64,000 bases of DNA from assembly GCF_014803405.1 (NCBI RefSeq), contig NZ_JACYFG010000038.1, positions 124,001 through 188,000 of the forward strand, read 5' to 3'. Below the pieces are notes generated by a model. It did no database searches. It was not told the DNA's origin and worked only from the letters and a program-made list of their open reading frames with translations. A program made the translations under genes and the position numbers. This document shows, piece after piece, positions 1 through 64,000 of this stretch; positions within the stretch are counted from its first letter, which is position 1, and each line of letters starts with the position of its first letter. The DNA is from Pelagicoccus enzymogenes (GTDB taxonomy: Bacteria; Verrucomicrobiota; Verrucomicrobiia; Opitutales; Opitutaceae).

Positions 1-599
1 CCCAAGCCTGCCACGTCGAAAACAACCATGACCGCAAGTCCGGCAATTCCTACATTCGGGTGCTGGAAATGAAGAAAGGCTCCCTCGACATCGAGCACGG
101 CAAGGTCGACTACAAAGGCCCCGTCCCCAAGTCCGACTCCTTCTACATGCCGGTCCAGTGCCAGCAGTGCGACAACCCGCCTTGCGTAGACGTCTGCCCC
201 GTCGAGGCCACCTGGAAGGAAAAGGACGGCATCGTCGCCGTAGACTACAACTGGTGCATCGGCTGCCGCTACTGCGAAGCCGCCTGCCCCTACCACGCCC
301 GCCGCTTCAACTGGACCAAGCCAGAAATCCCCCAGGAAGAAATCACTCCCGTGCAAGGCTACCTCTCGAACCGAGTCCGTCCGCAAGGCGTCATGGAGAA
401 ATGTACCTTCTGCATGCACAAGACCCGCAACGGGGAGCTCCCCGCCTGCCTTCAAGCCTGCCCCACCGGCGCCCGCGTCTTCGGCAACCTGCTCGACCCC
501 GAGTCCGAGATCCGCTGGGTCCTGGAAAACAAGCGCGTCTTCGTGCTCAAGGAAGAGCTCGGCACCAAACCCAGCTTCTACTACTTCTTCGATGAATAA
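1..599 (+). CDS. 4Fe-4S ferredoxin-type electron-transfer subunit (DsrO/PsrB/DmsB-like), 5' partial
   Basis: The reading frame is open from base 3 at the window edge, where it reads QACHVENN, the usual end of the first cysteine cluster of this family, so the true start lies upstream. Visible clusters are CQQCDNPPCVDVCP, CIGCRYCEAACP and CTFCM...CLQACP, giving the four-cluster pattern of molybdoenzyme-type electron-transfer subunits. By family knowledge it passes electrons between a membrane quinol-oxidising NrfD-type subunit and a catalytic subunit. The stop overlaps the start of the NrfD gene by 8 bp, which implies translational coupling. The catalytic subunit should lie left of the window. 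The substrate (sulfur species, DMSO, other) cannot be decided from this subunit. Confidence 0.88.
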   Translation, partial: QACHVENNHDRKSGNSYIRVLEMKKGSLDIEHGKVDYKGPVPKSDSFYMPVQCQQCDNPPCVDVCPVEATWKEKDGIVAVDYNWCIGCRYCEAACPYHARRFNWTKPEIPQEEITPVQGYLSNRVRPQGVMEKCTFCMHKTRNGELPACLQACPTGARVFGNLLDPESEIRWVLENKRVFVLKEELGTKPSFYYFFDE

Positions 600-1863
600 G
601 CCCGCCGCCACTCTTCCCCCACCCCACCTCAGCCATCTGAACAGCTACCCGCGCTTCATCTGGCGCATGATGGTTCTGGCCACCGAGGGCAATTGGCTTT
701 TCTACGCCTGGATGATCGGTCTCTCCGCCGTCGCCCTCGTCGGGCTCAACGCCTGGGCCATCCAAGTCACCAACGGCATGGGCGTCACCAACATGTCCGA
801 CCACGTCTCCTGGGGGCTCTACATCGCCAACTTCACCTTCATGGTCGGCCTCGCCGCGGGCGGGGTCATGATGGTCATCCCCGCCTATCTTTACCACGAC
901 GACGACATGCACGACGTCGTCATCATCGGCGAGCTGCTCGCCATCGCCGCCATCGTCATGTGCATCGGCTTCGTGGTGGTCGACCTCGGCCGCCCTGACC
1001 GCGTCTGGCACATGCTGCCGGGCATCGGAAAATTCCACTTCCCCGTCTCCATGCTCACCTGGGACGTCATCGTGCTCAACGGCTACCTGCTCATCAACCT
1101 GCACATCTGCGGCTACTTGCTCTACCAACGCTACCGCGGCCGCCGTCCCAACCCCAAAATCTACGTGCCCGTGGTCTTCCTCTCCATCGGCTGGGCCATC
1201 TCCATCCACACCGTTACCGCCTTCCTCTACCAAGGCCTCGGCGGGCGCCCCTTCTGGAACACCGCCCTGCTCGCCCCACGCTTCCTCACCTCTGCCTTCG
1301 TCTCCGGCCCCGCCTTCATCATCCTCGCCCTCGAAGCCATCCGCTACCTCAGCAGCTACAAGGTAGGCGACGGGGCCATCCGCATCCTCGTAAACATCAT
1401 GCGGGTGACCATCCTCATAAACCTGCTGATGCTGGCCTCCGAGGTGTTCACCGAATTCTACACCGGCGGCTCCCACACCGCCGCCGCCCGCTACCTCTAT
1501 TTCGGCCTGCACGGCTTCGACGCACTCGTGCCCTGGATCTGGAGCTCCATCGTGCTCACCCTCCTCGCCGCCCTCCTGCTGCTCTGCCCCAAGGTCCACA
1601 AACACCCCGTCATGCTGGTCACCGCCTGCTGCTTCGCCTTCGCCGGCATCTGGATCGAAAAAGGCATGGGCCTCATCATTCCCGGCTTCATTCCCTCCAC
1701 CCTGCACGAAATCGTGGAGTACACGCCCAACGGTATCGAGTGGCGCATCTCCGCCGGCATCTGGGCCGCCGGACTGATGATCTACACCCTCGCCATCCGC
1801 GTGGCCATGCCGATCTTCTCTGGGGAAGTCTCCCTCAAGAAAGACATCGAGGACCACGCGTGA
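592..1863 (+). CDS. NrfD/PsrC/DsrP-family membrane anchor subunit
   Basis: A 423-residue protein with about ten hydrophobic segments. It resembles the DsrP/HmeB branch of the NrfD family: an N-terminal helix around FYAWMIGL, a long loop with DHVSWGLYIANF, and the motif VVDLGRPDRVWHML near residue 130. Members sit in the cytoplasmic membrane and exchange electrons with the quinone pool. The ATG lies inside the last codons of the preceding Fe-S subunit (8-bp overlap), so the two make one complex. No gene follows on this strand for 265 bp, so this is probably the last gene of its operon. DsrP, PsrC and ActC/F-type anchors are not separable without an alignment. Confidence 0.85.
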   Translation: MNKPAATLPPPHLSHLNSYPRFIWRMMVLATEGNWLFYAWMIGLSAVALVGLNAWAIQVTNGMGVTNMSDHVSWGLYIANFTFMVGLAAGGVMMVIPAYLYHDDDMHDVVIIGELLAIAAIVMCIGFVVVDLGRPDRVWHMLPGIGKFHFPVSMLTWDVIVLNGYLLINLHICGYLLYQRYRGRRPNPKIYVPVVFLSIGWAISIHTVTAFLYQGLGGRPFWNTALLAPRFLTSAFVSGPAFIILALEAIRYLSSYKVGDGAIRILVNIMRVTILINLLMLASEVFTEFYTGGSHTAAARYLYFGLHGFDALVPWIWSSIVLTLLAALLLLCPKVHKHPVMLVTACCFAFAGIWIEKGMGLIIPGFIPSTLHEIVEYTPNGIEWRISAGIWAAGLMIYTLAIRVAMPIFSGEVSLKKDIEDHA

Positions 1864-2128
1864 ACGCCGCCGGGCCAGCGAACGAGAGGAGCAAGCTGCG
1901 GAGCGATAGAAAGGAAAGCCCAAATGGTCCCGCCCCGCCTCCCCAACCATCAAAACGCCACCCCCTTTCCTTATTGTTTAAATAAATACCTCTTTATCTT
2001 GATTAACGTGCAAAGACTTTTCAATCTCAGCGTGGGCGAACACGGCGCCCGGGACTGACTAGTCCGCCAGCGAGCCGCGCCTTCCCCGTCGCAAAAACAG
2101 TCCAATCAGCAACCTTTCCGCAAAGACC

Positions 2129-2560
2129 ATGCTCAAGTACGGCAAAACTGCCCAAAACGCCATCATGGCCATCAGCCACCTCGCCGAGGTCTACGATGGC
2201 GGCACCACACGCTTGAGCTCAAGGGACATCGCCCGAAACCGGAACCTCCCGCAACCCATCGTCGCCAAGCTGCTGGTAAACCTCTCGCAAGCCGGACTTG
2301 TGCAAGGCGCGCCCGGCCCCAAAGGAGGCTACTGGCTCGCCAAAAACCCCGCTGAAATCAGCCTCTACGAAATCGTCTCCACCTTCGAAAAAGTAGGCGA
2401 CACCCTCTCATGCCCATTCGGCACAGGCGCCTGCGACGCAAGCGTTCCTTGCCCCCTCCACCACAAGCTGCTGGAGCTGGACAAGCAGCTCGTCGACTTC
2501 CTCAACGAAAGCAAGCTCGACGCCTTTTCCAAGCACCTCCCCCGCCAGCCCGTGTTTTAA
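2129..2560 (+). CDS. Rrf2-family transcriptional regulator with three-cysteine motif
   Basis: A 143-residue protein with the Rrf2 layout: an N-terminal winged helix (SSRDIARNRNLPQPIVAKLLVNLSQ followed by a GAPGPKGGYWLA wing), a dimerisation helix and a cysteine loop. The cysteines in CPFGTGACDASVPCP (about residues 95-109) have the spacing of the iron-sulfur-binding members (IscR, NsrR, RsrR), so it probably senses redox state, NO or iron through a cluster. It lies 265 bp downstream of the Fe-S/NrfD redox genes on the same strand and may control them, but this is inference. The upstream spacer 1864-2128 shows no convincing operator. Confidence 0.85.
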   Translation: MLKYGKTAQNAIMAISHLAEVYDGGTTRLSSRDIARNRNLPQPIVAKLLVNLSQAGLVQGAPGPKGGYWLAKNPAEISLYEIVSTFEKVGDTLSCPFGTGACDASVPCPLHHKLLELDKQLVDFLNESKLDAFSKHLPRQPVF

Positions 2561-2602
2561 GGCGCCCCGCTTTTTGGATTGGAACAGAGGCTGCAACGCC
2601 AC

Positions 2603-2959
2603 CTAGTACTTCCACATCTCGTCGTCCTCGACCACGACCGGTGCCACTTCGTTCTCGGCCTCCACCGCCTCGTCCCGGTCCCGCCAAAGCTCCGACAAGT
2701 CTCGCATAAGCTCGCAGGCCGCTTCCAAACACTCAGAGTTTAAGCGGAAGCGATTGACCTTCCCCTCCCTCACCCGCGTCACCAAGCCCGCCCGTTCCAA
2801 CACTTTCAGATGCTTGGAAATCGCCGGCGCCGACATCGCAAACGGACGCCCCAACTCTCCCACCGTTGGATCGCCCTTGGCGATCTCCTCCAAAATCGCC
2901 CGGCGAGTCGGATCTGCTAAGGCATGAAAGGTTTCATCTAGCGAGCTTCTATTAACCAT
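2603..2959 (-). CDS. ArsR/SmtB-family winged-helix regulator (SdpR-like)
   Basis: A 118-residue protein beginning MVNRSSLDETFHALADPTRR, the standard start of small ArsR-type repressors of the SdpR/YczG branch. The recognition helix region is AMSAPAISKHLKVLERAGLV. There are no metal-binding cysteines of the ArsR ELCVCD type. The open frame runs further upstream, but the Met at 2959 fits the family length, and anything longer would overlap the AraC gene. The start codon lies inside a perfect palindrome (2952-2967), suggesting autorepression. The acidic tail (EAENEVAPVVVEDDE) is unusual. The ligand is unknown, and no SRPBCC/AHSA1 partner, common for this subfamily, is adjacent. Confidence 0.85.
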   Translation of the reverse strand: MVNRSSLDETFHALADPTRRAILEEIAKGDPTVGELGRPFAMSAPAISKHLKVLERAGLVTRVREGKVNRFRLNSECLEAACELMRDLSELWRDRDEAVEAENEVAPVVVEDDEMWKY

Positions 2960-2967
2960 ACGGTTAA
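2952..2967. promoter_or_regulatory. Palindrome over the arsR-like start codon (candidate autoregulatory operator)
   Basis: The sequence TTAACC-ATAC-GGTTAA is a perfect inverted repeat with 6-bp arms. The start codon of the ArsR-like gene lies in it (2957-2959 on the minus strand). ArsR-family repressors commonly bind imperfect 12-2-12 or short dyads at their own promoter. Here binding would block both promoter clearance and initiation. Confidence 0.45.
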
Positions 2968-2994
2968 ATTTAACACAGAATTCCCTGCGAATTG

Positions 2995-3888
2995 TCAACG
3001 CCGCGAGCGGTCCTTGCCCCCTTCCAAATGGACAAACTTGGATCGATACTCCCGAGGACTCATGCCTGTCCGTTCCCTGAAGCGGCGATTGAAGTTCGAC
3101 AGGTTCGAAAACCCGCAAGCGAAACAGACCTGAAGTACTTGCTCGTCGCTGCGCTGCAATTGCTGACACGCTTGTCCGACTCGGATCTCCGTCAAAAACT
3201 CAGTAAAGGTCCGGCCCGTGTGTTGGCGAAAGAACCGGCTGAAAGAAGATACTCCCATTCCAAGGGCCCGCGCCACTTCCGCCTGAGTCAACCCCTCTGC
3301 AAAGCGCTCGTTAACGATGGAGTACGCCCTGTCGATCCTCCGCTCCGCCCCGTTGCCGCTGGGCCCCACATAGCCGCGGCTGCTCAAAGGCTCCGCCTTC
3401 GAACACTCAGCCAAAATCCGCCAGATCCGCAACAAGGTCTCCAATCGCTGAACGCCCGTCGCAACGACAAGCCTGCCCATCTCCGCCACCACGGCATCCC
3501 TCGTTTCGCCATCGAAACGCAAGCCGCGCTCCGCCTCCTTCCACAAAGCGCGCACCCCTACCATTTCCGGCGCCGCCCCAAAAGCGTCGCCCAGGAAATC
3601 CTCCCTGAACTGCAAGACCCAGGACCGCGCCCAACTACCGCCCTCTCCCTCCGGCAACGGATCGCTGAAGTACATGTGCGGCAAGCCACGGCCTAGCAAA
3701 ACCAAGTCTCCCGCTTCGTAGCGGCCGATGTGGTCCCCCACAAATCGCCGCCCCGAACTGCTTTCGATGTAGGTAAGCTCCAATTCCGGGTGGTAGTGAA
3801 ACGGGCAATCGAAGCCTCTCCCCTCGTACACATTGAAGCGAAACGAACCATCCTCCGGCGTCCTCACCTTTTCGAATCGCAGCTTCAC
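2995..3888 (-). CDS. AraC-family transcriptional regulator with N-terminal cupin domain
   Basis: A 297-residue protein. Residues 1-110 form a cupin-like sensor domain (CPFHYHPELELTYIESSSGRRFVGDHIGRYEAGDLVLLG). Residues 190-290 carry two helix-turn-helix motifs ending in FACGFSNLSNFNRRFRERTGMSPREYR, the AraC signature. It is transcribed away from the phytanoyl-CoA dioxygenase-like gene across a 211-bp spacer (3889-4099), the usual arrangement when an AraC activator controls its neighbour. The sugar or other effector is not deducible. It ends 35 bp from the ArsR-like gene on the same strand. Confidence 0.88.
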   Translation of the reverse strand: MKLRFEKVRTPEDGSFRFNVYEGRGFDCPFHYHPELELTYIESSSGRRFVGDHIGRYEAGDLVLLGRGLPHMYFSDPLPEGEGGSWARSWVLQFREDFLGDAFGAAPEMVGVRALWKEAERGLRFDGETRDAVVAEMGRLVVATGVQRLETLLRIWRILAECSKAEPLSSRGYVGPSGNGAERRIDRAYSIVNERFAEGLTQAEVARALGMGVSSFSRFFRQHTGRTFTEFLTEIRVGQACQQLQRSDEQVLQVCFACGFSNLSNFNRRFRERTGMSPREYRSKFVHLEGGKDRSRR

Positions 3889-4099
3889 CCTGTTCTCAAA
3901 GCATACTCCTTTCCCCTATCTCAAACCTATTATCCTGTTTCTTGCTAACATAGTACCGGATTTTGCACGAAGCGGGCAGGACTCAGCTTATGCAATCCAT
4001 TAGAGTAGGCACCGAATTCCCTTCGACGGAAGCGGCCGCCCCCTTGGCGTTCCCTGTGAGACGGAGGGCCCCAATCAAACGCTATTACCGAAAAGAACA

Positions 4100-4921
4100 A
4101 TGCCTACCCAAACCCTCGACCTCGACTCCCACTATGCCCTCACCGACGAGCAAATCGCCCGCTTCCGCCGCGACGGCTACATCAAGCTCAAGCACGTGCT
4201 TTCGCCCGAAGTTCTGGCTCACTACGAAACCGAAATCTCCCACATGGTCGAAAAGCTCCGCCAAGAGCACCGCGCCATGGAGCAACGAGATATCTACAGC
4301 AAAGCCTTCCTGCAAATCTCCAATATTTGGACCCAAAACGAAGCCGTGAAGGAATTCGTCATGAGCAAACGCCTCGGCCGCATCGCCACCGAGCTCATGG
4401 GAACCAACGGCGTGCGAATGTACCACGACCAAGCCCTCTACAAGGAACCCAGCGGCGGCTACACCCCTTGGCACGTCGACCAGTTCTACTGGCCCCTGTC
4501 CAACGAAAACACCGTCACCGCCTGGATTCCCCTCGTCCCCGTGCCCATGGAATGCGGCCCCCTCGAATTCTCCATCGGCAGCCAAAAGATCAAGTTCGGC
4601 CGCGATTTCGCCATCAGCGAGGAAAGCGAGAAGAGGATCGACCAACACCTGAAAGTCTCCGACTTCCCCGTCGACTCCAGCCCCTACGACCTCGGCGAGG
4701 TCAGCTTCCACTACGGCTTCACCTTCCACCGTGCCGGTCCCAACACATCTAAGAAAATGCGCAAGATCATGACCATCATCTACATGGATAAAGACATGAA
4801 ACTGCAGAAGCCCCTCAACCCAAACCAGCAAAACGACTGGGACAACTGGATGCCCGGCGCCCAAATCGGGCAAACCATCGACAGCCCCCTCAATCCTGTC
4901 ATCTACCAAGAGGATCATTGA
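4100..4921 (+). CDS. Phytanoyl-CoA dioxygenase (PhyH) family Fe(II)/2-oxoglutarate oxygenase
   Basis: A 273-residue protein of the PhyH family. The iron ligands are visible as H125-V-D127 in WHVDQFYWPL and H210 in FTFHRAGPN, followed by R211-type residues for 2-oxoglutarate. An N-terminal DEQIARFRRDGYIKL segment matches the family start. Such enzymes hydroxylate small molecules such as ectoine, quorum signals or plant compounds; the substrate is not predictable. It is divergent from the AraC regulator, which probably controls it. A hairpin at 4953-4984 follows the stop and may end transcripts on both strands. Confidence 0.88.
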   Translation: MPTQTLDLDSHYALTDEQIARFRRDGYIKLKHVLSPEVLAHYETEISHMVEKLRQEHRAMEQRDIYSKAFLQISNIWTQNEAVKEFVMSKRLGRIATELMGTNGVRMYHDQALYKEPSGGYTPWHVDQFYWPLSNENTVTAWIPLVPVPMECGPLEFSIGSQKIKFGRDFAISEESEKRIDQHLKVSDFPVDSSPYDLGEVSFHYGFTFHRAGPNTSKKMRKIMTIIYMDKDMKLQKPLNPNQQNDWDNWMPGAQIGQTIDSPLNPVIYQEDH

Positions 4922-4952
4922 CCCCCTTTCGTGGGAGCGGGCTCGTCACGCG

Positions 4953-4984
4953 AAAAAGGCGTCCGTCTCCCGACGAGCGCCTTT
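4953..4984 (-). terminator. Hairpin with T-run on the minus strand (possibly bidirectional)
   Basis: AAAGGCG (4955-4961) pairs with CGCCTTT (4978-4984), and an inner CGTC/GACG pair extends the stem. On the minus strand the 3' arm runs into five T residues, which suits the end of the tautomerase-cupin-oxidase transcript. It could also stop the dioxygenase transcript on the plus strand (three T). Confidence 0.5.
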
Positions 4985-5020
4985 CCCTGAAGACGAGCGA
5001 CCAGGCCAAGCCAATCGCTC

Positions 5021-5242
5021 CTAAGCCTCCGCCATCTGCATGCGATGCACGTCCGCCGCAGTCAGGCAATGGCCGCCGATTCCCCAATTCCCTTCCTTCA
5101 CCTCGTCGATCTTCACCCAGGTCACTTCCCGCAGGGCTTCCCCCTCGATCGAGGTCATGGTGTCCGTGATCTTCCGGATGATCTCCTTCTTCTGCTCAGG
5201 GGTGAATACGTTTTCGATGACTTGTAGGTTTACGAGTGGTAC
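5021..5242 (-). pseudogene. 4-oxalocrotonate tautomerase paralogue without a start codon
   Basis: This stretch is exactly the same length (222 bp) as the intact tautomerase gene at 7525-7746 and, by eye, roughly 90% identical. The frame is unbroken from PLVNLQVIENVFT to the TAG stop. The start has been lost: where the intact copy has ATG-CCA, this copy has GTA-CCA. An ATG one base out of frame and an in-frame TAA a few codons upstream leave no usable initiator. Because Pro-1 made by Met removal is the catalytic base of 4-OT enzymes, loss of that ATG should abolish function. The remaining frame looks constrained, so the loss is probably recent. A sequencing error is a less likely alternative. 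Confidence 0.75.
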
Positions 5243-5492
5243 ATCTTTTAACCTTTTGGTTTATAGTTTCGATCTGAGCAGCGAGCAAGCGCAGTACACA
5301 CGACATGGAGATCGCCCCCAATGACGTAGACTCTGGAGGCACCCATTCCACGCGGTTCGCGAAGTGCGTTTCCAAAACACCGGCAAGAGGATCCCCCTCC
5401 CAGCGGCCACGAAACAGCCGTTCCACCTTGGTGATCCAGTTGCAAAGCGACTTTCAATAGCGGTCGGCGCCTGCGCTTGACCTCTTACCGCC
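5243..5492. other. Intergenic remnant between the flavin oxidase and the broken tautomerase
   Basis: This 250-bp spacer holds a minus-strand open stretch (about 5243-5440) reading, in part, RVEWVPPESTSLG and LLAAQIETINQKV. It has protein-like composition but no clear start or family, and it runs into the dead tautomerase in a different frame. It may be a fragment of a lost gene. No SARP-type repeats like those upstream of the intact tautomerase were found here, consistent with the second copy having no promoter of its own. Confidence 0.3.
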
Positions 5493-6875
5493 CTAGACTG
5501 GCGTTATATTTTGATTCAGGTTGAAGACGTTGTCCGGATCGTACTTGGACTTCACTTCAACGAGGCGTCCATAGTTGGGCCCGAAGCCATCCTTGATGCG
5601 GTCCGTTTCCTCGCCTGTGAGGAAGTTGATATAAACGCCTGGGGCCGCAAACGGCTTCGTCGCCGCAAAGAGGTCGCGGGCCCACTGGATACAAAACTCG
5701 TCGTCTCCCGCGTCCTGCCAACGCCCGTGCATGTTCACCACCCACTTGGTATGCCGATGGCTGTAGGCGGTCTCCTCAGGAGCGACCGAGTTGCAGCACC
5801 CTTCGATGTATCCAAAAAAGATTTCACACTCGGGGCTGGGCAATGCGGACGCATACTCGATGGTCGCATCCAAAAATCCATCGGAGAGCTCCGTGAAGTT
5901 GTGAGATTTCCAATAGTTGCGCGCGCCTGGCGTCAGCAGCGGATCGAAAGCTTGCTGCCAGCCGGCAAAAGGCATTTCGCCTGCATGCACGCCCACTGGA
6001 TTACCAAACGAAACCAGTGTATCCACAATCTTCTGACCTTCCGCTGCATCTCCATTGTGGCAGAATGCCAGTACCAGCACGTCCTTGCCGTGTACATCTT
6101 CCGGGAGGAAGGGCAGCGGGGGAGCTTGACGCAGTACCACCCAAACGGCAGAGCTGGTTGGCAACGTCACGCAGTACTCGCGATAATTTTGCAGGACGCT
6201 CTTCCGCTCCTCCGCCGGGAAGACCACCAAACCAGCGGTCACCGTGCTGACCGGATGAGCTTGGAAGGTCCAACGTGTTACGATGCCGAAGTTTCCACCA
6301 CCGCCTCGCAACGCCCAGAAGAGATCGGCGTTTTCCGTTTGGCTCGCTTCCAGCACCTCGCCGGTCGCCGTGACGATTTGCACGGAGAGCAGGTTATCGG
6401 AGGTCATGCCATGTTCACGTGTCAACCAGCCAATCCCTCCACCAAGGGCCAGCCCGCTGATCCCGGTGGTCGAATTGATCCCCATGGGCACCGCCAAACC
6501 GAATTCCTTGGTCTCGTGGTCGATGTCTCCAAGAGTTGCGCCTGGGCCAGCGGTAACCGTTTTGCTGTAAGGGTTTACGGATACAGAACGTAGAGCCGAC
6601 AGATCGATCAGAAGTCGGTCGTCCGCAATCGCGTTGCCCGCAATATTATGCCCCGCCCCACGCACCGAGACCTGCAAGTCCACTTCCCTGGCAACGGCCA
6701 AGCAAGCCTTCACGTCCGCCACACCGGTGCAACGTACGATAAGAGAAGGACGCCGATCGATCATGGCGTTCCATATGGCGCGGACTTCGTCGTAGTTCGA
6801 AGCATCCGGGAGAACGATATCTCCGCGAACGGAGGCTTTGAGAGAGTCTAAGTTGGGTTGGGCAAGCGTGGTCAT
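5493..6875 (-). CDS. FAD-binding oxidoreductase, berberine-bridge-enzyme (BBE) type
   Basis: A 460-residue protein starting at MTTLAQPNLD. The PCMH-type FAD domain occupies about residues 35-210 and contains VSVRGAGHNIAG, where H76 is the probable 8-alpha-histidyl flavin attachment site. GGGIGWLTREHGMTSDNL follows. The cysteine of bicovalent BBE enzymes is absent (NSTTGISG), so the flavin is probably linked once. The BBE C-terminal motif is DPDNVFNLNQNI. Family members oxidise sugars, alcohols or aromatic compounds. It follows the cupin gene by 73 bp with a strong hairpin between them and is probably co-transcribed. An upstream extension in frame exists but is not family-like. Confidence 0.88.
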   Translation of the reverse strand: MTTLAQPNLDSLKASVRGDIVLPDASNYDEVRAIWNAMIDRRPSLIVRCTGVADVKACLAVAREVDLQVSVRGAGHNIAGNAIADDRLLIDLSALRSVSVNPYSKTVTAGPGATLGDIDHETKEFGLAVPMGINSTTGISGLALGGGIGWLTREHGMTSDNLLSVQIVTATGEVLEASQTENADLFWALRGGGGNFGIVTRWTFQAHPVSTVTAGLVVFPAEERKSVLQNYREYCVTLPTSSAVWVVLRQAPPLPFLPEDVHGKDVLVLAFCHNGDAAEGQKIVDTLVSFGNPVGVHAGEMPFAGWQQAFDPLLTPGARNYWKSHNFTELSDGFLDATIEYASALPSPECEIFFGYIEGCCNSVAPEETAYSHRHTKWVVNMHGRWQDAGDDEFCIQWARDLFAATKPFAAPGVYINFLTGEETDRIKDGFGPNYGRLVEVKSKYDPDNVFNLNQNITPV

Positions 6876-6910
6876 GATGGTTGGTATAAAGTTGATGCAC
6901 AAAGAGGTTA

Positions 6911-6937
6911 CGCGGCCGTCGCCCTCCGACGGCCGCG
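6911..6937. other. Strong intercistronic hairpin between cupin and flavin-oxidase genes
   Basis: CGCGGCCGTCG (6911-6921) pairs perfectly with CGACGGCCGCG (6927-6937) around a five-base loop. No T-run follows on the minus strand, so it is more likely an mRNA-processing or stability element, or an attenuating hairpin, than a terminator. Confidence 0.5.
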
Positions 6938-6948
6938 AACAGGATAAG

Positions 6949-7344
6949 CTAGGAGGCAGCTCCTGCCACCTGCGCATGAATGTGGTTCACCACCGCACAG
7001 TGCTCGTGTTGCGGAGAGAAGAGGATAATCTCCGAGTCGGATTCCGCCCGCACCGTGTGGCCTGGAGGCCAGTAAAAGAGATCGCCGGTCTTGGCCTCCT
7101 CTTCGCTTCCATCGGTGTAGGTGATGATCATGTGACCCTCGATCATGTAGCCCCAGTGAGGCGATTGACAAAGGTCGTTTTCAAGTCCTTTGAGGAGTCC
7201 AGAGATGTCGGTGCCCGCTCCCATGGAGAAGTACTCGCCTGCCATCTTGCTATAGCCGGTAGCATCGCCAAATTCGAGGGCTTGCCGGGCAGTCGCACCG
7301 GGAACATCGATTTTAACAGGTACGTCAGCTTTGTTGATTCTCAT
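6949..7344 (-). CDS. Small cupin-domain protein
   Basis: A 131-residue single-domain cupin. The first motif region is PHWGYMIEGHMIITYTDGSEEEAKTGDLFYWPPGH; the second is weaker (ILFSPQHEHCAVVNHIHAQ). Histidines and a glutamate could bind a metal, but the canonical G(X)5HXH(X)3,4E is incomplete. It may be a small dioxygenase, isomerase or sensor. It is led by a promoter with three AACGCT repeats at 7398-7440 and is followed by the flavin oxidase, with the tautomerase upstream on the same strand, so it probably acts in the same catabolic or detoxification route. Confidence 0.75.
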   Translation of the reverse strand: MRINKADVPVKIDVPGATARQALEFGDATGYSKMAGEYFSMGAGTDISGLLKGLENDLCQSPHWGYMIEGHMIITYTDGSEEEAKTGDLFYWPPGHTVRAESDSEIILFSPQHEHCAVVNHIHAQVAGAAS

Positions 7345-7397
7345 GATGATTTATTGGTTTTGAGGTTTCGAGTGAGCAATTTGTCGTTTCCGGAAAC

Positions 7398-7440
7398 ACT
7401 CTAGCGCCCAAAGCGTTTCTAAAGCGTTCCGCGAAGCGTT
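7398..7440 (-). promoter_or_regulatory. Triple direct-repeat (SARP-box-like) promoter of the cupin-oxidase unit
   Basis: Reading the minus strand: AACGCT (7440-7435), 6 bp, AACGCT (7428-7423), 5 bp, AACGCT (7417-7412), 8 bp, then TAGAGT (7403-7398) as a -10-like hexamer. Repeat periods are 12 and 11 bp. SARP regulators are known to bind repeats spaced one helical turn apart, with the last repeat 8 bp from the -10 box. Transcription would start about 45 bp before the cupin ATG. The same architecture occurs at 7812-7854. Confidence 0.7.
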
Positions 7441-7524
7441 TTTCTCGGAAAAAAAAAGAAAAAGGTGGGATGCGCTCTCCGAACGCGCAGAAAACGCATC
7501 CCTCCGAAAAGCAGAGCGACAACG

Positions 7525-7746
7525 CTAAGCCGAAGCCATCTGCATGGCATGCACGTCGGCCGCGGTGACGCAGTGACCGCCGATACCCCAATTCCCTTCC
7601 TTCACTTCGTCGATCTTTACCCAAGTGACTTCGCGCAGGGCCTCCCCCTCGATCGAGGTCATGGTGTCGGTGATCTTTTGGATGATCTCCTTCTTCTGTT
7701 CTGCCGTGAATACGTTTTCGATGACTTGTACGTTTACGAGTGGCAT
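7525..7746 (-). CDS. 4-oxalocrotonate tautomerase family protein
   Basis: A 73-residue protein beginning M-PLVNVQVIENVFTAEQKKEI. The ATG at 7746 is chosen over an upstream in-frame start because 4-OT enzymes need proline as the mature first residue. The GEALREVTWVKIDEVKEGNWGIGG region is typical of the family. Members tautomerise or hydrate small unsaturated keto-acids and usually form hexamers of this short chain. The gene has its own SARP-box-like promoter at 7812-7854 and lies directly downstream of the SARP regulator gene. A near-identical copy without a start codon lies 2.5 kb downstream at 5021-5242. Confidence 0.88.
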   Translation of the reverse strand: MPLVNVQVIENVFTAEQKKEIIQKITDTMTSIEGEALREVTWVKIDEVKEGNWGIGGHCVTAADVHAMQMASA

Positions 7747-7811
7747 GATGATTATCTCCAATTAATTAGTTGAATTGTCCCGAGGCGACCGTCGCCTCTT
7801 TTGACCCAACC

Positions 7812-7854
7812 ACTCTAGCCAAAGCAGCGTTTGCCCGGCGTTCCTCCCAGCGTT
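7812..7854 (-). promoter_or_regulatory. Triple direct-repeat (SARP-box-like) promoter of the tautomerase gene
   Basis: Minus strand: AACGCT (7854-7849), 6 bp, AACGCC (7842-7837), 5 bp, AACGCT (7831-7826), 8 bp, TAGAGT (7817-7812). Spacings are identical to those of the promoter at 7398-7440, and the -10-like hexamer is the same, while the spacer bases differ. This argues for a conserved protein-binding site. The start would lie about 60 bp before the tautomerase ATG. Confidence 0.7.
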
Positions 7855-7904
7855 TCTTAGCGAAAAAATGCGGAAATCTTCAAAAAATCGCGTTCAGGAA
7901 ACGT

Positions 7905-10900
7905 TTATTCCGCCAAAAAAGCGCTCACCGCCCGTAAGTCCGGACGATCAAAGCCTTCGCTGAATCGCCCGAAAACGGCCTCCAAGTCCTTGCGGCTTTC
8001 CGATTCCCGCTCCGAACCGCGCCAAAGCTTGGCCAAGCTCAATCGCGCCCGCAACTCCATGAGCAAGCTCCCTTGCTCCTGGGCCACCGATAAAGCCTTG
8101 AGATACAATTCGTCCACCTCTGCTTCGGCGCGTCCCAACCCGTGCAGCAACTCTCCTCTGATTCGCAGCAGCTCCGCGTCGTAAAAGGTTTCTTCGCTCT
8201 GGTTCAAAGCATCCCCTAATGTATCCAAAACTTGGAGTCCTTCTTTGAACTCACCCAATTGAGCATGCGCCCGCGCGAAGTAGACGAGGTGAGACGAAAG
8301 GCTAATCGTATGCTTACGCTCCAAGCACAGCTCGAAGTTCTCCCGCATTCGCTGAAATCCTGAGCGATCCCCTTCCTCTATCACTTGCAGATAGCCAGTC
8401 ACCATCTCGCAACGGGTCTCCCAGAAGAGAAGCTGATGCTCCGCCGAAATCCCCCGGAACTTCTCCACGCAACTTCGCATCAACGCGTGATCGCCGAGAT
8501 CCATGCACACCTGCCCGCTGAAGCTCAGCGTGTAGCCCTCCGTATGCGGATGATCCACCGCCTTGCCCAGCTCGATCGAACGCCGCACGAAATCCGCGCC
8601 CTGATCGAGCTTTCCCAACATCACCAAAGTCCATCCCATGCGGCACAGGCAAATCGCCTTCGGATCCTGGGCATAGTTGGCGACGTGCAGATGGCTCAAC
8701 GCCGGGTTGTACCGCTGCAACGAATTCTCTAAGTGAAGCCGGCTCTCCTCGAATCGCCCGAGCCAAAAAGTCGCCACCCCCAGCACGTACTCAGATTCTA
8801 CATACAGTACTTCGTCTTTCGTTTCCTCGTAGTAGGACCTCAAGGTTTCCGCCTGAGCAACCGTCACATGCAAGTTGCCAAACACCAGATTAAAGAGGGC
8901 CAAGCCTCTCACCACTGGTGCAGAAGTCGGACGATTGAGGAGCGAGCACAGCTCCTGCGAACGCTCGTAGATCTGCTTCATACGTGGCGTCTGGTATCCA
9001 AATTCCGCCACCATGCAAACACCCAACGCGGTACACAGTTCCAGTTCCTTTTCCCTATTTTCCGGCGTCGAAGCGAGGCGTCCCAACAAGCTGTTCGCCT
9101 TCTCAAAGAGGCGGATCGCTTCCCGCGTCGCATTCAATTCCTTGGCCGCCAAGCCCGCCTTCAGGTAAGCGTCCGTCGCTTTGGTCACCTGTCCCGACTC
9201 CTCGTAGTGCGAAGCCAACTGGGCCATTACCTGCCCCAAGTCGCCAGCAAAAAACGCTTCCAGCACATCCGACGACTTCTTGTGCAAGAGTCGACGCTTC
9301 GGAGTACTGATCTGCTCGTAGGTCACCTCGCGCAGCTTGTCATGGGTAAAGTCATACAAGCCCGCCTCCTGCTCGCAAAGGATCCGCTTATCCCAAAGTT
9401 CGTCCAACAAACCGATCGCTTCCTCCTCCGACTTTCCACTGACGTCCACCAACATCTCGATAGTAAAGGCTCGCCCAAACACCGCCGCGATGCGTGACAG
9501 CTCCAATGCCGCCGGCGAGAGCTGAGCCAAACGCGTCGTGAAAACCGCATGCACCTTGCGCGGCAAGGCCGTCGAAATTTCCAAGCCCTCAAACGAGTCC
9601 AGCGAACTCTCATCCCGATTCCGTAAACCCGCTCGCACGCTCTCCACTACAAATAGTGGATTTCCCTCCGTCGTTTCATACAGCCGCGAAGCCTCCCGCA
9701 AACTCAAGCCACGGCCCGCCACGCCTGCCGCGATCAAGGCGGCTTCTTCCTCCGAAATCGGTCCCAGATGAATTTCACTCAACTGCCCGTCGCGACTCAA
9801 TTCCCGCATCATGGGGCGCAACGGATGGTCCTGCGACAGCTCCTCCTCGCGAATGGTACCCGTAATCAAGAGCTTTCCCTTCGGGGCAAAACGCAGCAAA
9901 TAACGCAACCACTCCAGCGACTCCTGATCGGTCCACTGCATGTCGTCTAACAAGAGCATCACCGGTTCGTCCTTCGCCAGGATGGCCCGAGACAAAGCTT
10001 CGAACAGCAAATGCCGCTGCCAATTCCCCTGTTCCATGGACGATTTCGGCAACTCCGGAAACTGAGCCTTCAGCTCCGGCATCACTCTCGCAATTTCCGC
10101 CAACCATACCGGATCCATATCTGATAAAACTGGATACAACACCGGCGACCGCAGCCACTGACAAACCGGAGCATAGGCCAAACGACCTTCCGCCGCATAA
10201 GAACGCGTGCGACACGTCGCCACCCCTTGCCGCGCCAACGACACGTAAAGCTCCTCCGCCAAACGCGACTTCCCGATTCCCGCCTCGCCAATCAAAACGA
10301 TCAATTGGGCCTGACCCGCCAAAGCGCTCGCCCAAGCCTCCTTGAGCAAAGCCCACTCCGCTTGCCTGCCCTGCAAAGGCAACTCCGGTTCGCTCGCCGC
10401 ACCCAAGGTCGTTGGCTTCGCAGCAGACTCCAGCGGCTCCTCTGCCAGCAGCTTGCGATGCAATTCCTTGGTTCGCTCGCTGGTTGAAACGTCGAGCTCC
10501 TTACGCAAAACGTCCTCACAATCTCGATACACCTGCAGCGCTTTAGCTCTGTCTCCATTGAGCGCATACAAACGCATCAAGCTCGCATACGCCTTTTCGC
10601 GGGTCGGCTCCAAGCTACGCAGCTTTTCCCCGTATACGATCGCCCCCGCATAGTCTCGTTTCGCCTCCAGGCAAGCTGTCGCCTCTTCCAGCAACTCCGC
10701 GAAACGTCGCTTCAGCTCCTCCCGCTTCACCTCCACCCACTCGTCATAATGCCCCGGCAAGAAAGCGCCTCCGTACGCCGCCACAGCCTTTTCGAACTGA
10801 ACCACTGCAGCAGTCCGATCACCCCGCTTGCAAGCCACTGAGGCCTCTTGGCACGCCGACTCGAAACGCTCCACGTCCAGCTCTACCGGAGCATCTAACC

Positions 10901-11183
10901 GCCACTCGATCGTCTTGCTGTTGGTTTGCAGGCAGTCGTCCGCCTCCGGCAGTTTCTTGCGCAGCTCATGCAGCAAGTGGCGGAAATTGGTCAAGGCCTG
11001 CTTCTCCGTCGAATCCGGCCAAAAGGAGTAAGCCAGCCGCGAACGCTGCAAGGCCTCCCCCCGTTTCAGCAGCAAAAAGGCTAGCAGGCCACGCAGGCGA
11101 ATCGTATCGATCGCCGTATGAGCGGTCCCGTCGAGAGAAAGCGAGAACTCTCCCAACAGTTGGACTTTAAGTTGAACTGGCAA
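7905..11183 (-). CDS. SARP/BTAD-AAA-TPR large transcriptional activator
   Basis: A 1092-residue regulator in three parts. Residues 1-95 are an OmpR-like winged helix (VQLLGEFSLSLDGT... with RLRGLLAFLLL). Residues 100-250 are a bacterial transcriptional activator domain (LDVERFESACQEA to YRDCEDVLRKELDV). Residues 270-600 are an AAA/STAND ATPase with Walker A GEAGIGKS (299-306) and Walker B VMLLLDDMQW (408-417). The rest is TPR-like helices. Such proteins activate nearby operons by binding direct repeats overlapping -35 sites. Two matching triple-repeat promoters lie immediately downstream, making the tautomerase and cupin-oxidase genes its likely targets. The signal sensed by the ATPase/TPR part is unknown. 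Confidence 0.88.
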   Translation of the reverse strand: MPVQLKVQLLGEFSLSLDGTAHTAIDTIRLRGLLAFLLLKRGEALQRSRLAYSFWPDSTEKQALTNFRHLLHELRKKLPEADDCLQTNSKTIEWRLDAPVELDVERFESACQEASVACKRGDRTAAVVQFEKAVAAYGGAFLPGHYDEWVEVKREELKRRFAELLEEATACLEAKRDYAGAIVYGEKLRSLEPTREKAYASLMRLYALNGDRAKALQVYRDCEDVLRKELDVSTSERTKELHRKLLAEEPLESAAKPTTLGAASEPELPLQGRQAEWALLKEAWASALAGQAQLIVLIGEAGIGKSRLAEELYVSLARQGVATCRTRSYAAEGRLAYAPVCQWLRSPVLYPVLSDMDPVWLAEIARVMPELKAQFPELPKSSMEQGNWQRHLLFEALSRAILAKDEPVMLLLDDMQWTDQESLEWLRYLLRFAPKGKLLITGTIREEELSQDHPLRPMMRELSRDGQLSEIHLGPISEEEAALIAAGVAGRGLSLREASRLYETTEGNPLFVVESVRAGLRNRDESSLDSFEGLEISTALPRKVHAVFTTRLAQLSPAALELSRIAAVFGRAFTIEMLVDVSGKSEEEAIGLLDELWDKRILCEQEAGLYDFTHDKLREVTYEQISTPKRRLLHKKSSDVLEAFFAGDLGQVMAQLASHYEESGQVTKATDAYLKAGLAAKELNATREAIRLFEKANSLLGRLASTPENREKELELCTALGVCMVAEFGYQTPRMKQIYERSQELCSLLNRPTSAPVVRGLALFNLVFGNLHVTVAQAETLRSYYEETKDEVLYVESEYVLGVATFWLGRFEESRLHLENSLQRYNPALSHLHVANYAQDPKAICLCRMGWTLVMLGKLDQGADFVRRSIELGKAVDHPHTEGYTLSFSGQVCMDLGDHALMRSCVEKFRGISAEHQLLFWETRCEMVTGYLQVIEEGDRSGFQRMRENFELCLERKHTISLSSHLVYFARAHAQLGEFKEGLQVLDTLGDALNQSEETFYDAELLRIRGELLHGLGRAEAEVDELYLKALSVAQEQGSLLMELRARLSLAKLWRGSERESESRKDLEAVFGRFSEGFDRPDLRAVSAFLAE

Positions 11184-11331
11184 GGTGAGGACAAGAGGAA
11201 GCCTCAGACTATCAAAAGCTACCTATAAATTGCTAGCCCCAAAATGCAGCAGGCACAGGAGTAATTGCCTGAGCACCGATCAAACACCTTTGAAGACTTA
11301 CCCAACAGCCACTATACGAGGACGCCGTTAC

Positions 11332-13179
11332 TCAACGAAAGTGATAGCTGGTCTGCGGAGGATAGAGGTAGCCCATGGCTTGCTGGGCGACGTCGTTGCG
11401 ATAGAGCGGGTCGTCCATGAGGAAAGGACGTCGGCTTTCGGTGGGAATCGTCGTCGTGTAGATTCTTAATTCACCCGGGTAACTGACGACAACTTCCTCT
11501 CGCCAGTCCCCTAACAGATCTGCAATGGCAACGATGTTCCCTTCAATGGTTCCCACTTGGCCACCATCGTATTCAAGAATTCGATTCACTTGCATTCCCG
11601 TCCGCTTGCCCCAAGGAATTTCCGGGATGTAGGCCTTGCTTCTTTTGCCCGTCCAAAAAAGCGCCCGAGGACTGAGTCCGCCCAAATTCTCTTCGGACAA
11701 GAGATAACCTGTCGCCGCATCGTAAAGCCAATATCCCGTGCCGTTCTGCTCCCCCGAATAGAACTCGATCCCTGGATTGCTGGGTACGAAGTCGCCGAAC
11801 ATTCCCTGGTCATGGATGTGAGCCGTCTTGTAGGGATGCCCCCAAATCATTTCGCCTGTCCGCGCATCCAATAAACAAATACCGTTCCGTTCCTGAGCGG
11901 ATTCGTATCCAAGGATGATCTCCAAGCCCGGGCGGCTGGGAATCACATCAGTCAAGTACCCCATGTCATTGTGCCCCATATTCGTATTCCACATAACAGT
12001 GCCGTCATCATCCAAAGCAACCGAACCGAGAATGACCTCCTCTCGTCCATCGGCGTCTAAATCAGCTGCGTGCAATCCATGGGAACCTTGACCGCGAACC
12101 GGCGGAGTCGACTCGTCACCATCCCAACGCCACCGCTTGACCAGCGCTCCGTCAATCAAGTCGTAGGCATCCACCACCATACGCGTGTAGGTGCCGCGGC
12201 AGACCAGCAAGCTCGTTCGCTCTCCATCCAAGGAAGCGATGCCGATCTGGTTTCGGTTAACCCGATTGCCTCGGTTGTCGCCCCATGCTTCAGGATCGCC
12301 CCGCTCCACCCAATCCGTTTTCGTGATCTCCTCACCGGTCATCCCATCCAGGATCGAGCAATACTCTGGACCTGAGATCACGAACCCATCGGCAGGACCG
12401 CCTTTCTCCGCATAGGACGCTTCGTAGCTCGCAGCGAAGGGCGCGGTCTTCAGAGCGACCTCCGCCTTTCCGTCTCCATCAAAGTCATACACGATCATAG
12501 GCGTCCACCAGATTCCCATGTTCATGTTCCAGCCCAAGTCTTTCCGCCAAAGGAAAGTGCCATCATGAAGATAGGCTTCCACTTTGTAGGTCCCCGGGCT
12601 CTTGCGGGCCGATCCGGGGTCTAAGCCTCGCTCAGGCTGCTTGATGACGTAGTCATATTTTCCGTCGCCATTAAGATCGGCGATGCCCACTCGCTGAAAA
12701 CCATAGTCCCCCTGCAGCGGGAACGAATAATAGGAGGTCGCTGGCCTGTGGGCAGCCAATTCCACTCGAGCCAATTCTTCGCCCTCGATAGAGGGACGCC
12801 CGCGCCGGAGCGTAACGGACTTGATCCAATAAGCGTTATCTTCGTCCAAGCGAACCGATGTATCCAAAAAGTTAGAGCCATCGCGAATCGGCGCTCGGTT
12901 CAACTTCACCGCCTCCTCTCCATTGGTGGAACGATAGAGGTTGAAAACCAAGCCAGCCGGGTCGCTTTCGAACAAACGCCATCCGATGTAAGCTGCGTTC
13001 TCATCCGTAGGCATCGCAATCATGCCGCGATCCAGCTTCTCAGCAGCGCTGCCGGTCGCTACCGTGGTCGCTCCGACCAACAGCGCAATCCCGACCCGCG
13101 GTATCTTCAGAACCGGCATGAAGCGATTCAGTTTAAGTCTGCACGGAATGGTTGGGGTAATGAAATGGGGTACCTTCAT
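11332..13179 (-). CDS. Rhamnogalacturonan lyase, polysaccharide lyase family 11
   Basis: A 615-residue secreted protein resembling YesW/YesX-type rhamnogalacturonan lyases. The body contains DLNGDGKYDYVIKQPERG, FDGDGKAEVALKTAPFA, DLDADGREEVILGS and similar repeats, the calcium-binding blades of the eight-bladed PL11 propeller. These enzymes cleave the rhamnose-galacturonate backbone of pectin by beta-elimination. A signal peptide is clear from MPVLKIPRVGIALLVGATTVATGSAAE; the start at 13119 giving this N-terminus is an alternative to 13179. It is divergent from the PL9 pectate lyase gene, with about 290 bp between, suggesting shared induction by pectin. Confidence 0.9.
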   Translation of the reverse strand: MKVPHFITPTIPCRLKLNRFMPVLKIPRVGIALLVGATTVATGSAAEKLDRGMIAMPTDENAAYIGWRLFESDPAGLVFNLYRSTNGEEAVKLNRAPIRDGSNFLDTSVRLDEDNAYWIKSVTLRRGRPSIEGEELARVELAAHRPATSYYSFPLQGDYGFQRVGIADLNGDGKYDYVIKQPERGLDPGSARKSPGTYKVEAYLHDGTFLWRKDLGWNMNMGIWWTPMIVYDFDGDGKAEVALKTAPFAASYEASYAEKGGPADGFVISGPEYCSILDGMTGEEITKTDWVERGDPEAWGDNRGNRVNRNQIGIASLDGERTSLLVCRGTYTRMVVDAYDLIDGALVKRWRWDGDESTPPVRGQGSHGLHAADLDADGREEVILGSVALDDDGTVMWNTNMGHNDMGYLTDVIPSRPGLEIILGYESAQERNGICLLDARTGEMIWGHPYKTAHIHDQGMFGDFVPSNPGIEFYSGEQNGTGYWLYDAATGYLLSEENLGGLSPRALFWTGKRSKAYIPEIPWGKRTGMQVNRILEYDGGQVGTIEGNIVAIADLLGDWREEVVVSYPGELRIYTTTIPTESRRPFLMDDPLYRNDVAQQAMGYLYPPQTSYHFR

Positions 13180-13469
13180 ACCTGGAGACTCTACACCCAG
13201 CTTGGAAAAGGGTCACTTGAAAACGTATCGCACCGAGACGGCTGGGAAAGCCTTCCCTCGATCGACCTGAAGGGCTGCGGTTGCCCTTTCTGCAGGGGGA
13301 TTCCCGGCTTCAGGCTTGGCATCTAAACGAACAAAACGATGCCCAAAATCTGACTGGCAGGCTAACTAAAAGCCAGAAGCAGTTGTCCCCTCACCTCATT
13401 GAGATCATTCTGAAGGTTAAGCTACCCCGGCTTCATCAAGACCTAACCCCCACCCCAAAGACTACCCCC

Positions 13470-14873
13470 ATGAAACCCTATCTTTTCTCTTTTTGCTCAC
13501 TCTTGGCGGTGCTCGCCACAAGCCTTTCTTCCGCCGACGAATTCTACGTTCATCCCGACGGTCGCGACTCGAACCCTGGAACCATCGAGCAGCCCTTCGC
13601 ATCGATAACGAGAGCCCAAGTCGCCGCGGCCCCGGGCGATACCATTTGGATACGAGGCGGCGAATATTTTTTCAAGGGGACCGAAATCGCCACCGGCATC
13701 CTTCTCGACAAGAGCGGCGAGGAGGGAAAACGCATCAACTATTGGGCCTACCAAGACGAGATCCCCATCCTCGACTTCTACCAATTGCTCACCCCTGCCC
13801 GAATTCGCGGCATCAGCGTCACCGGAGACTGGCTACACCTGCGCGGGATCGAGATTCGGGGCGTGCAGCAAATCCTCACCAACACCAACGAGTCCTGGGC
13901 GATCCGCGTCGAAGGGGGCAGCCATAACATTTTCGAACTGCTCAACCTGCACCACAACGAGGGGCCCCGGCTCTTCATTTCCGAAGGGGGACACAATCTG
14001 GTACTGAACTGCGATTCCCACCACAACTACGATCCTGATCGCGGCGGCGAAAACGCAGACGGTTTCGGCGGCCATGCCAGCATGGAAGGCAACGTCTTCC
14101 GCGGCTGCCGGGCCTGGGCCAACAGCGACGACGGCTACGACCTGATCCATGCTCTGGGAGCCCACAAGATCGAGCACTGCTGGGCTTGGAGCAACGGTTT
14201 CGTGCCGGACACTCAGGAAGAGGCAGGCAACGGCGGCGGATTCAAAATGGGAGGATGGCTGCTCAATCCAGAGCGATTTCCGGGACACGTCGCCGTCCAC
14301 TCCGTAAGCCACAGCCTCGCCTTCGACAACCGAGTGGTGGGCTTCAACACGAACTACCACCCAGGCCTCGTGCGTTTCTACAACAACACCGCCTTCAACA
14401 ACCCCCAGCAGTTCAACCTGAAGGTCGCCCAGCGGCAGCCCAAGCCCGTGACCCACGTGCTACGCAACAACGTAGCGCTCGGCGAAGCGCCCCCCGTGTC
14501 CGGAATCGAACGCTTTCTGCCAGATGACCAATTCAATTCCTGGAACCTAATCGAAACGGGCAACGTCACCTCCGAGGATTTCCTGAGCGTGGTTCCAAAG
14601 GGAGTCGACGGACCACGTCAACCCGACGGGAGCCTGCCGCAAATCGACTTCATGCGCCCGAAGCCGGGAAGCCGGCTCATCGATGCCGGAATCGACGTCC
14701 GCCTGCCGTTCAAGGGCAAGGCCCCCGACCTCGGCGCCTTCGAGACGGAGCAAGCTACCTTAATTTCCGTTCCCCCAGAACGAGCTATTCTACCGGCGCC
14801 GCTTCCGCCTCGAGTCGCGCTCGCTGCTCGAACGATTGAAGCATCATGTGTTGCCGCACCCGCGTTTGTGTAA
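13470..14873 (+). CDS. Pectate lyase, polysaccharide lyase family 9-like parallel beta-helix
   Basis: A 467-residue secreted protein with a signal peptide (MKPYLFSFCSLLAVLATSLSSA) followed by FYVHPDGRDSNPGTIEQPF, the usual start of PL9 and related beta-helix enzymes. The central NADGFGGHASMEGNVFRGC and NSDDGYDLIHA motifs match the PL9 calcium/catalytic region (Asp-rich site and catalytic lysine zone KMGGW). It should cleave polygalacturonate in the periplasm or outside the cell. Family proteins usually end near DLGAFE, reached here about 40 residues before the stop. The extra tail overlaps the oppositely oriented gene at 14785 by 89 bp, suggesting loss of an earlier stop. Confidence 0.85.
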   Translation: MKPYLFSFCSLLAVLATSLSSADEFYVHPDGRDSNPGTIEQPFASITRAQVAAAPGDTIWIRGGEYFFKGTEIATGILLDKSGEEGKRINYWAYQDEIPILDFYQLLTPARIRGISVTGDWLHLRGIEIRGVQQILTNTNESWAIRVEGGSHNIFELLNLHHNEGPRLFISEGGHNLVLNCDSHHNYDPDRGGENADGFGGHASMEGNVFRGCRAWANSDDGYDLIHALGAHKIEHCWAWSNGFVPDTQEEAGNGGGFKMGGWLLNPERFPGHVAVHSVSHSLAFDNRVVGFNTNYHPGLVRFYNNTAFNNPQQFNLKVAQRQPKPVTHVLRNNVALGEAPPVSGIERFLPDDQFNSWNLIETGNVTSEDFLSVVPKGVDGPRQPDGSLPQIDFMRPKPGSRLIDAGIDVRLPFKGKAPDLGAFETEQATLISVPPERAILPAPLPPRVALAARTIEASCVAAPAFV

Positions 14874-15774
14874 TGTCCGCTAGGATACGTTCCTCGAATA
14901 TGGCAAATTGAGCAGGCTCTAGCAAGGCTTCGGCTTCGTCCAGCATTTCAATGTTGTTGTTGATCGAACGCTCAGTCACCTCAATCACCGAAGCCGCATC
15001 GTTCATACGCACCCCCACCTGAATCGTATTCGAAAGCAGGTTCCAGATAGGCAAGTATTGCTCTTGGGTAAGCGGTTGGTTGCCGAATCTCATCAGCGTA
15101 TCGATTTCTTGTATACGGGCGAAAGATAGAGGTTTGGTTTCCGCTTTAAGAAAGAGCTCGGCCATAGAATCGCCAACAAGGGAACGAAGCTCCTGCTGGT
15201 AGCTCGCCTCGATATCTCGCCTCTCCTCCTCTGGCAAAGCTTCCAGTCCAAGTTGATTCAGGTCGGCTCGGTTCGCGTAGCGAGCAGTAAGCAACTCGAC
15301 GAGCCTCTCCTTCTCTAACGGCCCCACCTCTGACAATGCGATCAACGAGGCAAAGCGACGCGACTGGTCGGCGCGTATCCAATCCAAAGCTAAGTCCACA
15401 GTCGATTCGTCGTGGAGCATCGCAAGCATCGGGTCCCCCGGATGGGTCAAGCCCGAGCCGGCTTGGGACGCCCTTGGCCGCTGCCTTCGCGCATTGTAGA
15501 CCGACAATTCGTTTTTCAGCTCGGCCACCTCCTTTTGCAGAGCGAGATTCTCCTCTTTTAGGATCTCGTACTCGGACGAGCTCTCCACGAAGCCGCCTAG
15601 CGACTCCTCCAAGTCGGTTACAGGGAAATCTTGTTCGATTTCCGAGAGCCGTTCGAGGTCCGATTCCGGAGCCGATTCGGGCGAAGCCTTTTCCCCGTCC
15701 TTCTGTATCAGCAGGAAAGCGAAAAGCAGATTACTAGCGAGCAGCGAGGGTACAACGAGCTTGGATATTTGCAT
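14785..15774 (-). CDS. Hypothetical membrane-anchored coiled-coil protein
   Basis: A 329-residue protein with an uncleaved-looking N-terminal hydrophobic segment (LVVPSLLASNLLFAFLLI), an acidic Ser/Pro stretch, and a coiled coil (EYEILKEENLALQKEVAELKNEL, about residues 68-92). A mainly helical Glu/Leu-rich region follows. No family was recognised. It is probably a single-pass inner-membrane protein with its bulk in the periplasm. Its last 30 codons are antisense to the tail of the PL9 gene. The downstream partner on this strand is none; rtcB lies upstream by 90 bp and is read in the same direction, but the two need not be linked functionally. Confidence 0.6.
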   Translation of the reverse strand: MQISKLVVPSLLASNLLFAFLLIQKDGEKASPESAPESDLERLSEIEQDFPVTDLEESLGGFVESSSEYEILKEENLALQKEVAELKNELSVYNARRQRPRASQAGSGLTHPGDPMLAMLHDESTVDLALDWIRADQSRRFASLIALSEVGPLEKERLVELLTARYANRADLNQLGLEALPEEERRDIEASYQQELRSLVGDSMAELFLKAETKPLSFARIQEIDTLMRFGNQPLTQEQYLPIWNLLSNTIQVGVRMNDAASVIEVTERSINNNIEMLDEAEALLEPAQFAIFEERILADITQTRVRQHMMLQSFEQRARLEAEAAPVE

Positions 15775-15864
15775 AAGGGTAACAAGGGTTGCGATACCCT
15801 AGAACAACTCCAAAGCATCGCAACCCGCTCAAATTCCAAACGTCAGACTGCTGCCCTAAAACAC

Positions 15865-17253
15865 TCAATCCTCCGGACGCTCTCCGGCCGGGGCCATCTT
15901 CACCAGACGCGGAAAGAAGCGCGCCAGCGGATCCACCAGGTCGGCCTGAGCCGCCATGACTTCGTCGATGTCCTTGTAGACGTACGGAACCTCGTCGATC
16001 CCGGCCGACAACAGGCGGACTCCGCGTTCCTGCAGGAGCTTGTTGGCGTCCTTCCAGTTCAACTTCGATGCGGCTTGCTTACGGCTCATCACCCGGCCCG
16101 CACCGTGGGAGGCGGAGTTCAACGACTCTGGGTTGCCCTTGCCTCGCACTACATAAGCGGGACTCGCCATTGAACCTGGGATCACTCCCAGCACGCCTTC
16201 GCCTGCTGGAGTCGCGCCCTTGCGGTGCACGATGACTTCCTTGCCGTCGTGCTGCTCCTTCCACGCGAAGTTATGGTGGTTCTCCACGTCGAGGATTGGC
16301 TCGAGACCCAAGTTCGCTGCCACATGTTTATGGATACAAGCATGGTTCGCAGCTGCGTAGTGCCCCATCAATTCCATGGCTTGCCAGTACTCCTGGCCCG
16401 CCTTGGAATCGAGACCCAACCACGCCAAATGCTGCAGCTCCTTCGGCAATTCCGGATGCGTGTCCTTAGCCAACTTCGAGTAGTGAGCGGCTACGTTAGC
16501 ACCCGTTCCCCGGCTCCCGCTATGGCTCATCAGAGCCACATAGGTTCCCGGTTCCACGCCCAGCGACGTATCCGAAATCTCGATCTCTCCGAACTCCACG
16601 AAGTGGTTTCCGCTTCCGCTGGTTCCCAGCTGCTTCCAAGCCTTGTCCTTGCATTGCTGCGTGATCGGCGAAACCGACCAGTCACGATCCATCACATCAT
16701 GCAGACGCTTCTCCTTGAAGAAACCGCCCACTCCAAACTTGGTCTCCGTATTCAGAGCTCCCGTGAAGCGACCGTTTCCTTCGTCGCGCAGCAAACGCTT
16801 CACCGGAATATCGAATACGCTCAACTTCATACGGCAAGCTATGTCTACACCGACAGCGTACGGAATCACCGCATTGTTCGTCGCCAAAACCCCACCGATC
16901 GGCAATCCGTAGCCCGGATGTGCATCCGGCATCAAGGCGCCGCGCTCCGCTACCGGCAGGCTACAACCATTCAACATTTGCTGAATAGACATGTCCTCCA
17001 GGTCCGAGCCCCACTGACGGTAAGGAGCGGGCGTTTCACGGGCGATGTAGCGCTTTCCGGCTAGCTTCTCAGCAAGGCCGCCGAGGATCGCATCCTCTAA
17101 ATAACGGTCCGGCTTTTCCACCACGGCGGAGAGAATCAAACGCATATCCGAGGATCGCTTCCCCCCGGTGGCCAGCTGCTTAACGATATTCATTGCTTCC
17201 CGAGCGGGTTCTCCCGCGGGGATTCCTATATTTAATAAATCTTTGTTTTTCAT
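15865..17253 (-). CDS. rtcB: RNA-splicing ligase RtcB
   Basis: A 462-residue RtcB. Conserved sites seen: MPDAHPGYGLPIGGV, the metal-binding C140 in GVDIACRMKLS, GSGNHFVEFGEI, SHSGSRGTGA, the HHNF motif, and H383 in SASHGAGRVMS, the histidine guanylylated in characterised RtcB enzymes. It joins RNA 2',3'-cyclic phosphate or 3'-phosphate ends to 5'-OH ends using GTP and Mn(II). It is the last gene of the rsr, Y RNA, rtcA, DUF504, rtcB series, 8 bp downstream of the DUF504 gene. Expression is expected to depend on RtcR and sigma-54 from the promoter before rsr. Confidence 0.95.
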   Translation of the reverse strand: MKNKDLLNIGIPAGEPAREAMNIVKQLATGGKRSSDMRLILSAVVEKPDRYLEDAILGGLAEKLAGKRYIARETPAPYRQWGSDLEDMSIQQMLNGCSLPVAERGALMPDAHPGYGLPIGGVLATNNAVIPYAVGVDIACRMKLSVFDIPVKRLLRDEGNGRFTGALNTETKFGVGGFFKEKRLHDVMDRDWSVSPITQQCKDKAWKQLGTSGSGNHFVEFGEIEISDTSLGVEPGTYVALMSHSGSRGTGANVAAHYSKLAKDTHPELPKELQHLAWLGLDSKAGQEYWQAMELMGHYAAANHACIHKHVAANLGLEPILDVENHHNFAWKEQHDGKEVIVHRKGATPAGEGVLGVIPGSMASPAYVVRGKGNPESLNSASHGAGRVMSRKQAASKLNWKDANKLLQERGVRLLSAGIDEVPYVYKDIDEVMAAQADLVDPLARFFPRLVKMAPAGERPED

Positions 17254-17261
17254 TTGGTGTC

Positions 17262-17525
17262 TTACTCCTGAGGGTCTGGTCTCTTCCAGATCAGCTCATT
17301 GTTCTTGTACACTTCTCGTACGCGATGGAAGGGGATGTCATGATATAGTTTGTCCCCACAAAGAGCGGTAAAGGAAAAGGAGTTTCCTTTTTCGAATTCC
17401 ACGTTCTCCAGACCCACCCTCTCGAGTGCGGTCTGACCACGTTCGACATAGGCTATTTCGAAATCGCCTTTTCCGAACACTTCGTCCCAGCGAATTCGGC
17501 TCAGCAGTTCATGTATTGGTTGCAT
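17262..17525 (-). CDS. DUF504/MJ1316-domain protein in RNA-repair operon
   Basis: An 87-residue protein starting MQPIHELLSRIRWDE and containing IPFHRVREVYKNNELIWKR, the characteristic end of the DUF504 (UPF0248, MJ1316) domain. This domain has been predicted to recognise RNA ends with cyclic phosphates and is often tied to RtcB or 2H phosphoesterases, mostly in archaea. The longer open frame upstream is rejected because it crosses the palindromic repeat at 17541-17605. It lies between rtcA and rtcB, so it probably helps deliver damaged RNA ends to the ligase or cyclase. No catalytic residues are evident. Confidence 0.82.
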   Translation of the reverse strand: MQPIHELLSRIRWDEVFGKGDFEIAYVERGQTALERVGLENVEFEKGNSFSFTALCGDKLYHDIPFHRVREVYKNNELIWKRPDPQE

Positions 17526-17540
17526 GGTTACATCTTTCGT

Positions 17541-17605
17541 TGTGGGAAGCGGCCTTGTGCCGCGATATCGATTGTACAGATCGCGACGCAAGGTCGCTTC
17601 CCACA
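17541..17605. repeat. REP-like long imperfect hairpin between rtcA and the DUF504 gene
   Basis: Two 26-nt arms (17541-17566 and 17580-17605) are inverted copies differing at three places, around a 13-nt centre. The arms contain TGTGGGAAGCG and CGCTTCCCACA at the outside. One arm of the same sequence recurs at 47581-47606 with a single difference, which marks it as a dispersed repeat family rather than a local structure. Confidence 0.7.
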
Positions 17606-17625
17606 CGGGCATTGCCCTTTGGTAA

Positions 17626-18651
17626 TCAGCTAAGGATCTCCACCAGCCAAGAGAGTCGGCTCTCCCGCGTGGTCTGGATCTCAATATCTAAAAATTTCTC
17701 TATAATATCTTTGTTTGTCAAAAAATGCTGGCTCAAGGCCAGGGTCCGAAAGCTTCCGCCTCCAGCAAGGGCGAAGGGAAGCAACAATTGATCCGCAAGG
17801 TAGTCGCCCACCGGGGCTTCTTCCTTGGCATAGCGAACCGCTTCTTTCGCAACCTGTTTCGCTACAAACTCAGAGGTCACTCCCTTCTCGCCAAAGCCAG
17901 TGACGATCTCGGTCAACTCCTCGAATTCGTAAGCCATGGAAAGCACGTTGCCCACGCCTGCTGACCCTTCGTACTGATGGACCTCCATCTCCTTGAGGCT
18001 CAGATCAAGCACCTTGGAAAGCTCGGAAAGCTCCCGCTTACCGATACGCTCCTCGAGATTGCACAAACCGGCAACTGCCCGACGGGACTTCAGCGCTCCA
18101 CGCTGCAGCAGCTCGATCGATTCAAGCAATTTGGCCGAGCCAATCTCCGCTACGAACTGCCCTTGGCCAGCCGGATAAAATCCCGCCCGCACCAACTCGA
18201 GTTCGACCTCCGCCCCCATGCGACGCACGACGGGCAGGAAGACCTTTGAGAGGTAGTCAAAGCTAGGCGCCTTGCTATTGTGGGTGCCGCCCTCGAACTG
18301 AACGATGGATTCGCCTTGGGCGAGCAAGAGCGGCAGGAAAAGGGTTTGGAATACAAGCGAAGTGCTGCCCGCCGTACCCACGGCAAAGCTGTATTCGCCC
18401 GCCTTAACCTTACCCGGGACAAAGCTCAAATTCTGAGACTTCATTTCCGCCCCTTCCACCCTGGCTCCACAGATCTCCGTGGCTGCACGAACGCAGGTCA
18501 AGTGCTGCCGCATCAAGCCCGGCTTCGCACGCTTGGCACGAATCTTCTCAATTCGGAACGGCTTACCCGTGATCATCGACAAGCTCAAAGAGCTGCGAAG
18601 CGCTTGACCACCGCCCTCGCCCAGAGAGCCATCTATGTTGATTGTTTTCAT
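17626..18651 (-). CDS. rtcA: RNA 3'-terminal phosphate cyclase
   Basis: A 341-residue RtcA. It begins INIDGSLGEGGGQALRSS, the family signature, contains LSFVPGKVKAGEYSFAVGTAGS, and has H309 in the SQHFLTN context. That is the position of the histidine adenylylated in the E. coli enzyme. It converts RNA 3'-phosphates to 2',3'-cyclic phosphates with ATP. It starts 20 bp after the last Y RNA gene and precedes the DUF504 and rtcB genes, so it is part of the RtcR-controlled transcript. The 100-bp gap to the next gene contains a REP-like hairpin. Confidence 0.95.
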   Translation of the reverse strand: MKTINIDGSLGEGGGQALRSSLSLSMITGKPFRIEKIRAKRAKPGLMRQHLTCVRAATEICGARVEGAEMKSQNLSFVPGKVKAGEYSFAVGTAGSTSLVFQTLFLPLLLAQGESIVQFEGGTHNSKAPSFDYLSKVFLPVVRRMGAEVELELVRAGFYPAGQGQFVAEIGSAKLLESIELLQRGALKSRRAVAGLCNLEERIGKRELSELSKVLDLSLKEMEVHQYEGSAGVGNVLSMAYEFEELTEIVTGFGEKGVTSEFVAKQVAKEAVRYAKEEAPVGDYLADQLLLPFALAGGGSFRTLALSQHFLTNKDIIEKFLDIEIQTTRESRLSWLVEILS

Positions 18652-18671
18652 TGCAGTAATTGAAATTTGGA

Positions 18672-18761
18672 TGCAGCGACAAATCTTTGACGAAACTGCA
18701 GGATTCGAACCTGCACTACCTTTCGGCTTCTACCATTGTAGTTCCGTCAGCATTCGCTGCA
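18672..18761 (-). ncRNA. Y RNA 5: Ro-binding stem with T-arm and short hairpin, no D-arm
   Basis: The outer helix pairs TGCAGCGA (18761-18754) with TCGCTGCA (18679-18672). The second helix pairs GACGGAAC (18748-18741) with GTTTCGTC (18696-18689). Between the helices the 5' side has the ATGCT shared by all five units, and the 5' strand continues with ACTACA. Inside sits a tRNA-like T-arm with 6-bp stem TGCAGG/CCTGCA and loop TTCGAAT, preceded by a GCC-GAAA-GGT hairpin like a tRNA variable arm. No D-arm or acceptor helix is present. It lies directly before rtcA. Confidence 0.78.
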
Positions 18762-18770
18762 GCGTTAAGG

Positions 18771-18832
18771 GGTCGACAAGTTCATGCTAGAGACAGGACA
18801 GTTGTAAATGTAGTCCCTAACGGCATTCGACC
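18771..18832 (-). ncRNA. Y RNA 4: minimal Ro-binding stem-loop without tRNA-like module
   Basis: A 62-nt unit. Outer helix GGTCGA (18832-18827) with TCGACC (18776-18771); second helix TAGGGAC (18819-18813) with GTCTCTA (18794-18788). The internal-loop sequence ATGCCG and the ACTACAT after the second helix match the other four units, as does CTTG before the 3' outer strand. The apical loop is too short for T or D arms. It is either a bare Ro60 ligand or a decayed copy. Confidence 0.72.
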
Positions 18833-18841
18833 AGAATTGAA

Positions 18842-18980
18842 AAATGCGACAAGGTTTTATCATGACGATACTCCTGCGTGTCTACTTCCACCACTGGCAA
18901 GACGTTAACCAGCCGGGATTCGATACCCGGACGACCTTTCGGTCACAGAACCCGATGTAGTCATGACAGCATTCGCATTT
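18842..18980 (-). ncRNA. Y RNA 3: Ro-binding stem with class II (leucine-like) tRNA mimic
   Basis: Outer helix AAATGCGA (18980-18973) with TCGCATTT (18849-18842); second helix TCATGAC (18966-18960) with GTCATGA (18866-18860). The internal module is permuted: a variable-arm hairpin GACC-GAAA-GGTC (18944-18933) comes first, then a T-like arm CCGGG/CCCGG with loop TATCGAAT, a short CTGG/CCAG closing helix, and a D-arm of the leucine-tRNA kind (GTGGTGGAAGTAGACAC). The variable arm marks class II tRNA origin, unlike units 1 and 2. Confidence 0.82.
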
Positions 18981-18994
18981 AGAAGAAATTCAGA

Positions 18995-19125
18995 CACGCG
19001 ACTAAGTTTCGATGAGACATTTGCTACTGCTCTACCGAGTTGAGCTACGCCAGCCAATGTAGGTGACGGCAGGACTCGAACCTGCAACCTGTAGATTCTG
19101 ATGTAGTCCCATCAGCATTCGCGTG
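18995..19125 (-). ncRNA. Y RNA 2: YrlA-like, permuted class I tRNA mimic
   Basis: Outer helix CACGCGA (19125-19119) with TCGCGTG (19001-18995); second helix GATGGGAC (19113-19106) with GTCTCATC (19018-19011). Inside, the T-arm comes first (stem GCAGG/CCTGC, loop TTCGAGT at 19080-19074), then an imperfect acceptor-like hairpin, then a D-arm (AGCTCAACTCGGTAGAGC). This 3'-half-before-5'-half order is that of the known YrlA tRNA-like domain. Confidence 0.85.
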
Positions 19126-19144
19126 AAAGGTTTAAAAAGAACAA

Positions 19145-19280
19145 GCGCGACAAGGAATTGGAAAGACGAACGTAAGCTGCTCTACCACTGAGCTACGCGC
19201 CGATGAATTGGGCGGCGCGACGGGACTCGAACCCGCGACCTGCTGCACATGAAGCAATGTAGTCCTTCCGGCATTCGCGC
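19145..19280 (-). ncRNA. Y RNA 1: YrlA-like, permuted class I tRNA mimic with closed acceptor helix
   Basis: Outer helix GCGCGA (19280-19275) with TCGCGC (19150-19145); second helix AAGGA (19267-19263) with TCCTT (19156-19152). T-arm: stem GCGGG/CCCGT with loop TTCGAGT (19231-19225). The acceptor-like helix is perfect, CGCGCCG (19219-19213) with CGGCGCG (19202-19196), and is capped by a ten-base loop that still contains CCCA. The D-arm AGCTCAGTGGTAGAGC follows. A tRNA finder would see only halves in the wrong order. It is the first Y RNA after rsr. Confidence 0.88.
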
Positions 19281-19318
19281 AAAAGTAATATAAAGAACAG
19301 TGTTAGTATTTCAGTTAT

Positions 19319-19345
19319 ACTGGGCGACGAACCACGCCGCCCAGT
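19319..19345 (-). other. Strong hairpin directly after the rsr stop codon
   Basis: ACTGGGCG (19345-19338 on the minus strand reading) pairs with CGCCCAGT (19326-19319), with three further pairs inside, 10 bp past the rsr stop. There is no T-run, so it is more likely a 3'-end stabilising or processing structure separating the rsr message from the Y RNAs than a full terminator. Confidence 0.55.
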
Positions 19346-19355
19346 GATCAATAGT

Positions 19356-20987
19356 TTATGGAATCTGCACATCTTCGATCTTGGAAACCCAATAGTCTCC
19401 GTCGATCGGGTGGCGGGCGAAATCTGCGATTGCGGAAAAAACCGAATCTGAAAATCCACCGACATTCAATATGTCACGACGCGAGGTCGCCTGAGCCGTG
19501 GAGTAAGGCTGGATATCGATGCATACCAGCTTCGCTTTCGCGTTGCGGCGCTTCAATACTTCCCACTCCTGCATCATAGCGGTTCCTTGGCGAGATGGAC
19601 CGGAATTCACCCAAGACTCGTTGTCAGAAATAAAGACTACCAAGTCCGGAGCTTCGCGACGATCGTTCAACCACTTCAAAGGCGCGGAACAGTTGGTTCC
19701 ACCCCAGCCTAAGCTGGAGAGCGTCTTCGCGTTGGTCATCACGCTATCGCGGGGATTCAGTTCGACATTTCGCACCTTCTCCATGAACGGAAGTACCTGG
19801 GCATCTTGATTCTTTCGCAAGAAGGCGGCAGCCACCAACGCGGCCACATCCACGCACTTCACGGCAGTCGTAGATCCGCGGCGGTGTCCAGTAACTGGGG
19901 ACTGCATCGAACCGGACGAGTCCGGGCAAAGCACAACCTTACCTTCGATGGACGGAACGTTCTCGACAGCGATCTCCAAGGCATCTTGCAATGCGTTCTT
20001 GATCGCTTGAGGCAAGCTTGCCTCCGCGTTCATGTACGCAGCCAACAGCTGGTACGGGAACACGCGGGCCTTCTTGATGCGTTCCGGATTTCGCAAACGA
20101 TTCGCCACCCTGTTTACGAGGTCAGGATGCTCGAACAATCCGTGACGCTGAAACGTATTCAAATTCATACGCGTCATCTGCCAAGAAGCGTTCTTCGCGA
20201 TGCTTGCCCACTCACGGAGGCCGAGCGGCAAAGCCGTCAACATCTGGAAGGGAACGTCGGGAACATTGGCATCGAAGTCGAAACCCTTGCTCTTTCGCAG
20301 CATTCGAAGCGCCTTCTTCAAAGCAGGCGGGTTCGGTCCGTTCAAAGCGCGGTCCTTGAAAGCTTCGTATTCAGCCACCAATGACGGAAGCGCTTCAGCG
20401 TCGTAGTCCTTGCCAATCAAGTACGCGTAGAGAGCGGCACGATTCGCATCTCGAGGGCGCGGGTGAACCATCTTGATAACATCCGAGATCGATGGATTTT
20501 GACCGACCGACGAACGGAACAGCTGCTCGTCGGAGAGCTTGTACAACCACTCCTGCACGAATCGCTTCGGACGTGTACCTAAAGACTTTCGACCCACCGC
20601 TCCGGAACGCATGATCTGCACGAACACGCGAACCATCTTGGCATTGTCGAGAACCTCAAAAGCCACCCGGTCGAACAGTTCCGCATCTCGGGTGCTCAAC
20701 ACCGCGCAAAGCAGAGCCGGCATGTCCTTCATGTAAGCAGAGCGACGAGCGTAGACCGCAAGACGGGCGATGAAACCGGCATCAACCGCCTTGCAAAGCT
20801 CGACCACTCGATCCAGTTGCTCATCCGCCGAAGCGTAGAAGGTTCCGTTCAAACATCCCGTAGCCACATACTGAGCGAGGGCTTGCGTGGCAGAGCGCTG
20901 GTAGGCCACGGCACCTTGCTCGTTGCGAGCGTTGGCGGCAGGGACTCGTGAACCACGCTTTGATGTGAAAAGTGTCTTGTTAGCCAT
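19356..20987 (-). CDS. rsr: Ro60/Rsr orthologue, TROVE domain RNA-binding protein
   Basis: A 543-residue Ro60-type protein. Residues 20-340 form the TROVE HEAT-repeat ring that holds Y RNA on its outer face and single-stranded RNA ends in its cavity. Residues 345-540 are a von Willebrand A domain with an intact MIDAS (DSSGS, 356-360). In Deinococcus and Salmonella, Rsr uses Y RNA to join exoribonucleases such as PNPase for RNA decay and quality control. It is the first gene of this operon, immediately followed by five Y RNA genes, rtcA, DUF504 and rtcB, and faces away from rtcR. Confidence 0.95.
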   Translation of the reverse strand: MANKTLFTSKRGSRVPAANARNEQGAVAYQRSATQALAQYVATGCLNGTFYASADEQLDRVVELCKAVDAGFIARLAVYARRSAYMKDMPALLCAVLSTRDAELFDRVAFEVLDNAKMVRVFVQIMRSGAVGRKSLGTRPKRFVQEWLYKLSDEQLFRSSVGQNPSISDVIKMVHPRPRDANRAALYAYLIGKDYDAEALPSLVAEYEAFKDRALNGPNPPALKKALRMLRKSKGFDFDANVPDVPFQMLTALPLGLREWASIAKNASWQMTRMNLNTFQRHGLFEHPDLVNRVANRLRNPERIKKARVFPYQLLAAYMNAEASLPQAIKNALQDALEIAVENVPSIEGKVVLCPDSSGSMQSPVTGHRRGSTTAVKCVDVAALVAAAFLRKNQDAQVLPFMEKVRNVELNPRDSVMTNAKTLSSLGWGGTNCSAPLKWLNDRREAPDLVVFISDNESWVNSGPSRQGTAMMQEWEVLKRRNAKAKLVCIDIQPYSTAQATSRRDILNVGGFSDSVFSAIADFARHPIDGDYWVSKIEDVQIP

Positions 20988-21050
20988 TCGTATCGTTCTC
21001 CTTTGAGTTGAATTGCATTTCAGCGTTTTGCTGAACTTGCCCCTCTAATA

Positions 21051-21065
21051 ACACGACACGTGCCA
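21051..21065 (-). promoter_or_regulatory. Candidate sigma-54 promoter of the rsr-Y RNA-rtcA-rtcB operon
   Basis: On the minus strand TGGCACG (21065-21059) is a perfect -24 element, followed after TGTC by GTGT (21054-21051) where TTGC is expected. The spacing is right but the -12 box is degenerate. It lies 64 bp before the rsr start codon, and a sigma-54 activator gene is next door, which raises its credibility. Confidence 0.5.
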
Positions 21066-21097
21066 GCCCTTGGGCTACCGACCATAAAAACCTCACT

Positions 21098-21118
21098 AGT
21101 AATTGGTGTCCAATTACT
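21098..21118. promoter_or_regulatory. Perfect 21-bp inverted repeat, probable RtcR upstream activator site
   Basis: Arms AGTAATTGG (21098-21106) and CCAATTACT (21110-21118) flank TGT without a mismatch. It lies 33 bp upstream of the candidate -24 box and 106 bp before the rtcR start. RtcR binds as an oligomer upstream of sigma-54 promoters, so this dyad is the natural candidate site. Confidence 0.6.
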
Positions 21119-21224
21119 TAAAAAGTTTTTATTTTTCTCTAGTTCAATTTCACTAAAAATCTCGATGTTATTTTTCCTGTTTTATCTAGATTATTTTCTA
21201 CTTTTTTATTCTTCTATCTAGAAC

Positions 21225-22817
21225 ATGAAGAAGCTCGTTTCCATCGGCATTCTGGGAGTCCAGCTCGATTCCTTCGACCCTCGGCGGCGTTGGGACCGCT
21301 GGCGGCCGACCGTTTCCCTTTGCCAACAAGAAGACCTGCTCATCGACCGCTTCGAGCTGCTCTACGAGCCGAAGTTTGCCAAGCTAGCTCAGACGGTGGC
21401 TGACGACATGCAGGCCGTTTCGCCCGAGACCGAAGTAAACCAGCACCTCATCTCGATGGGAGACCCTTGGGACCTGGAAAGCGTCTACGGAGCGCTCTAC
21501 GATTTCGCCGCCTCCTACCCTTTCGATACGGAAAACGAGGACTACATTGTCCACATCACGACCGGCACCCACGTCTGCCAAATCTGCCTATTCCTGCTTG
21601 CCGAATCGCGGCACCTGCCCGCTCGCCTGATCCAAACCTCGCCTCCCAAACGCGACCCTGCGACCACGCCGGGTGACTACCGCATCATCGACCTCGATCT
21701 CTCCCGCTACGATCAACTGGCCGCCCGCTTCGAGATCGAAAAACGGGATACGGAGACACAACTCAAGTCCGGCATCGCCACCTTGAACGCCTCGTTCAAT
21801 GCCATGATCGGCGAGATCGAGCAGGTCGCCATCCGCTCCCCTCACCCCATTCTGATCACCGGCCCTACCGGTGCGGGAAAGTCGCAACTCGCCCGACGCA
21901 TCTACGAGGTCAAGCGAGCCAAACGCGGCGTCAGCGGATCTTTCGTGGAGGTCAACTGCGCCACCCTGCGAGGCGACGGAGCCATGTCCGCGCTTTTTGG
22001 GCACAAGAAAGGCTCCTTTACCGGAGCCCTCGACGATCGAGGCGGACTGCTCAAAGCCGCCCACAAGGGCGTGCTATTCCTCGACGAGATCGGCGAGCTC
22101 GGCCTTGACGAGCAGGCCATGCTGCTGCGAGCCATCGAAGAAAAACGCTTCCTTCCCCTCGGCTCTGACCAAGAGACGGAAAGCGACTTCACCTTGATTT
22201 CCGGAACCAATCGAGAGCTCTCGGAGGAAGTCCGAAAAGGCAATTTCAGAGAGGACCTTCTGGCACGCATCAATCTCTGGTCCTACCAGCTCCCGGGCCT
22301 CAGCTCGCGAAAGGAAGACATCGGGCCCAACATCTCGTATGAACTTTCCCGATACGCCAAAGACCACGGAAGACAAGTCGCCTTCAACAAGGAGGCGCGA
22401 CGCAGCTACGAGAAGTTTGCCACCAGTCCCGACGCTAAATGGACCGGCAATTTCCGCGACCTCAACGCCAGCATCACTCGCATGGCTACGCTTGCCGGAA
22501 ACCGTCGCATCAACGCTGAGATCGTCGAATCCGAAATCGATCGCCTGCAACGAAGCTGGCAAGGCCCTAAAAACGACAGTCAAGACGAGGAGCTGCTCCG
22601 CGATGTGCTCGGCACTCAGGCAGAGGAAGTCGATCCCTTCGACCAAGCCCAACTCGCTCTCGTCATACGCGCCTGCCGTGAATCGCGCAGTCTCTCCGAA
22701 GCGGGTCGCAAGCTCTTCGCCGTGTCCCGCCTGAAGAAAAAAACCAGCAACGACGCTGACCGCCTCCGCAAATACCTTTCGAAATTCGGGCTCAGCTGGG
22801 ACGATTGCCTCGCTTGA
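21225..22817 (+). CDS. rtcR: RtcR, CARF-domain sigma-54-dependent activator of RNA repair
   Basis: A 530-residue protein. Residues 1-170 are the RtcR-type CARF sensor (VSIGILGVQLDS..., YIVHITTGTHVCQICLFLLAE). Residues 185-430 are the AAA+ sigma-54 interaction domain with Walker A GPTGAGKS (213-220), the sigma-54 contact loop GSFTGA (263-268) and Walker B VLFLDEIGEL (283-292). The C-terminus carries a DNA-binding helix region (SLSEAGRKLFAVSR). In enterobacteria RtcR senses RNA-damage products and activates rtcBA. Here it is divergent from rsr with 237 bp between, containing a perfect dyad and a -24-like element. Confidence 0.95.
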   Translation: MKKLVSIGILGVQLDSFDPRRRWDRWRPTVSLCQQEDLLIDRFELLYEPKFAKLAQTVADDMQAVSPETEVNQHLISMGDPWDLESVYGALYDFAASYPFDTENEDYIVHITTGTHVCQICLFLLAESRHLPARLIQTSPPKRDPATTPGDYRIIDLDLSRYDQLAARFEIEKRDTETQLKSGIATLNASFNAMIGEIEQVAIRSPHPILITGPTGAGKSQLARRIYEVKRAKRGVSGSFVEVNCATLRGDGAMSALFGHKKGSFTGALDDRGGLLKAAHKGVLFLDEIGELGLDEQAMLLRAIEEKRFLPLGSDQETESDFTLISGTNRELSEEVRKGNFREDLLARINLWSYQLPGLSSRKEDIGPNISYELSRYAKDHGRQVAFNKEARRSYEKFATSPDAKWTGNFRDLNASITRMATLAGNRRINAEIVESEIDRLQRSWQGPKNDSQDEELLRDVLGTQAEEVDPFDQAQLALVIRACRESRSLSEAGRKLFAVSRLKKKTSNDADRLRKYLSKFGLSWDDCLA

Positions 22818-22830
22818 AGCGAGCGACGCC

Positions 22831-23073
22831 TCACCCCAGCGACGAGTGCGTGCCGTCGCAGAAGGGGGCCTTGCCGGTGCGCTTGCATTGGCAGAGGAAA
22901 TAGTCTCCGTCCTTCTCGACTTCGAAGAGCTTGGGGGCGAATCCGGTTCCCTTGTGGGAGCCGTCGCAAAACGGCTGCCCGCTGGACTGCCCACAGGTGC
23001 ACCAAGCGTAACGCTTTCCGGCTTGGAGGCTGACTTTGCTGGGGGATTTGGCGGCGATCTTTGGTTCTACCAT
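22831..23073 (-). CDS. Tandem CDGSH iron-sulfur domain protein
   Basis: An 80-residue protein with two CDGSH-type motifs: CTCGQSSGQPFCDGSH (about residues 25-40) and CQCKRTGKAPFCDGTH. Each supplies the three Cys and one His that hold a 2Fe-2S cluster. Bacterial two-motif proteins of this size are soluble and of uncertain role, possibly in iron or redox handling. The ATG at 23073 is preferred to an in-frame GTG nine bases upstream. It converges with rtcR, 13 bp apart, and no functional link is evident. Confidence 0.85.
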   Translation of the reverse strand: MVEPKIAAKSPSKVSLQAGKRYAWCTCGQSSGQPFCDGSHKGTGFAPKLFEVEKDGDYFLCQCKRTGKAPFCDGTHSSLG

Positions 23074-23243
23074 GCCGAACACTCAGGCAAACCGGCACTC
23101 TACCACAGAAGCGTCGGCTTCGCTAGCCGGGCTCGCATTTCTCGAATCGTAAGCACCAATCCTATTGGCAGGGCGCTCAGGGTGAATCCGATAGCTCCGT
23201 TCCGCATTGCCAAAATCGGGAGTTCCGCGTGCAATTTCCCAAC

Positions 23244-23612
23244 ATGCCCTCCCCGCTCGAAAACGACCTCAAGCGCCTCGACCACATCGCGACCTTCATG
23301 GACTCCGCCTTTCGCATCCCTGGAACCCAGGTCCGCATCGGATGGGACCCGCTCATCGGATTGATTCCCGGAATTGGCGATACCTTCAGCCTCCTTGTCC
23401 TCTTCTACTTCCTAGCGGTCGGTTGGCGGCACGGCGTCGCAAAGAGGGTTCTGCTCCTGATGGTGGGACGTCACCTGATGGACGCCCTGCTCGGCTCCGT
23501 TCCCGTCGCCGGCGACCTGTTCGACGTCTTCTACCGCGCCAACGAAAAGAATCTGCACAGCATCCGCGAAGCCCTCGCCCAAAAAGCCGAAAGCCCAAAG
23601 CTCGTATCATGA
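23244..23612 (+). CDS. DUF4112 small membrane protein
   Basis: A 122-residue protein with the DUF4112 pattern: an N-terminal LDHIATFMDSAFRIPGT, then VRIGWDPLIGLIPGIGDTFSLLVLFYFL with two membrane segments, then MVGRHLMDALLGSVPVAGDLFDVFYRANEKN. The Gly/Pro-rich loops (GLIPGIGD, GSVPVAGD) are diagnostic. The function of the family is unknown. The ATG at 23244 is chosen over an in-frame GTG at 23229. Its TGA overlaps the ATG of the SMP-30-like gene by 4 bp, so the two are translated together. Confidence 0.8.
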   Translation: MPSPLENDLKRLDHIATFMDSAFRIPGTQVRIGWDPLIGLIPGIGDTFSLLVLFYFLAVGWRHGVAKRVLLLMVGRHLMDALLGSVPVAGDLFDVFYRANEKNLHSIREALAQKAESPKLVS

Positions 23613-24646
23613 AACTTAAATCCCGCCTCAGCGCCTTGGCCCTTTCCATCGCCGCCGCGAGCTACGCTTACGGACAACGCGAAATCGTTTCCCACGACAG
23701 CCCCTACCCCACTCTCGGCAGTATCGAAAGCTATTCGCCGGAGTTCGCCGCGCTCATCGACGCCGACGCCCCAATGGAAGTCCTCGCCCAAGGCTTCCGC
23801 TGGTCGGAAGGCCCCCTCTGGGACCCCTCCAACAATCGCCTGCTTTTCACCGACGTCCCCGAGAACACCGCTTACCATTGGACACAGCAGGATGGCGTAT
23901 CCATATTCCTGCGACCCAGCGGCCACACGGAAGTCAGCCCGGAAGGGTTCCGCGAGTCAGGAGCAAACGGGCTCGCGTTTTCCCCTGAAGGACAACTCGT
24001 GCTTTGCCAGCACGGCAACAAACAAGTCGCCCTCTACGACGAGGCAAGCCGCACCTTTACCCCACTGGTTAACCGCTACGGGGAGCGCTCCTTCTACAGC
24101 CCCAACGACTTGGTCTTCTCCACCAATGGAACACTCTTCTTCACCGATCCGCCCTACGGGCTGCACCGCGAACAACAGCAAACCATCGACACCCACTACG
24201 TCTACCGCCGCGCGGCAGATGGCACTGTCACTGAAGTTACCGATGCAATCCGTTACCCCAACGGCATCGGACTCTCGCCCGATGGCCGCACCCTCTACAT
24301 TGCCAGCTCGGATGGCCGATCACCCGCGATTTACGCGTACCCACTTGATGGAGACGAATTCCCAACTGGCGAATCTACTTTGCTCTTTGACGCCAGCCAA
24401 TACCGTAGCGACACCCGCAAGGGCGGTTGCGACGGCATGGCCATTGACAGTCGCGGAAACATCTGGGCAACCGGACCAGGAGGCGTTTGGGTCATCAAGC
24501 CAAGCGGTGAAGTGATCGGTTTTCTGGATACAGATGGACGCCTCGCCAACTGCGCCTTCGGCGGCCCCCACGGGACCACCCTTTATATCACCGCCGCCGA
24601 CAGACTCTTGCGTATCGAGACGAAGGTAAAGGGCCTCGTTCGTTAG
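23609..24646 (+). CDS. SMP-30/gluconolactonase-family secreted lactonase
   Basis: A 345-residue protein with a signal peptide (MKLKSRLSALALSIAAASYAYG) and a six-bladed propeller. Metal ligands of the family are visible: the Glu in FRWSEGPLW, the Asn in YSPNDLVF, and the Asp in GGCDGMAID. PNGIGLSPDGRTLYIASSD is typical. It probably hydrolyses sugar lactones in the periplasm, matching the nearby sugar dehydrogenase genes (29.3-31.6 kb). The start overlaps the DUF4112 stop (ATGA). It is followed by marC after 37 bp on the same strand. Confidence 0.88.
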   Translation: MKLKSRLSALALSIAAASYAYGQREIVSHDSPYPTLGSIESYSPEFAALIDADAPMEVLAQGFRWSEGPLWDPSNNRLLFTDVPENTAYHWTQQDGVSIFLRPSGHTEVSPEGFRESGANGLAFSPEGQLVLCQHGNKQVALYDEASRTFTPLVNRYGERSFYSPNDLVFSTNGTLFFTDPPYGLHREQQQTIDTHYVYRRAADGTVTEVTDAIRYPNGIGLSPDGRTLYIASSDGRSPAIYAYPLDGDEFPTGESTLLFDASQYRSDTRKGGCDGMAIDSRGNIWATGPGGVWVIKPSGEVIGFLDTDGRLANCAFGGPHGTTLYITAADRLLRIETKVKGLVR

Positions 24647-24683
24647 CAAACGCTCCCACATCAAGAATGTCTCGCTCTTTCCC

Positions 24684-25322
24684 ATGACTCTTCTCGAATA
24701 CGGACTCTATAGCTTCGTTTCGCTCTTCGTCATCGTCGAGCCCATCACCATCGCCCCGGTGCTGCTCGCCATGACGCCAAACGACAGCGTCGCCTCGCGT
24801 CTCCGCATGGTCCGCATCGCCTGCCTGACCGCCGCCGGAGTCCTCCTCGTGTTCGCATTGACCGGCAACGCTTTGCTGTCCTTCCTCGGCATCACCATCT
24901 CCGCCTTCCAAGCCGCAGGAGGAATTCTGCTCCTTCTCATCGCACTGCAAATGCTGCAGGCCAAAGCCGAAACACCCGAGCGCATCACCCCAAGCGAAAC
25001 CGCCGCCGGCAGGGTCAAGGACGACATCGCGATCAGTCCCCTCGCAATCCCTCTGCTCGCTGGGCCCGGGGCTATCTCCACCTCCATACTTCTCTACCAA
25101 CAAGCGGAGACCTGGCCCCACAAAGCTGTGCTCTGCCTATCCATCACGCTCGTCGCCATCGTTTCCTACGGCATCCTGCGCCTCGCCTCGCAAGGCGCCA
25201 AATGGCTCTCCCCCTTGGTCCTCCGGCTTACCACTCGCCTCATGGGACTGCTGCTGGCGGCCCTCGCCGTGCAATTCATCTTCAACGGCGTCCGCGCCGC
25301 TGAACTCTTCAGCCCGCAGTAA
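24684..25322 (+). CDS. MarC-family integral membrane protein
   Basis: A 212-residue protein with six predicted membrane helices and the MarC family motifs FVIVEPITIAPVLLAMTP at the N-terminus and IPLLAGPGAIST near residue 125. The role of MarC proteins is not settled; they were once linked to multidrug resistance and are now treated as possible amino-acid or small-metabolite transporters. It ends next to a REP-like element (25346-25418) whose second palindrome is followed by T5 and may serve as its terminator. Confidence 0.85.
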   Translation: MTLLEYGLYSFVSLFVIVEPITIAPVLLAMTPNDSVASRLRMVRIACLTAAGVLLVFALTGNALLSFLGITISAFQAAGGILLLLIALQMLQAKAETPERITPSETAAGRVKDDIAISPLAIPLLAGPGAISTSILLYQQAETWPHKAVLCLSITLVAIVSYGILRLASQGAKWLSPLVLRLTTRLMGLLLAALAVQFIFNGVRAAELFSPQ

Positions 25323-25345
25323 ATTCGAATTAGCACTGCGAAAGG

Positions 25346-25418
25346 TAGGGCGGCCTGGCCTAGGCCGCCGCAACGAGCCGATCCTCCAACGCGGCTGACT
25401 GGGCCAGTCAGCCCTACT
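25346..25418. repeat. BIME-like element with two palindromes and terminal inverted repeats
   Basis: The unit is bounded by GTAGGGC and GCCCTAC. Inside are two near-perfect palindromes, GGCGGCC...GGCCGCC and GGCTGACTGG...CCAGTCAGCC. It lies between converging marC and the exchanger gene and is followed on the plus strand by a T5 run, so it may also act as a terminator. Confidence 0.6.
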
Positions 25419-25435
25419 TTTTGAAGACCATCTCC

Positions 25436-26374
25436 CTACGGCCACAAAAACCACAGGTAGCCTGCATAACCCGCCAGCAAGAGCAGGCCTTCCACTCTCC
25501 GCAGCATGTATCCGCTCCAGATCAACGGTAGCATCGCCACGGAAAAGAGGACCATCGCTCCCAGGTCGAAGACTTTTACTTCGCTCCCTGCGATGGGACC
25601 GACCATGGCCGAAACGCCTAGAATTCCCAAGATATTGAATACGTTCGAACCGATGATATTGCCGATCGCCATGTCTGGCTGACGCTTGAGGGCAGCAGTG
25701 ATCGAAGTCACGAGCTCGGGCATGCTGGTGCCGGCCGAAACGATGGTCAGGCCGATCACCGCCTCGCTCACTCCCCATCCCCTGGCCAAATCGGACGCCC
25801 CCCAGACCAGCAGCTTCGATCCGCCGATCGATAAAGCAAGCCCGACCAAAAACCAGACAAGATCCAACCAAGCAGAGCGACTCTTTCCACCTGCTTCGGC
25901 CCTAGCCTCCGTCAGTTGCTCTGAACCCGCTCCGGCATCCGCTTGCCTCAAGTTCACCACCGTGTAGATCATGCAGCCAACAAGAAAAGCCGCTGCCTCG
26001 ATCCGTCCTAGGCTTCCATCCCACAGAAACCAACAAGCCAGCAAAGCGACTGCGAGCATCACCGGCGCATCCACTTTTACGATACGCCGTTCCACGCCGA
26101 TCGGACAAATCAGAGCGGTTATCCCTAGAATCACCCCAATGTTAAAACTGTTGGAGCCAACGACGTTCCCGATGGCGATATCCGAGGTCCCTTGTAATGC
26201 GGCCTGTACGCTCACCACCAACTCCGGAGCGCTGGTGCCATAGGCCACGACCGTCAAGCCAACCGCCAAGGGCGAAAGCCCTAATCGCTCCGCAAAGGAA
26301 GACGCTCCGCGTACCAGCAGAGAAGCTCCCGCAAACAAGAGCCCGAGCGATAAGAGGATGGCGAGGATCGTCAT
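25436..26374 (-). CDS. Calcium/sodium exchanger, CaxA/YrbG family
   Basis: A 312-residue membrane protein with two inverted repeats of the Na/Ca exchanger fold. The alpha-repeat motifs are AYGTSAPELVVSVQAAL (about residues 45-62) followed by GNVVGSNSFNIG, and SAGTSMPELVTSITAAL followed by GNIIGSNVFNILG. The acidic residues of the PEL motifs bind the cation. It resembles the YrbG-type exchanger. It is 9 bp downstream of the DUF2721 gene on the same strand, so the two are probably co-transcribed. Confidence 0.9.
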   Translation of the reverse strand: MTILAILLSLGLLFAGASLLVRGASSFAERLGLSPLAVGLTVVAYGTSAPELVVSVQAALQGTSDIAIGNVVGSNSFNIGVILGITALICPIGVERRIVKVDAPVMLAVALLACWFLWDGSLGRIEAAAFLVGCMIYTVVNLRQADAGAGSEQLTEARAEAGGKSRSAWLDLVWFLVGLALSIGGSKLLVWGASDLARGWGVSEAVIGLTIVSAGTSMPELVTSITAALKRQPDMAIGNIIGSNVFNILGILGVSAMVGPIAGSEVKVFDLGAMVLFSVAMLPLIWSGYMLRRVEGLLLLAGYAGYLWFLWP

Positions 26375-26383
26375 GGGAACGAG

Positions 26384-26827
26384 TTAAAGGTCCGCAAAAG
26401 CGCTTTCGGAAAGCCGGAAGGTTTTAAGCGACAGGTTCACGTCGTGCAGGAACAAGCCCAGTCCCCCGAGAAAACAAAGCATGCAAGCCCCGAAGAGAGC
26501 CAGAATTGCCCAGGCCCAATCGAGTCCCAAAAACGTAATCGTGAACAGCACGCACACCAGCAAGGCCGCAAAGAGCAAGCTCAGCGTGACCGATAGGATC
26601 GCGAAACGCCCGCTCCGCGCCCGCTTGGCCAAGATCGCCAATTCTTGCTTCGCCAAGCCGTCCGGCAGCCTTCCCGCAAGCTCCGGATTCTCACGCAAGG
26701 CACGGGCCCGATCCGTAACCCGTCCGTAGCGATTGGTCATCGCCAAAAGGATCAAGCCGATACCCGAAATCAAAATCATCGGACCAATGGCAAGCTGCAG
26801 GGTAGGAACGAGTTCGTTGAGGTTCAT
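26384..26827 (-). CDS. DUF2721 membrane protein
   Basis: A 147-residue protein with three hydrophobic segments: LAIGPMILISGIGLILLAM, the SVTLSLLFAALLVCVLFTITFL region, and AILALFGACMLCFLGGLGLFL. Between them lies a charged loop (TNRYGRVTDRARALRE) characteristic of DUF2721. Its function is unknown. The ATG at 26827 gives the family-length N-terminus; the longer frame upstream is not family-like. It stands first in a two-gene unit with the Ca/Na exchanger. Confidence 0.75.
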   Translation of the reverse strand: MNLNELVPTLQLAIGPMILISGIGLILLAMTNRYGRVTDRARALRENPELAGRLPDGLAKQELAILAKRARSGRFAILSVTLSLLFAALLVCVLFTITFLGLDWAWAILALFGACMLCFLGGLGLFLHDVNLSLKTFRLSESAFADL

Positions 26828-26916
26828 GGCTTTGTACGATGAGCGCTTCCCGAGCCGATTACGATAAAGGACTTCGGGATTCTTAAAGCACGCACCCACA
26901 TCAAGAACCCCTTACT

Positions 26917-28944
26917 TCAACCCACCAGAGCGACTCTGGCCGACAAACGAAGATCTCGACTGGAGGCGCCCAGTAGCAATTCAAAGCCACCCGCTTCCGC
27001 GACCCAGTCCTCGGCCTCCGGCGACCAAAAACTGAAGTCCGCTTTCCGCAAGACAAAGGTCACCGCTTGCGACTCGCCCGGAGCCAGCTGCAGCTTGCGA
27101 AAGCCCTTCAGTTCCTTGATCGGACGCGGCAGGGAACTCTCCACATCTCGCACGTAAAGCTGGACAATTTCGGAGCCAGCCACTTCCCCAGCGTTTCTCA
27201 CGGTGACGCTCACCTCCACCTCTTCATCTTCAGCGAAGCTCTGCTTCGACACCTGCAGGTTCGAGTATTCGAATTTCGTATACGACAAGCCATGGCCGAA
27301 CGGATAGAGCGGCTCGATCCCCTTGCTGTCATACCAGCGGTATCCCACGAACACGCCTTCTTCGTACTCGATGTCGTAAACCTCGCGAGCAGTTTCCCAT
27401 TGGTCGTTCCAACTTGAATACAAGTGCTCGCCTTGCGGCACGTAGTCCGGGTCCACGCTGTCGGCGAACTCGCGCTCTATGGTCATGGGCAACTTGCCGG
27501 ACGGGTTAGTCTTGCCGGAGAGAATTTCCGCTACCGCCGTGTGCCCGTTCTGGCCGTTGTACCAACAGTAGACGATGGCAGCAGCCCGCTCGTTCCAGTC
27601 CGTCATGCGAATACCGGAACCGCTTTGCACCAGCACCACCACGTTCGGGTTCAAGCTCATGACCTTGCGGGCAAATCGCTCGTCTCCCTCGCCAAGCTCG
27701 AAGGGTCGGTCCCACCCTTCGCTGTCCATGGTTCCGACGCTCAAGATGAGCCGCTCCGCCGCCGCAATACGCTCCCAGGTAGGAGCCTTTTCGTAAATAA
27801 CGCGGTCGCCAAACTCCTCCACCAAGGCGTCCAGAAGATGCACCGTATCATAGCCGTCCACTCGGGCCGAGCCACCGCCATGGGCTTTGTTGGTGATGAA
27901 ATCCCCGATGAGGAGAATCTCCTGTTCGCCCACCAGCGGCAGAATCCCCCGGTCGTTCTTGAGCAAGACCGTTCCCTCACGAGCGGTCTGCAGCGCGACT
28001 TCCTCGTGCTTTGGAAAGTTCGCCACCAAGTCCTGACGCGGCTCGAGATCGAAAAGGTCCATCGCCTTGAGGGTCGTCAGGATTGACTTAACCATTCGGT
28101 TAACATCAGCCTCGTCCACCTCGCCAGAGCGAACCTTGTCGGCCAATCCGACGGTAGCCAGGCAAGCGGGCATCTCCAGGTCTTGCCCGGACTTGGCGAC
28201 CTTGGCCCCGTCGAAGACCGACCACCAATCCGTCATGACCAGCCACTTGAAGCCGAGGTGCCCGCGCAGGAGCCCCTTGATCACCTGCTCGCTCTGGCCC
28301 GCCCACTCGCCGTTGACCAAATTGTAGGAGGTCATGGCCGCCAGCACGCCCGCTTCCACGCCGGCCTTAAAGGCGGGCAGATAGATTTCGTTGAGCGCTC
28401 GCTCGTCGACCACGGAGTTGCTCTTGCGACGGAAGTAGTCGGTGTTGTTGGCCACGAAGTGCTTGATGGTCGCCACCACGCCCGTGTCCTGAGCGCCCTT
28501 GATGTAGCGCTCGATCATGCGGGAGGTCAGGAAGGGGTCCTCGCCGAAGTACTCGAAGTTACGCCCGCACTGGGAGTGCCGGTAGATGTTGAAGCCCGGC
28601 CCCAGCAAGACGCCGATCCCCGCAGCGAGGGCCTGTTCCGCTACGCTCTTGGCAAACTCCTGCGAAAGCTCCGGGTTCCAAGTGGCCGACAGCTGCAACG
28701 GACAGGGAAAGGCCGTCGATTTTTCGATGGGGTTTTGGTAAGTGAACTCGTGGAAACGGTCCCGCAAGTGGATGCCCGCCGTGGCGTCGCTCATCATGAC
28801 CCGCTTGATACCGAGCCGCTCGATGGCCTTGGTATAGAAAATGTCTTCGCCGCCCACGTAATCGCACTTCTCGTCGAGCGTCATTTGGGAAAGGATACCT
28901 TCCGCCCAAGCGGAAGCTTCTTCGAAAGATATTTTTGGATACAT
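26917..28944 (-). CDS. Beta-glucosidase, glycoside hydrolase family 3
   Basis: A 675-residue GH3 enzyme without a signal peptide, so probably cytoplasmic. The N-terminal barrel has KHFVANNTDYFRRKSNS and the nucleophile D239 in WLVMTDWWSVFDGA. The second domain has VLLKNDRGILPL, and the C-terminus is a fibronectin III-like domain (VTVRNAGEVAGSEIVQLYVRD). It should release glucose or other sugars from short oligosaccharides taken into the cell. It has no close co-directional partner; the gap upstream (28945-29286) holds a repeat element. Confidence 0.92.
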   Translation of the reverse strand: MYPKISFEEASAWAEGILSQMTLDEKCDYVGGEDIFYTKAIERLGIKRVMMSDATAGIHLRDRFHEFTYQNPIEKSTAFPCPLQLSATWNPELSQEFAKSVAEQALAAGIGVLLGPGFNIYRHSQCGRNFEYFGEDPFLTSRMIERYIKGAQDTGVVATIKHFVANNTDYFRRKSNSVVDERALNEIYLPAFKAGVEAGVLAAMTSYNLVNGEWAGQSEQVIKGLLRGHLGFKWLVMTDWWSVFDGAKVAKSGQDLEMPACLATVGLADKVRSGEVDEADVNRMVKSILTTLKAMDLFDLEPRQDLVANFPKHEEVALQTAREGTVLLKNDRGILPLVGEQEILLIGDFITNKAHGGGSARVDGYDTVHLLDALVEEFGDRVIYEKAPTWERIAAAERLILSVGTMDSEGWDRPFELGEGDERFARKVMSLNPNVVVLVQSGSGIRMTDWNERAAAIVYCWYNGQNGHTAVAEILSGKTNPSGKLPMTIEREFADSVDPDYVPQGEHLYSSWNDQWETAREVYDIEYEEGVFVGYRWYDSKGIEPLYPFGHGLSYTKFEYSNLQVSKQSFAEDEEVEVSVTVRNAGEVAGSEIVQLYVRDVESSLPRPIKELKGFRKLQLAPGESQAVTFVLRKADFSFWSPEAEDWVAEAGGFELLLGASSRDLRLSARVALVG

Positions 28945-29286
28945 GGAAAAAGGGTTTTGATATAAACTGTCGACTGCCCCTCTCGTGTTCCTAGCTCGAG
29001 GCAGGTTTTATTTGGAGGGACGAGTTCCACCTCGTCCGCAGCGGTTTTGATCCTGCACCGCGGACCACGTGGAAGTCGTCCCTCCAAGCCATGAGAGACA
29101 CAATGAAACGCCCCCGACAAAAAGGCGAAGGGTGTTTTCGTTTGCTAATTCAGAGAGAAAACCGAGTTCTACCGCAGCACTTCACCGACTCCAGAGAAAC
29201 TCCGTTCTCCCTATCCAGTAGAGCTGCAGCAAGGCGCGGCGCTTGCGCCGTGCCGCCAGAACTTGAGACCAAGCAGGCCGAGGCAG
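28945..29286. other. Intergenic region with a long hairpin repeat
   Basis: No gene was found in this 342-bp stretch. The part next to the GH3 start (28945-29000) should hold that gene's promoter, but no clear boxes are visible. The middle carries the REP-like hairpin at 29012-29087. The rest (29090-29286) is short stop-rich sequence with a GC-rich dyad near 29232-29252 (GCGCGGCGCTTGCGCCGTGCC). Confidence 0.5.
29012..29087. repeat. REP-like 76-bp hairpin element
   Basis: The ends TTGGAGGGACGA (29012-29023) and TCGTCCCTCCAA (29076-29087) are perfect inverted copies. Inside, GTTCCAC/GTGGAAG and GTCCGC/GCGGAC continue the pairing, making one long imperfect hairpin. It is different in sequence from the elements at 17541, 25346 and 43037. 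Confidence 0.6.
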
Positions 29287-29859
29287 CTAGTTTTCGCTCA
29301 TCAAAACGTTGCCGACTTCATCCACCGAAACGCACCCTCGGTACTTGCCGGGAACTGGATCGTAGCGAAGCATCGTTTTGGCAACCTCCTCCGAAGTGAA
29401 GTATCCCGTAATCGTGAGCTCGCGCAACTGGCGCAGAAACGACGCGGAGGTCTTGCTTGGCGACTTCAAGAAGGAGAGCTGCTCGCTCTCCTCAAGGGAG
29501 ACGAACCGTGCCTGCTGCAGTTTCGCCAGACCGCCCTCAAAGCGCTGCTTCTCATCATCCAGCATGAATTTCCCGAAAATCAAGTCGATGAACTGCGGTA
29601 CTCCCACGTCGATCGCACCCGGCGTATCGCTACGAGGCAGAATCAGCTCAGATGCCACGCTCACGATACGCGCCTGGGCCTCACTCAAGTGCGTGGGCGA
29701 CCACGATGCTCCCTTGCCCAGCTCTGCTCGCTGCGCATGAAGACTGCCCGCTATCGTTGACGAGGCAAGTGCCGACCCCAGAAGCAAAGCCGCCCTCTTG
29801 ATCGCCTCTCGGCGGACCATTCCGTATCCACTTTCCTGATCTTTCATAGACTCGCTCAT
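29287..29859 (-). CDS. Gluconate 2-dehydrogenase subunit 3 family protein (Tat-exported)
   Basis: A 190-residue protein with a Tat-like signal (MVRREAIKRAALLLGSALASSTIAG) beginning about residue 14. The mature part has LPRSDTPGAIDVGVPQFIDLI and CFTSEE-like features typical of the small subunit that pairs with GMC-type sugar dehydrogenases. It is needed for export or assembly of the flavoprotein. It begins 1 bp after the stop of the GMC gene, so the two form a complex. Other Verrucomicrobia carry several such pairs for sugar or polyol oxidation. Confidence 0.85.
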   Translation of the reverse strand: MSESMKDQESGYGMVRREAIKRAALLLGSALASSTIAGSLHAQRAELGKGASWSPTHLSEAQARIVSVASELILPRSDTPGAIDVGVPQFIDLIFGKFMLDDEKQRFEGGLAKLQQARFVSLEESEQLSFLKSPSKTSASFLRQLRELTITGYFTSEEVAKTMLRYDPVPGKYRGCVSVDEVGNVLMSEN

Positions 29860-29860
29860 C

Positions 29861-31567
29861 TTAGAGATTTCCTTTCTTAAGTTCGTTCACTGCATGGTCG
29901 GCTGCCCGGGCAGTAAACGCCATGTAGGTCAAGGATGGGTTTTGGCAGGCGGAAGAAGTCATGAAGGCCCCGTCCGTCACAAAAACGTTGGGCGAAGCAT
30001 GCACTTGATTGAAACCGTTGAGCACCGATGTCTTGGGATCGCGCCCCATGCGAGCCGTTCCCATTTCATGGATACATTGACCAGGAGCCGAAAGCGTATC
30101 GAAGCCACGTATGTCCTTAAAGCCCGCTGCCTCCAAGATTTCGATAGCGGAGGCTTGGGCGTCCTTGCGCATCGCCATTTCGTTTTCCTTGTAATCGCAA
30201 TCGAAGGTCACCGTGGGCAGCCCCCATTTATCCAGATTTTCGTAGTCGAGGGTCATCTTGTTGTCGTGGTAAGGCAGGTGCTCGCCCCAAGCTCCCATGC
30301 CCATGCGCCAAGGACCCGGCTGGACGAGGTCGGCTTTGAATTCGGCCCCTAGGCGATCGAATTCGCCAATCCCGCGAGCCCAATTCGTACGGCTGGCGCT
30401 TCCTTGGTAGCCATAACCTCTGACAAAATCGCTCCGATTCGTATCCTTGCTCACATTACGAAAACGAGGAATATAGAATCCAGTAGGCCGACGTCCGCTG
30501 TAATACTGGTCTTCAAACCCGTCGATCACGCCGCTGGCTCCCACTTTGAAGTGGTGGTCCATCAAGTTGTGTCCCAGCTCGCCGCTGTCGTTGCCGAAGC
30601 CTTCGGGGAATCGATCCGACTTTGAATTCATCAAGATGTAAGTCGAGGCCACCGCCGAGGCGCAGCAAAAGATCACCTTGGCGAAGTACTCGATCACCTC
30701 GCTGGTCTCCGCATCGACAATACGCACGCCAATGGCTTTGCCTTTCTCATTGTCGTAGATCAATTCGCTCGCGATCGAAAAGGGGCGCAACGAAAGATTT
30801 CCAGTGGCGTAAGCCGCCGGCAGCGTCCCCGAGTTACTGCTAAAGTATCCAGCGTAGGGACACCCTCGGATGCAGCGGTTTCGGGCTTGGCAAGGTCCAC
30901 GGCCTTTGTGCGGGACGGTAAGGTTCGTGGTTCGTCCCATCGTAATAATCCGGTCGCCAAACTTCTTGCGAACTTGCTCGGCCGCATGCTCTTCCACGCA
31001 GTTGAAATCCCAAGGCGGAAGAAACTTGCCGTCCGGCAGATGGGCCAGCCCCTCTGCCTTCCCGCTGAGCCCGACGAACTCTTCGACATGATCATACCAA
31101 GGAGCAAGTTCCTTGTAGCGAACCGGCCAATCTACTCCGTGCCCGTCCTTGGCATTTGCGGTGAAATCAAGATCGCCCAAGCGGTAAGATTGTCGTCCCC
31201 AAAGCAGCGAGCGCCCCCCCACATGATAACCGCGCATCCAGTCGAAGCGCTTCGTCTCGTTGTAGGGATGGTCGATGTCGTCCACAAACCAGTGGGCGCA
31301 TTGCGGGTGCGTGGTGTATCCGGTGCGCCCTTGCTTGGCCTGGCGAACTTGACTCTCTTTCGTCACTTTGCCGCGACCCTCGAAGTCGAAGGTATCCATC
31401 ATAGCGGTCGGATACTCTCCGTGCTTCACGTCGCGTCCGCGTTCCAGCACGAGAGTCTGCAGGCCCTTTTCGCAAAGCTCCTTGGCTGCCCAGCCGCCGC
31501 TGATGCCAGATCCGATTACAATCGCGTCGAAAGTGTTCGCCGCCGTTCCCTTGCCTTGAATGTTCAC
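29861..31567 (-). CDS. GMC-family flavin oxidoreductase (gluconate/sugar dehydrogenase large subunit-like)
   Basis: A 568-residue flavoprotein. The FAD-binding motif is GSGISGGWAAKELCEKGLQTLVLERG near residue 17. GRSLLWGRQSYR is the second GMC signature, and QCIHEMGTARMG with NVFVTDGAFMTSSACQNPSLTYMA forms the C-terminal active-site region. A cysteine-bearing loop (CQARNRCIRGCPYAG) is typical of the gluconate-dehydrogenase branch. There is no own signal peptide; export probably rides on the Tat signal of the adjacent small subunit. It oxidises a sugar or sugar alcohol and passes electrons to the membrane. A cytochrome subunit was not found here. Confidence 0.88.
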   Translation of the reverse strand: MNIQGKGTAANTFDAIVIGSGISGGWAAKELCEKGLQTLVLERGRDVKHGEYPTAMMDTFDFEGRGKVTKESQVRQAKQGRTGYTTHPQCAHWFVDDIDHPYNETKRFDWMRGYHVGGRSLLWGRQSYRLGDLDFTANAKDGHGVDWPVRYKELAPWYDHVEEFVGLSGKAEGLAHLPDGKFLPPWDFNCVEEHAAEQVRKKFGDRIITMGRTTNLTVPHKGRGPCQARNRCIRGCPYAGYFSSNSGTLPAAYATGNLSLRPFSIASELIYDNEKGKAIGVRIVDAETSEVIEYFAKVIFCCASAVASTYILMNSKSDRFPEGFGNDSGELGHNLMDHHFKVGASGVIDGFEDQYYSGRRPTGFYIPRFRNVSKDTNRSDFVRGYGYQGSASRTNWARGIGEFDRLGAEFKADLVQPGPWRMGMGAWGEHLPYHDNKMTLDYENLDKWGLPTVTFDCDYKENEMAMRKDAQASAIEILEAAGFKDIRGFDTLSAPGQCIHEMGTARMGRDPKTSVLNGFNQVHASPNVFVTDGAFMTSSACQNPSLTYMAFTARAADHAVNELKKGNL

Positions 31568-31776
31568 TGTCTATTTGGGGTTTAGTATTGAATCGCCCCC
31601 TGACGGCACGCCGAAAGCATCAGGATCGAGCGAAGTCCAGGAAAGAAAGGGGGCACTGTCGAGGTAGACGGTTAGCAGTAAAAGGGGCGAATGACCTCCG
31701 AGTCAATGCCTACAGATGTAGCCAGATTATTAATCCGGGATCGACGCCGCACAAACGATTGGGCTTCCAGTACCGA

Positions 31777-32886
31777 TCAGCGGCCCTTCAAAGCCTTCTT
31801 GAGCACCGGCTTGAAAACTTCCGCCTGGCGCCAGAAGCCGAGGTCGGTCGGGTGCGATCCGTCCACCGTGCCCTCGCTGTCGTCGCCGAACAAATGGTCG
31901 CCCTCGATGTAGTACAGGCGCTTCACGCCCGCGGACTTGAGCGTCCGGTAGGCTTCCTGCAAGGCCGCGTGGTTACGGTCGTGGAAGGCATCCTTCTCCG
32001 GGCGTATCCAGGAATTCGCGTAACGGCGATCCTCCACCAATACGATAGGCGTATCCGGATGAGCCTTACGCAATTGGTTGACCAGGGGAACGCAGCGTTC
32101 GCTGACCAAATCCGGCCCCATGTTGGGCAAGCAGTCGATCACGAAAACCGCCGCGTCCAAACGCTCCAAGAAATCGCCCACTTCCTTTTCCATACGACCG
32201 TTTCCGCCAAACCCGAGGTTCACCACCGGGCGATCGAAGTGGCGCCCCAAAATCGCGGTGTGCACCATGCCCGGACGCGAAGCGGCCACGCCGTGGTTGA
32301 TGGACGTGCCGTAGAATACGATGGGGAGCTCTTGTCGCGGAGCCAAACCGCGGAACTCAGTCCCGGCGGGCACGCCAATCTCCAACTTGTTGACCGGATT
32401 GCGCAGCGGCAAGTAAGCGGCGTACTCGCGGAGCTCGGGAGAGATGTCATCCAGAAGCTTCGTCTCGACCTCTTGGGAATAAGGACGGGCCGCCTGCACC
32501 CAGCGCCACTTGCCCTCGCCGTCTCGAGCGTAAAGATCCAAGCCGCTCACCCCTGTCGCCGGAAAATGAGCCAAAGCGATCTTTTCGCTTCTCAGCTCGT
32601 AGCGTACCCAAATTTCGGATGCGTCCGTCTCGAAGCGGGCCATCATGCCAGTGGGCGACTCGCTGAGGTTCCAAACCGCTTCGCGCAGGGTCTCTTTGCC
32701 TTGGGCCGGAAATCGGTCAAAGTAGTTGAAACGTTCCTCTTCCGTCCACGCTCGCCCTTCCACGCCCCAATCGGAAACGTCATGCCAAACGAGTTCCGGC
32801 TTTTCCGTGTCCTCCGCCCACAAGGACGAGGCCAGAGCGGAAAGACAAATAACGAACGGGGTGAAGCAAAGGGTATGCAATCTCAT
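31777..32886 (-). CDS. Secreted SGNH/GDSL hydrolase
   Basis: A 369-residue protein with a signal peptide (MRLHTLCFTPFVICLSALASSLWA). Residues 25-170 form a beta-rich domain often fused in front of this esterase group. The SGNH part has block I IVFYGTSINHG (catalytic Ser in GTS), block II NLGFGGNGRM and block V DGSHPTDLGF with the Asp-His pair. Such enzymes deacetylate polysaccharides such as xylan or pectin. It sits among glycosidases. The start at 32886 is chosen for the signal peptide; a longer frame begins at 32937. Confidence 0.85.
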   Translation of the reverse strand: MRLHTLCFTPFVICLSALASSLWAEDTEKPELVWHDVSDWGVEGRAWTEEERFNYFDRFPAQGKETLREAVWNLSESPTGMMARFETDASEIWVRYELRSEKIALAHFPATGVSGLDLYARDGEGKWRWVQAARPYSQEVETKLLDDISPELREYAAYLPLRNPVNKLEIGVPAGTEFRGLAPRQELPIVFYGTSINHGVAASRPGMVHTAILGRHFDRPVVNLGFGGNGRMEKEVGDFLERLDAAVFVIDCLPNMGPDLVSERCVPLVNQLRKAHPDTPIVLVEDRRYANSWIRPEKDAFHDRNHAALQEAYRTLKSAGVKRLYYIEGDHLFGDDSEGTVDGSHPTDLGFWRQAEVFKPVLKKALKGR

Positions 32887-33000
32887 AACTACAACGAACC
32901 CGTACAGGGTCACCAAGATCGGCTCAAGCCAATGCATACATAGAGCGAGAATCGATTTAGAAATTTCAATTACACAGACCCACCGCCTTCACCAACTGGC

Positions 33001-33035
33001 AAAAAAAAGAAGCTGCCCTCGCGAAGGCAGCTTCT
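33001..33035 (-). terminator. Rho-independent terminator of the GH1 gene
   Basis: A 10-bp perfect stem, AGAAGCTGCC (33008-33017) with GGCAGCTTCT (33026-33035), has an eight-base loop. On the minus strand it is followed by eight T residues (33008-33001). It lies 33 bp past the GH1 stop. Confidence 0.9.
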
Positions 33036-33068
33036 GTCAAAGGATAGAAAACCGTTTCGGGAACGCTC

Positions 33069-34454
33069 CTAGAAACCGTTTTGCTTCACGGTTGCGGCGT
33101 ACCACTTGGCCGAAGCCTTGGGCTGGCGCTCGCCGGTTTCGTAGTCGACCCAATGCAGGCCGAAGCGACGCGTGTAGCCTAGGGCCCACTCGAAATTGTC
33201 CATCATGCTCCAGCACATGTATCCACGCAGGTCGACGCCGTTCTGGATCGCCTCGTGGCAAGCGCCGATGTAGCCCTTGAGGAACTCCACGCGGCGGGTG
33301 TCGTTGAGGGCGACTTGGCGATCGTCCTCGCCCGGCATGGCGCAACCGTTCTCCGTGATGTAAATCGGCGGATGGTCGTAGCGCTTGTCGATCCACTCCA
33401 GCAGCTTCCGGCAACCCCAAGGCACGATGTTCCAGCCCATGTCGGTTTGCTCCCACTCCGGATCGCCCGCGAGCTCGACCTGCTGGTCTTCCATCATGCC
33501 GCCATTGCCCTTGATGTCGCCGGGACCGCTGACTTGCTGCTTCGGCTCCGACGCGATCATGGTCGTGTAGTGGTTCAAGCCGAAGAAGTCGGACGAGCCC
33601 TTGAGAAGCTTGGCGTCCTCCGGCGTGAACTGAGGCAAACGCTCGCCCACGCGCTCCCGCATCACCGCCGGGTAGTCGCCGAAGTAAACCGGATCCGCGA
33701 ACCAACCGAGGAAGAACTCGAGGGCCCGCTGCGCGGCGGCCTTGTCTCCCTCCGAATCGCTGGCCGGCTCGCGCCAGTCGCAATTGTTGGTGATGCCGAT
33801 CTGCCCCTTCTGATCGGCTTGGAATTCCTTGCGGTACACGTCCACGATGTAAGCGTGGGCCCGCAGCAAATTGTGGGCAGCTAGGTAGGGCTCGGATGCG
33901 GAAGCCCGCCCCGGCGCAAAATAGGCATTGCCATGACCGAGGAACGAGCTGCACCACGGTTCGTTGAGCGTGATCCAGTTCTTCACCCGGTCCCCAAAAC
34001 GCTCGAAGCAAATGCGCGCGTAATCCGCGAAGCGGTAGGCGATGCTGGGCTTGAGCAAGCCATCTTCTTCCAGCTGCAAGGCCAGCGGCAAATCCCAGTG
34101 GAAAAGCGTGACCCAAGGCGTGATGCCCGCCGCGACGAGGCCGTCGATGAGCTTGTTGTAGAAAGCGATGCCTTCCTCGTTGATCTCGCCCTTGCCCTGC
34201 GGCTGGATGCGCGACCAAGAAATGGAGAAACGGTAGCAGCCCACTCCCATTTGCTTCATCAGCTCGATGTCCTCCTCCCAGCGATGGTAGTGGTCGCAGG
34301 CGACGTCGCCGGTGTGCCCCTCCGCCGTCTTGCCGGGGATATGGGAAAACGCGTCCCAAATGCTGGGCCCCCGTCCACCGGTAGCGGCAGCGCCTTCGAT
34401 TTGGTAGGCCGCCGTAGCGGTGCCCCACAAGAATCCGTCTGGAAAAGTCTTCAT
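33069..34454 (-). CDS. Beta-glucosidase, glycoside hydrolase family 1
   Basis: A 461-residue GH1 enzyme starting MKTFPDGFLWGTATAAYQIEG. The acid/base Glu is E165 in ITLNEPW and the nucleophile is E368 in IYITENG. FHWDLPLAL and the NHYTT motif are also standard. It has no signal peptide, so it hydrolyses imported beta-linked di- or oligosaccharides in the cytoplasm. It ends with a strong terminator at 33001-33035 and is probably a single-gene unit. The start at 34454 is preferred over 34472 by family N-terminus. Confidence 0.95.
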   Translation of the reverse strand: MKTFPDGFLWGTATAAYQIEGAAATGGRGPSIWDAFSHIPGKTAEGHTGDVACDHYHRWEEDIELMKQMGVGCYRFSISWSRIQPQGKGEINEEGIAFYNKLIDGLVAAGITPWVTLFHWDLPLALQLEEDGLLKPSIAYRFADYARICFERFGDRVKNWITLNEPWCSSFLGHGNAYFAPGRASASEPYLAAHNLLRAHAYIVDVYRKEFQADQKGQIGITNNCDWREPASDSEGDKAAAQRALEFFLGWFADPVYFGDYPAVMRERVGERLPQFTPEDAKLLKGSSDFFGLNHYTTMIASEPKQQVSGPGDIKGNGGMMEDQQVELAGDPEWEQTDMGWNIVPWGCRKLLEWIDKRYDHPPIYITENGCAMPGEDDRQVALNDTRRVEFLKGYIGACHEAIQNGVDLRGYMCWSMMDNFEWALGYTRRFGLHWVDYETGERQPKASAKWYAATVKQNGF

Positions 34455-34560
34455 AATTCGCAACATCCCCACAAAGCCGGGGATGCCAAGTCACAAACAC
34501 CGTTTTCCAGGCGAACCCGCCCGTTTCCTCACCTTTCTTCCACTCGCACAAATGAGCGGA

Positions 34561-35709
34561 TCAGAGCTTCAAGCGCCTGAAGCTGATCGCCGCAGCTCGG
34601 CCCAACAAGCGCCCGAACAAACGCCAAGCCCAACGCCTCCAAAACGGCAAGTGATCCACGTAAACGTAGCTGTACTCCATCTCCCGCACAGCGCCCCGCG
34701 TCCGCTTGAAGGCCTCTGCTCCGGAACTGCGGTGAATCCAACACCCCAAACGCTCCCCTTCCAACGTGAGCAAAGCTGTTAGCTGCCGATACAATCCCAA
34801 TTGCGGCGACGCCTCCGTATCGTAGCCCAGAACTGGAGCCGTGATCCAGCCTTCGCAGCGATGGTACCCGACCACGCCGACCAGTTGCCCTCCATTACGC
34901 AAGCCAACGAATTTCAGAAATCCACAGGACGAGGCCGCGGTAAAGAAGGCGGCCGTAAAGTGGGGATTCAATGCCGTGTACTTCTCCAAATACAGCTTCC
35001 GGTAGAGTTCCTCCGCCCGCTCCCAATCAGCCCCCTCAAATTGTTCGCCTCGCGCCACCTCCAAACCTGACTTTTGCAAGAGTTCACAGTCGCGACGAAA
35101 ATTGGAGCGATCACGCTGAGCTCCTGACGGCGTATCCAAAAGATAGATCACCCGACTCGCCAGAGCCAGGAACCCCGATTGCTTCAGAGACGCAATCAAG
35201 GCGCCATTACAGGTTTCGTTCAGCGAGCGAAAGACAATCGCTCGCTGAGGTTCGTCACCACCCAGGCGATCCCGAATGGATTCAATCCGCGACTCCAAGC
35301 CAGCAGGATAGAGGTTCGTCGAAAGCAGCCAGTTGTTTACGAAAACCACCCGCTCGCTGCCCGCCAACCTGAGCAAACCGCCAAGCAAGAGGATCACCCC
35401 TTTCAAGGGAAAAGCGAGGGAGCCGAGATCCCGCTCTTCTAACTCGTAAGCGGCATAGTCGAGGTACTGAGACCGTAAGGAGCAGACGTAACAATTTTCG
35501 TAACCCGTTTCTGGATACACAAAAGGAATGTCATCCCCTTCCCCTTCAAGGCTCCGCACATCCGCTTTCACATTTCGCACGAACTCGTCAACTCCCCTAT
35601 CCAACAGGAGATGAAGATACGCTCGCCGAGCGAAACGCTCCTTTCGCCTGCTCTCCAAGAGCGAATCGTGTGGCTTACTCAATGGGTTCTCCATTCCAAC
35701 AAAGGTCAT
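34561..35709 (-). CDS. GNAT/FemAB-like acyltransferase, last gene of a five-gene operon
   Basis: A 382-residue protein with a GNAT-like second half: FVGLRNGGQLVGVVGYHRCEGW, then LGLYRQLTALLTLEGERLGCWIHRSSGAEAFKRTRGAV. The layout of a long variable N-terminus and a C-terminal acyl-CoA or aminoacyl fold resembles FemAB/GNAT proteins of natural-product and cell-wall clusters. The start overlaps the ATP-grasp gene by 35 bp (20 bp if the Met at 35694 is used), so translation is coupled. Role inferred from context: N-acylation or amide transfer onto the product of the cluster. The substrate is unknown. Confidence 0.6.
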   Translation of the reverse strand: MTFVGMENPLSKPHDSLLESRRKERFARRAYLHLLLDRGVDEFVRNVKADVRSLEGEGDDIPFVYPETGYENCYVCSLRSQYLDYAAYELEERDLGSLAFPLKGVILLLGGLLRLAGSERVVFVNNWLLSTNLYPAGLESRIESIRDRLGGDEPQRAIVFRSLNETCNGALIASLKQSGFLALASRVIYLLDTPSGAQRDRSNFRRDCELLQKSGLEVARGEQFEGADWERAEELYRKLYLEKYTALNPHFTAAFFTAASSCGFLKFVGLRNGGQLVGVVGYHRCEGWITAPVLGYDTEASPQLGLYRQLTALLTLEGERLGCWIHRSSGAEAFKRTRGAVREMEYSYVYVDHLPFWRRWAWRLFGRLLGRAAAISFRRLKL

Positions 35710-36805
35710 GCACGAGCTCCTCCTCTAAGCTACGTCGATTCCACAAGGCCCGAAGCAGGAAGCCAAGGATCGTCACGCATTGCGCCAGAGCGGGTAGCGG
35801 ATCCGCCCATCGGAAAACCACATCCTTGAAGTCGTCCCTCGCACCCACAAATAAACTGGGTAGTCGAAGTCCCTTGGGCTTCAGCCTCGTTTTGCCAAGA
35901 GGACTAGGCGCTCCATCAATAATCGCTCGAACCACGGCGGCGTCCTCCGCTAAGAGATGCAATCCACTCGTCGCTCGCGGATTGCACTCGATCGCCCGAG
36001 CCGTTCCCGCGGCATCTACGATAAAGTCAAACGAGATCTGGCCCGAGAAGGCGTTCGCTTCCACGAAGCGGCGTAGCCATTTCTCAGCCGAAGAACACTC
36101 CACTGCCTCGAAGGCGATCGAGGGTCCCGTCGCTGCCTCCTTGGCCAAGGCTTTATAAATCACGCCTGATAACACTCGTCCCTCACGGGCAATTGCGTAG
36201 GCGTGCAGCCCCTCGCCCTCGAGGAAGGTCTGCACCACCCACTGTCGTCCTCTGCCTTCCCATCTCAGATCCTTTCCTGAGACGATCTTGGTTTCGCATC
36301 CGAACCGTGAATACACCGGCTTTACCACATACTTTCGCGAACGATCTATCGCAGCCAAAACTTGCTCGCTCAACACCCACGTTTCAGGAACCGCTAAGCC
36401 CAGCTCATGAGCGTGCTCGATGAAACGATCCTTGCAGTGCAGTCTCTCCAAAATTGAAAACTCCGGAGCGAAGACCTGACAATAGCGAGACAACCGTCCC
36501 CGATGTCGCGAAATGTAGAAAATCTCCTCGCAAGTTGGCACTAGAATGCCAACCCCTTCAGCCCTCACGATTTCCAGCAGAGCGGCGATGAAGGCTGCTG
36601 TTCGAAACCGAGGCGAAGGCACCTTGTAGTATGCTTGCACATAGCGACTCGCTGCACAAAGCAAGCCTCCCTCGCTTTCCGCCACGACCACCGTCCATCC
36701 TCGCCTGCCAAACAGGCGACACATTTCCAGAGCCACCGGCGAACGGCCGCCGGTCACCAGCACAGTGCCCAGCCTTTCCCTCAACACGATCTCACCAGGC
36801 GACAC
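35675..36805 (-). CDS. ATP-grasp domain ligase
   Basis: A 376-residue ATP-grasp protein. It opens with a pre-ATP-grasp fold (VLVTGGRSPVALEMCRLFGRRGWTVVVAE). The ATP-binding part has KYVVKPVYSRFGCETKIV, QTFLEGEGLHAYAIAREG, and FDFIVDAAGTARAIECNPRATSG, where E and N bind magnesium. These enzymes join a carboxylate to an amine or similar nucleophile with ATP. It uses a GTG start and overlaps the metallo-beta-lactamase-fold gene by 25 bp. In this operon it would link an acyl or amino acid unit to the ketosynthase product. Confidence 0.8.
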   Translation of the reverse strand: MSPGEIVLRERLGTVLVTGGRSPVALEMCRLFGRRGWTVVVAESEGGLLCAASRYVQAYYKVPSPRFRTAAFIAALLEIVRAEGVGILVPTCEEIFYISRHRGRLSRYCQVFAPEFSILERLHCKDRFIEHAHELGLAVPETWVLSEQVLAAIDRSRKYVVKPVYSRFGCETKIVSGKDLRWEGRGRQWVVQTFLEGEGLHAYAIAREGRVLSGVIYKALAKEAATGPSIAFEAVECSSAEKWLRRFVEANAFSGQISFDFIVDAAGTARAIECNPRATSGLHLLAEDAAVVRAIIDGAPSPLGKTRLKPKGLRLPSLFVGARDDFKDVVFRWADPLPALAQCVTILGFLLRALWNRRSLEEELVHDLCWNGEPIE

Positions 36806-37620
36806 TCCGCCTCCTCCAAAGATACGCGACAGTGCGACGGTACGAACTTCCAGTTCGGATGAGAGAGAGCTAAACGGTGCAGCTTCTCCAGGTTTTCCAA
36901 CAAAGCTTTCCAGTCGTCATGGATCCACCGAGTCAGGCTACTGGGAGGACAGTTTCGCGAAATCGCCTGACTGCTCCAAGCCGCATCCGAAACCAGAAAG
37001 CAAGCGGCATCCGGACCACCCAGCATACAGGCGACTTGCCGCGGAGCATGCCCATCGATCAAGACGCACCTCACCTCGCCATCGCCAAAAAGGTCGTAAA
37101 CCTTCCCAAACACTGAAAGCAGAGAGTCGAACACCATGGAAAGATCTTCCACATAATCGCATCGCGTCTCGAAATCGTCCGGCAATAGATCTCGACGAAA
37201 CCCTAGCCGCCTTGGATGGCGAAGAGCAGATTCGTATCCAACCCTTGAACACAAAAATCGACTTTTCGCAAATAGCCGAGCACCCCCTATGTGGTCGGGA
37301 TGGAAGTGTGAAAGCACCACTAAAGAGATATCCTCTGGACGCAACCCCAACTTCGCCAACCCCGCAACGACGCTCGTTTTCCTTGAAACATCAACGTTCA
37401 TCACCCGAGCGTAGAGCCGCATCGAAAAGGACGCAGTCGCAGCGCCTATCTCGGGATCGTATCCAGTGTCGTACAAAACCCACCCCAACTGCGGATGCTT
37501 AAAAACGGAACAAAGGGCCGGAAAACCAACATCGCGCCAAGGAGACCCTCTCAAGCTCAGCGCCTCCTTTTGCGAGCAACATCCCGCGGCAAAAAACCGA
37601 ACGCATTCGATACTATTCAC
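36781..37620 (-). CDS. Metallo-beta-lactamase-fold hydrolase
   Basis: A 279-residue protein with the zinc-binding motif HFHPDH (H105, H107, D109, H110), a later GH in VLIDGHAPRQVA, and a DAAW aspartate. It is the lactonase/hydrolase type rather than a true beta-lactamase. The GTG start lies inside the end of the SDR gene (8-bp overlap) and the stop inside the ATP-grasp gene, so it is translated in step with both. It may hydrolyse a thioester or lactone intermediate, or release product. A quorum-quenching lactonase is a less likely alternative given the context. Confidence 0.8.
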   Translation of the reverse strand: MNSIECVRFFAAGCCSQKEALSLRGSPWRDVGFPALCSVFKHPQLGWVLYDTGYDPEIGAATASFSMRLYARVMNVDVSRKTSVVAGLAKLGLRPEDISLVVLSHFHPDHIGGARLFAKSRFLCSRVGYESALRHPRRLGFRRDLLPDDFETRCDYVEDLSMVFDSLLSVFGKVYDLFGDGEVRCVLIDGHAPRQVACMLGGPDAACFLVSDAAWSSQAISRNCPPSSLTRWIHDDWKALLENLEKLHRLALSHPNWKFVPSHCRVSLEEAECRLVRSC

Positions 37621-38599
37621 CCTCAGCCTCCTTCATCGATTCGACGGTGCGTCGCACTCCCTCCTCTATCGTGCAGCACGGAACATAGCCCAAGCGCTCG
37701 CGAGCGTTCGAAATATCCAAAGTTTGGTCATGGCACAGGAGCCCCACCGTGTAGCGAGTGAGCGGTGGCTCCCCCAAGCCCAAGACTCTCGCTAGCGATT
37801 CAACTCCACTGCCGACACGTTTCATAAGCCAAACGGGCGTATTCAACTTTCGTGGACAAACACCAATCCCTTTCATCACTTGATCGAAGAAATCTGCGAT
37901 AAGCACCGGCTGCCCATTAGATACATTGTAAACCTGCCTCCAAGCCGCTGGCTCCGCTTTCACCACGAGAGAAACCAGTTGCACAAGATTTTCCACATAG
38001 GTCAAATCCACCCAAACCTCCCCTTTTCGGGGCAAGGGGAACCAACCCTTGCGAGCGATCCGCAATACCCGTGGAATGATAGATCCATCGCCTGGACCAA
38101 AAATCCCCCGCGGGCGCAGGACGACCCAATCAAGCCCCTCCGCTTCCATGATCACCCGCTCCGCAGCTACCTTCGAACGCGTGTAGCAAGAGGGAGAGGG
38201 CTCCGCCAAAGCGGCCGACTCGGCTATCTCGAAGCGATCCCGAAAGTTGAAATAAACACTGGAGGAAGAGATATAAACGAGCTTTCCAATCCCATTCTTT
38301 CGACAGGCCTCAACAACATTCTTCGTACCCAATACATTGATACGATAAAATTTCTCATAGGGTCCCCATACCGACGAGAGAGCCGCCGCATGAACGACGA
38401 TGTCCAAGCCTTCGAACGCCTGCACAAGACCTTGCCGGTCCTGCAGGTCGACCGACACGAATCGCAAGCCTTGAAGCTCCAGCCCTCTCCCTTTTTTCCC
38501 GTCGCGCCCCAAAGCCAGCACCTCATGCCCTGCGGCTTGCAAGCCGCGGCATAGGTGATGCCCCAAGAATCCGGTGGCTCCTGTAATTCCTATTCGCAT
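37613..38599 (-). CDS. NAD(P)-dependent epimerase/dehydratase, 3-beta-HSD-like SDR
   Basis: A 328-residue extended SDR. The Rossmann motif GITGATGFLGHHL is at the N-terminus, which favours the ATG at 38599. The active site has ISSSSVY and YTRSK (YxxxK). INVLGTKNVVEACRKNG is the 3-beta-HSD/OleD-like segment. Together with the neighbouring ketosynthase III this recalls the OleA-OleD pair of long-chain olefin synthesis, where OleD reduces the beta-keto acid, but OleB and OleC are missing. It is 10 bp after the ketosynthase gene and overlaps the next gene by 8 bp. Confidence 0.82.
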   Translation of the reverse strand: MRIGITGATGFLGHHLCRGLQAAGHEVLALGRDGKKGRGLELQGLRFVSVDLQDRQGLVQAFEGLDIVVHAAALSSVWGPYEKFYRINVLGTKNVVEACRKNGIGKLVYISSSSVYFNFRDRFEIAESAALAEPSPSCYTRSKVAAERVIMEAEGLDWVVLRPRGIFGPGDGSIIPRVLRIARKGWFPLPRKGEVWVDLTYVENLVQLVSLVVKAEPAAWRQVYNVSNGQPVLIADFFDQVMKGIGVCPRKLNTPVWLMKRVGSGVESLARVLGLGEPPLTRYTVGLLCHDQTLDISNARERLGYVPCCTIEEGVRRTVESMKEAEGE

Positions 38600-38609
38600 T
38601 CGTACAAAG

Positions 38610-39614
38610 CTATATCTCAAAAAGTAGGCTCGCTATGGATACACCGGCCGAAGTTCCCACCAGCAGCAACTTGTCTCCCCTTTGCAATGGAGTTCTCTTC
38701 CGCAGCTCGTGCAAAGCCATGGGAATGCTCGCAGCGATGGTATTGCCCACCTGAGGATAGATTCGCAGCAGCTTATCCTCTGGAATGCCTAGCCGCTTTC
38801 CCAAAAGATCGACCGCAGGTCCGGAAGCCTGGTGGGGAACAACCGCTTTGATGTCTTTCCAACGCAAGCCTTGCTCCTGCATCAAGGAGGAAACCTGGGC
38901 GCCAAGGTGCTGGGAAACTAACTTGAAGAGCTGCTTCCCCTTCATCCTGAACAGGTAATTCTCGAGACGAAACGCCCGACGCGTCGGATGGTACAAGCTT
39001 CCGCCGCCTTTCAACTCCGCCAGTTCCAGCCCCTCAGGAAAAGTGCGCATCTTGAAGGCTAGGACCTTGCCCGCTCCCGCCTCTCGACTAAGCAACACCG
39101 CCGCCGCCCCGTCCCCCATCAAGGCAGCGCTTTCTGCGTCGGTGAAGTCGATGCCCGCGGAAGCGATTTCCGACGACACCAGCAAAACGCAGCGGGAACG
39201 GCCGGTGGAAATCAATTGAGCGGCGTGATCGAAAGCCACGAGAAAGGATAGGCACGTAGCGTTGATATCGTAAGCCGCAAGGTGAGAAGCGGAGTTATCC
39301 ATCGCCCCCAATATGCGAGCCGCAGTGCAGGGAATCGGCTGTTCCGGAGTGCCGCTCGCGCAGATCAAGGTGTCGACTTCCCTCAGGTCGACCCCCGCCT
39401 CAGCCAATGCCTGCTTCGCCGCCATCGCGCCCATCTCCGACTGCGTTTCCTTTTCCACCCAGCGCCGCTCCAAAACCCCTGCATGACGGGCCGTCCAACC
39501 TTCCGCTCGACCCATCATACGATCCAACTCGGACGCGGACACAATCCGGGATGGCAGGTAGGCGCCGGTTCCAGCGACACCGAAAGTCATACTATTATCG
39601 TTCGTTTTGTTCAT
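38610..39614 (-). CDS. 3-oxoacyl-ACP synthase III-like ketosynthase (FabH/OleA superfamily)
   Basis: A 334-residue thiolase-fold condensing enzyme with the full triad: C121 in DINATCLSFLVAF, H261 in VVPHQASGP, and N291 in QVGNTIAASIP. The genome's own fabH is not likely to be this one, because here it leads a tight biosynthetic operon (SDR, metallo-hydrolase, ATP-grasp, GNAT). It probably condenses an acyl-CoA or acyl-ACP with a second acyl unit to start a specialised metabolite. An in-frame Met at residue 9 is an alternative start. The upstream 328 bp hold its promoter, back to back with the vWA gene. Confidence 0.85.
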   Translation of the reverse strand: MNKTNDNSMTFGVAGTGAYLPSRIVSASELDRMMGRAEGWTARHAGVLERRWVEKETQSEMGAMAAKQALAEAGVDLREVDTLICASGTPEQPIPCTAARILGAMDNSASHLAAYDINATCLSFLVAFDHAAQLISTGRSRCVLLVSSEIASAGIDFTDAESAALMGDGAAAVLLSREAGAGKVLAFKMRTFPEGLELAELKGGGSLYHPTRRAFRLENYLFRMKGKQLFKLVSQHLGAQVSSLMQEQGLRWKDIKAVVPHQASGPAVDLLGKRLGIPEDKLLRIYPQVGNTIAASIPMALHELRKRTPLQRGDKLLLVGTSAGVSIASLLFEI

Positions 39615-39942
39615 GAGCTACAAAGCCTTGGTTTTCTTCAGCAACCTACTTTGGCATCAGTTGCGCCAAGACCTCGCCTTTTAGCTTAAGCCAATAGCAA
39701 ACAATGACTTAAGAAACCAACAAAATTGCAGTCTACTTTCGATGGACAAAAAATGCCAAGCGGCAACCGGCGTATCGCGCCCCCTAACCAATCCCCAACA
39801 CTAGGACTGCTTTTCACGAAGCGAACTTAGAGAATTTCTGAATCCGTACTGAGAGTTCCTACGAATCATTAGTCGCTTGCCGGCAAGCTTACGTGGGACG
39901 CCCTCCGCGTTCCGTATTTGAACCTCAACTACGTAAGCTAAT
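39615..39942. promoter_or_regulatory. Divergent intergenic region with overlapping, mutually exclusive hairpins before the vWA gene
   Basis: No gene was found in these 328 bp. Near the right end a perfect palindrome GCTTGCCGGCAAGC (39875-39888) shares three bases with a second perfect inverted repeat, AGCTTACGT (39886-39894) with ACGTAAGCT (39931-39939). The latter ends three bases before the vWA ATG, so its hairpin would hide the ribosome site. Both cannot form at once. The left part should hold the promoter of the ketosynthase operon, but no clear boxes are seen. Confidence 0.4.
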
Positions 39943-41916
39943 ATGAAATCTGTGTGTGATCGTGTGTGGCGCAGCCTCGCTTGCAAAAGCGCGGCCTGCA
40001 CGCTTGCAGGGCTCCTCCTCGGCGGAACCCTTGCCTCCCAAACCGAAGAGGAGGAAGAAGAGATATTTGAATTGAGCCCTTTCGAGGTAACTGGAGCGGC
40101 CGACGTCGGCTACCGAGCGACCTCGGTCTTGTCCGGCTCGCGTATCAATACGAAACTCGGCGCTACGGTAGGCGGAGCCCAAGACATCCGTTACATGCGA
40201 AGCTTGGTGGAGGACGGCGTCATTCCCAGCTCCGCCAGCTTCACTCCCGAAGGCCTCTTCAGCGAGCACGACCTACCCATCGGTGGGCTGGCTCCGGAGG
40301 GCTGGCTCTTCGACATCGCCGCCCAAGCCATGCCCTTCCACTCCAGCAGCCAGCCCAGAGTCGAGGCGCTTGCCCAACTCGGCTTCGTCTCGGGCATCGA
40401 CGCCGCCACCTTCCAGCCCGCCCCCTTGAATCTGGTGGCCGTGGTCGACAAGTCCGGCTCTATGAACGGACAACCTCTTGATCTCGTGCGTAAAAGCCTC
40501 AAACAGGCAGTCAGCCAAATGGGGAGCGACGACCAAATCTCGATCGTACTTTACGGCAGCTCCACCGAAGTGCACTTGCAACCAACAGTAGTCACGGAAG
40601 ATAACCGTACCCAAATAATGGATTCAATCGATAGAATCCAAAGCTACGGCAGCACTGCCATGGAAATGGGACTTCAGCTCGGCTACGAAACGGCAAGAAA
40701 AAGCCAGAAAACCTTCTCTGGTCGAACTCGCCTGATGCTCTTCACCGACGAGCGACCCAACGTTGGCCGTACCGACGCCCACAGCTTCATGAGCATGGCA
40801 AAAGCAGCCTCCGAGGAGGGAATCGGACTCACCACCATCGGCGTCAGCGTACACTTTGGAGCGGATCTCGCAGAAACGATCAGCTCCGTACGCGGCGGAA
40901 ACCTCTTCTATTTCGAAGATCAGGAATCAATGGAAAACACATTCCGCAAGGAATTCGACACCATGGTCCTGGAACTTGCTTACGACATGAATCTGCGAAT
41001 CGATCCTACCGAAGGAGTCTCAATCACTGGAATGTATGGAATCCCTGGAGACGCTGTAAGCTGGGAAGAAGACGGCAGCCTCAACCTCGAGGTGTCGACC
41101 CTCTTCGCCAGCCGCAACAAAGGAGCCATCTACCTAGGTTTCGGCCGGGCAGATCCTTCTGAGCAAGCTTCGCTCGGCGACGGTCCTCTCGCCACCGCCT
41201 CAATCACTTATACGCAGGCTGACAACCGAAAGAATCGCCACTCCGAGGTCCCCATCGTCTTCACTCCCGCAAACCAAAGACAAGAAGGCCTCCTCAAAGG
41301 CAGCTACCTAGTAGAGCAATACGCGTCGATGAAGCTTGCCACCCTCTTGTATGAATCGTCCCAATACGAGCAGGCTGCAAAGCTTGCCCTCGAATTCGCC
41401 GACAGGGACCTTCCCCTCGCCGACAAAGGTCTCGAGCAAGAATGCAAATTAGCCAATGAGTTCGCCAAGCACCTCCTCGACGACTGCAAGCAACGCGGCA
41501 TCGCTGTCGCCGGCTACCATAAGGAAAAACGCAACGGCAAAAGCGATTCTCTCTTCGGTGAATGGGTCGAGCGCGACTCTGGCCTACTCGATGAGACCAA
41601 AGAAATACTGCGTATCACTCCCGAGCAAACCGCAGAGCTCTACGACTCTACCGAGACGAATCCGCTGCGCTTCATCGACGAATCAAGTATCGAGATCAGC
41701 CGTCGCTACATAGTATTCAAAGACTGGGGACAAATGTTTCGCTACCGCCTAGGCAAAGACACGCTTGAGCTGCAGGATGGCGACAAAACCACCACCTATA
41801 GGAGATCCCCCGGTCTCGCCCAAGTCCGAGAGAGCTCTCTCCTGGACCAACTGAGAGCGAAAGTAAGCGGCTTGCCCGAACCACGCGGGCCCGACGTGTT
41901 CTCCGCTACACGCTGA
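39943..41916 (+). CDS. von Willebrand A domain protein with TonB-receptor-like N-terminal leader
   Basis: A 657-residue exported protein: signal peptide (about residues 1-32), a run of six Glu, then FELSPFEVTG and DVGYRATSVLSGSRINTKL (residues 42-72). This is the segment seen in front of the plug domain of many Opitutae TonB-dependent receptors. A vWA domain follows with MIDAS D169-K-S171-G-S173 and the YGSTAMEMG threonine site, resembling YfbK-type proteins (DIRYMRSLVEDGVIP, SEHDLP). The C-terminal 200 residues are not recognised. It is probably periplasmic or outer-membrane associated; the binding partner is unknown. The RBS is poor and covered by an inverted repeat. Confidence 0.75.
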   Translation: MKSVCDRVWRSLACKSAACTLAGLLLGGTLASQTEEEEEEIFELSPFEVTGAADVGYRATSVLSGSRINTKLGATVGGAQDIRYMRSLVEDGVIPSSASFTPEGLFSEHDLPIGGLAPEGWLFDIAAQAMPFHSSSQPRVEALAQLGFVSGIDAATFQPAPLNLVAVVDKSGSMNGQPLDLVRKSLKQAVSQMGSDDQISIVLYGSSTEVHLQPTVVTEDNRTQIMDSIDRIQSYGSTAMEMGLQLGYETARKSQKTFSGRTRLMLFTDERPNVGRTDAHSFMSMAKAASEEGIGLTTIGVSVHFGADLAETISSVRGGNLFYFEDQESMENTFRKEFDTMVLELAYDMNLRIDPTEGVSITGMYGIPGDAVSWEEDGSLNLEVSTLFASRNKGAIYLGFGRADPSEQASLGDGPLATASITYTQADNRKNRHSEVPIVFTPANQRQEGLLKGSYLVEQYASMKLATLLYESSQYEQAAKLALEFADRDLPLADKGLEQECKLANEFAKHLLDDCKQRGIAVAGYHKEKRNGKSDSLFGEWVERDSGLLDETKEILRITPEQTAELYDSTETNPLRFIDESSIEISRRYIVFKDWGQMFRYRLGKDTLELQDGDKTTTYRRSPGLAQVRESSLLDQLRAKVSGLPEPRGPDVFSATR

Positions 41917-42018
41917 GGCACTCTATTGGAAGAGGAGGCAAAAGCGCAGTGAGATTCGACCTCGTGGAGTTGACCGGTTTGCTGGTTCGGAATCCTTTTA
42001 CGGACCGCAGACAGAACT

Positions 42019-42999
42019 ATGAAATCCCAGATCAAACTCCTGCTCCTCGCCCTCCTCACCATGAGCGCCGCATGCCAGCATACAGAATCACCGCCTCCCC
42101 CCACGCTCTCCCAACTGAGGGTAGAGGGCACTCAACTGGTCGACGCATCGGGCCAAGCCGTCGTCCTGCGGGGAGTCAGCTACGGCTGGCACAATTGGTG
42201 GCCGCGTTTTTATAACAAGGAGAGCGTACAGTGGCTGAAGGACGACTGGGGAGTCGACGTCGTTCGCGCGGCTATGGGCATCCACTACGACGAGCCGGAG
42301 CTCACCTACAACGCCGAGCCCGAGAAGGCGGTGGAAATCATCTCGAAAGTGATCGACGGTGCCATCGAGAGCGGGGTCTACGTCATTATCGATTTCCACA
42401 GCCACCATCTGGAACTGGAGCTCGCCAAGACCTTCTTTGCTGACATGGCAAGCAAGTATGGCGAGTATCCAAATGTCATATACGAGATCTACAACGAACC
42501 AATTCACGACTCCTGGGAAGAAGTGAAAGCCTACGCGGAAGAGGTCATCGCAGTCATTCGCGAGATCGATCCGGACAACGTCATTCTCGTGGGCAATCCC
42601 CACTGGGACCAGGACTTGCACATCGTGGCGGACAACCAAATCGAGGGCGTATCCAACATTATGTACACGCTGCACTACTACGCGGCAACCCATGGCGACT
42701 ACCTCCGCGAACGCGGCGACTACGCTCTCAGCAAAGGAGCCCCCATCTTCATCTCTGAGTCCGCTGGCATGGAAGCCTCGGGCGACGGCCCCATGGACTA
42801 CGAAGCGTGGCAAGTCTGGCAGGACTGGGCCGAGGAGAGGAAGATCAGCTGGATCACTTGGTCAGTCTCCGACAAAGACGAAACCTGCTCCTTCCTCAAA
42901 CCCAGCGCCTCGTCCAAAGGCGGCTGGAGAGAGAAGGATCTGCAAGAATCCGCCAAGGCCACGCGAGCCATTCTGCGTCAGAAAGCAGGACTCGAATAA
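42019..42999 (+). CDS. Glycoside hydrolase family 5 lipoprotein (endoglucanase-like)
   Basis: A 326-residue lipoprotein: signal ending in the lipobox MSAAC (Cys19). The GH5_2-type barrel has LRGVSYGWHNWWPRF, IIDFHSHH, the acid/base E160 in YEIYNEPIHD, and the nucleophile E247 in FISESAG. SWITWSVSDKDETCSFL is typical of this cellulase subfamily. It should cut beta-1,4-glucan or mannan at the cell surface and feed the GH1 and GH3 enzymes. It starts 102 bp after the vWA gene and may share its transcript. Confidence 0.9.
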   Translation: MKSQIKLLLLALLTMSAACQHTESPPPPTLSQLRVEGTQLVDASGQAVVLRGVSYGWHNWWPRFYNKESVQWLKDDWGVDVVRAAMGIHYDEPELTYNAEPEKAVEIISKVIDGAIESGVYVIIDFHSHHLELELAKTFFADMASKYGEYPNVIYEIYNEPIHDSWEEVKAYAEEVIAVIREIDPDNVILVGNPHWDQDLHIVADNQIEGVSNIMYTLHYYAATHGDYLRERGDYALSKGAPIFISESAGMEASGDGPMDYEAWQVWQDWAEERKISWITWSVSDKDETCSFLKPSASSKGGWREKDLQESAKATRAILRQKAGLE

Positions 43000-43036
43000 C
43001 TCTAGAGGAATTCTTGCGACGTGTCATACGCCAAAC

Positions 43037-43109
43037 GTAGCGCCGTGCTTTAGCCGGCGTCCGCGCTGCAGGATCCAAAGTTCCTCGCGGGCCTAAGCCC
43101 CGGAGCTAC
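43037..43109. repeat. BIME-like element between GH5 and the metal-binding protein gene
   Basis: Bounded by GTAGC (43037-43041) and GCTAC (43105-43109), with two hairpins inside: CGCCG...CGGCG around TGCTTTAGC, and GGGC-CTAA-GCCC. The layout is the same as the element at 25346-25418 (two hairpins, GTAG ends), but the sequence differs. Its end touches the stop of the downstream minus-strand gene. Confidence 0.6.
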
Positions 43110-44029
43110 TTGCCCAAAGCGTTCACAATGGTGTCGACGTTGTACTTGAACATTCCCAAGTAGGTGCCGACGTCGTACCGCTCCCCATCGGAGCCTTCGT
43201 GCATTTCGCCGAGCGCTCCTAAGGCGTCGGAAAACAATTCTCCGCCCACCGAGGCGCCAGAATCGCGGCTGATCCGCTCGATGGTAGCGGGCGACACACT
43301 GCTCTCCACGAAAATGGCCGGAATCCGGCGCCGCTTTATGAAGTCGGCCGTGTTGGTGATGTCGGCAATCCCCGCCTCCGTCGCGGTCGACACGCCTTGT
43401 ACGCCTACCACTTGAAACCCGAACGCTCGGCCGAAGTAGTTGTAGGCATCGTGACTCGTCACCAGCACCCGAGCGCTTTCTGGAATCGCCTGGATTCTCT
43501 CCCGGGCCCAAAGCGCCACCGCTTCGACCTCGGCACTGTAGAGTGCAGCCCGCTGCTCGAATACAGCCGCCTTGCTGGGATCCGCTTTAGAGAGCGAGCT
43601 CTTCACCGCGTCGATCACGAACGCCCAAAGCTCAGGGTCGAACCAGACGTGCGGATCGTGGGCATCCTCGTAGTCTGCCGAGGCGAGCAAGCGGTCTTTC
43701 GGAATGGCCTCGCCCACCGCCACAACGGTGCGGCCCTGCTTGTTCACCTTGGAGAAGGTTTCCGCCAAACGCCCCTCCAGGTGCAGCCCGTTGTAGAGAA
43801 TCAAGTCGGCCCGCTGCAGGGAAATCACGTCGCGGGCCGTCGCCTTGTAGAGGTGCGGGTCCACGCCCGGACCCATGAGAACCGTGAGGTCGACGTCCCG
43901 CCCGCCCACGTTTCGCACGATGTCCGCGATCTGGGAAGTACTCACCACTACCCTCAGTTTCCCGTGGACAGCTGTCGCGGCGAAAAGCCCGATTGTGAGA
44001 AGGAGGACGCGTAAAAGGATCGAGTTCAT
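43106..44029 (-). CDS. Metal ABC transporter substrate-binding protein (ZnuA/TroA/MntC family)
   Basis: A 307-residue periplasmic binding protein with a signal peptide ([23 protein letters not shown]). Metal ligands of cluster A-I proteins are visible: H59 in [10 protein letters not shown]127 in [10 protein letters not shown], a histidine in [12 protein letters not shown], and a late Asp in GELFSDALG. The histidine-rich loop of zinc-specific ZnuA is absent, and [11 protein letters not shown] resembles manganese/iron types, so Mn is more likely than Zn. No ABC ATPase or permease gene lies beside it in this window. The ATG at 44029 is chosen for the signal peptide. Confidence 0.87.
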
Positions 44030-44170
44030 ATCTAGTACAAAGAAGCAGCCCGTGTTGTGCCAATTTCTTTGAGACCCTGTCAATCGCAACTTTGATCTAT
44101 CAAAATTGGAAATTTCCTGAGAAAACCGGCTCATTTCCGGAAAGTGGCGAGCATTTGAGGGCATACGGGC

Positions 44171-44200
44171 TTGACAGCACCACGGGGCGACGACCATTTT
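44171..44200 (+). promoter_or_regulatory. Candidate promoter of rpmH
   Basis: TTGACA at 44171-44176 is a perfect -35 box. Eighteen bases later CATTTT (44195-44200) is a weak -10. It lies just before the ribosomal protein L34 start and fits the usual strong promoter of this operon. Confidence 0.4.
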
Positions 44201-44226
44201 CTCGCTCTTTTTCCAATTTTCACGTC

Positions 44227-44364
44227 ATGAGACCTACATTCAGACCACATCGCCTCAAGAGAGTACGCAAGATCGGCTTCCGTGCCCGCATGGCCACCCG
44301 CGGTGGACGTGCAGTCATCAAAGCACGCCGCAAGAAGGGCCGCGCCCGTCTCTCCGTCGCGTAA
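44227..44364 (+). CDS. rpmH: 50S ribosomal protein L34
   Basis: A 45-residue, highly basic protein, [19 protein letters not shown]..., containing [22 protein letters not shown], the conserved L34 core. The length matches the family. The ATG at 44227 is fixed by the conserved N-terminus; the longer frame upstream is not used. It is followed by rnpA after 34 bp, the near-universal bacterial order. Confidence 0.97.
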
Positions 44365-44398
44365 CCGCGCAGCGTCTACACGCCCGATCGGCTCGACC

Positions 44399-44806
44399 AT
44401 GGTCAGGAGATTCAAACTCCGTCCTGTTAGCCGTTTGCGCCGCAACGCCGACTTCCTACAAATTCGGAGTCATGGCAAGCCCTACCGCTGCCAGTACTTC
44501 GCCCTATTTTCCCGCATCCGTGCTGTCGAAGGCACGGATGTTTTGTGTCCGCGTATCGGCATCTCCGCCGCCCGACGCGTAGGCAACGCGGTCACCCGCA
44601 ACAAGATCAAGCGGCGCTTCCGCGAGCTGTTCCGCCTGCACCAGCACGAGCTTCGCCCAGAGGCCGACATCGTGCTGAGCCTGCGCCAACCCGCCGGCAA
44701 GGCCAGCTACCAGGAGCTGGAGCAGCGCTTCCTGCACGCCCTCAAATTCAAGAAGCTGCTCAAGCGGAACGAAGCGCCGGAGGAGCGTTCCCAAGTCGAG
44801 GAATAG
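44399..44806 (+). CDS. rnpA: Ribonuclease P protein component
   Basis: A 135-residue basic protein with the RnpA pattern: RLRRNADFLQIRSHGK near the start and the RNR signature in RVGNAVTRNKIKRRFRELFR. It binds RNase P RNA and aids 5' processing of tRNA precursors. The ATG at 44399 matches the family N-terminus. It lies between rpmH and yidC. The small yidD gene often found between rnpA and yidC is missing; only 84 bp separate the two. Confidence 0.95.
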   Translation: MVRRFKLRPVSRLRRNADFLQIRSHGKPYRCQYFALFSRIRAVEGTDVLCPRIGISAARRVGNAVTRNKIKRRFRELFRLHQHELRPEADIVLSLRQPAGKASYQELEQRFLHALKFKKLLKRNEAPEERSQVEE

Positions 44807-44890
44807 CTTGCTAGCTCCCAAGCCGAGCCTTTTATGAGCGCTTTCCTCTGACGGAAGCTCGTCGGACACCCAAATTTTCCCAGCACATCG

Positions 44891-46714
44891 ATGGACAAGA
44901 AGAACACTATAATAGGGGTATCGCTGCTGATCGCCGGCACGGTCCTCATGTTCAAGAACGGGCAAGAAGCTCAAAAGCAACGCCTCCTCGAGGAACAGGC
45001 CGCTCGCGAAGCCGCTGAAGCCGCCGCCCAATCGGCCCCCGCCCTCAACGAAGACGGCACGCCTGTCGAACCAACTGCTGCCCCAATCAACGGAGCGCCG
45101 GCTCCCACCGCCATCGTCGCCAACGGCCACGCCCAGATCGAGGTCAACGACGAGAAGTCCGGCGAGGAGATCGCCGTCCTCGAGAACGGCCTCGCGGAAT
45201 TCCGCTTCACCAACTACGGCGGCGCCCTGCGCGAAATCGTGCTCAAGGACCAGCCCAAGACCCTCGACAGCGACGAGCCGTACATCATGAACCACCTGCG
45301 CTACGCGCCGGCCCTCAACCTCACCACCTACCTCGGCGACGCCCGCAGCATTGCCTTCGAGACAATCTCCTCCTCCAGCGACAGCGTCACCTACCGCGGC
45401 GTGCTCAACGACCAGCTGGAAGTCATCCGCACCTACCGCATTTCCCAAGAACTCACCGGCCCCTCGCCTTACACCGTTTCCCACGAGCTCACCGTGCGCA
45501 ACCTCACCGACGGCCTGCTGCCGCTCGGAGAATTGCTCATCAACATCGGTACCGCCGCGCCCTCCGGCTCCCAGGACCGCTTCCTGCAAACCTTCGGCTA
45601 CTCCAACGGCGAAGACGTAGAGTTCACCGAGCAAAGCGACTTCATGGGCGGTGGATTCCCCGGATTCCGCAAGGACCCCAAGGACCTCGAACAAGTCAGC
45701 GACCGCATCGTTTGGGCCTCCATCAAGAACCAGTTCTTCATCACCCTGCTCACCCCAGGCGAACCGGGAGCTGGGTACGTGGCTCGCCCCGTCGACTTCC
45801 CGGGCAGCACCGACAGCGAACCCAAGACCGGCATCACCGCCGACGTGAAACTCGAGGCCATCAACCTCCCGGTCGGCGCCAGCGTCACCAAGACTTTCGA
45901 CTTCTACGCCGGCCCCAAGGAACACGGCCGCATCGCCAAGCTCAAGCAAGGCCAAGAGCAAGCCATGCAATTCGGCTTCTTCGGCTTCATCTCCAAGATC
46001 CTCCTCCAGATCATGAACTGGCTGCACGGCATGGTCGGCAACTGGGGCATCGCCATCATCCTGCTCACCCTCATCGTTCGCGGCTCCCTGCTCCCCATCA
46101 CCCTCATGAGCATGAAGTCCATGAAGAAGATGTCCAAGATCTCCGAGCCCATGAAGGCCGTTAAGGAGAAGTTCCCCGACGACACTCAGAAGCAGCAGCA
46201 GATGATGATGGAGCTCTACAAGCTCAATAAGGTGAACCCGGTGGCCGGCTGCTTGCCCATGCTCATGCAGATCCCCATCTTCTTCGCCCTGTTCTACATG
46301 CTGCGCAGCGCCGCGGAGCTCCGTTTCGCCGACTTCCTCTGGATCGCCGACCTCTCCAAGCCCGACACCGTAGCCACCATCCCGAACATGCCGTTCTTCG
46401 GCGATTTCGCGGTCAACCTGCTCCCCTTCGTCTGGCTCGTCTCCCTCGCCTACCAGATGTGGACCATGCCCACCCCATCGGTGGACAACGCTCAGGCCAA
46501 GATGATGAAGTTCATGCCCTTCATCTTCTTCCCCTTCACTTACACCTTCTCCTCCGGCCTCGTGCTCTACTGGACCGTGAGCAACGTTTTCACCATCGGC
46601 CAGCAGTGGCTCGTCAAGCGTGGCGGCGAAGAGTTCGACGTCATCCTCCCTCCCGCCCTCAAGAAGGCCATGGACGGTGGCGACGACAAAAAGAAGCGCC
46701 GCAAGAAGAAGTAA
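44891..46714 (+). CDS. yidC: Membrane protein insertase YidC
   Basis: A 607-residue YidC of the Gram-negative type: an N-terminal membrane helix, a large periplasmic beta-sandwich (about residues 75-340) and the conserved core of five helices. LLQIMNWLHGMVGNWGIAIILLT begins the core; KMSKISEPMKAVKEKF is the cytoplasmic coiled region; MPFFGDFAVNLLPFVWLVSLAYQMWTMPTP and LVLYWTVSNVFTIGQQW complete it. The C-terminus is Lys/Arg-rich (KKKRRKKK), which suits ribosome contact. It inserts membrane proteins alone or with SecYEG. Confidence 0.96.
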   Translation: MDKKNTIIGVSLLIAGTVLMFKNGQEAQKQRLLEEQAAREAAEAAAQSAPALNEDGTPVEPTAAPINGAPAPTAIVANGHAQIEVNDEKSGEEIAVLENGLAEFRFTNYGGALREIVLKDQPKTLDSDEPYIMNHLRYAPALNLTTYLGDARSIAFETISSSSDSVTYRGVLNDQLEVIRTYRISQELTGPSPYTVSHELTVRNLTDGLLPLGELLINIGTAAPSGSQDRFLQTFGYSNGEDVEFTEQSDFMGGGFPGFRKDPKDLEQVSDRIVWASIKNQFFITLLTPGEPGAGYVARPVDFPGSTDSEPKTGITADVKLEAINLPVGASVTKTFDFYAGPKEHGRIAKLKQGQEQAMQFGFFGFISKILLQIMNWLHGMVGNWGIAIILLTLIVRGSLLPITLMSMKSMKKMSKISEPMKAVKEKFPDDTQKQQQMMMELYKLNKVNPVAGCLPMLMQIPIFFALFYMLRSAAELRFADFLWIADLSKPDTVATIPNMPFFGDFAVNLLPFVWLVSLAYQMWTMPTPSVDNAQAKMMKFMPFIFFPFTYTFSSGLVLYWTVSNVFTIGQQWLVKRGGEEFDVILPPALKKAMDGGDDKKKRRKKK

Positions 46715-46769
46715 GCCCCCAAAAATTCAACCCAATCCCTAGCATCTAGGACCGAAAACCCGAAAGCAT

Positions 46770-47519
46770 ATGGCAGGACATAGTAAATGGGCCAACACCA
46801 AGCACCGCAAAGCGGCCGTCGACGCCAAACGCGGTAAGATCTTCAGCCGTCTTTCCAAGGACATCACCATGGCGGCCAAGGCCGGCGGGGGCGACCCCGA
46901 CGCCAACGCCAAGCTGCGTACCCTCCTCAACAAAGCCCGCGCCGCCAACATGCCAGCCGACAATATCGACCGCGCTGTCAAAAAGGGCACCGGCGAGCTC
47001 CCCGGCGTCGTCTACGAAGAATTCGTCTATGAAGGCTACGCCCCTAACGGCGTCGCCGTAGTCGTGGAAGTCACCACCGACAACAAGAACCGGGCCGCTT
47101 CCGAGATCCGCTCCACCTTCACCAAGCGCGGCGGCAACCTGGCCGGCGCCAACGCGGTCGCCTTCATGTTCAACCGCTGCGGCCAGTTCCTCATCGCCAA
47201 GGACCAGACCGACGAGGAAAAGCTCATGGACGTCGCCCTGGAAGCCGGAGCCGAGGACATCAAGGTCGAAGACGAAGGCTTCGAAGTGCTCGCGCCCATA
47301 ACCGAGTACGACTCCGTTTCCCAAGCCCTCTCCGACGCCGGCATCGAAGTCGCCAGCTCCGAGCTCGCCTACTTGGCGGAGACGCTCACGCCCATCGACG
47401 ACGCAGCCGCAGCCAAGTCCATCATGGCCCTGATCGACGCCCTCGACGACTTGGACGACGTGCAAAACGTCTTCCACAACGCCGACTTCGCCGACGGCCT
47501 CCTCGACGACGAAGAGTAG
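46770..47519 (+). CDS. YebC/PmpR-family protein
   Basis: A 249-residue protein starting MAGHSKWANTKHRKAAVDAKRGK, the hallmark of the family, followed by ANMPADNIDRAVKKGTG and FVYEGYAPNGVAVVVEVTTDNKNR. Members are described both as transcriptional regulators and, more recently, as factors that help ribosomes at proline stretches. It follows yidC by 55 bp on the same strand and ends before the bidirectional terminator at 47621-47652. The long acidic C-terminus (DDLDDVQNVFHNADF...) is normal for the family. Confidence 0.93.
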   Translation: MAGHSKWANTKHRKAAVDAKRGKIFSRLSKDITMAAKAGGGDPDANAKLRTLLNKARAANMPADNIDRAVKKGTGELPGVVYEEFVYEGYAPNGVAVVVEVTTDNKNRAASEIRSTFTKRGGNLAGANAVAFMFNRCGQFLIAKDQTDEEKLMDVALEAGAEDIKVEDEGFEVLAPITEYDSVSQALSDAGIEVASSELAYLAETLTPIDDAAAAKSIMALIDALDDLDDVQNVFHNADFADGLLDDEE

Positions 47520-47580
47520 ACTGGTGGGCCGGCCGCTCCCGCGGGCGGCTGACAGGAAGCAGTCTAGCCGCAAAACCAAA

Positions 47581-47606
47581 ATCGCGACACAAGGTCGCTT
47601 CCCACA
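47581..47606. repeat. Single arm of the REP-like repeat also found at 17541-17605
   Basis: This 26-nt sequence matches the arm at 17580-17605 with one difference (GACACAAGG against GACGCAAGG). The inverted partner arm is absent nearby, so it is a half element or decayed copy. Confidence 0.6.
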
Positions 47607-47620
47607 AGATCCATTTAGCA

Positions 47621-47652
47621 AAAAAGGCCGTCCCATTTCGGGACGGCCTTTT
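47621..47652. terminator. Bidirectional rho-independent terminator between yebC and dctP
   Basis: GGCCGTCCC (47626-47634) pairs perfectly with GGGACGGCC (47640-47648) around ATTTC. A run of A on the left and T on the right gives a U-tract on both strands, serving converging yebC and dctP-like genes. Confidence 0.9.
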
Positions 47653-47676
47653 GATTTCTGAAAGTCTACTCTAGTC

Positions 47677-48711
47677 CTACGACTGCTGCGAACGGTACTC
47701 CTCGAGCAGGCGGACGACTTCGTCGAAGATGTCGGCGGGGACCGTGTTGTTGCGGATGAGCGAGTACGCTTTTTCCGAAGCCTTTTCCCAAGACTCGGTG
47801 ACCGCTTCGTCGAAGTCGCGGATCTTCAAGCCCCACTTTTCCTTCATCACGCGGATGGCTTCTTCGTTCTCCTCGCGTCCCGCCAAAGTCATTTCGCGGC
47901 CGTAACGGCGGGCGGATTCAAGCATGACGGCTTGGTCTTCCTCGGAGATGCGGCTCCAAGCCTGCTCGGATACCACGATGGCTCCCACGATGGGAGTGTA
48001 ACGAATGTCCAACATGTAAGGAGCGGGACGGTAGCTCTGGGTAGCCAGAGCAAAAAACGGCGGTAATGGTACGATGTCCACCAAGCCGGTCTGCAAGCTG
48101 GAGGTCACCTCGGTGGCGTCGATCGGTACCGGGCGGAAGCCCATGTTCTTGAGCAAGTCGGTCTGCTTGTTGTCGCCCGCCCAAGTGTAGAGCTTGCCCT
48201 TCTTCATGTCCTCGGGCGTGGAAAGCTCCTGCTTGCTGAAGATCTTGACCCAGCCGGAATCGACCCAGCTCAAGACGATGAAGCCCTTTTCCTTGATGCG
48301 GGCTTCGAGCTTGGGCCCGAGCTTTTCCATCACGTATTCAAGTTCTTCATACGTGTGAAACATCATGGGAATCTGCTGCAAGCCTGCCACTCCGGGGTCG
48401 ATGTCCGCGAGGCCAACGCCCGAGATGAGGGCCGCCTGCAGTTGGTTGACGCGCATGCGGTCGATCATGGCCGTCTCGCCGCCCTGTACGCCGCCGGAGA
48501 ATACGATGAGGTTCACCTGCCCGCGCGTTTCGTCCTTCCACTCCTGCCCCATCTTGCGCAGCGACTTGTCGAAGGACGAATCCTTGGGCGCCAAGGTGCT
48601 CAGGCGAATATTCATGCGACGGGCGTCGGCGTCCGGCGTGACCGTGAAAGTGGCCGCGGCGATGGCGCCGAGGGCTAGGATACGGGTAAATTTCGAAAAT
48701 ACAGTCATCAT
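47677..48711 (-). CDS. TRAP transporter substrate-binding protein, DctP family
   Basis: A 344-residue periplasmic binding protein with a signal peptide (about residues 1-30). Family features include RLSTLAPKDSSFDKSLRKMGQEW, QAALISGVGLADIDPGVAGLQQIPMMFHTYEELEYVM, and GFRPVPIDATEVTSSLQTGLVDIVPLPPFFAL. These bind organic acids or similar ligands for the TRAP permease. Upstream on the same strand is its TatT partner. The DctQ/DctM permease genes are absent here, since a terminator and converging yebC follow. The ligand is not predictable. Confidence 0.9.
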   Translation of the reverse strand: MMTVFSKFTRILALGAIAAATFTVTPDADARRMNIRLSTLAPKDSSFDKSLRKMGQEWKDETRGQVNLIVFSGGVQGGETAMIDRMRVNQLQAALISGVGLADIDPGVAGLQQIPMMFHTYEELEYVMEKLGPKLEARIKEKGFIVLSWVDSGWVKIFSKQELSTPEDMKKGKLYTWAGDNKQTDLLKNMGFRPVPIDATEVTSSLQTGLVDIVPLPPFFALATQSYRPAPYMLDIRYTPIVGAIVVSEQAWSRISEEDQAVMLESARRYGREMTLAGREENEEAIRVMKEKWGLKIRDFDEAVTESWEKASEKAYSLIRNNTVPADIFDEVVRLLEEYRSQQS

Positions 48712-48824
48712 ACGAGAGGGTTTGAAAGGCTCGCTTAGTCCGTAAGACGGACAAAGCCCCCTGAAGCTTCAATGTTTTATACAGGAGTGACGGGTAAACG
48801 TTTCATTCCCGCCACACTTTCTGC

Positions 48825-49736
48825 CTACAAAAACAACCAATCCAGACGCGTCAGCAGCCACTCGGCCCGCCGCTGGTAGAGCAAGTTGTTGAGGCGCAGC
48901 GACGGGTTTGCGTCCACGTCGATCTCAAGGGCCTTGTTAAGCATGGCGAGAAAAAGCTCCTTGTCCTGCTGCTCCACAGCCACCGATTCGGCATAGGCCA
49001 CGTAGACCGACGCCAGCTTGCCTTCCGACAGCTCCACCGCTCGCTTGAAGAAACGAGTGGCGTTCTCCACTGGATCGCCCTCCCCGTTCATGCGACTCAT
49101 CTCGTAGGTGATGAAGAAGCTCTGGATGGAGCCCATCTCCCAATCGGGATCGAGCTCCAAGCAACGCGTCATCATGGCCTCCACGTAGGCGAGGTCGCCC
49201 ACGAGGTCCATATTGTCCAAGGAGAGCGAAATGGCGCCTGCCCAAGAAAGGGCGGACCAGTAAAGCGTTTCCACGTCCTCCGCCTCGACGCGAGCAAGGG
49301 CGGACTTGCCGTCCTTTTTCAATGCTTCGCCAAATCCCGGATACTTGACCTCCAATGCTCGCATGCCGTAGCGGTTGGCCCGCTGGTAGAGCTTGATCGC
49401 CCGCTCCCGCAGCTCCTCCGCCCGGTCGTAGTCTTCGTCCTCGATTTCGTCGGCATCGAGCTGAACCCAGCCGTAGGCGTATTGAGTGAAGCCGGAGCAG
49501 AGCGAGGTGAGCAGTCCCTCGTGGTTGGGCGTTTCCGCCAGGACGCTCTCCATCAACTTCAAGCTGAACGGAAGCGCATCACCGACCAATTCCGGATCCT
49601 CGTCCGAGGAAAACACGTCGCCGCCGCCCGACAAAGCGTCTCCCAACTGGTTCATGGCGAGCTTCTTGACCGAGCAGCCGCTCAGCAAAAGGCTCGTCAA
49701 AGCTAGTGAGGTGCAAAGAAATCGGCCGGATATCAT
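48825..49736 (-). CDS. TRAP-associated TatT-type lipoprotein
   Basis: A 303-residue lipoprotein (signal with lipobox LLSGC, Cys at about residue 21). It has helical TPR-like content and the TatT features: DALPFSLKLMESVLAETPNHEGLLTSLCSGFTQYAYGW, YWSALSWAGAIS and a C-terminal RLNNLLYQRRAEWLL. In Treponema the TatT protein forms a ring that docks three binding proteins of the TRAP type at a membrane. It precedes the DctP gene by 113 bp on the same strand, supporting a TatT-DctP partnership. Confidence 0.85.
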   Translation of the reverse strand: MISGRFLCTSLALTSLLLSGCSVKKLAMNQLGDALSGGGDVFSSDEDPELVGDALPFSLKLMESVLAETPNHEGLLTSLCSGFTQYAYGWVQLDADEIEDEDYDRAEELRERAIKLYQRANRYGMRALEVKYPGFGEALKKDGKSALARVEAEDVETLYWSALSWAGAISLSLDNMDLVGDLAYVEAMMTRCLELDPDWEMGSIQSFFITYEMSRMNGEGDPVENATRFFKRAVELSEGKLASVYVAYAESVAVEQQDKELFLAMLNKALEIDVDANPSLRLNNLLYQRRAEWLLTRLDWLFL

Positions 49737-49789
49737 AGTCGACGCACCCTAGGCCGCCGCCCGGCTTTTTCAAGTCCGCACCCAGCAAC

Positions 49790-49822
49790 AAAAAGCCCGG
49801 GCGCGCAATTGGCGCCCGGGCT
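49790..49822 (-). terminator. Rho-independent terminator of amt
   Basis: An 11-bp perfect stem, AGCCCGGGCGC (49794-49804) with GCGCCCGGGCT (49812-49822), loop GCAATTG, followed on the minus strand by a T5 run. It lies 28 bp past the ammonium transporter stop. Confidence 0.88.
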
Positions 49823-49850
49823 GGAAAAGAGACCTGTACCTTTGACGAAA

Positions 49851-51152
49851 CTAGAGCTCGTAAGCCTGCTCGTCGTGGTCGCTCAAGTCGAGACCGCGCA
49901 GCTCGTCGTCGGACTCGACGCGGAGGCCCATCAACTTGTTGATGAGGAAGAAAAGGATGAAGGAGACAACACCGCTCCAAACAATGGTGATTACTACGCT
50001 CACGAATTGGCCCCAAACCTGGGCTCCCATGCCGATGCCTTCGCCATAGCCAGTTCCGCCGAGCGACTCGGAAGCTACCACGCCGGTGAGGATCGCTCCT
50101 ACGATACCACCGACACCATGGACGCCGAAGACGTCGAGCGAGTCATCGACCTTGAGCATGAACTTCAGCTTAACCGCTACGAAGTAACAGCAGATCGCCG
50201 AGCAGAATCCGATAAGGATCGCCCCCATCGGACCGGCGTTTCCGGAGGCGGGAGTGATCGCAACCAAACCAGCCACCGCGCCGGTGGCAACGCCCAGGGC
50301 AGACGCTTTGCCGTGCACGAAGAACTCGATCAGCATCCAAGTCACCGCGCAGGTGGCGCAAGCGATTTGGGTGACCAGCATTGCCATGCCCGCAGTGCCG
50401 TCCGCTGCGACCGCGCTCCCGGCGTTGAAGCCAAACCAGCCCACCCAGAGCATGGAGGCGCCGACTACTGTGAGTGGCAAGTTGTGCGGCTTAATGGGCT
50501 CTTCGAAGGCCTTCTTGCGCTTGCCCACCATCAAACAGCCTACGAGGCCAGCCATGGCAGCGTTGATGTGGACGACCGTGCCGCCCGCGAAATCCATAAC
50601 GCTCCAGTTGTGGAAGAAGCCATTCGCGGACCACGCCATGTGCCAAACCGGAATGTAGGAGAGGACGAACCATAAGATGGAAAAGACGAGGACGGCGGAG
50701 AATTTCACCCGCTCCGCAAAGGCGCCGATGATCAGGGCCGGCGTGATGATGGCGAAAGTCATCTGGAAGGTGACGAAGACCGACTCAGGAATGGCACCCG
50801 CACCAGAGACCGTATCAGAAGTCATGTGCTTCAGGAACGCATAATCAAATCCACCGATAAAAGGGTTGGAACCCGTGTAAGCTAGGCTGTAGCCGAAAAT
50901 AACCCACAGCACCGACATCACGGCGCAAATGGAGAAACACTGCATCAGGATGGAGAGCACGTTCTTGGCTCGCACCAAGCCGCCGTAGAACAGGGCGAGT
51001 CCAGGCAGCGTCATAAACAAAACGAGGGCCGTGGCCACAATCATCCAGGCGGTGTCACCCGAATCGGCAGTAGGAGTTCCTTCCTGCGCGTAGGCGAGGG
51101 TCGGAAGCGTTAAGAGGAGGGATGCGGGGAGGAAGCGGAGTAAACGTTTCAT
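49851..51152 (-). CDS. amt: Ammonium transporter Amt
   Basis: A 433-residue transporter with a cleavable signal (LLLTLPTLAYA) and eleven membrane segments. Signatures are DTAWMIVATALVLFMTLPGLALFYGGLVR and the central DFAGGTVVHINAAMAGLVG, which includes one of the twin pore histidines; DVFGVHGVGGIVGAILTG carries the second. It conducts ammonium across the inner membrane. The usual PII partner gene (glnK) is not adjacent. It is followed by its own terminator and was probably transcribed alone; nitrogen control is expected from family knowledge but no NtrC site was identified. Confidence 0.93.
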   Translation of the reverse strand: MKRLLRFLPASLLLTLPTLAYAQEGTPTADSGDTAWMIVATALVLFMTLPGLALFYGGLVRAKNVLSILMQCFSICAVMSVLWVIFGYSLAYTGSNPFIGGFDYAFLKHMTSDTVSGAGAIPESVFVTFQMTFAIITPALIIGAFAERVKFSAVLVFSILWFVLSYIPVWHMAWSANGFFHNWSVMDFAGGTVVHINAAMAGLVGCLMVGKRKKAFEEPIKPHNLPLTVVGASMLWVGWFGFNAGSAVAADGTAGMAMLVTQIACATCAVTWMLIEFFVHGKASALGVATGAVAGLVAITPASGNAGPMGAILIGFCSAICCYFVAVKLKFMLKVDDSLDVFGVHGVGGIVGAILTGVVASESLGGTGYGEGIGMGAQVWGQFVSVVITIVWSGVVSFILFFLINKLMGLRVESDDELRGLDLSDHDEQAYEL

Positions 51153-51199
51153 TTCAGGTATCGAAGGAAGATGACGCGAGGGACGTCACTCGATAGAGA

Positions 51200-51223
51200 A
51201 AAAAAAGCCGCCCCTCGGGCGGC
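51200..51223 (-). terminator. Rho-independent terminator of the anti-sigma operon
   Basis: GCCGCCC (51207-51213) pairs with GGGCGGC (51217-51223) around a three-base loop. On the minus strand it is followed by at least eight T. It lies 60 bp after the anti-sigma gene stop and upstream of amt. Confidence 0.88.
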
Positions 51224-51283
51224 AACGCTAAAATGTAAGCGAAACGTAAAGGCGCCCTGCGCCAAAGGTGTTGCTGGGCAGCC

Positions 51284-52129
51284 CTATACGTCGCTCAACA
51301 CCACCATCTGGCTGGGTGAAACCGGATTCTCGCTCTCCTCTTCCGTCACGAAGAAGCTGAGGGTATCGAGGGAGGTTCCCGCAGGCAGGCTGGAGAGGTC
51401 GAAGAAGAACAAGCCGCGCGACTCGTCTCCGATCGGCAAGGTCCCCGCCCGCACTGGCGAAGCTGCCGGATCCGTCTTGGCCCAAACGTGGTAGCTCTTG
51501 TTGGGAGCTTCGCGAGGCAGGTTTTCCACTGCGATGAAGCCGATGTTGTAGCGGCGATCGTAAATGGTGAAACCTCCCGACAGCTCAGCCACTTCCGTAT
51601 TGCCTTGGCCGTCGAGAATCTGGCCCTCCGGAATGCCTTCGCGCGAGAACCAGTAAGCTTCAGCCAGTCCGGCTAGCTCCAGCATGCGGTCTTCCACGGC
51701 AAAGTCCTCGGAAGGAGTCTGTACCGCCACGATGCGCGGATTCGCCAAGTTGTTGAGCACGATGTCCGAATGGGCAACCGCATCGCCCTTGCCTCCAAAA
51801 AGGCTCACTCCCAGAGCAACTGCCGCGCAAGCAGCCGCGGCCCACCCTCCCCAAGCCACGAACGATACGAGTTTGGAAGCGGAACCATTCACCTGCTGCG
51901 CCGCCGCGCTCGGGCCATCGATCTCTTCCATGATACGAGAGTACGCCTGAAAGGACGGAGCGGAGGTGACCGGCGTGGCGGAGAGCTCCCCGAGGCGCTG
52001 GTACTCGTGCACGAGGGACTGGAGTTCCCGATCCTCGCGGACCTGATTTTCGAATTCCTCCCTTTCGGACTCGGGCAAGATGCCGAGGGCGTAGAGTTGG
52101 GCTTTTTCTTCTATGAGTTCGTTATTCAT
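51284..52129 (-). CDS. RskA-family anti-sigma factor
   Basis: A 281-residue protein. Residues 1-60 are a short cytoplasmic anti-sigma region (EEKAQLYALGILPESEREEFENQVREDREL). A single membrane segment lies near residue 90 (WGGWAAAACAAVALGVSLF). Residues 110-281 are the RskA extracytoplasmic domain (SYHVWAKTDPAASPVRAGTL, LPAGTSLDTLSFFVTEE). It is expected to hold the ECF sigma factor inactive until a periplasmic signal triggers proteolysis. Its start overlaps the sigma gene end by 8 bp. The zinc-binding HxxxCxxC motif of ZAS proteins is absent. Confidence 0.9.
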   Translation of the reverse strand: MNNELIEEKAQLYALGILPESEREEFENQVREDRELQSLVHEYQRLGELSATPVTSAPSFQAYSRIMEEIDGPSAAAQQVNGSASKLVSFVAWGGWAAAACAAVALGVSLFGGKGDAVAHSDIVLNNLANPRIVAVQTPSEDFAVEDRMLELAGLAEAYWFSREGIPEGQILDGQGNTEVAELSGGFTIYDRRYNIGFIAVENLPREAPNKSYHVWAKTDPAASPVRAGTLPIGDESRGLFFFDLSSLPAGTSLDTLSFFVTEEESENPVSPSQMVVLSDV

Positions 52130-52712
52130 AGCTTGCTGCCATCATGGTTTTGAGTCGTTGCATGCCGCGGCGCATGGCGGTCTTCACCGTGCCGAGCGGC
52201 ATGTTTAGCTGATCTGAAATTTCTTGTTGGGTGAGTCCCTGACGCATGGCCAGCTGGAGGCTAAGCCTCTGAGACTCGGGAAGCCGTTCTACCATGTCTT
52301 CCAAGAGACTGAGCTGGTCGTCGGTCTCGACACGTTCAGAGGGATCCTTCTCGCTTTGCCGCTGCTCGTCGACCGGCTGCAAAGCCATCGGGTCGTCCGT
52401 CACGGTAACAGGTTTCATCGCTCGCATGCGGTCGATGCAAAGGCGCTTGGTGATAAGCACGCACCAACTGAACGGGCGGGAAAGGCTGCGATCGTACCTG
52501 GGAGCCGAACGCCAAATCTTAACGAAAGCATCCTGTAGCACCTCCTCGGCAAGGCCGCGATCGCGGAGAAACTTGGCGATGTAGGAGAAGAGCGGACGCG
52601 AGTAGCGGGCATACAATTCGTCGAAGGCATCGCGTTCCTGTCGGGCAATCCGCCGAATCAGTTCTGCCTCGATGCTAGCATCGTCCATGGACTGAGCTTT
52701 GTCTTCTCCCAT
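52122..52712 (-). CDS. ECF RNA polymerase sigma factor (SigK/RpoE type)
   Basis: A 196-residue sigma factor. Region 2 reads FDELYARYSRPLFSYIAKFLRDRGLAEEVLQDAFVKIW (about residues 32-68). Region 4 has LPESQRLSLQLAMRQGLTQQEISDQLNMPLGTVKTAMRRGMQRL. It pairs with the RskA-type anti-sigma factor downstream, overlapping by 8 bp. Several start choices are in frame; 52712 (MGEDKAQ) is preferred because it does not run into the preceding gene, which ends at 52729. It is 16 bp after an exported protein gene and may share its transcript. Confidence 0.9.
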   Translation of the reverse strand: MGEDKAQSMDDASIEAELIRRIARQERDAFDELYARYSRPLFSYIAKFLRDRGLAEEVLQDAFVKIWRSAPRYDRSLSRPFSWCVLITKRLCIDRMRAMKPVTVTDDPMALQPVDEQRQSEKDPSERVETDDQLSLLEDMVERLPESQRLSLQLAMRQGLTQQEISDQLNMPLGTVKTAMRRGMQRLKTMMAASYE

Positions 52713-52728
52713 ACGAATCGAAGACTCT

Positions 52729-53295
52729 CTACTCGCTTTCTGAGACGTCATCTTCGCCTTCCGCTTCGACCTCTTTTTCCTCCTCGAGCAGACCGACGGA
52801 CAGTCGCGTGTTAAGTTCCACCACCATCTCCGCAATGGCTTCTTCCATGACCTCGTTATGGGCGCGAATCACTCGGTCGTACCCTCCGAAGACGGAAGGC
52901 GAGCGGGTGAAGAAGATGCCCAGCTTGTTGCGGTTGTAGTCGCGCTTGATACTGGCGCTGAAACGGGCTTCCACTTCGCTCAACCCGTTGTCTCCCCACT
53001 TGAAAATGGTCAGGTCCAAACGCGGCTGGTTAGGAGGCGTCTGCTGGGCTCCGAAGCGCTCGATCTTGTAAGCGAGCGGGAAGTTGATGTCTTCAAACAC
53101 GTCTTCCAAAGTCTTCTCGATACGATGGAAGCGGTCGGTTTCACCCATGGAGCTGTTCATGTACACGCTGTCCATCACTTGGATGTAGAGCGTGTCGGTC
53201 GGCCGCAAATAGATGTAGGGAACGTCCTTCTTGGGCTTGGCGGCGCAGAGGCAGGCCAGAGCGAGGAAGGACGATAGAAATGAGACGATTTTCAT
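52729..53295 (-). CDS. Exported hypothetical protein upstream of ECF sigma factor
   Basis: A 188-residue protein with a signal peptide (MKIVSFLSSFLALACLCAA). The mature part has YIYLRPTDTLYIQVMDSVYMNSSMG and LDLTIFKWGDNGLSEVEARFSASI, and ends in an acidic tail (EEEKEVEAEGEDD). It looks like a small beta-rich envelope protein, possibly DUF4136-like or LptE-like in type, but no family is claimed. The gene is 16 bp upstream of the sigma factor and could belong to the same operon, perhaps as a target or sensor component. Confidence 0.6.
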   Translation of the reverse strand: MKIVSFLSSFLALACLCAAKPKKDVPYIYLRPTDTLYIQVMDSVYMNSSMGETDRFHRIEKTLEDVFEDINFPLAYKIERFGAQQTPPNQPRLDLTIFKWGDNGLSEVEARFSASIKRDYNRNKLGIFFTRSPSVFGGYDRVIRAHNEVMEEAIAEMVVELNTRLSVGLLEEEKEVEAEGEDDVSESE

Positions 53296-53491
53296 GGGTT
53301 CACACAACAGGAGGACGTGCGACGCTCGCAGTCCCTCGTCAGTGGGTTCGTCGAGGAGAGAAGGGTGGATTCAAATTCTGGACAATCTTGGCTTGATTCA
53401 AAGAAAAATCCCCTGCCACTCGCGCCCTCGAGCCCACAACTCGCATTCTTCGCTCTCGACACCTGCCCACGGCCCCACAAAAACTCCCTCA

Positions 53492-54631
53492 ATGAACGCA
53501 AGCGAAGAGGATCACGGGCTGGAAGAGGCCGGCGAGGTTGGACTCGTCGAGCCGATCGACTTCCACTACCCGCACCCCTACCAATTCGAGAGCGGTCAAA
53601 GCATTCCGGAGTTCACCCTGCGCTACGAGACCTACGGCCGCCTCAACGCGGAAGGCACCAACGCCATCCTCGTAGCCCACGCCCTCACCGGCGACCACCA
53701 TTGCGCCGGCATCCACAGCCTGCGCGACCGCAAGCCCGGCTGGTGGAATAACATGATCGGCCCCGGCAAGCCAATCGACACCAACCGCTTCTTCGTCCTT
53801 TGCTCCAACTGTATCGGCGGCTGCCAAGGCTCTACCGGCCCCAAGTCCATCAACCCCGAAACCGGAGCTCCCTACAACCTCACTTTTCCCTTCGTCAACA
53901 TCGTGGACATGGTGAGGACCCAGAAGATCTTGCTCGACAGCCTCGGAGTGAAAAAGCTCTACGCCGCAGTCGGCGGCTCCATGGGCGGCATGCAGGTGCT
54001 GCAGTGGGCGATCGAGTATCCCGACTTCGTGGAACGCATTCTGCCCATGGCCACCACCTGGCGGCAAAAGTCCCAGGCAATCGCCTTCGACGAGGTCGGC
54101 CGCCAAGCCATCATGCAGGACCCGGAATGGCGCGAAGGGAACTATGATCCGGACAAAGGGCCCAACGTGGGCCTCGCCATCGCCCGCATGATGGCCCACA
54201 TCACCTACCTTTCCGATACCAGCATGGACCGCAAGTTCGGCCGACGCCGCCAGGCTGGGTACGACAGCAAGTACAGCTTCGACATCGAATTCGAAGTCGA
54301 GAGCTACCTCAGGTACCAAGGCGAGAGCTTCACCAACCGCTTCGACGCCAACACCTATCTCTACTTCACGCGCGCCCTCGGCTACTTCGATCTAGCGGGC
54401 GACTACGGCAGCCTCGACAAAGCCGTGGCCAACATGAGGTGCCGCGCCTTGGTGGTCGGATTCACCTCCGACTGGCTCTTCCCGCCCGCCCAAAATCGGG
54501 AGGTGGTGCTGGCAATGCTGCGCCAAGGCAAGGAGGCCTCCTACATGCAGATCGACATGGACCTCGGCCACGACTCCTTCCTCGTCGACTCCGAGGAACT
54601 CTTCGACCTCACCCGCGCCTTCCTGGCCTAG
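53492..54631 (+). CDS. metX: Homoserine O-acetyltransferase MetX
   Basis: A 379-residue alpha/beta hydrolase-fold acyltransferase. It shows RYETYGRLNAEGTNAILVAHALTGDHH, the nucleophile S163 in AAVGGSMGGMQVLQW, DWLFPPAQNR for the Asp, and GHDSFLVD for the His. It makes O-acetyl-homoserine (or the succinyl derivative) for methionine synthesis by direct sulfhydrylation. The ATG at 53492 is the first within the family length; a longer open frame runs upstream over the oppositely oriented signal-peptide gene. metW lies 0.7 kb away on the opposite strand. No SAM riboswitch was found upstream. Confidence 0.92.
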   Translation: MNASEEDHGLEEAGEVGLVEPIDFHYPHPYQFESGQSIPEFTLRYETYGRLNAEGTNAILVAHALTGDHHCAGIHSLRDRKPGWWNNMIGPGKPIDTNRFFVLCSNCIGGCQGSTGPKSINPETGAPYNLTFPFVNIVDMVRTQKILLDSLGVKKLYAAVGGSMGGMQVLQWAIEYPDFVERILPMATTWRQKSQAIAFDEVGRQAIMQDPEWREGNYDPDKGPNVGLAIARMMAHITYLSDTSMDRKFGRRRQAGYDSKYSFDIEFEVESYLRYQGESFTNRFDANTYLYFTRALGYFDLAGDYGSLDKAVANMRCRALVVGFTSDWLFPPAQNREVVLAMLRQGKEASYMQIDMDLGHDSFLVDSEELFDLTRAFLA

Positions 54632-54660
54632 GTGGCTCAAGGGAGGAGCGTCCGCGGCCC

Positions 54661-55173
54661 CTACCCCACCGCCATGCAGTTGAAGGTAATCATCACCTGC
54701 GTTGCCCGCTTGGGCTGGCGAATATAACGTAGCTGCAAGCCAAACGCCTCGCAGAGGGCTCGAGCCATCCCCTCCAAAAAGGAGCAGCAGCGGCGAGCTC
54801 CGCGGCAAGCGACCTTCACCCGATCGGCGTCCACCACCGCAACCTCCACGCAAAAGTCGCCGAGCCCCGGCAAGGGCGCGTCGCAGTCGTCTCCGAAACG
54901 TGAAATCAAGTCTCCCAAGGCGTGCCCGGCCCTTCCCGATTCACTCCCTTGCAGCACTTCCTTCAGCAAGCCGGACCGCTTCAACCAGCGCTCTCCCAAT
55001 TGACGCAGCAGTTCCTCCGTGTCGACCGCCAGCCGCTGGGCCAAGCACCAGAAGGCGAGGTCGAACTCGACCTCGTCGCGGACAGCCGCAAGCCTCGGCA
55101 AGAATTCTCGAACGATCTCGTCGCGCGAGGCAGGTGAAATTTCGTAGGTGGCAAGATCGAGTAACGGGGTCAT
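54661..55173 (-). CDS. Divergent heme NO-binding (H-NOX)-like protein
   Basis: A 170-residue protein. FWCLAQRLAVDTEELLRQLGERWL resembles the H-NOX segment before the heme pocket (LG.....LL..FG.YW). GHALGDLISRF holds the only histidine, at the place of the proximal ligand. RRCCSFLEGMARALCEAFGLQLR resembles the C-terminal GL..G...F part. The YxSxR motif that contacts heme propionates is missing (CRGARR in its place), so heme binding is doubtful. It lies between metX and metW on the metW strand. Alternative readings are a V4R-like domain or an unknown family. Confidence 0.4.
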   Translation of the reverse strand: MTPLLDLATYEISPASRDEIVREFLPRLAAVRDEVEFDLAFWCLAQRLAVDTEELLRQLGERWLKRSGLLKEVLQGSESGRAGHALGDLISRFGDDCDAPLPGLGDFCVEVAVVDADRVKVACRGARRCCSFLEGMARALCEAFGLQLRYIRQPKRATQVMITFNCMAVG

Positions 55174-55311
55174 TTCGCTACGGTCAAACTGAGTAATAAT
55201 CGCAGCAGATCCTAGTTTAAACCGCCTTCCGCGCCACCCGCTCTGGCTCTTTAGCCCAATTTTGAAAACTTGAGGCTCCAAACGCTCCCCGCAGGACGCG
55301 ACCGCGCAGAC

Positions 55312-55914
55312 TTAGGACTTCGCCGTCAGATCGAAAAGGGCGTAGCCGCTAAGCAAGTTGGGCAAGAACCGCTTTTCCGATTCCCAGTTGCCCCCCAAGC
55401 ACAGCTTGCGCTCCACCCGGATGTTAGAGTTGCGGCAAAATACCTCGAACTGGCTGACAGACAATGGGTTGCTAGGTCGCGAGGTAGACCAGGGCGAGGG
55501 GTAGACCTCGTTGCGAATGGCTCGCCCTTTGAGCAACATGCTCAGGCGATTCCGCCAGTAGCCGTAGTTGACGAAGCCCACCAGCATGTGGTTGGAAACG
55601 CGCAAGGCTTCCTTGATCACCTTCGCCGGCTCGTTCAGCTCCTGCAGCGTGCGCGAACAAATCACGTAGTCGAAGTGCTTGTCCGGAAAGGACACCATGA
55701 AGTCCATCATGTCGCCTCGATAAACGCTCAATCCGCGCTTCACGCAGGAGCGCCCTTTCTCCGGATCGAGATCCACCCCAACCGCTTCCACCCCCAGCTT
55801 TTGCTTGAGGTACTCCAGCAGGACCCCTCGACCGCAGCCCAGGTCGAGCACCCGCGAGCCGGGTTCCACCCACTCGCTCATCACTCGCATGTCAACTGTT
55901 CGCTTGTCCTTCAT
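55312..55914 (-). CDS. metW: Methionine biosynthesis protein MetW
   Basis: A 200-residue methyltransferase-fold protein. It opens DMRVMSEWVEPGSRVLDLGCGRGVLLEYL and has GVDLDPEKGRSCVKRGLSVYRGDMMDFM and VICSRTLQELNEP, the MetW hallmark. It works with MetX in homoserine acylation in many bacteria. The start at 55914 gives the family N-terminus. It is oriented towards the H-NOX-like gene and metX; the usual metX-metW operon has been split by inversion or by insertion of another gene. Confidence 0.9.
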   Translation of the reverse strand: MKDKRTVDMRVMSEWVEPGSRVLDLGCGRGVLLEYLKQKLGVEAVGVDLDPEKGRSCVKRGLSVYRGDMMDFMVSFPDKHFDYVICSRTLQELNEPAKVIKEALRVSNHMLVGFVNYGYWRNRLSMLLKGRAIRNEVYPSPWSTSRPSNPLSVSQFEVFCRNSNIRVERKLCLGGNWESEKRFLPNLLSGYALFDLTAKS

Positions 55915-56000
55915 CGATTCGCCCGCACGGCAAGAATCGCCTAGAAAAGCCCCGCCCCCCTCTCCGCACAAGGACGAAAAGCGGTCAAATCAAGATGAAT

Positions 56001-56210
56001 TCAACGCCCCGGGCGTTTGAGGCGCATGAGGACCGCAAGCGCGAAAAAGACGGCTCCCATCAAGCCGAAGGAACCTTGCAGGCTACCGAACACGGAGACC
56101 TCGAATACCTCGAGATCCACATCGCTCGGGAGCATTTCCGAGACGATCGAATTCGCCAAAGCGAACGGACCGACTCCTACGAGAAGCAAAAGAGCAAATA
56201 CGGTTTTCAT
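56001..56210 (-). CDS. Small exported membrane protein, unknown
   Basis: A 69-residue protein with a signal-like N-terminus (MKTVFALLLLVGVGPFALA), an acidic middle (SEMLPSDVDLEVFEVSVFG) and a C-terminal hydrophobic segment followed by basic residues (GLMGAVFFALAVLMRLKRPGR). The hydrophobic-plus-arginine end recalls sorting signals such as PEP-CTERM, but the Pro-Glu-Pro motif is absent. It may simply be a short bitopic protein. No family was recognised. Confidence 0.5.
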   Translation of the reverse strand: MKTVFALLLLVGVGPFALANSIVSEMLPSDVDLEVFEVSVFGSLQGSFGLMGAVFFALAVLMRLKRPGR

Positions 56211-56389
56211 GGGACAAGGGAAAAGGCGGCGTCCAAGGTTCCAAACCCCGAACAATCCGCATGCGTAGCGTGGCAATTATACGGATCAAGCTAAATATAA
56301 AAAAAATGTAATAAAACTGGCAAAGGAAAATGTTCCCCCGCGAGCAAATGGCTCGCCTTGCGGCGATTCGCCTGCAGCAAGGAGGGGAG

Positions 56390-57574
56390 ATGACTGCCTC
56401 CTCCCGACCGCTCCAAGTCGCCTACGACATCGCCCGCCTTTCCGCGGGCGGAGCCAACGGCGGCATCAAGGTGCATCACTACGAGTTCCTCAGGCGCTTC
56501 GTGGAGAAGCACTCCCACGAAATCCGCCTCTTCGTATTCTGCCGCGAGGAGATCGTGCCAGAGCTCGGTTTCCTGGCGGCAGCCGGCCACCATCAAGTCC
56601 ACGTGCTCGGCCCTCGCGAGGGCTACGATCCCCGCCGCAGCGAGGGTTCCCTCCCCCTCCTGCGATACTGGCCGGAGGTTCCAGAGGACCTGCTGAGCTT
56701 GCTCGGAATCGACGTTCTCTACGCAGGATTCGGCTTTTCCCAGCTCTACACTCCCAACGTCCCCCAAGTCAGCCTCATCGTGGACGTGCTGCACCGCAGC
56801 TATCCCAAATCCCTGCCGCCGGCCGAGGTCGATTTCCGCGACCGCTGGTACGCCGAGGCCATCGAAAAGTCCGCCCTCGTGCAGACCAACTCCGCGTTCT
56901 GCAAAGAGCAGCTGGTAGACGAATTCGGAGCCGACCCGCAAAAGACCTTCGTCATCTCCCTGCCCCTGCACGGACGATTCGACACGGTGAAAACGGGAAG
57001 CCTGCCCGCTGAAATCGCGACTCTCTCCCGCCCCTACTTTCTCTACCCCGCCAACTACTGGCCCCACAAGAACCACGAAATCCTTCTGGTGGCTTTCGCT
57101 CATTTCATCGCGAAAAACCGAGGCCAACCTTGGCAGCTCGTCCTCACCGGAACGCGAAACGAACGGACGCCCGAGCTCGAGGCACTGGCCCGTACTCTAG
57201 GAATCGATCAGCTCACAAGCTTCCTCGACCACCTCGAGTTGGGCGATTTCAAGCTGCTCTGGGAAAAGGCGCACGCCCTCGTCTTTCCCAGCTTGTACGA
57301 GGGATTCGGCCTACCGGTGTTGGAGGCGATGCACTTCAACAAACCGATAGCGTGCGGAGACTACTGTTCCTTCAAGACAGTCGACTCTCCTTTCTTGCTT
57401 CGATTCGACGCTAGGATACCAACCGAGGTTTCTCGCGCGATGGAGCAACTCGCCCACTTGCCATCCATCGTCGATTGGAGTGATCACCTCGGGACCTTCG
57501 ATATCGATATCGAGTGCCGTGCCCTGCTGCGAACCCTCTCCTTTCAACAAACTCCTCCAGTCATCACCCCATGA
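56390..57574 (+). CDS. Group 1 (GT4-type) glycosyltransferase, first gene of O-polysaccharide cluster
   Basis: A 394-residue glycosyltransferase. The C-terminal half has YFLYPANYWPHKNHEILLVAF and ALVFPSLYEGFGLPVLEAMHFNKPIACGD, the EX7E region of GT4 enzymes. The ATG at 56390 is preceded by an exceptionally clear Shine-Dalgarno sequence (AAGGAGGGGAG), rare in this window, so an upstream in-frame ATG at 56330 is rejected. The stop overlaps the next glycosyltransferase by 4 bp (ATGA). With the following genes it builds a surface polysaccharide exported by an ABC transporter. Confidence 0.88.
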   Translation: MTASSRPLQVAYDIARLSAGGANGGIKVHHYEFLRRFVEKHSHEIRLFVFCREEIVPELGFLAAAGHHQVHVLGPREGYDPRRSEGSLPLLRYWPEVPEDLLSLLGIDVLYAGFGFSQLYTPNVPQVSLIVDVLHRSYPKSLPPAEVDFRDRWYAEAIEKSALVQTNSAFCKEQLVDEFGADPQKTFVISLPLHGRFDTVKTGSLPAEIATLSRPYFLYPANYWPHKNHEILLVAFAHFIAKNRGQPWQLVLTGTRNERTPELEALARTLGIDQLTSFLDHLELGDFKLLWEKAHALVFPSLYEGFGLPVLEAMHFNKPIACGDYCSFKTVDSPFLLRFDARIPTEVSRAMEQLAHLPSIVDWSDHLGTFDIDIECRALLRTLSFQQTPPVITP

Positions 57575-58692
57575 AAGTCGCTATCGACGTAGCTCAAACC
57601 TGCAGGAACCGGGCAGGAGGCGGCTGGCACGCCGACTCGCTGGCAAGAGCCTTAGCCGAGGAACTCGGGAAAGAGAGCGTCATCCTCTATCACCACTTCG
57701 GAGATTGGCTGAACCCAGACACGCGGCCCGGAACCGAAATCGAGGGAGTCGCAGAGCCTTTCAGGGCGCAAACGCGAGAAGAGGCTCGCGAAGTTTGGCG
57801 AGAAATAGCAAATGGTTCCCCCCCTCCTCTGGCTCCCGACATCGTACACTCCAACTCGTTCATGGCCCCCTCCGTTCCGACAGCAAAGCTGGTCTACACG
57901 GTTCACGATTTGTGCTTCTGGACACACCCGCAATTCACATCCGAGACGAACCGGAGCGTTTGCCAAAAGCACCTGCTTCTCGCCCTGCAGCGAGCCTGCG
58001 CCTTCCACTTCATTTCCGAAACGACACGAAACGATTTCGAGAACCTCCTTCCGGGTTTTTTGGAACGGTCAAAGAAACCTCATGTGGTTGCCCAGTCGGG
58101 ATGTAGGCTCGAGCCCCCTCCACCCACAGCCAGCGCCAATCCCCAGAAGTCTCCTCAGTCGCCATGGCTGTTCGTGGGTACCATCGAGCCACGAAAGAAT
58201 GTGGAGGCGCTTCTGGACGCTTACGTCGAGTACGCAAAGCGTCAGGATCAGCCTCGCCCCTTGCACATCATCGGGGGACAGGGCTGGGAATCCCAAGCAA
58301 CTCACAATCGCATTTCCAGCCTGTCACGAAACAACGACATACGCTACCACGGTTACGTAGCAGATGAGCGGCTCAAGGAACACTACCGCAGCGCCTACGC
58401 CCTGCTCTGCCCCAGCCATTACGAGGGATTCGGGCTTCCCGTGATCGAGGCGATGTCCTATGGGCTTCCCTGCATCGCCAACTCTATCCCTTCCATCCGG
58501 GAATTCGCAGAAGGCTCAATCGAGCTTGTAGACTTTTCAGACATTCGATCGGTGTGTAGCGCGATGCTTCAACTCGAGAGCGAACCCGAGCGTTACTCCG
58601 AACGAAGATGGCAAGGGCTGAAAACCTCCTCGCACTTCACCTGGCAGCGAACAGCATCCACCCTCATCGACTTCTACCACCAGCTGATCTAG
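57571..58692 (+). CDS. Group 1 (GT4-type) glycosyltransferase
   Basis: A 373-residue glycosyltransferase that begins MKVAIDVAQTCRNRAGGGWHADSLA, a donor-independent N-terminal fold with the glycine loop, and has WLFVGTIEPRKNVEALLDAY and ALLCPSHYEGFGLPVIEAMSYGLPCIA (EX7E). It overlaps the preceding GT4 gene by 4 bp and is followed by the Wzm-like permease after 26 bp. It is probably one of the enzymes that extends or primes the O-polysaccharide. The sugar is not predictable. Confidence 0.9.
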   Translation: MKVAIDVAQTCRNRAGGGWHADSLARALAEELGKESVILYHHFGDWLNPDTRPGTEIEGVAEPFRAQTREEAREVWREIANGSPPPLAPDIVHSNSFMAPSVPTAKLVYTVHDLCFWTHPQFTSETNRSVCQKHLLLALQRACAFHFISETTRNDFENLLPGFLERSKKPHVVAQSGCRLEPPPPTASANPQKSPQSPWLFVGTIEPRKNVEALLDAYVEYAKRQDQPRPLHIIGGQGWESQATHNRISSLSRNNDIRYHGYVADERLKEHYRSAYALLCPSHYEGFGLPVIEAMSYGLPCIANSIPSIREFAEGSIELVDFSDIRSVCSAMLQLESEPERYSERRWQGLKTSSHFTWQRTASTLIDFYHQLI

Positions 58693-58718
58693 GCCTCCGA
58701 GAACCAAAACTTGTCGCT

Positions 58719-59546
58719 ATGGATTTTATCCGCCTAACACTCAACGCCCTCGGACTGAGAGCTGCCCTCGAAAACCAACAATTGCTGAAGCAATTGACGC
58801 GGAGGCGAATTTCGCAGCAGCACAAGAACACCTGGCTGGGAAAAGTCTGGGTCGTGATAAATCCACTGGCGATGCTCGCCCTCTACGTTTTCGTTTTCGG
58901 CTACATTTTTGGAGGGAAATTCAGAGAGACCGAGTCCGATTCCCCGGCAACCTACGCGTTCGGCGTTTTTCTCGGGCTAACCATCATTCATTTCGTCACC
59001 GAAGTTCTCGCTTTCGCTCCTCGCTCGATGGCCGACAACGAGGGACTGGTCAAACGGACCAAGATTCCCTTGGAGCTCATTCCCACCTCCATAACGATTG
59101 CTGCCGCTTTTCACTTCTCAATCGGTTTTCTCCTTTGCGTCTTAGGCCTTCTGGCAATCGGCCACCCAGTCGGCGTGCAAGCCCTCTGGGCTATCCCCGT
59201 TTGCCTATGCCTGGCAGTCATCGCTCAAGGAGTCTCGTACCTGATGGCTGTGCTCGGCACCTTCGTGAAAGACGTGAGCCAAATCGTACCTGTGCTCAGC
59301 CTCGGCATCCTGTTCTCGAGCGCCGTCTTTTATCCGGTCGAGAAGATCCCAGCCCAGGCTTGGGCCTTCTTGAAGTTCAATCCGATTCTCCACGTCGTCG
59401 ATACCATGCGCGAGACCGTTCTGTGGGGACACCCTCCAAGGCTCGGTTTCTCCCTTCTGGCCCTGCCCATCGCCTCCCTCGCTATTTACTTCGGCAGCTA
59501 CTTCCTATTCAAAAGCGTTCAGAGCAAACTCGCTGACCACATCTAA
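58719..59546 (+). CDS. ABC-2 type polysaccharide export permease (Wzm-like)
   Basis: A 275-residue membrane protein with six hydrophobic segments and the ABC-2 sequence TRRRISQQHKNTWLGKVWVVINPLAMLALYVFVFGYIFG at residues 27-65. FVKDVSQIVPVLSLGILFSSAVFYPVEKIP precedes the last helices. Together with the Wzt-like ATPase it exports undecaprenyl-linked polysaccharide across the inner membrane. The start at 58719 follows the family N-terminus. It is upstream of the ATPase gene by 88 bp. Confidence 0.92.
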   Translation: MDFIRLTLNALGLRAALENQQLLKQLTRRRISQQHKNTWLGKVWVVINPLAMLALYVFVFGYIFGGKFRETESDSPATYAFGVFLGLTIIHFVTEVLAFAPRSMADNEGLVKRTKIPLELIPTSITIAAAFHFSIGFLLCVLGLLAIGHPVGVQALWAIPVCLCLAVIAQGVSYLMAVLGTFVKDVSQIVPVLSLGILFSSAVFYPVEKIPAQAWAFLKFNPILHVVDTMRETVLWGHPPRLGFSLLALPIASLAIYFGSYFLFKSVQSKLADHI

Positions 59547-59634
59547 ATCCCTTGCGATCCTCCGCTTTTGTGGAACAACCAGCGAGCAACGATTGCAGCA
59601 AAGCAACGGGCCAACAACCGAGCGAGCTCCATCC

Positions 59635-61299
59635 ATGCTTTTCAAAAACAAGAAAAAGGATTCAGAAACCACTTCGCCTGACCACGAACTACCCCCGGGG
59701 CTCGCCCTCAAAGTCGAAAACGTCAGCAAGCGATTCAAGAACTTCGAAGCCTTGCGAAAGGTATCCTTCGAAGTCCCGCGGGGCCAGTGCCTCGGTATCG
59801 TCGGTTTTAACGGAGCCGGCAAGTCCACCTTGCTGCAGATCATAGCCGACACCTTGCAAGCCAGCGAGGGCCGCGTCCTCACGCGCGGCCGAGTGGTCGC
59901 GATGCTCGACCTGGGCGCCGGCTTCAATCCTGAGTACACCGGCTTGGAAAACCTTTACATGAACGCCGCCATTTTCGGCGTCCCTCAAACTGTGGTCGAC
60001 GAGAGGCTGGACGAGATAGAAGCATTCGCAGAGATCGGAAACTTCCTCAGAAAACCAGTAAAAACCTATTCTTCCGGCATGAGGGTGCGCTTGGCCTTCT
60101 CCCTCCTCACCCAGATCGATCCGGATATCATGATCATCGACGAGGCTCTGGCAGTAGGCGATGCGTACTTCGCCCACAAATGTACCCACCTCATCAAGAA
60201 ATACAGGGAGGAAGGTAAGACCTTTTTGTTCGTTTCACACTCTCCGACGATGGTCACCAGCCTCTGCGATCGCGCCATCCTCTTGGACCATGGCTCCGTT
60301 CTGCGCGACGGGACTCCCGCAAACATTCTCGAGTACTACGGGGCAATGATCGCGCAGCTCGAACGCGAGGCCGAAATCAAGCAGATCCAGAAGGAAAACG
60401 GCCGTACCGTCACGCGCTCTGGAAACGGAAAAGCCAAAATCGTTCGCTTCGAACTTACCGACGAGAAGGACCAGCCTAGGAGAAACTTCAAAATCAACGA
60501 AACCATCAAGGTTTCCTGCGTGATAGAAGCGGCAGAGACCCTGCAGGATCCCACCATCGGCTTCATGATAAGAGATCGCTTCGGGAACGATGTCTACGGA
60601 ACCAACACCCTCAACCTGAAGAAAGCGACGGGTACGCTTTCGGAAAGCGAACAACTCGAAGCTCGTTTCCAAACGCAGCTTAACCTCGGCCTCGGAGAAT
60701 ACTCGCTTACCTTGGCTGTGCACAAAGGCTCCAACCATCTGGAAGGCTCCTACGATTGGTTCGACAGGTTGATCGTGTTTCAAGTTCTGCCCAACCACGA
60801 ACCTGCGTTCAGCGGAGTCGCTTACCTTCCCACTACCGCTATCGTCACCAGAGAAATACAAGCGCTCAACAGGACCTACGAAATCGGTTCCACCATAGAC
60901 TTTTCCGATTCCGGAAACTCCCACCGTTACCGATCCGCCGGCTGGCAGCTTCCCGAGTCTTACCAAACCTGGACCAACGGCAATCTCTCCGTGCTCGAGC
61001 TCACATCCGAGAGCTTCCCCAGCCAAGCAACCTTGGAGCTACACCTGACTCCTTTCGTTTGCGAAGCGCTTCCTTCACAAAATGTCGAGATTCGGGTGAA
61101 CGGAACGACCAAAGCAAAGTTTCAAATTAGCGAAACGAAGCGATTGAGCATACCGCTCGAGGGCCTTCCGAAACAAGGTTCCTTAGTTATCGAATTCGTC
61201 ACTCCAGACGCCAGCTCGCCGGCTGAGTTCAACCTTAGCTCGGACAAACGGGTAATCGCTCTCGCATTTCACCAAGCAAAACTGCTTCCAGTTTCCTAA
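59635..61299 (+). CDS. Polysaccharide export ATPase with C-terminal carbohydrate-binding domain (Wzt-like)
   Basis: A 554-residue protein. Residues 22-250 form the ABC ATPase: Walker A GFNGAGKST (57-65), signature YSSGMRVRLAFSLL, Walker B DIMIIDEALA and the H-loop VSHSPTMV. Residues 270-420 resemble the Wzt C-terminal beta-sandwich that reads the end group of the finished chain (FKINETIKVSCVIEA, DRFGNDVYGTNTLNL). A further beta domain of about 130 residues follows (residues 420-554) that is not part of the usual Wzt. A methyltransferase gene next door could make that end group. Confidence 0.9.
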   Translation: MLFKNKKKDSETTSPDHELPPGLALKVENVSKRFKNFEALRKVSFEVPRGQCLGIVGFNGAGKSTLLQIIADTLQASEGRVLTRGRVVAMLDLGAGFNPEYTGLENLYMNAAIFGVPQTVVDERLDEIEAFAEIGNFLRKPVKTYSSGMRVRLAFSLLTQIDPDIMIIDEALAVGDAYFAHKCTHLIKKYREEGKTFLFVSHSPTMVTSLCDRAILLDHGSVLRDGTPANILEYYGAMIAQLEREAEIKQIQKENGRTVTRSGNGKAKIVRFELTDEKDQPRRNFKINETIKVSCVIEAAETLQDPTIGFMIRDRFGNDVYGTNTLNLKKATGTLSESEQLEARFQTQLNLGLGEYSLTLAVHKGSNHLEGSYDWFDRLIVFQVLPNHEPAFSGVAYLPTTAIVTREIQALNRTYEIGSTIDFSDSGNSHRYRSAGWQLPESYQTWTNGNLSVLELTSESFPSQATLELHLTPFVCEALPSQNVEIRVNGTTKAKFQISETKRLSIPLEGLPKQGSLVIEFVTPDASSPAEFNLSSDKRVIALAFHQAKLLPVS

Positions 61300-61342
61300 A
61301 ACCTGCACCGTTCAAAGCGTTAGGTATATTGATTATATTGGC

Positions 61343-62260
61343 ATGAGTCTGAGAGATTTCGAAAGTAAGATTCTTACGCTCATGGAAGCGCTATCGAAGC
61401 CCCCAAGCCTTTGGACTCGGATCAGCGCAAGAAAAGACAAACAGTACAGGGAGAGCATAATAGCATGCCTGGAAGCGGCACTTGATACAGCCCGCTACTC
61501 CCAATCGATAGAGGAAAAAACAGCCGCTGAGATCCAATCGCTGCGAAACGAGTTGCTCGAGATTTACGGCAGAAAAAAAAGCGAATCTCCAGACAACGAT
61601 CGTTTCTATCTAGAATTCGAGAATCGATATAGAGGTACGGCTGATGAAATTCGGAAAAAGCAAGAACCCTACCTCAACTATATAAAAGAGCTTTTCTCCG
61701 CTTCCTCCAACCCGACTATATTGGATTGCGGATGCGGTAGAGGCGAATGGCTGAAACTATTGCGAGACGATGGATTCACCCATTCAAACGGGGTCGATTG
61801 CAACGCCGCTATGGTATCACAATGCCAAGCAAACGGCTTGAACGTAGAGCGTTGCGACATCCTCTCCTATCTAGACAATACCGAGCCCGATGCCTTGGAA
61901 GTTATTACCGCGTTTCACCTCGTTGAGCACTTTCCATTTCAAGACCTGTTGCGATTCCTGACTGGATGCTACAGGTCTCTCCGGTCAAACGGTATCGCAA
62001 TCTTGGAGACCCCCAATCCTCGAAATATCATCGTCGGCGCTACCACCTTTCACTTCGATCCCACCCATCAGAAACCTCTCCCCTCCGAGCTGCTCAGCTT
62101 CGCTTGCGAACACGTCGGCTTCCGCGTCCGAGACATATTGCAACTCAACGCTCATCCCGATCTCGAGGCTGCCGCCCGATTCCTTCCACAGGAATCAACG
62201 CTACTAAAGGTAGGGCTGGAATCAGGACTGGACTACGGAATCGTAATTCAGAAACCCTAG
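61343..62260 (+). CDS. Class I SAM-dependent methyltransferase (possible polysaccharide chain terminator)
   Basis: A 305-residue protein. Residues 1-95 are mainly helical and charged. The methyltransferase fold begins TILDCGCGRGEWLKLLRDDGF (about residue 125), with NGVDCNAAMVSQC, ITAFHLVEHFPFQDLLRFL and ILETPNPRN following. It resembles the methyltransferase of WbdD-type enzymes that cap O-polysaccharide chains and set their length, which fits the Wzt C-terminal domain encoded just upstream. It is the last gene of the cluster, 43 bp after wzt and convergent with the TonB receptor. Confidence 0.8.
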   Translation: MSLRDFESKILTLMEALSKPPSLWTRISARKDKQYRESIIACLEAALDTARYSQSIEEKTAAEIQSLRNELLEIYGRKKSESPDNDRFYLEFENRYRGTADEIRKKQEPYLNYIKELFSASSNPTILDCGCGRGEWLKLLRDDGFTHSNGVDCNAAMVSQCQANGLNVERCDILSYLDNTEPDALEVITAFHLVEHFPFQDLLRFLTGCYRSLRSNGIAILETPNPRNIIVGATTFHFDPTHQKPLPSELLSFACEHVGFRVRDILQLNAHPDLEAAARFLPQESTLLKVGLESGLDYGIVIQKP

Positions 62261-62271
62261 GAGAAGGCACC

Positions 62272-62302
62272 AAAAAGGAGGCCCAGCCGAAGCCGGACCT
62301 CC
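62272..62302 (-). terminator. Rho-independent terminator of the TonB-dependent receptor gene
   Basis: On the minus strand GGAGGTCCGGC pairs with GCTGGGCCTCC (two wobble pairs) around a TTCG tetraloop, and five T follow (62276-62272). It lies just past the receptor stop, after a smaller GAGTTC/GAACTC hairpin. Confidence 0.85.
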
Positions 62303-62340
62303 CCACAGAGTTCCCACGAACTCTCTCTTTTGATCCCCGA

Positions 62341-64000
62341 TCAAAAATCGAAGGAGGTGGTAAGCGTATAGGTGCGTGGTTCGAAGGTTGCCCAAACGAG
62401 CTCGCGCCCCGAGGTGCTCACATCCGTCACATACAGGTCCGAGTTGTCGAACAGGTTGCGCACGTTTAGCTGGATACGGTAACGGAGCCTGTCGTAGTTG
62501 AAGCTGCCGCTGTAGGAAACCATTCCGTCCACGAAGACTTCGGAGTCGTTGTAGTACGGGTTGCTGATGTCGAGCACGTCGATCTCGTTGCCGCTGGCTT
62601 CGTCCACGAACTTGGTGCGCCCGTAGCCGACCACGCCCTTGTCGCGATAGCGAACCGAGCCGCCCACGCGGAAGTTCTTGAAACGGCCGTCCTGGAACTG
62701 GTAGCTGGTGCTGTAGTTGACGCGCCACTTGCGCACGTTGGGATTCGGACGCCCGTTGAGCTGCGAAATGCGGCCTTTCACGTCCACCAGGAATTCGCGG
62801 TCGAAGTACTCCTTCACGGTTTCGGGATTGCCGGAGTTCTCGTCGCGAGCGACATTCTCCCAGCCGGAGATCGGGGAATCTCCCGCGGAACCGAGCTTGG
62901 TCCAATAGGCCACCGGGTCTCCCGTGTCTGGATTGAGCTCGATCTCGCCCGTAGCTGGATCGATACGAGTGAATCCAGCGTCCACGCGAAGCTCGTAGGG
63001 CGTCTTGTATCCAAGACTTGGATCCGAGGGATCGCGAAGCTCGAGAATGTCGTTTCTCGGGTCATCGTTGTTCCACCAATCCACTACCGGCATCATGTCG
63101 CCATTGGGATCTTCGGCCATCCAGGAAATATCACGCCAAAGCGGAGTACGCTCGTCGCCCCATTTGATATAGCTGGTGGCAATATTATCGAGAACCGACG
63201 AAGTCTTGGCAGCGGTCAGGCGCATGTTCCAACCGCGCTTGGGCTGGTAGGACAAGGTGTACTCCGTGCCCTTGGCCGACTTGTCAGCGACCGGCAGAAA
63301 GAGGTCGGTCTGACCGAATATATCGAAGCCGTTGGTGGTGTATCCAGCTGGGTCCGTTTCTTCCAGACGTTCTTCCAAGGTGCGGAAAACGCCTCTCACG
63401 TCACCGTCTACACTGTCTCCACCCGTCTCCACGTTTTGGGAGTCAGTCTCGTACCAGTTCACTTTGAACTGCAGCTTGTTATTCAAAGTGTCGATACGGA
63501 AACCATAGTCTGTCCCCTCGCCCGTGATGGGGGCGTTGCGGCCACCGTAAGCGTCGTAACGGATGGTCCCGGCGCTGTTGTTGCTGCCTTCGTTGTGGAA
63601 GAAGCTGAGCCACTCGGCTACGCCCACGGGACGAAATACGGCACCTTTGGTTTCGTTGGAATTGATACCGGACTCGCCGTACTCATCCCAGTCTAGCTCG
63701 GTCCACCAAGGGAAGTAGCCACCAGGGATAACGTGGTCCGGCACGAGTCCGTTGTTCCAATCCTCTTCGGTGTAGTTGTCAGCGCGGTCGCCGGCTCCGT
63801 AGAGGTCGCGTTCCTTCAGCTCGTCCTCGCGCTTGCCGTAGGTAAGGATCAGGCGATCGTTCCAAAAGTAGCCTTGGTAGGTGAACATCTTGGATTCGAC
63901 ATTGCGATCGAAGCTGAAGAGGCGGTTGGAGCCGATCTCGGGATCGAAGAAGCCGGCCTGCAAGTTGCCCGTTCCACCTGGATCGGGGAAGCTTACGAGC
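62341..64000 (-). CDS. TonB-dependent receptor, C-terminal part (5' end outside window)
   Basis: The frame is open to the right edge of the window (reading LVSFPDPGGTGNLQAGFF there), so at least the first third, including plug and TonB box, is missing. What remains is beta-barrel: FTYQGYFWNDRLILTYGKREDELKERD, YGFRIDTLNNKLQFKVNWYETDSQN, KGTEYTLSYQPKRGWNMRLTAAKTS, then WRVNYSTSYQFQDGRFKNFRVGGSVRYRDKG and a C-terminal TLTTSFDF ending in phenylalanine, the outer-membrane sorting signal. The style matches the large Opitutae receptor family that imports plant-derived sugars. It is followed by a strong terminator at 62272-62302. Confidence 0.9.
   Translation of the reverse strand, partial: LVSFPDPGGTGNLQAGFFDPEIGSNRLFSFDRNVESKMFTYQGYFWNDRLILTYGKREDELKERDLYGAGDRADNYTEEDWNNGLVPDHVIPGGYFPWWTELDWDEYGESGINSNETKGAVFRPVGVAEWLSFFHNEGSNNSAGTIRYDAYGGRNAPITGEGTDYGFRIDTLNNKLQFKVNWYETDSQNVETGGDSVDGDVRGVFRTLEERLEETDPAGYTTNGFDIFGQTDLFLPVADKSAKGTEYTLSYQPKRGWNMRLTAAKTSSVLDNIATSYIKWGDERTPLWRDISWMAEDPNGDMMPVVDWWNNDDPRNDILELRDPSDPSLGYKTPYELRVDAGFTRIDPATGEIELNPDTGDPVAYWTKLGSAGDSPISGWENVARDENSGNPETVKEYFDREFLVDVKGRISQLNGRPNPNVRKWRVNYSTSYQFQDGRFKNFRVGGSVRYRDKGVVGYGRTKFVDEASGNEIDVLDISNPYYNDSEVFVDGMVSYSGSFNYDRLRYRIQLNVRNLFDNSDLYVTDVSTSGRELVWATFEPRTYTLTTSFDF

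Follow-up and report, generated by a model that had tools for sequence, protein, structure and literature searches.

The closest described relatives of the RNAs considered here are the bacterial Y RNAs of the YrlA type. YrlA is a circularly permuted tRNA mimic, and the Salmonella YrlA structure 6CU1 is reported in the available portions of PMC8394870 and PMC11472068. The available portion of PMC8394870 further describes modification of the YrlA head by the tRNA enzymes DusA and TruB, and the tethering of Rsr, the bacterial Ro60, to PNPase by a Y RNA. For the activator RtcR, binding of 5′ tRNA halves and a response to them are described in the available portion of PMC7790460.

The 64-kb stretch of DNA analyzed here, hereafter called the window, probably carries five paralogous Y RNA genes within an RtcR-type RNA repair operon, which share a common Rsr-binding handle and differ in the heads that guide or gate Rsr. 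The anatomy of the five units, the covariation of their helices, their gene context and the separate conservation of their heads are demonstrated in the following sections.

Gene context, unit anatomy and the common handle

On the minus strand, the gene order is rsr, five RNA units, rtcA, an MJ1316-domain gene and rtcB, with rtcR divergent on the plus strand; a divergent rtcR together with rtcA and rtcB is the gene content of an RtcR-controlled RNA repair operon. The product of rsr (19356..20987, minus strand) exceeded the cut-offs of both profiles that define bacterial Ro60, vWA_Ro60 (E 2.1e-19; 70.5 bits against 27.7) and TROVE (25.6 bits against 23), and matched the structures of Deinococcus radiodurans Rsr (2nvo, E 4.4e-24) and vertebrate Ro60 (1yvp, E 9.6e-10). 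Judged by Rsr, the closest named relative is Pelagicoccus mobilis, at 75% identity. The other minus-strand genes encode the RNA 3′-phosphate cyclase RtcA (17626..18651; PF01137, E 5.2e-78), an MJ1316/DUF504 protein with an RNA cyclic group end recognition domain (17262..17684; PF04457, E 5.4e-20) and the RNA ligase RtcB (15865..17253; PF01139, E 2.2e-84), and rtcR (21225..22817, plus strand; PF06956, E 3.8e-80; PF00158, E 1e-47) encodes the sigma54 activator of the operon. These profile matches bear out the earlier note, which had placed the Y RNAs between rsr and rtcA, and show an rsr-rtcA-rtcB operon with rtcR.

A candidate sigma54-like promoter of rsr, TGGCACG-N4-GTGTT, lies at 21050..21065 on the minus strand, with two mismatches to the consensus. 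Five matches of equal quality occur in the window, against 9.8 expected by chance; chance matches are common in 64 kb, and the weight for this candidate therefore rests on conservation, TGGCACG and the TCGTG behind it upstream of rsr being identical in four of four aligned sequences, the window included. A sigma70-like site (19287..19314, minus strand; 9 of 12 matches), ending six bases before the first unit, is a candidate second promoter and could allow separate transcription of the array, a possibility that counts against the reading favored here; it is the only such site found in 18600-21300, where 1.7 are expected by chance. No terminator-like site was found in the same interval, against a chance expectation of 2.7.

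The 704-nt gap between rsr and rtcA holds five Y RNA units, U1 to U5, of 136, 131, 139, 62 and 90 nt. Each consists of an outer stem of 6–8 pairs ending in CGA/TCG, the word ATGCYG, a second helix of 8–9 pairs, and ACTACA. A rule-based scan for these four elements, with rules written after the units had been seen, recovered five units from the gap, whereas 1996 of 2000 dinucleotide shuffles yielded none and four yielded one. Over the whole window, the same scan returned the five units and one weak site at 38602(-). The left motif CGAATGC-N4-10-ACTACA occurs five times in the 6.2-Mb genome, each time in the array, and the reversed pattern twice. ARAGORN detected no tRNA in the window. The minus-strand coordinates and lengths of the five units agree with those given in the earlier note, and the outer helix with CGA/TCG, the ATGCNG word and the second helix hold as it described them; ACTACA, which it had read as a tail, instead stands at the end of the 5′ strand of the second helix, at the start of the head.

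The handle is composed of the outer stem, the internal loop CGAATGCNG, the inner helix ending in ACTACA, and a return strand near CTTGTCG; ACTACA is counted to it because it is found in tRNA-like and bare units alike. The two helices and the CGAAUGC / CUUGUCG elements that characterize YrlA were found in all five units, as was the position beside rsr. CTTG, expected in identical or closely variant form before the 3′ outer strand, is present in U1, U3 and U4 and replaced by TTAG in U2 and TTTG in U5.

Pairing of the inner helix, which was not used for unit detection, was assessed across the 181 units of related loci described below. In the 177 units that could be parsed, it averaged 7.4 pairs, compared with 5.3 when right halves were swapped between loci. 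The 8 or 9 pairs of the window's own units were equalled by 6, 15, 1, 0 and 2 of 172 foreign right halves. Counting against the reading favored here, the first units of L085, L086 and L087 paired no better than foreign halves (90/173, 71/173 and 129/174). Outer pairs 4–8 occur as GC, CG, AT and TA, although detection itself demanded four pairs. Complementarity maintained with changed bases, which had been proposed from the five units, is borne out as covariation in the 177 parsed units.

Five heads of graded complexity

Searches with Rfam covariance models, proposed earlier as a check, gave YrlA or YrlB matches in all five units, none of which reached a gathering score. Against YrlA (RF02553), U2 scored 67.6 bits (E 3.1e-15) and U1 64.2 bits (E 3.1e-14), just below the gathering score of 69, and U5 (28.2 bits) and U3 (26.5 bits) matched weakly; against YrlB (RF02565), U4 scored 21.1 bits (E 0.18), with a gathering score of 97. 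That U3, U4 and U5 lie far under the Rfam cut-offs counts against the reading favored here. The YrlA cut-off is harsh in this clade: in 14 loci it is passed by 14 of 76 scanner-counted units and omits most of them (62/76). Since the U1 orthologue in L085 passes the cut-off at 72.1 bits, U1 and U2 belong with YrlA despite narrowly missing it. We decided against surveying with the YrlA model on its own, for two reasons. It gave matches in 7 and 9 of 14 control genomes, and one of its weak matches (G000:C12:69493-69594) extends across a tandem pair of tRNA-Gly genes, an arrangement that looks like a permuted tRNA and can lead YrlA searches astray.

U1 (19145..19280, minus strand; three orthologues) and U2 (18995..19125, minus strand; two orthologues) combine the handle with a permuted class I tRNA head. 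Their head order is that of YrlA, namely T arm, acceptor stem closed by a loop, and D arm. Aligned to the genome's own tRNAs, the D arms scored 40 in U1 and 36 in U2, above the maxima of 60 shuffles each (24 and 26). Assignment of either unit to a single isotype was rejected, the D arms fitting several class I tRNAs about equally well. The U1 heads of three relatives are 81–84% identical to that of the window, and orthologous heads share 73–84% for U1 (six species pairs) and 87–88% for U2 (three species pairs). The fold energy of U1 was no better than that of shuffles (z -0.74; 43/200 shuffles as good).

U3 (18842..18980, minus strand) joins the handle to a permuted class II head with a Leu-type D arm. 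Both features of a class II head were found: a base-paired variable arm adjacent to the T arm, formed by the hairpin GACC-GAAA-GGTC, and a D arm scoring 30 to tRNA-Leu, compared with 19 for the genome's best-scoring tRNA outside Leu and fMet and with 24 for the highest of 60 shuffles. The minimum-energy fold shows the variable arm, T arm, acceptor stem and D-side hairpin together. No head in the three nearest arrays exceeded 59% identity to U3.

Leu-type units number eight among the 181, in the window, six other Verrucomicrobiota loci and one alphaproteobacterial MAG (L026), the assignment of L026 unit 2 being thin (28, against 25 for a tRNA-Ser). A strict 4-bp variable arm was present in five of seven Leu-type units with a recognized T arm, compared with 3 of 77 class I units. 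The variable arms of six units were cut by hand because MAFFT misaligned those of the eight Leu-type units. In these six, 24 of 24 cells were paired and the covariation score was 1.0, and none of 500 shuffles attained either value. The arms of L092 (longer loop) and L095 (3-bp arm) were excluded, and this choice of pairing arms biases the test. The counts of double-change pairs and of further pair types in the six arms did not exceed those of shuffles, since 283 and 96 of 500, respectively, did as well. An 8-base T loop, sought with patterns written after some had been seen, occurs in four of eight Leu-type units and in none of 82 other scored D-arm units.

U4 (18771..18832, minus strand; 62 nt) is bare: it consists of the handle with a short loop and has neither T nor D arm. 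It is YrlB-like and not a YrlB member. Its loop word AACTGT-NN-TGTCTC recurs in the first units of L028 and L090. In the three closest arrays, its nearest counterpart is the bare third unit of L087, whose 52% identity over about 20 bases decides nothing.

U5 (18672..18761, minus strand; 90 nt; fold z -3.6) has the handle on the outer end of an acceptor-like inner helix, followed by one or more small hairpins and a T arm. The T arm abuts the 3′ strand of the inner helix, which is the arm order of an ordinary tRNA. The minimum-energy fold places two tiny hairpins before the T arm; the centroid fold retains one, the first being absent. The U5 head is 83% identical to L086 unit 4 and 61% identical to L085 unit 4. 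Of the 19 short units with a T arm but no D arm, 13 other than U5 are minihelix-like, their T arm being followed immediately by a hairpin of five or more pairs; the rule applied here would permit a 5-pair hairpin in U5 as well, contrary to its predicted fold. Taken together, the graded complexity described for the five units is confirmed, and the permuted tRNA mimicry ascribed to them applies to U1, U2 and U3 only, in which permuted T and D arms were found; U4 lacks both arms, and U5 keeps the natural order.

Further head types occur in related loci. Five proteobacterial units are apparently opened in the D loop (L025 unit 2, L028 unit 3, L159 unit 4, L160 unit 3 and L162 unit 5), four of them identified by a strict pattern and L162 unit 5 added from its fold; a first search for such units was uninformative, being dominated by T-arm similarity. 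An anticodon-like arm appears in the predicted folds of L025 unit 2, L160 unit 3, L028 unit 3 and L162 unit 5, and by eye only in L159. For L028 unit 3, 49 of 200 shuffles folded as well and two predicted folds differ. D arms matching fMet best were seen in five of the 181 units (L095 4471-4594, L096 4580-4705, L097 4492-4618, L148 5417-5550 and L151 5436-5559), although some of these assignments are thin (L151 unit 3, 26 against 24). Yet another head type has no T arm and contains a hairpin, for example GCGGCTTGATAACCCGC, that resembles an anticodon arm (L093 4518-4605; L094 5490-5591 and 5617-5715; L098 4214-4310).

Unit arrays beside related Ro60 genes

We scanned 53 loci for units, the window included; in 44 of these Rsr is 41–100% identical to that of the window, and in nine it is below 26%. 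All but one of the 44 hold one to eight units, 181 in total; some are close kin (L027, L029), so that the 43 are not independent cases. One unit was counted in 1 locus, two in 2, three in 11, four in 13, five in 11, six in 2 and eight in 3. These counts revise the figure of one or two Y RNAs in each operon, which the earlier note had called usual: only three of the 43 loci have one or two. Nor is five unusual, as it had supposed, since 16 of the 44 loci with Rsr at least 41% identical hold five or more. Most of the related Ro60 genes that we examined are accompanied by mixed sets of units similar to that of the window.

Matches were listed from a score of 22 and counted from 26, a threshold that drops one match each in L089, L097, L150 and L160 as well as the only match in L141. 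Opposite-strand matches were left uncounted (L090, L152, L158), the scanner missed one L087 unit and counted one stray outside the array in L142 (919-1038; one of the loci with four), and L030 was omitted because it represents the same genome region as L085. Reversed sequences gave three matches in 1.03 Mb. The nine loci with Rsr below 26% had no counted units, which is weak evidence, as the scanner was trained on units of this clade. A stricter pattern applied to a class sample of 384 genomes was found in 19 of 31 with a Ro60 vWA match, compared with 1 of 353 others, two draws of 384 being taken as the same set; its reversed form occurred in one genome. Within the genus, three of eight sampled genomes have the Ro60 domain, and the operon is therefore patchy.

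A T arm was recognized in 130 of the 181 units, and 89 of the 91 units with a D arm carry the elbow GG (loose pattern); neither arm was recognized in 49. Head identity inside the window's array is at most 66%. For within-array heads of at least 60 nt across all loci (142 pairs), the median is 56% and the highest value 74%, which the minimum of 73% among U1 orthologues overlaps; this overlap counts against the reading favored here.

Several loci contain other elements. Ordinary tRNA genes lie in or before 5 of the 43 arrays. In the alphaproteobacterial loci L023-L026, a tRNA gene for Pro(cgg), Gln(ttg), Lys(ctt) and Pro(tgg), respectively, stands directly behind a permuted class I unit (L023 5854-5930, L024 5942-6017, L025 5780-5854, L026 6005-6080), and in L150 (Verrucomicrobiota) genes for tRNA-Phe, -Met and -Glu (4902-4974, 5154-5228, 5425-5497) lie between rsr and the first counted unit. 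These may be spare tRNAs for replacement after cleavage. In P. mobilis (L030, about 6200-6560), an open frame with zinc-ribbon-like cysteine pairs, recognized by eye, is located between the third and fourth Y RNA. Two wastewater fragments have one bare and one permuted unit behind rsr, and the make-up behind rsr in Salmonella is likewise one bare and one permuted Y RNA. The Myxococcus phage Mx1 (L158, 4001-5650) encodes an Rsr 46% identical to that of the window, near tRNA genes; no handle-type unit was found on its rsr strand and one match on the other, which again is weak evidence from a clade-trained scanner. Three genomes of the class (L139-L141) encode a different Ro60 (vWA_Ro60 E 7e-62 to 3e-64; 21–22% identical to the window's Rsr), and no rtc genes were detected by similarity in the stretch around it.

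Proposed function and relation to known systems

In the reading we prefer, cleavage of tRNAs would lead RtcR to turn the operon on, and the handle would fix Rsr to each RNA, at the anticodon side in U1–U3, giving Rsr loaded with a mixed set of five Y RNAs. Binding of Rsr and PNPase and induction by broken tRNAs would be expected by analogy with published relatives. Each head would then guide or gate Rsr, probably together with PNPase as in RYPER, the Rsr, Y RNA and PNPase assembly of D. radiodurans, via factors that read the tRNA elbow. Charging of the U1–U3 heads is unlikely because their acceptor end is closed by a loop; the faces left to be read would be the elbow and, in U3, also the variable arm, so that different heads may meet different elbow-reading factors. 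That the heads differ in partner is plausible, because heads within the array share no more than 66% identity while U1 and U2 orthologues stay 73–88% identical between species. As 51 of 181 units have no recognized T arm, elbow reading is not the whole story.

A more specific proposal, which we hold tentatively and consider somewhat less probable than its negation, is that such arrays form a panel of tRNA effigies. One handle would have been grafted onto tRNA bodies at three places, namely the anticodon stem, the D loop and the acceptor-like helix, and the bodies would represent several kinds of tRNA (class I, class II of Leu type, initiator-Met type and T-arm minihelix). Each particle would hide one face of the tRNA and show another, and the set would sort tRNA enzymes and broken tRNAs to Ro60, PNPase and Rtc after tRNA damage.

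The tRNA heads might instead act as decoys that soak up tRNA-cutting toxins or nucleases and spare real tRNAs under attack, which we consider unlikely. The anticodon-like arm kept in the predicted folds of D-loop-opened heads (L025 unit 2, L160 unit 3, L028 unit 3 and L162 unit 5) and the real tRNA genes that 5 of the 43 arrays contain or have between themselves and rsr would suit such a role. In U1–U3, however, the handle takes the place of the anticodon loop, U4 has no tRNA head, and a decoy would have no need of a Ro60 handle; in addition, YrlA fragments were not detected in Salmonella according to the available portion of Hughes et al. Quite unlikely, in our judgment, is a model in which any unit could replace any other as a lid that covers and stabilizes Rsr, additional copies raising only the amount. 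It draws on the handle common to all units, on the 49 of 181 units without a recognized T or D arm, and on the regulation of RNA access to Rsr by prokaryotic Y RNAs described in the available portion of PMC4726728, but near-identical copies are absent (within-array maximum 74% over 142 pairs), and heads are retained between species at 87–88% for U2 and 73–84% for U1. That the units are functionless tRNA-gene debris fitting a Y RNA model by chance is very improbable: the chance route is real for weak YrlA matches, as the tandem tRNA-Gly genes on G000:C12 demonstrate, but it is at odds with the handle motif, the helix covariation, the linkage to rsr and the conserved orthologues of U1, U2 and U5.

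On the preferred reading of a shared Rsr handle with head-specific guidance, the array presents one docking handle with different tRNA shapes kept apart in evolution, and thus a ready-made head-swap experiment. It also bears on roles of bacterial Y RNAs beyond the tethering of PNPase. Among the titles and abstract openings listed in a literature search, none describes arrays, class II heads or D-loop grafts.

Compared with known systems, U1 and U2 resemble YrlA in handle sequence, in the permuted T arm, acceptor and D arm, and in their site beside rsr in an rtc operon; the differences are that U3 has, in addition, a variable arm of class II and a D arm of Leu type, that U5 keeps the natural order, and that five units lie in one operon. 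Like YrlB (RF02565), U4 is a short RNA of an rsr operon in which the handle bears no tRNA head, but it scores 21.1 against a cut-off of 97, and its loop word connects it with the short units found in L028 and L090. RYPER likewise pairs Rsr with a Y RNA, whereas here five Y RNAs stand beside RtcR and Rtc genes. The Salmonella rsr-yrlBA-rtcBA operon, as presented in the available portion of PMC7790460, has the same layout, with rtcR opposite to rsr, Y RNAs behind rsr and the rtc genes after them; it carries two Y RNAs instead of five, and here an MJ1316-domain gene lies between rtcA and rtcB. U3, U5 and the D-loop types are accordingly variants of known Y RNAs, and the distinctive point of the array is its heads, not the number five.
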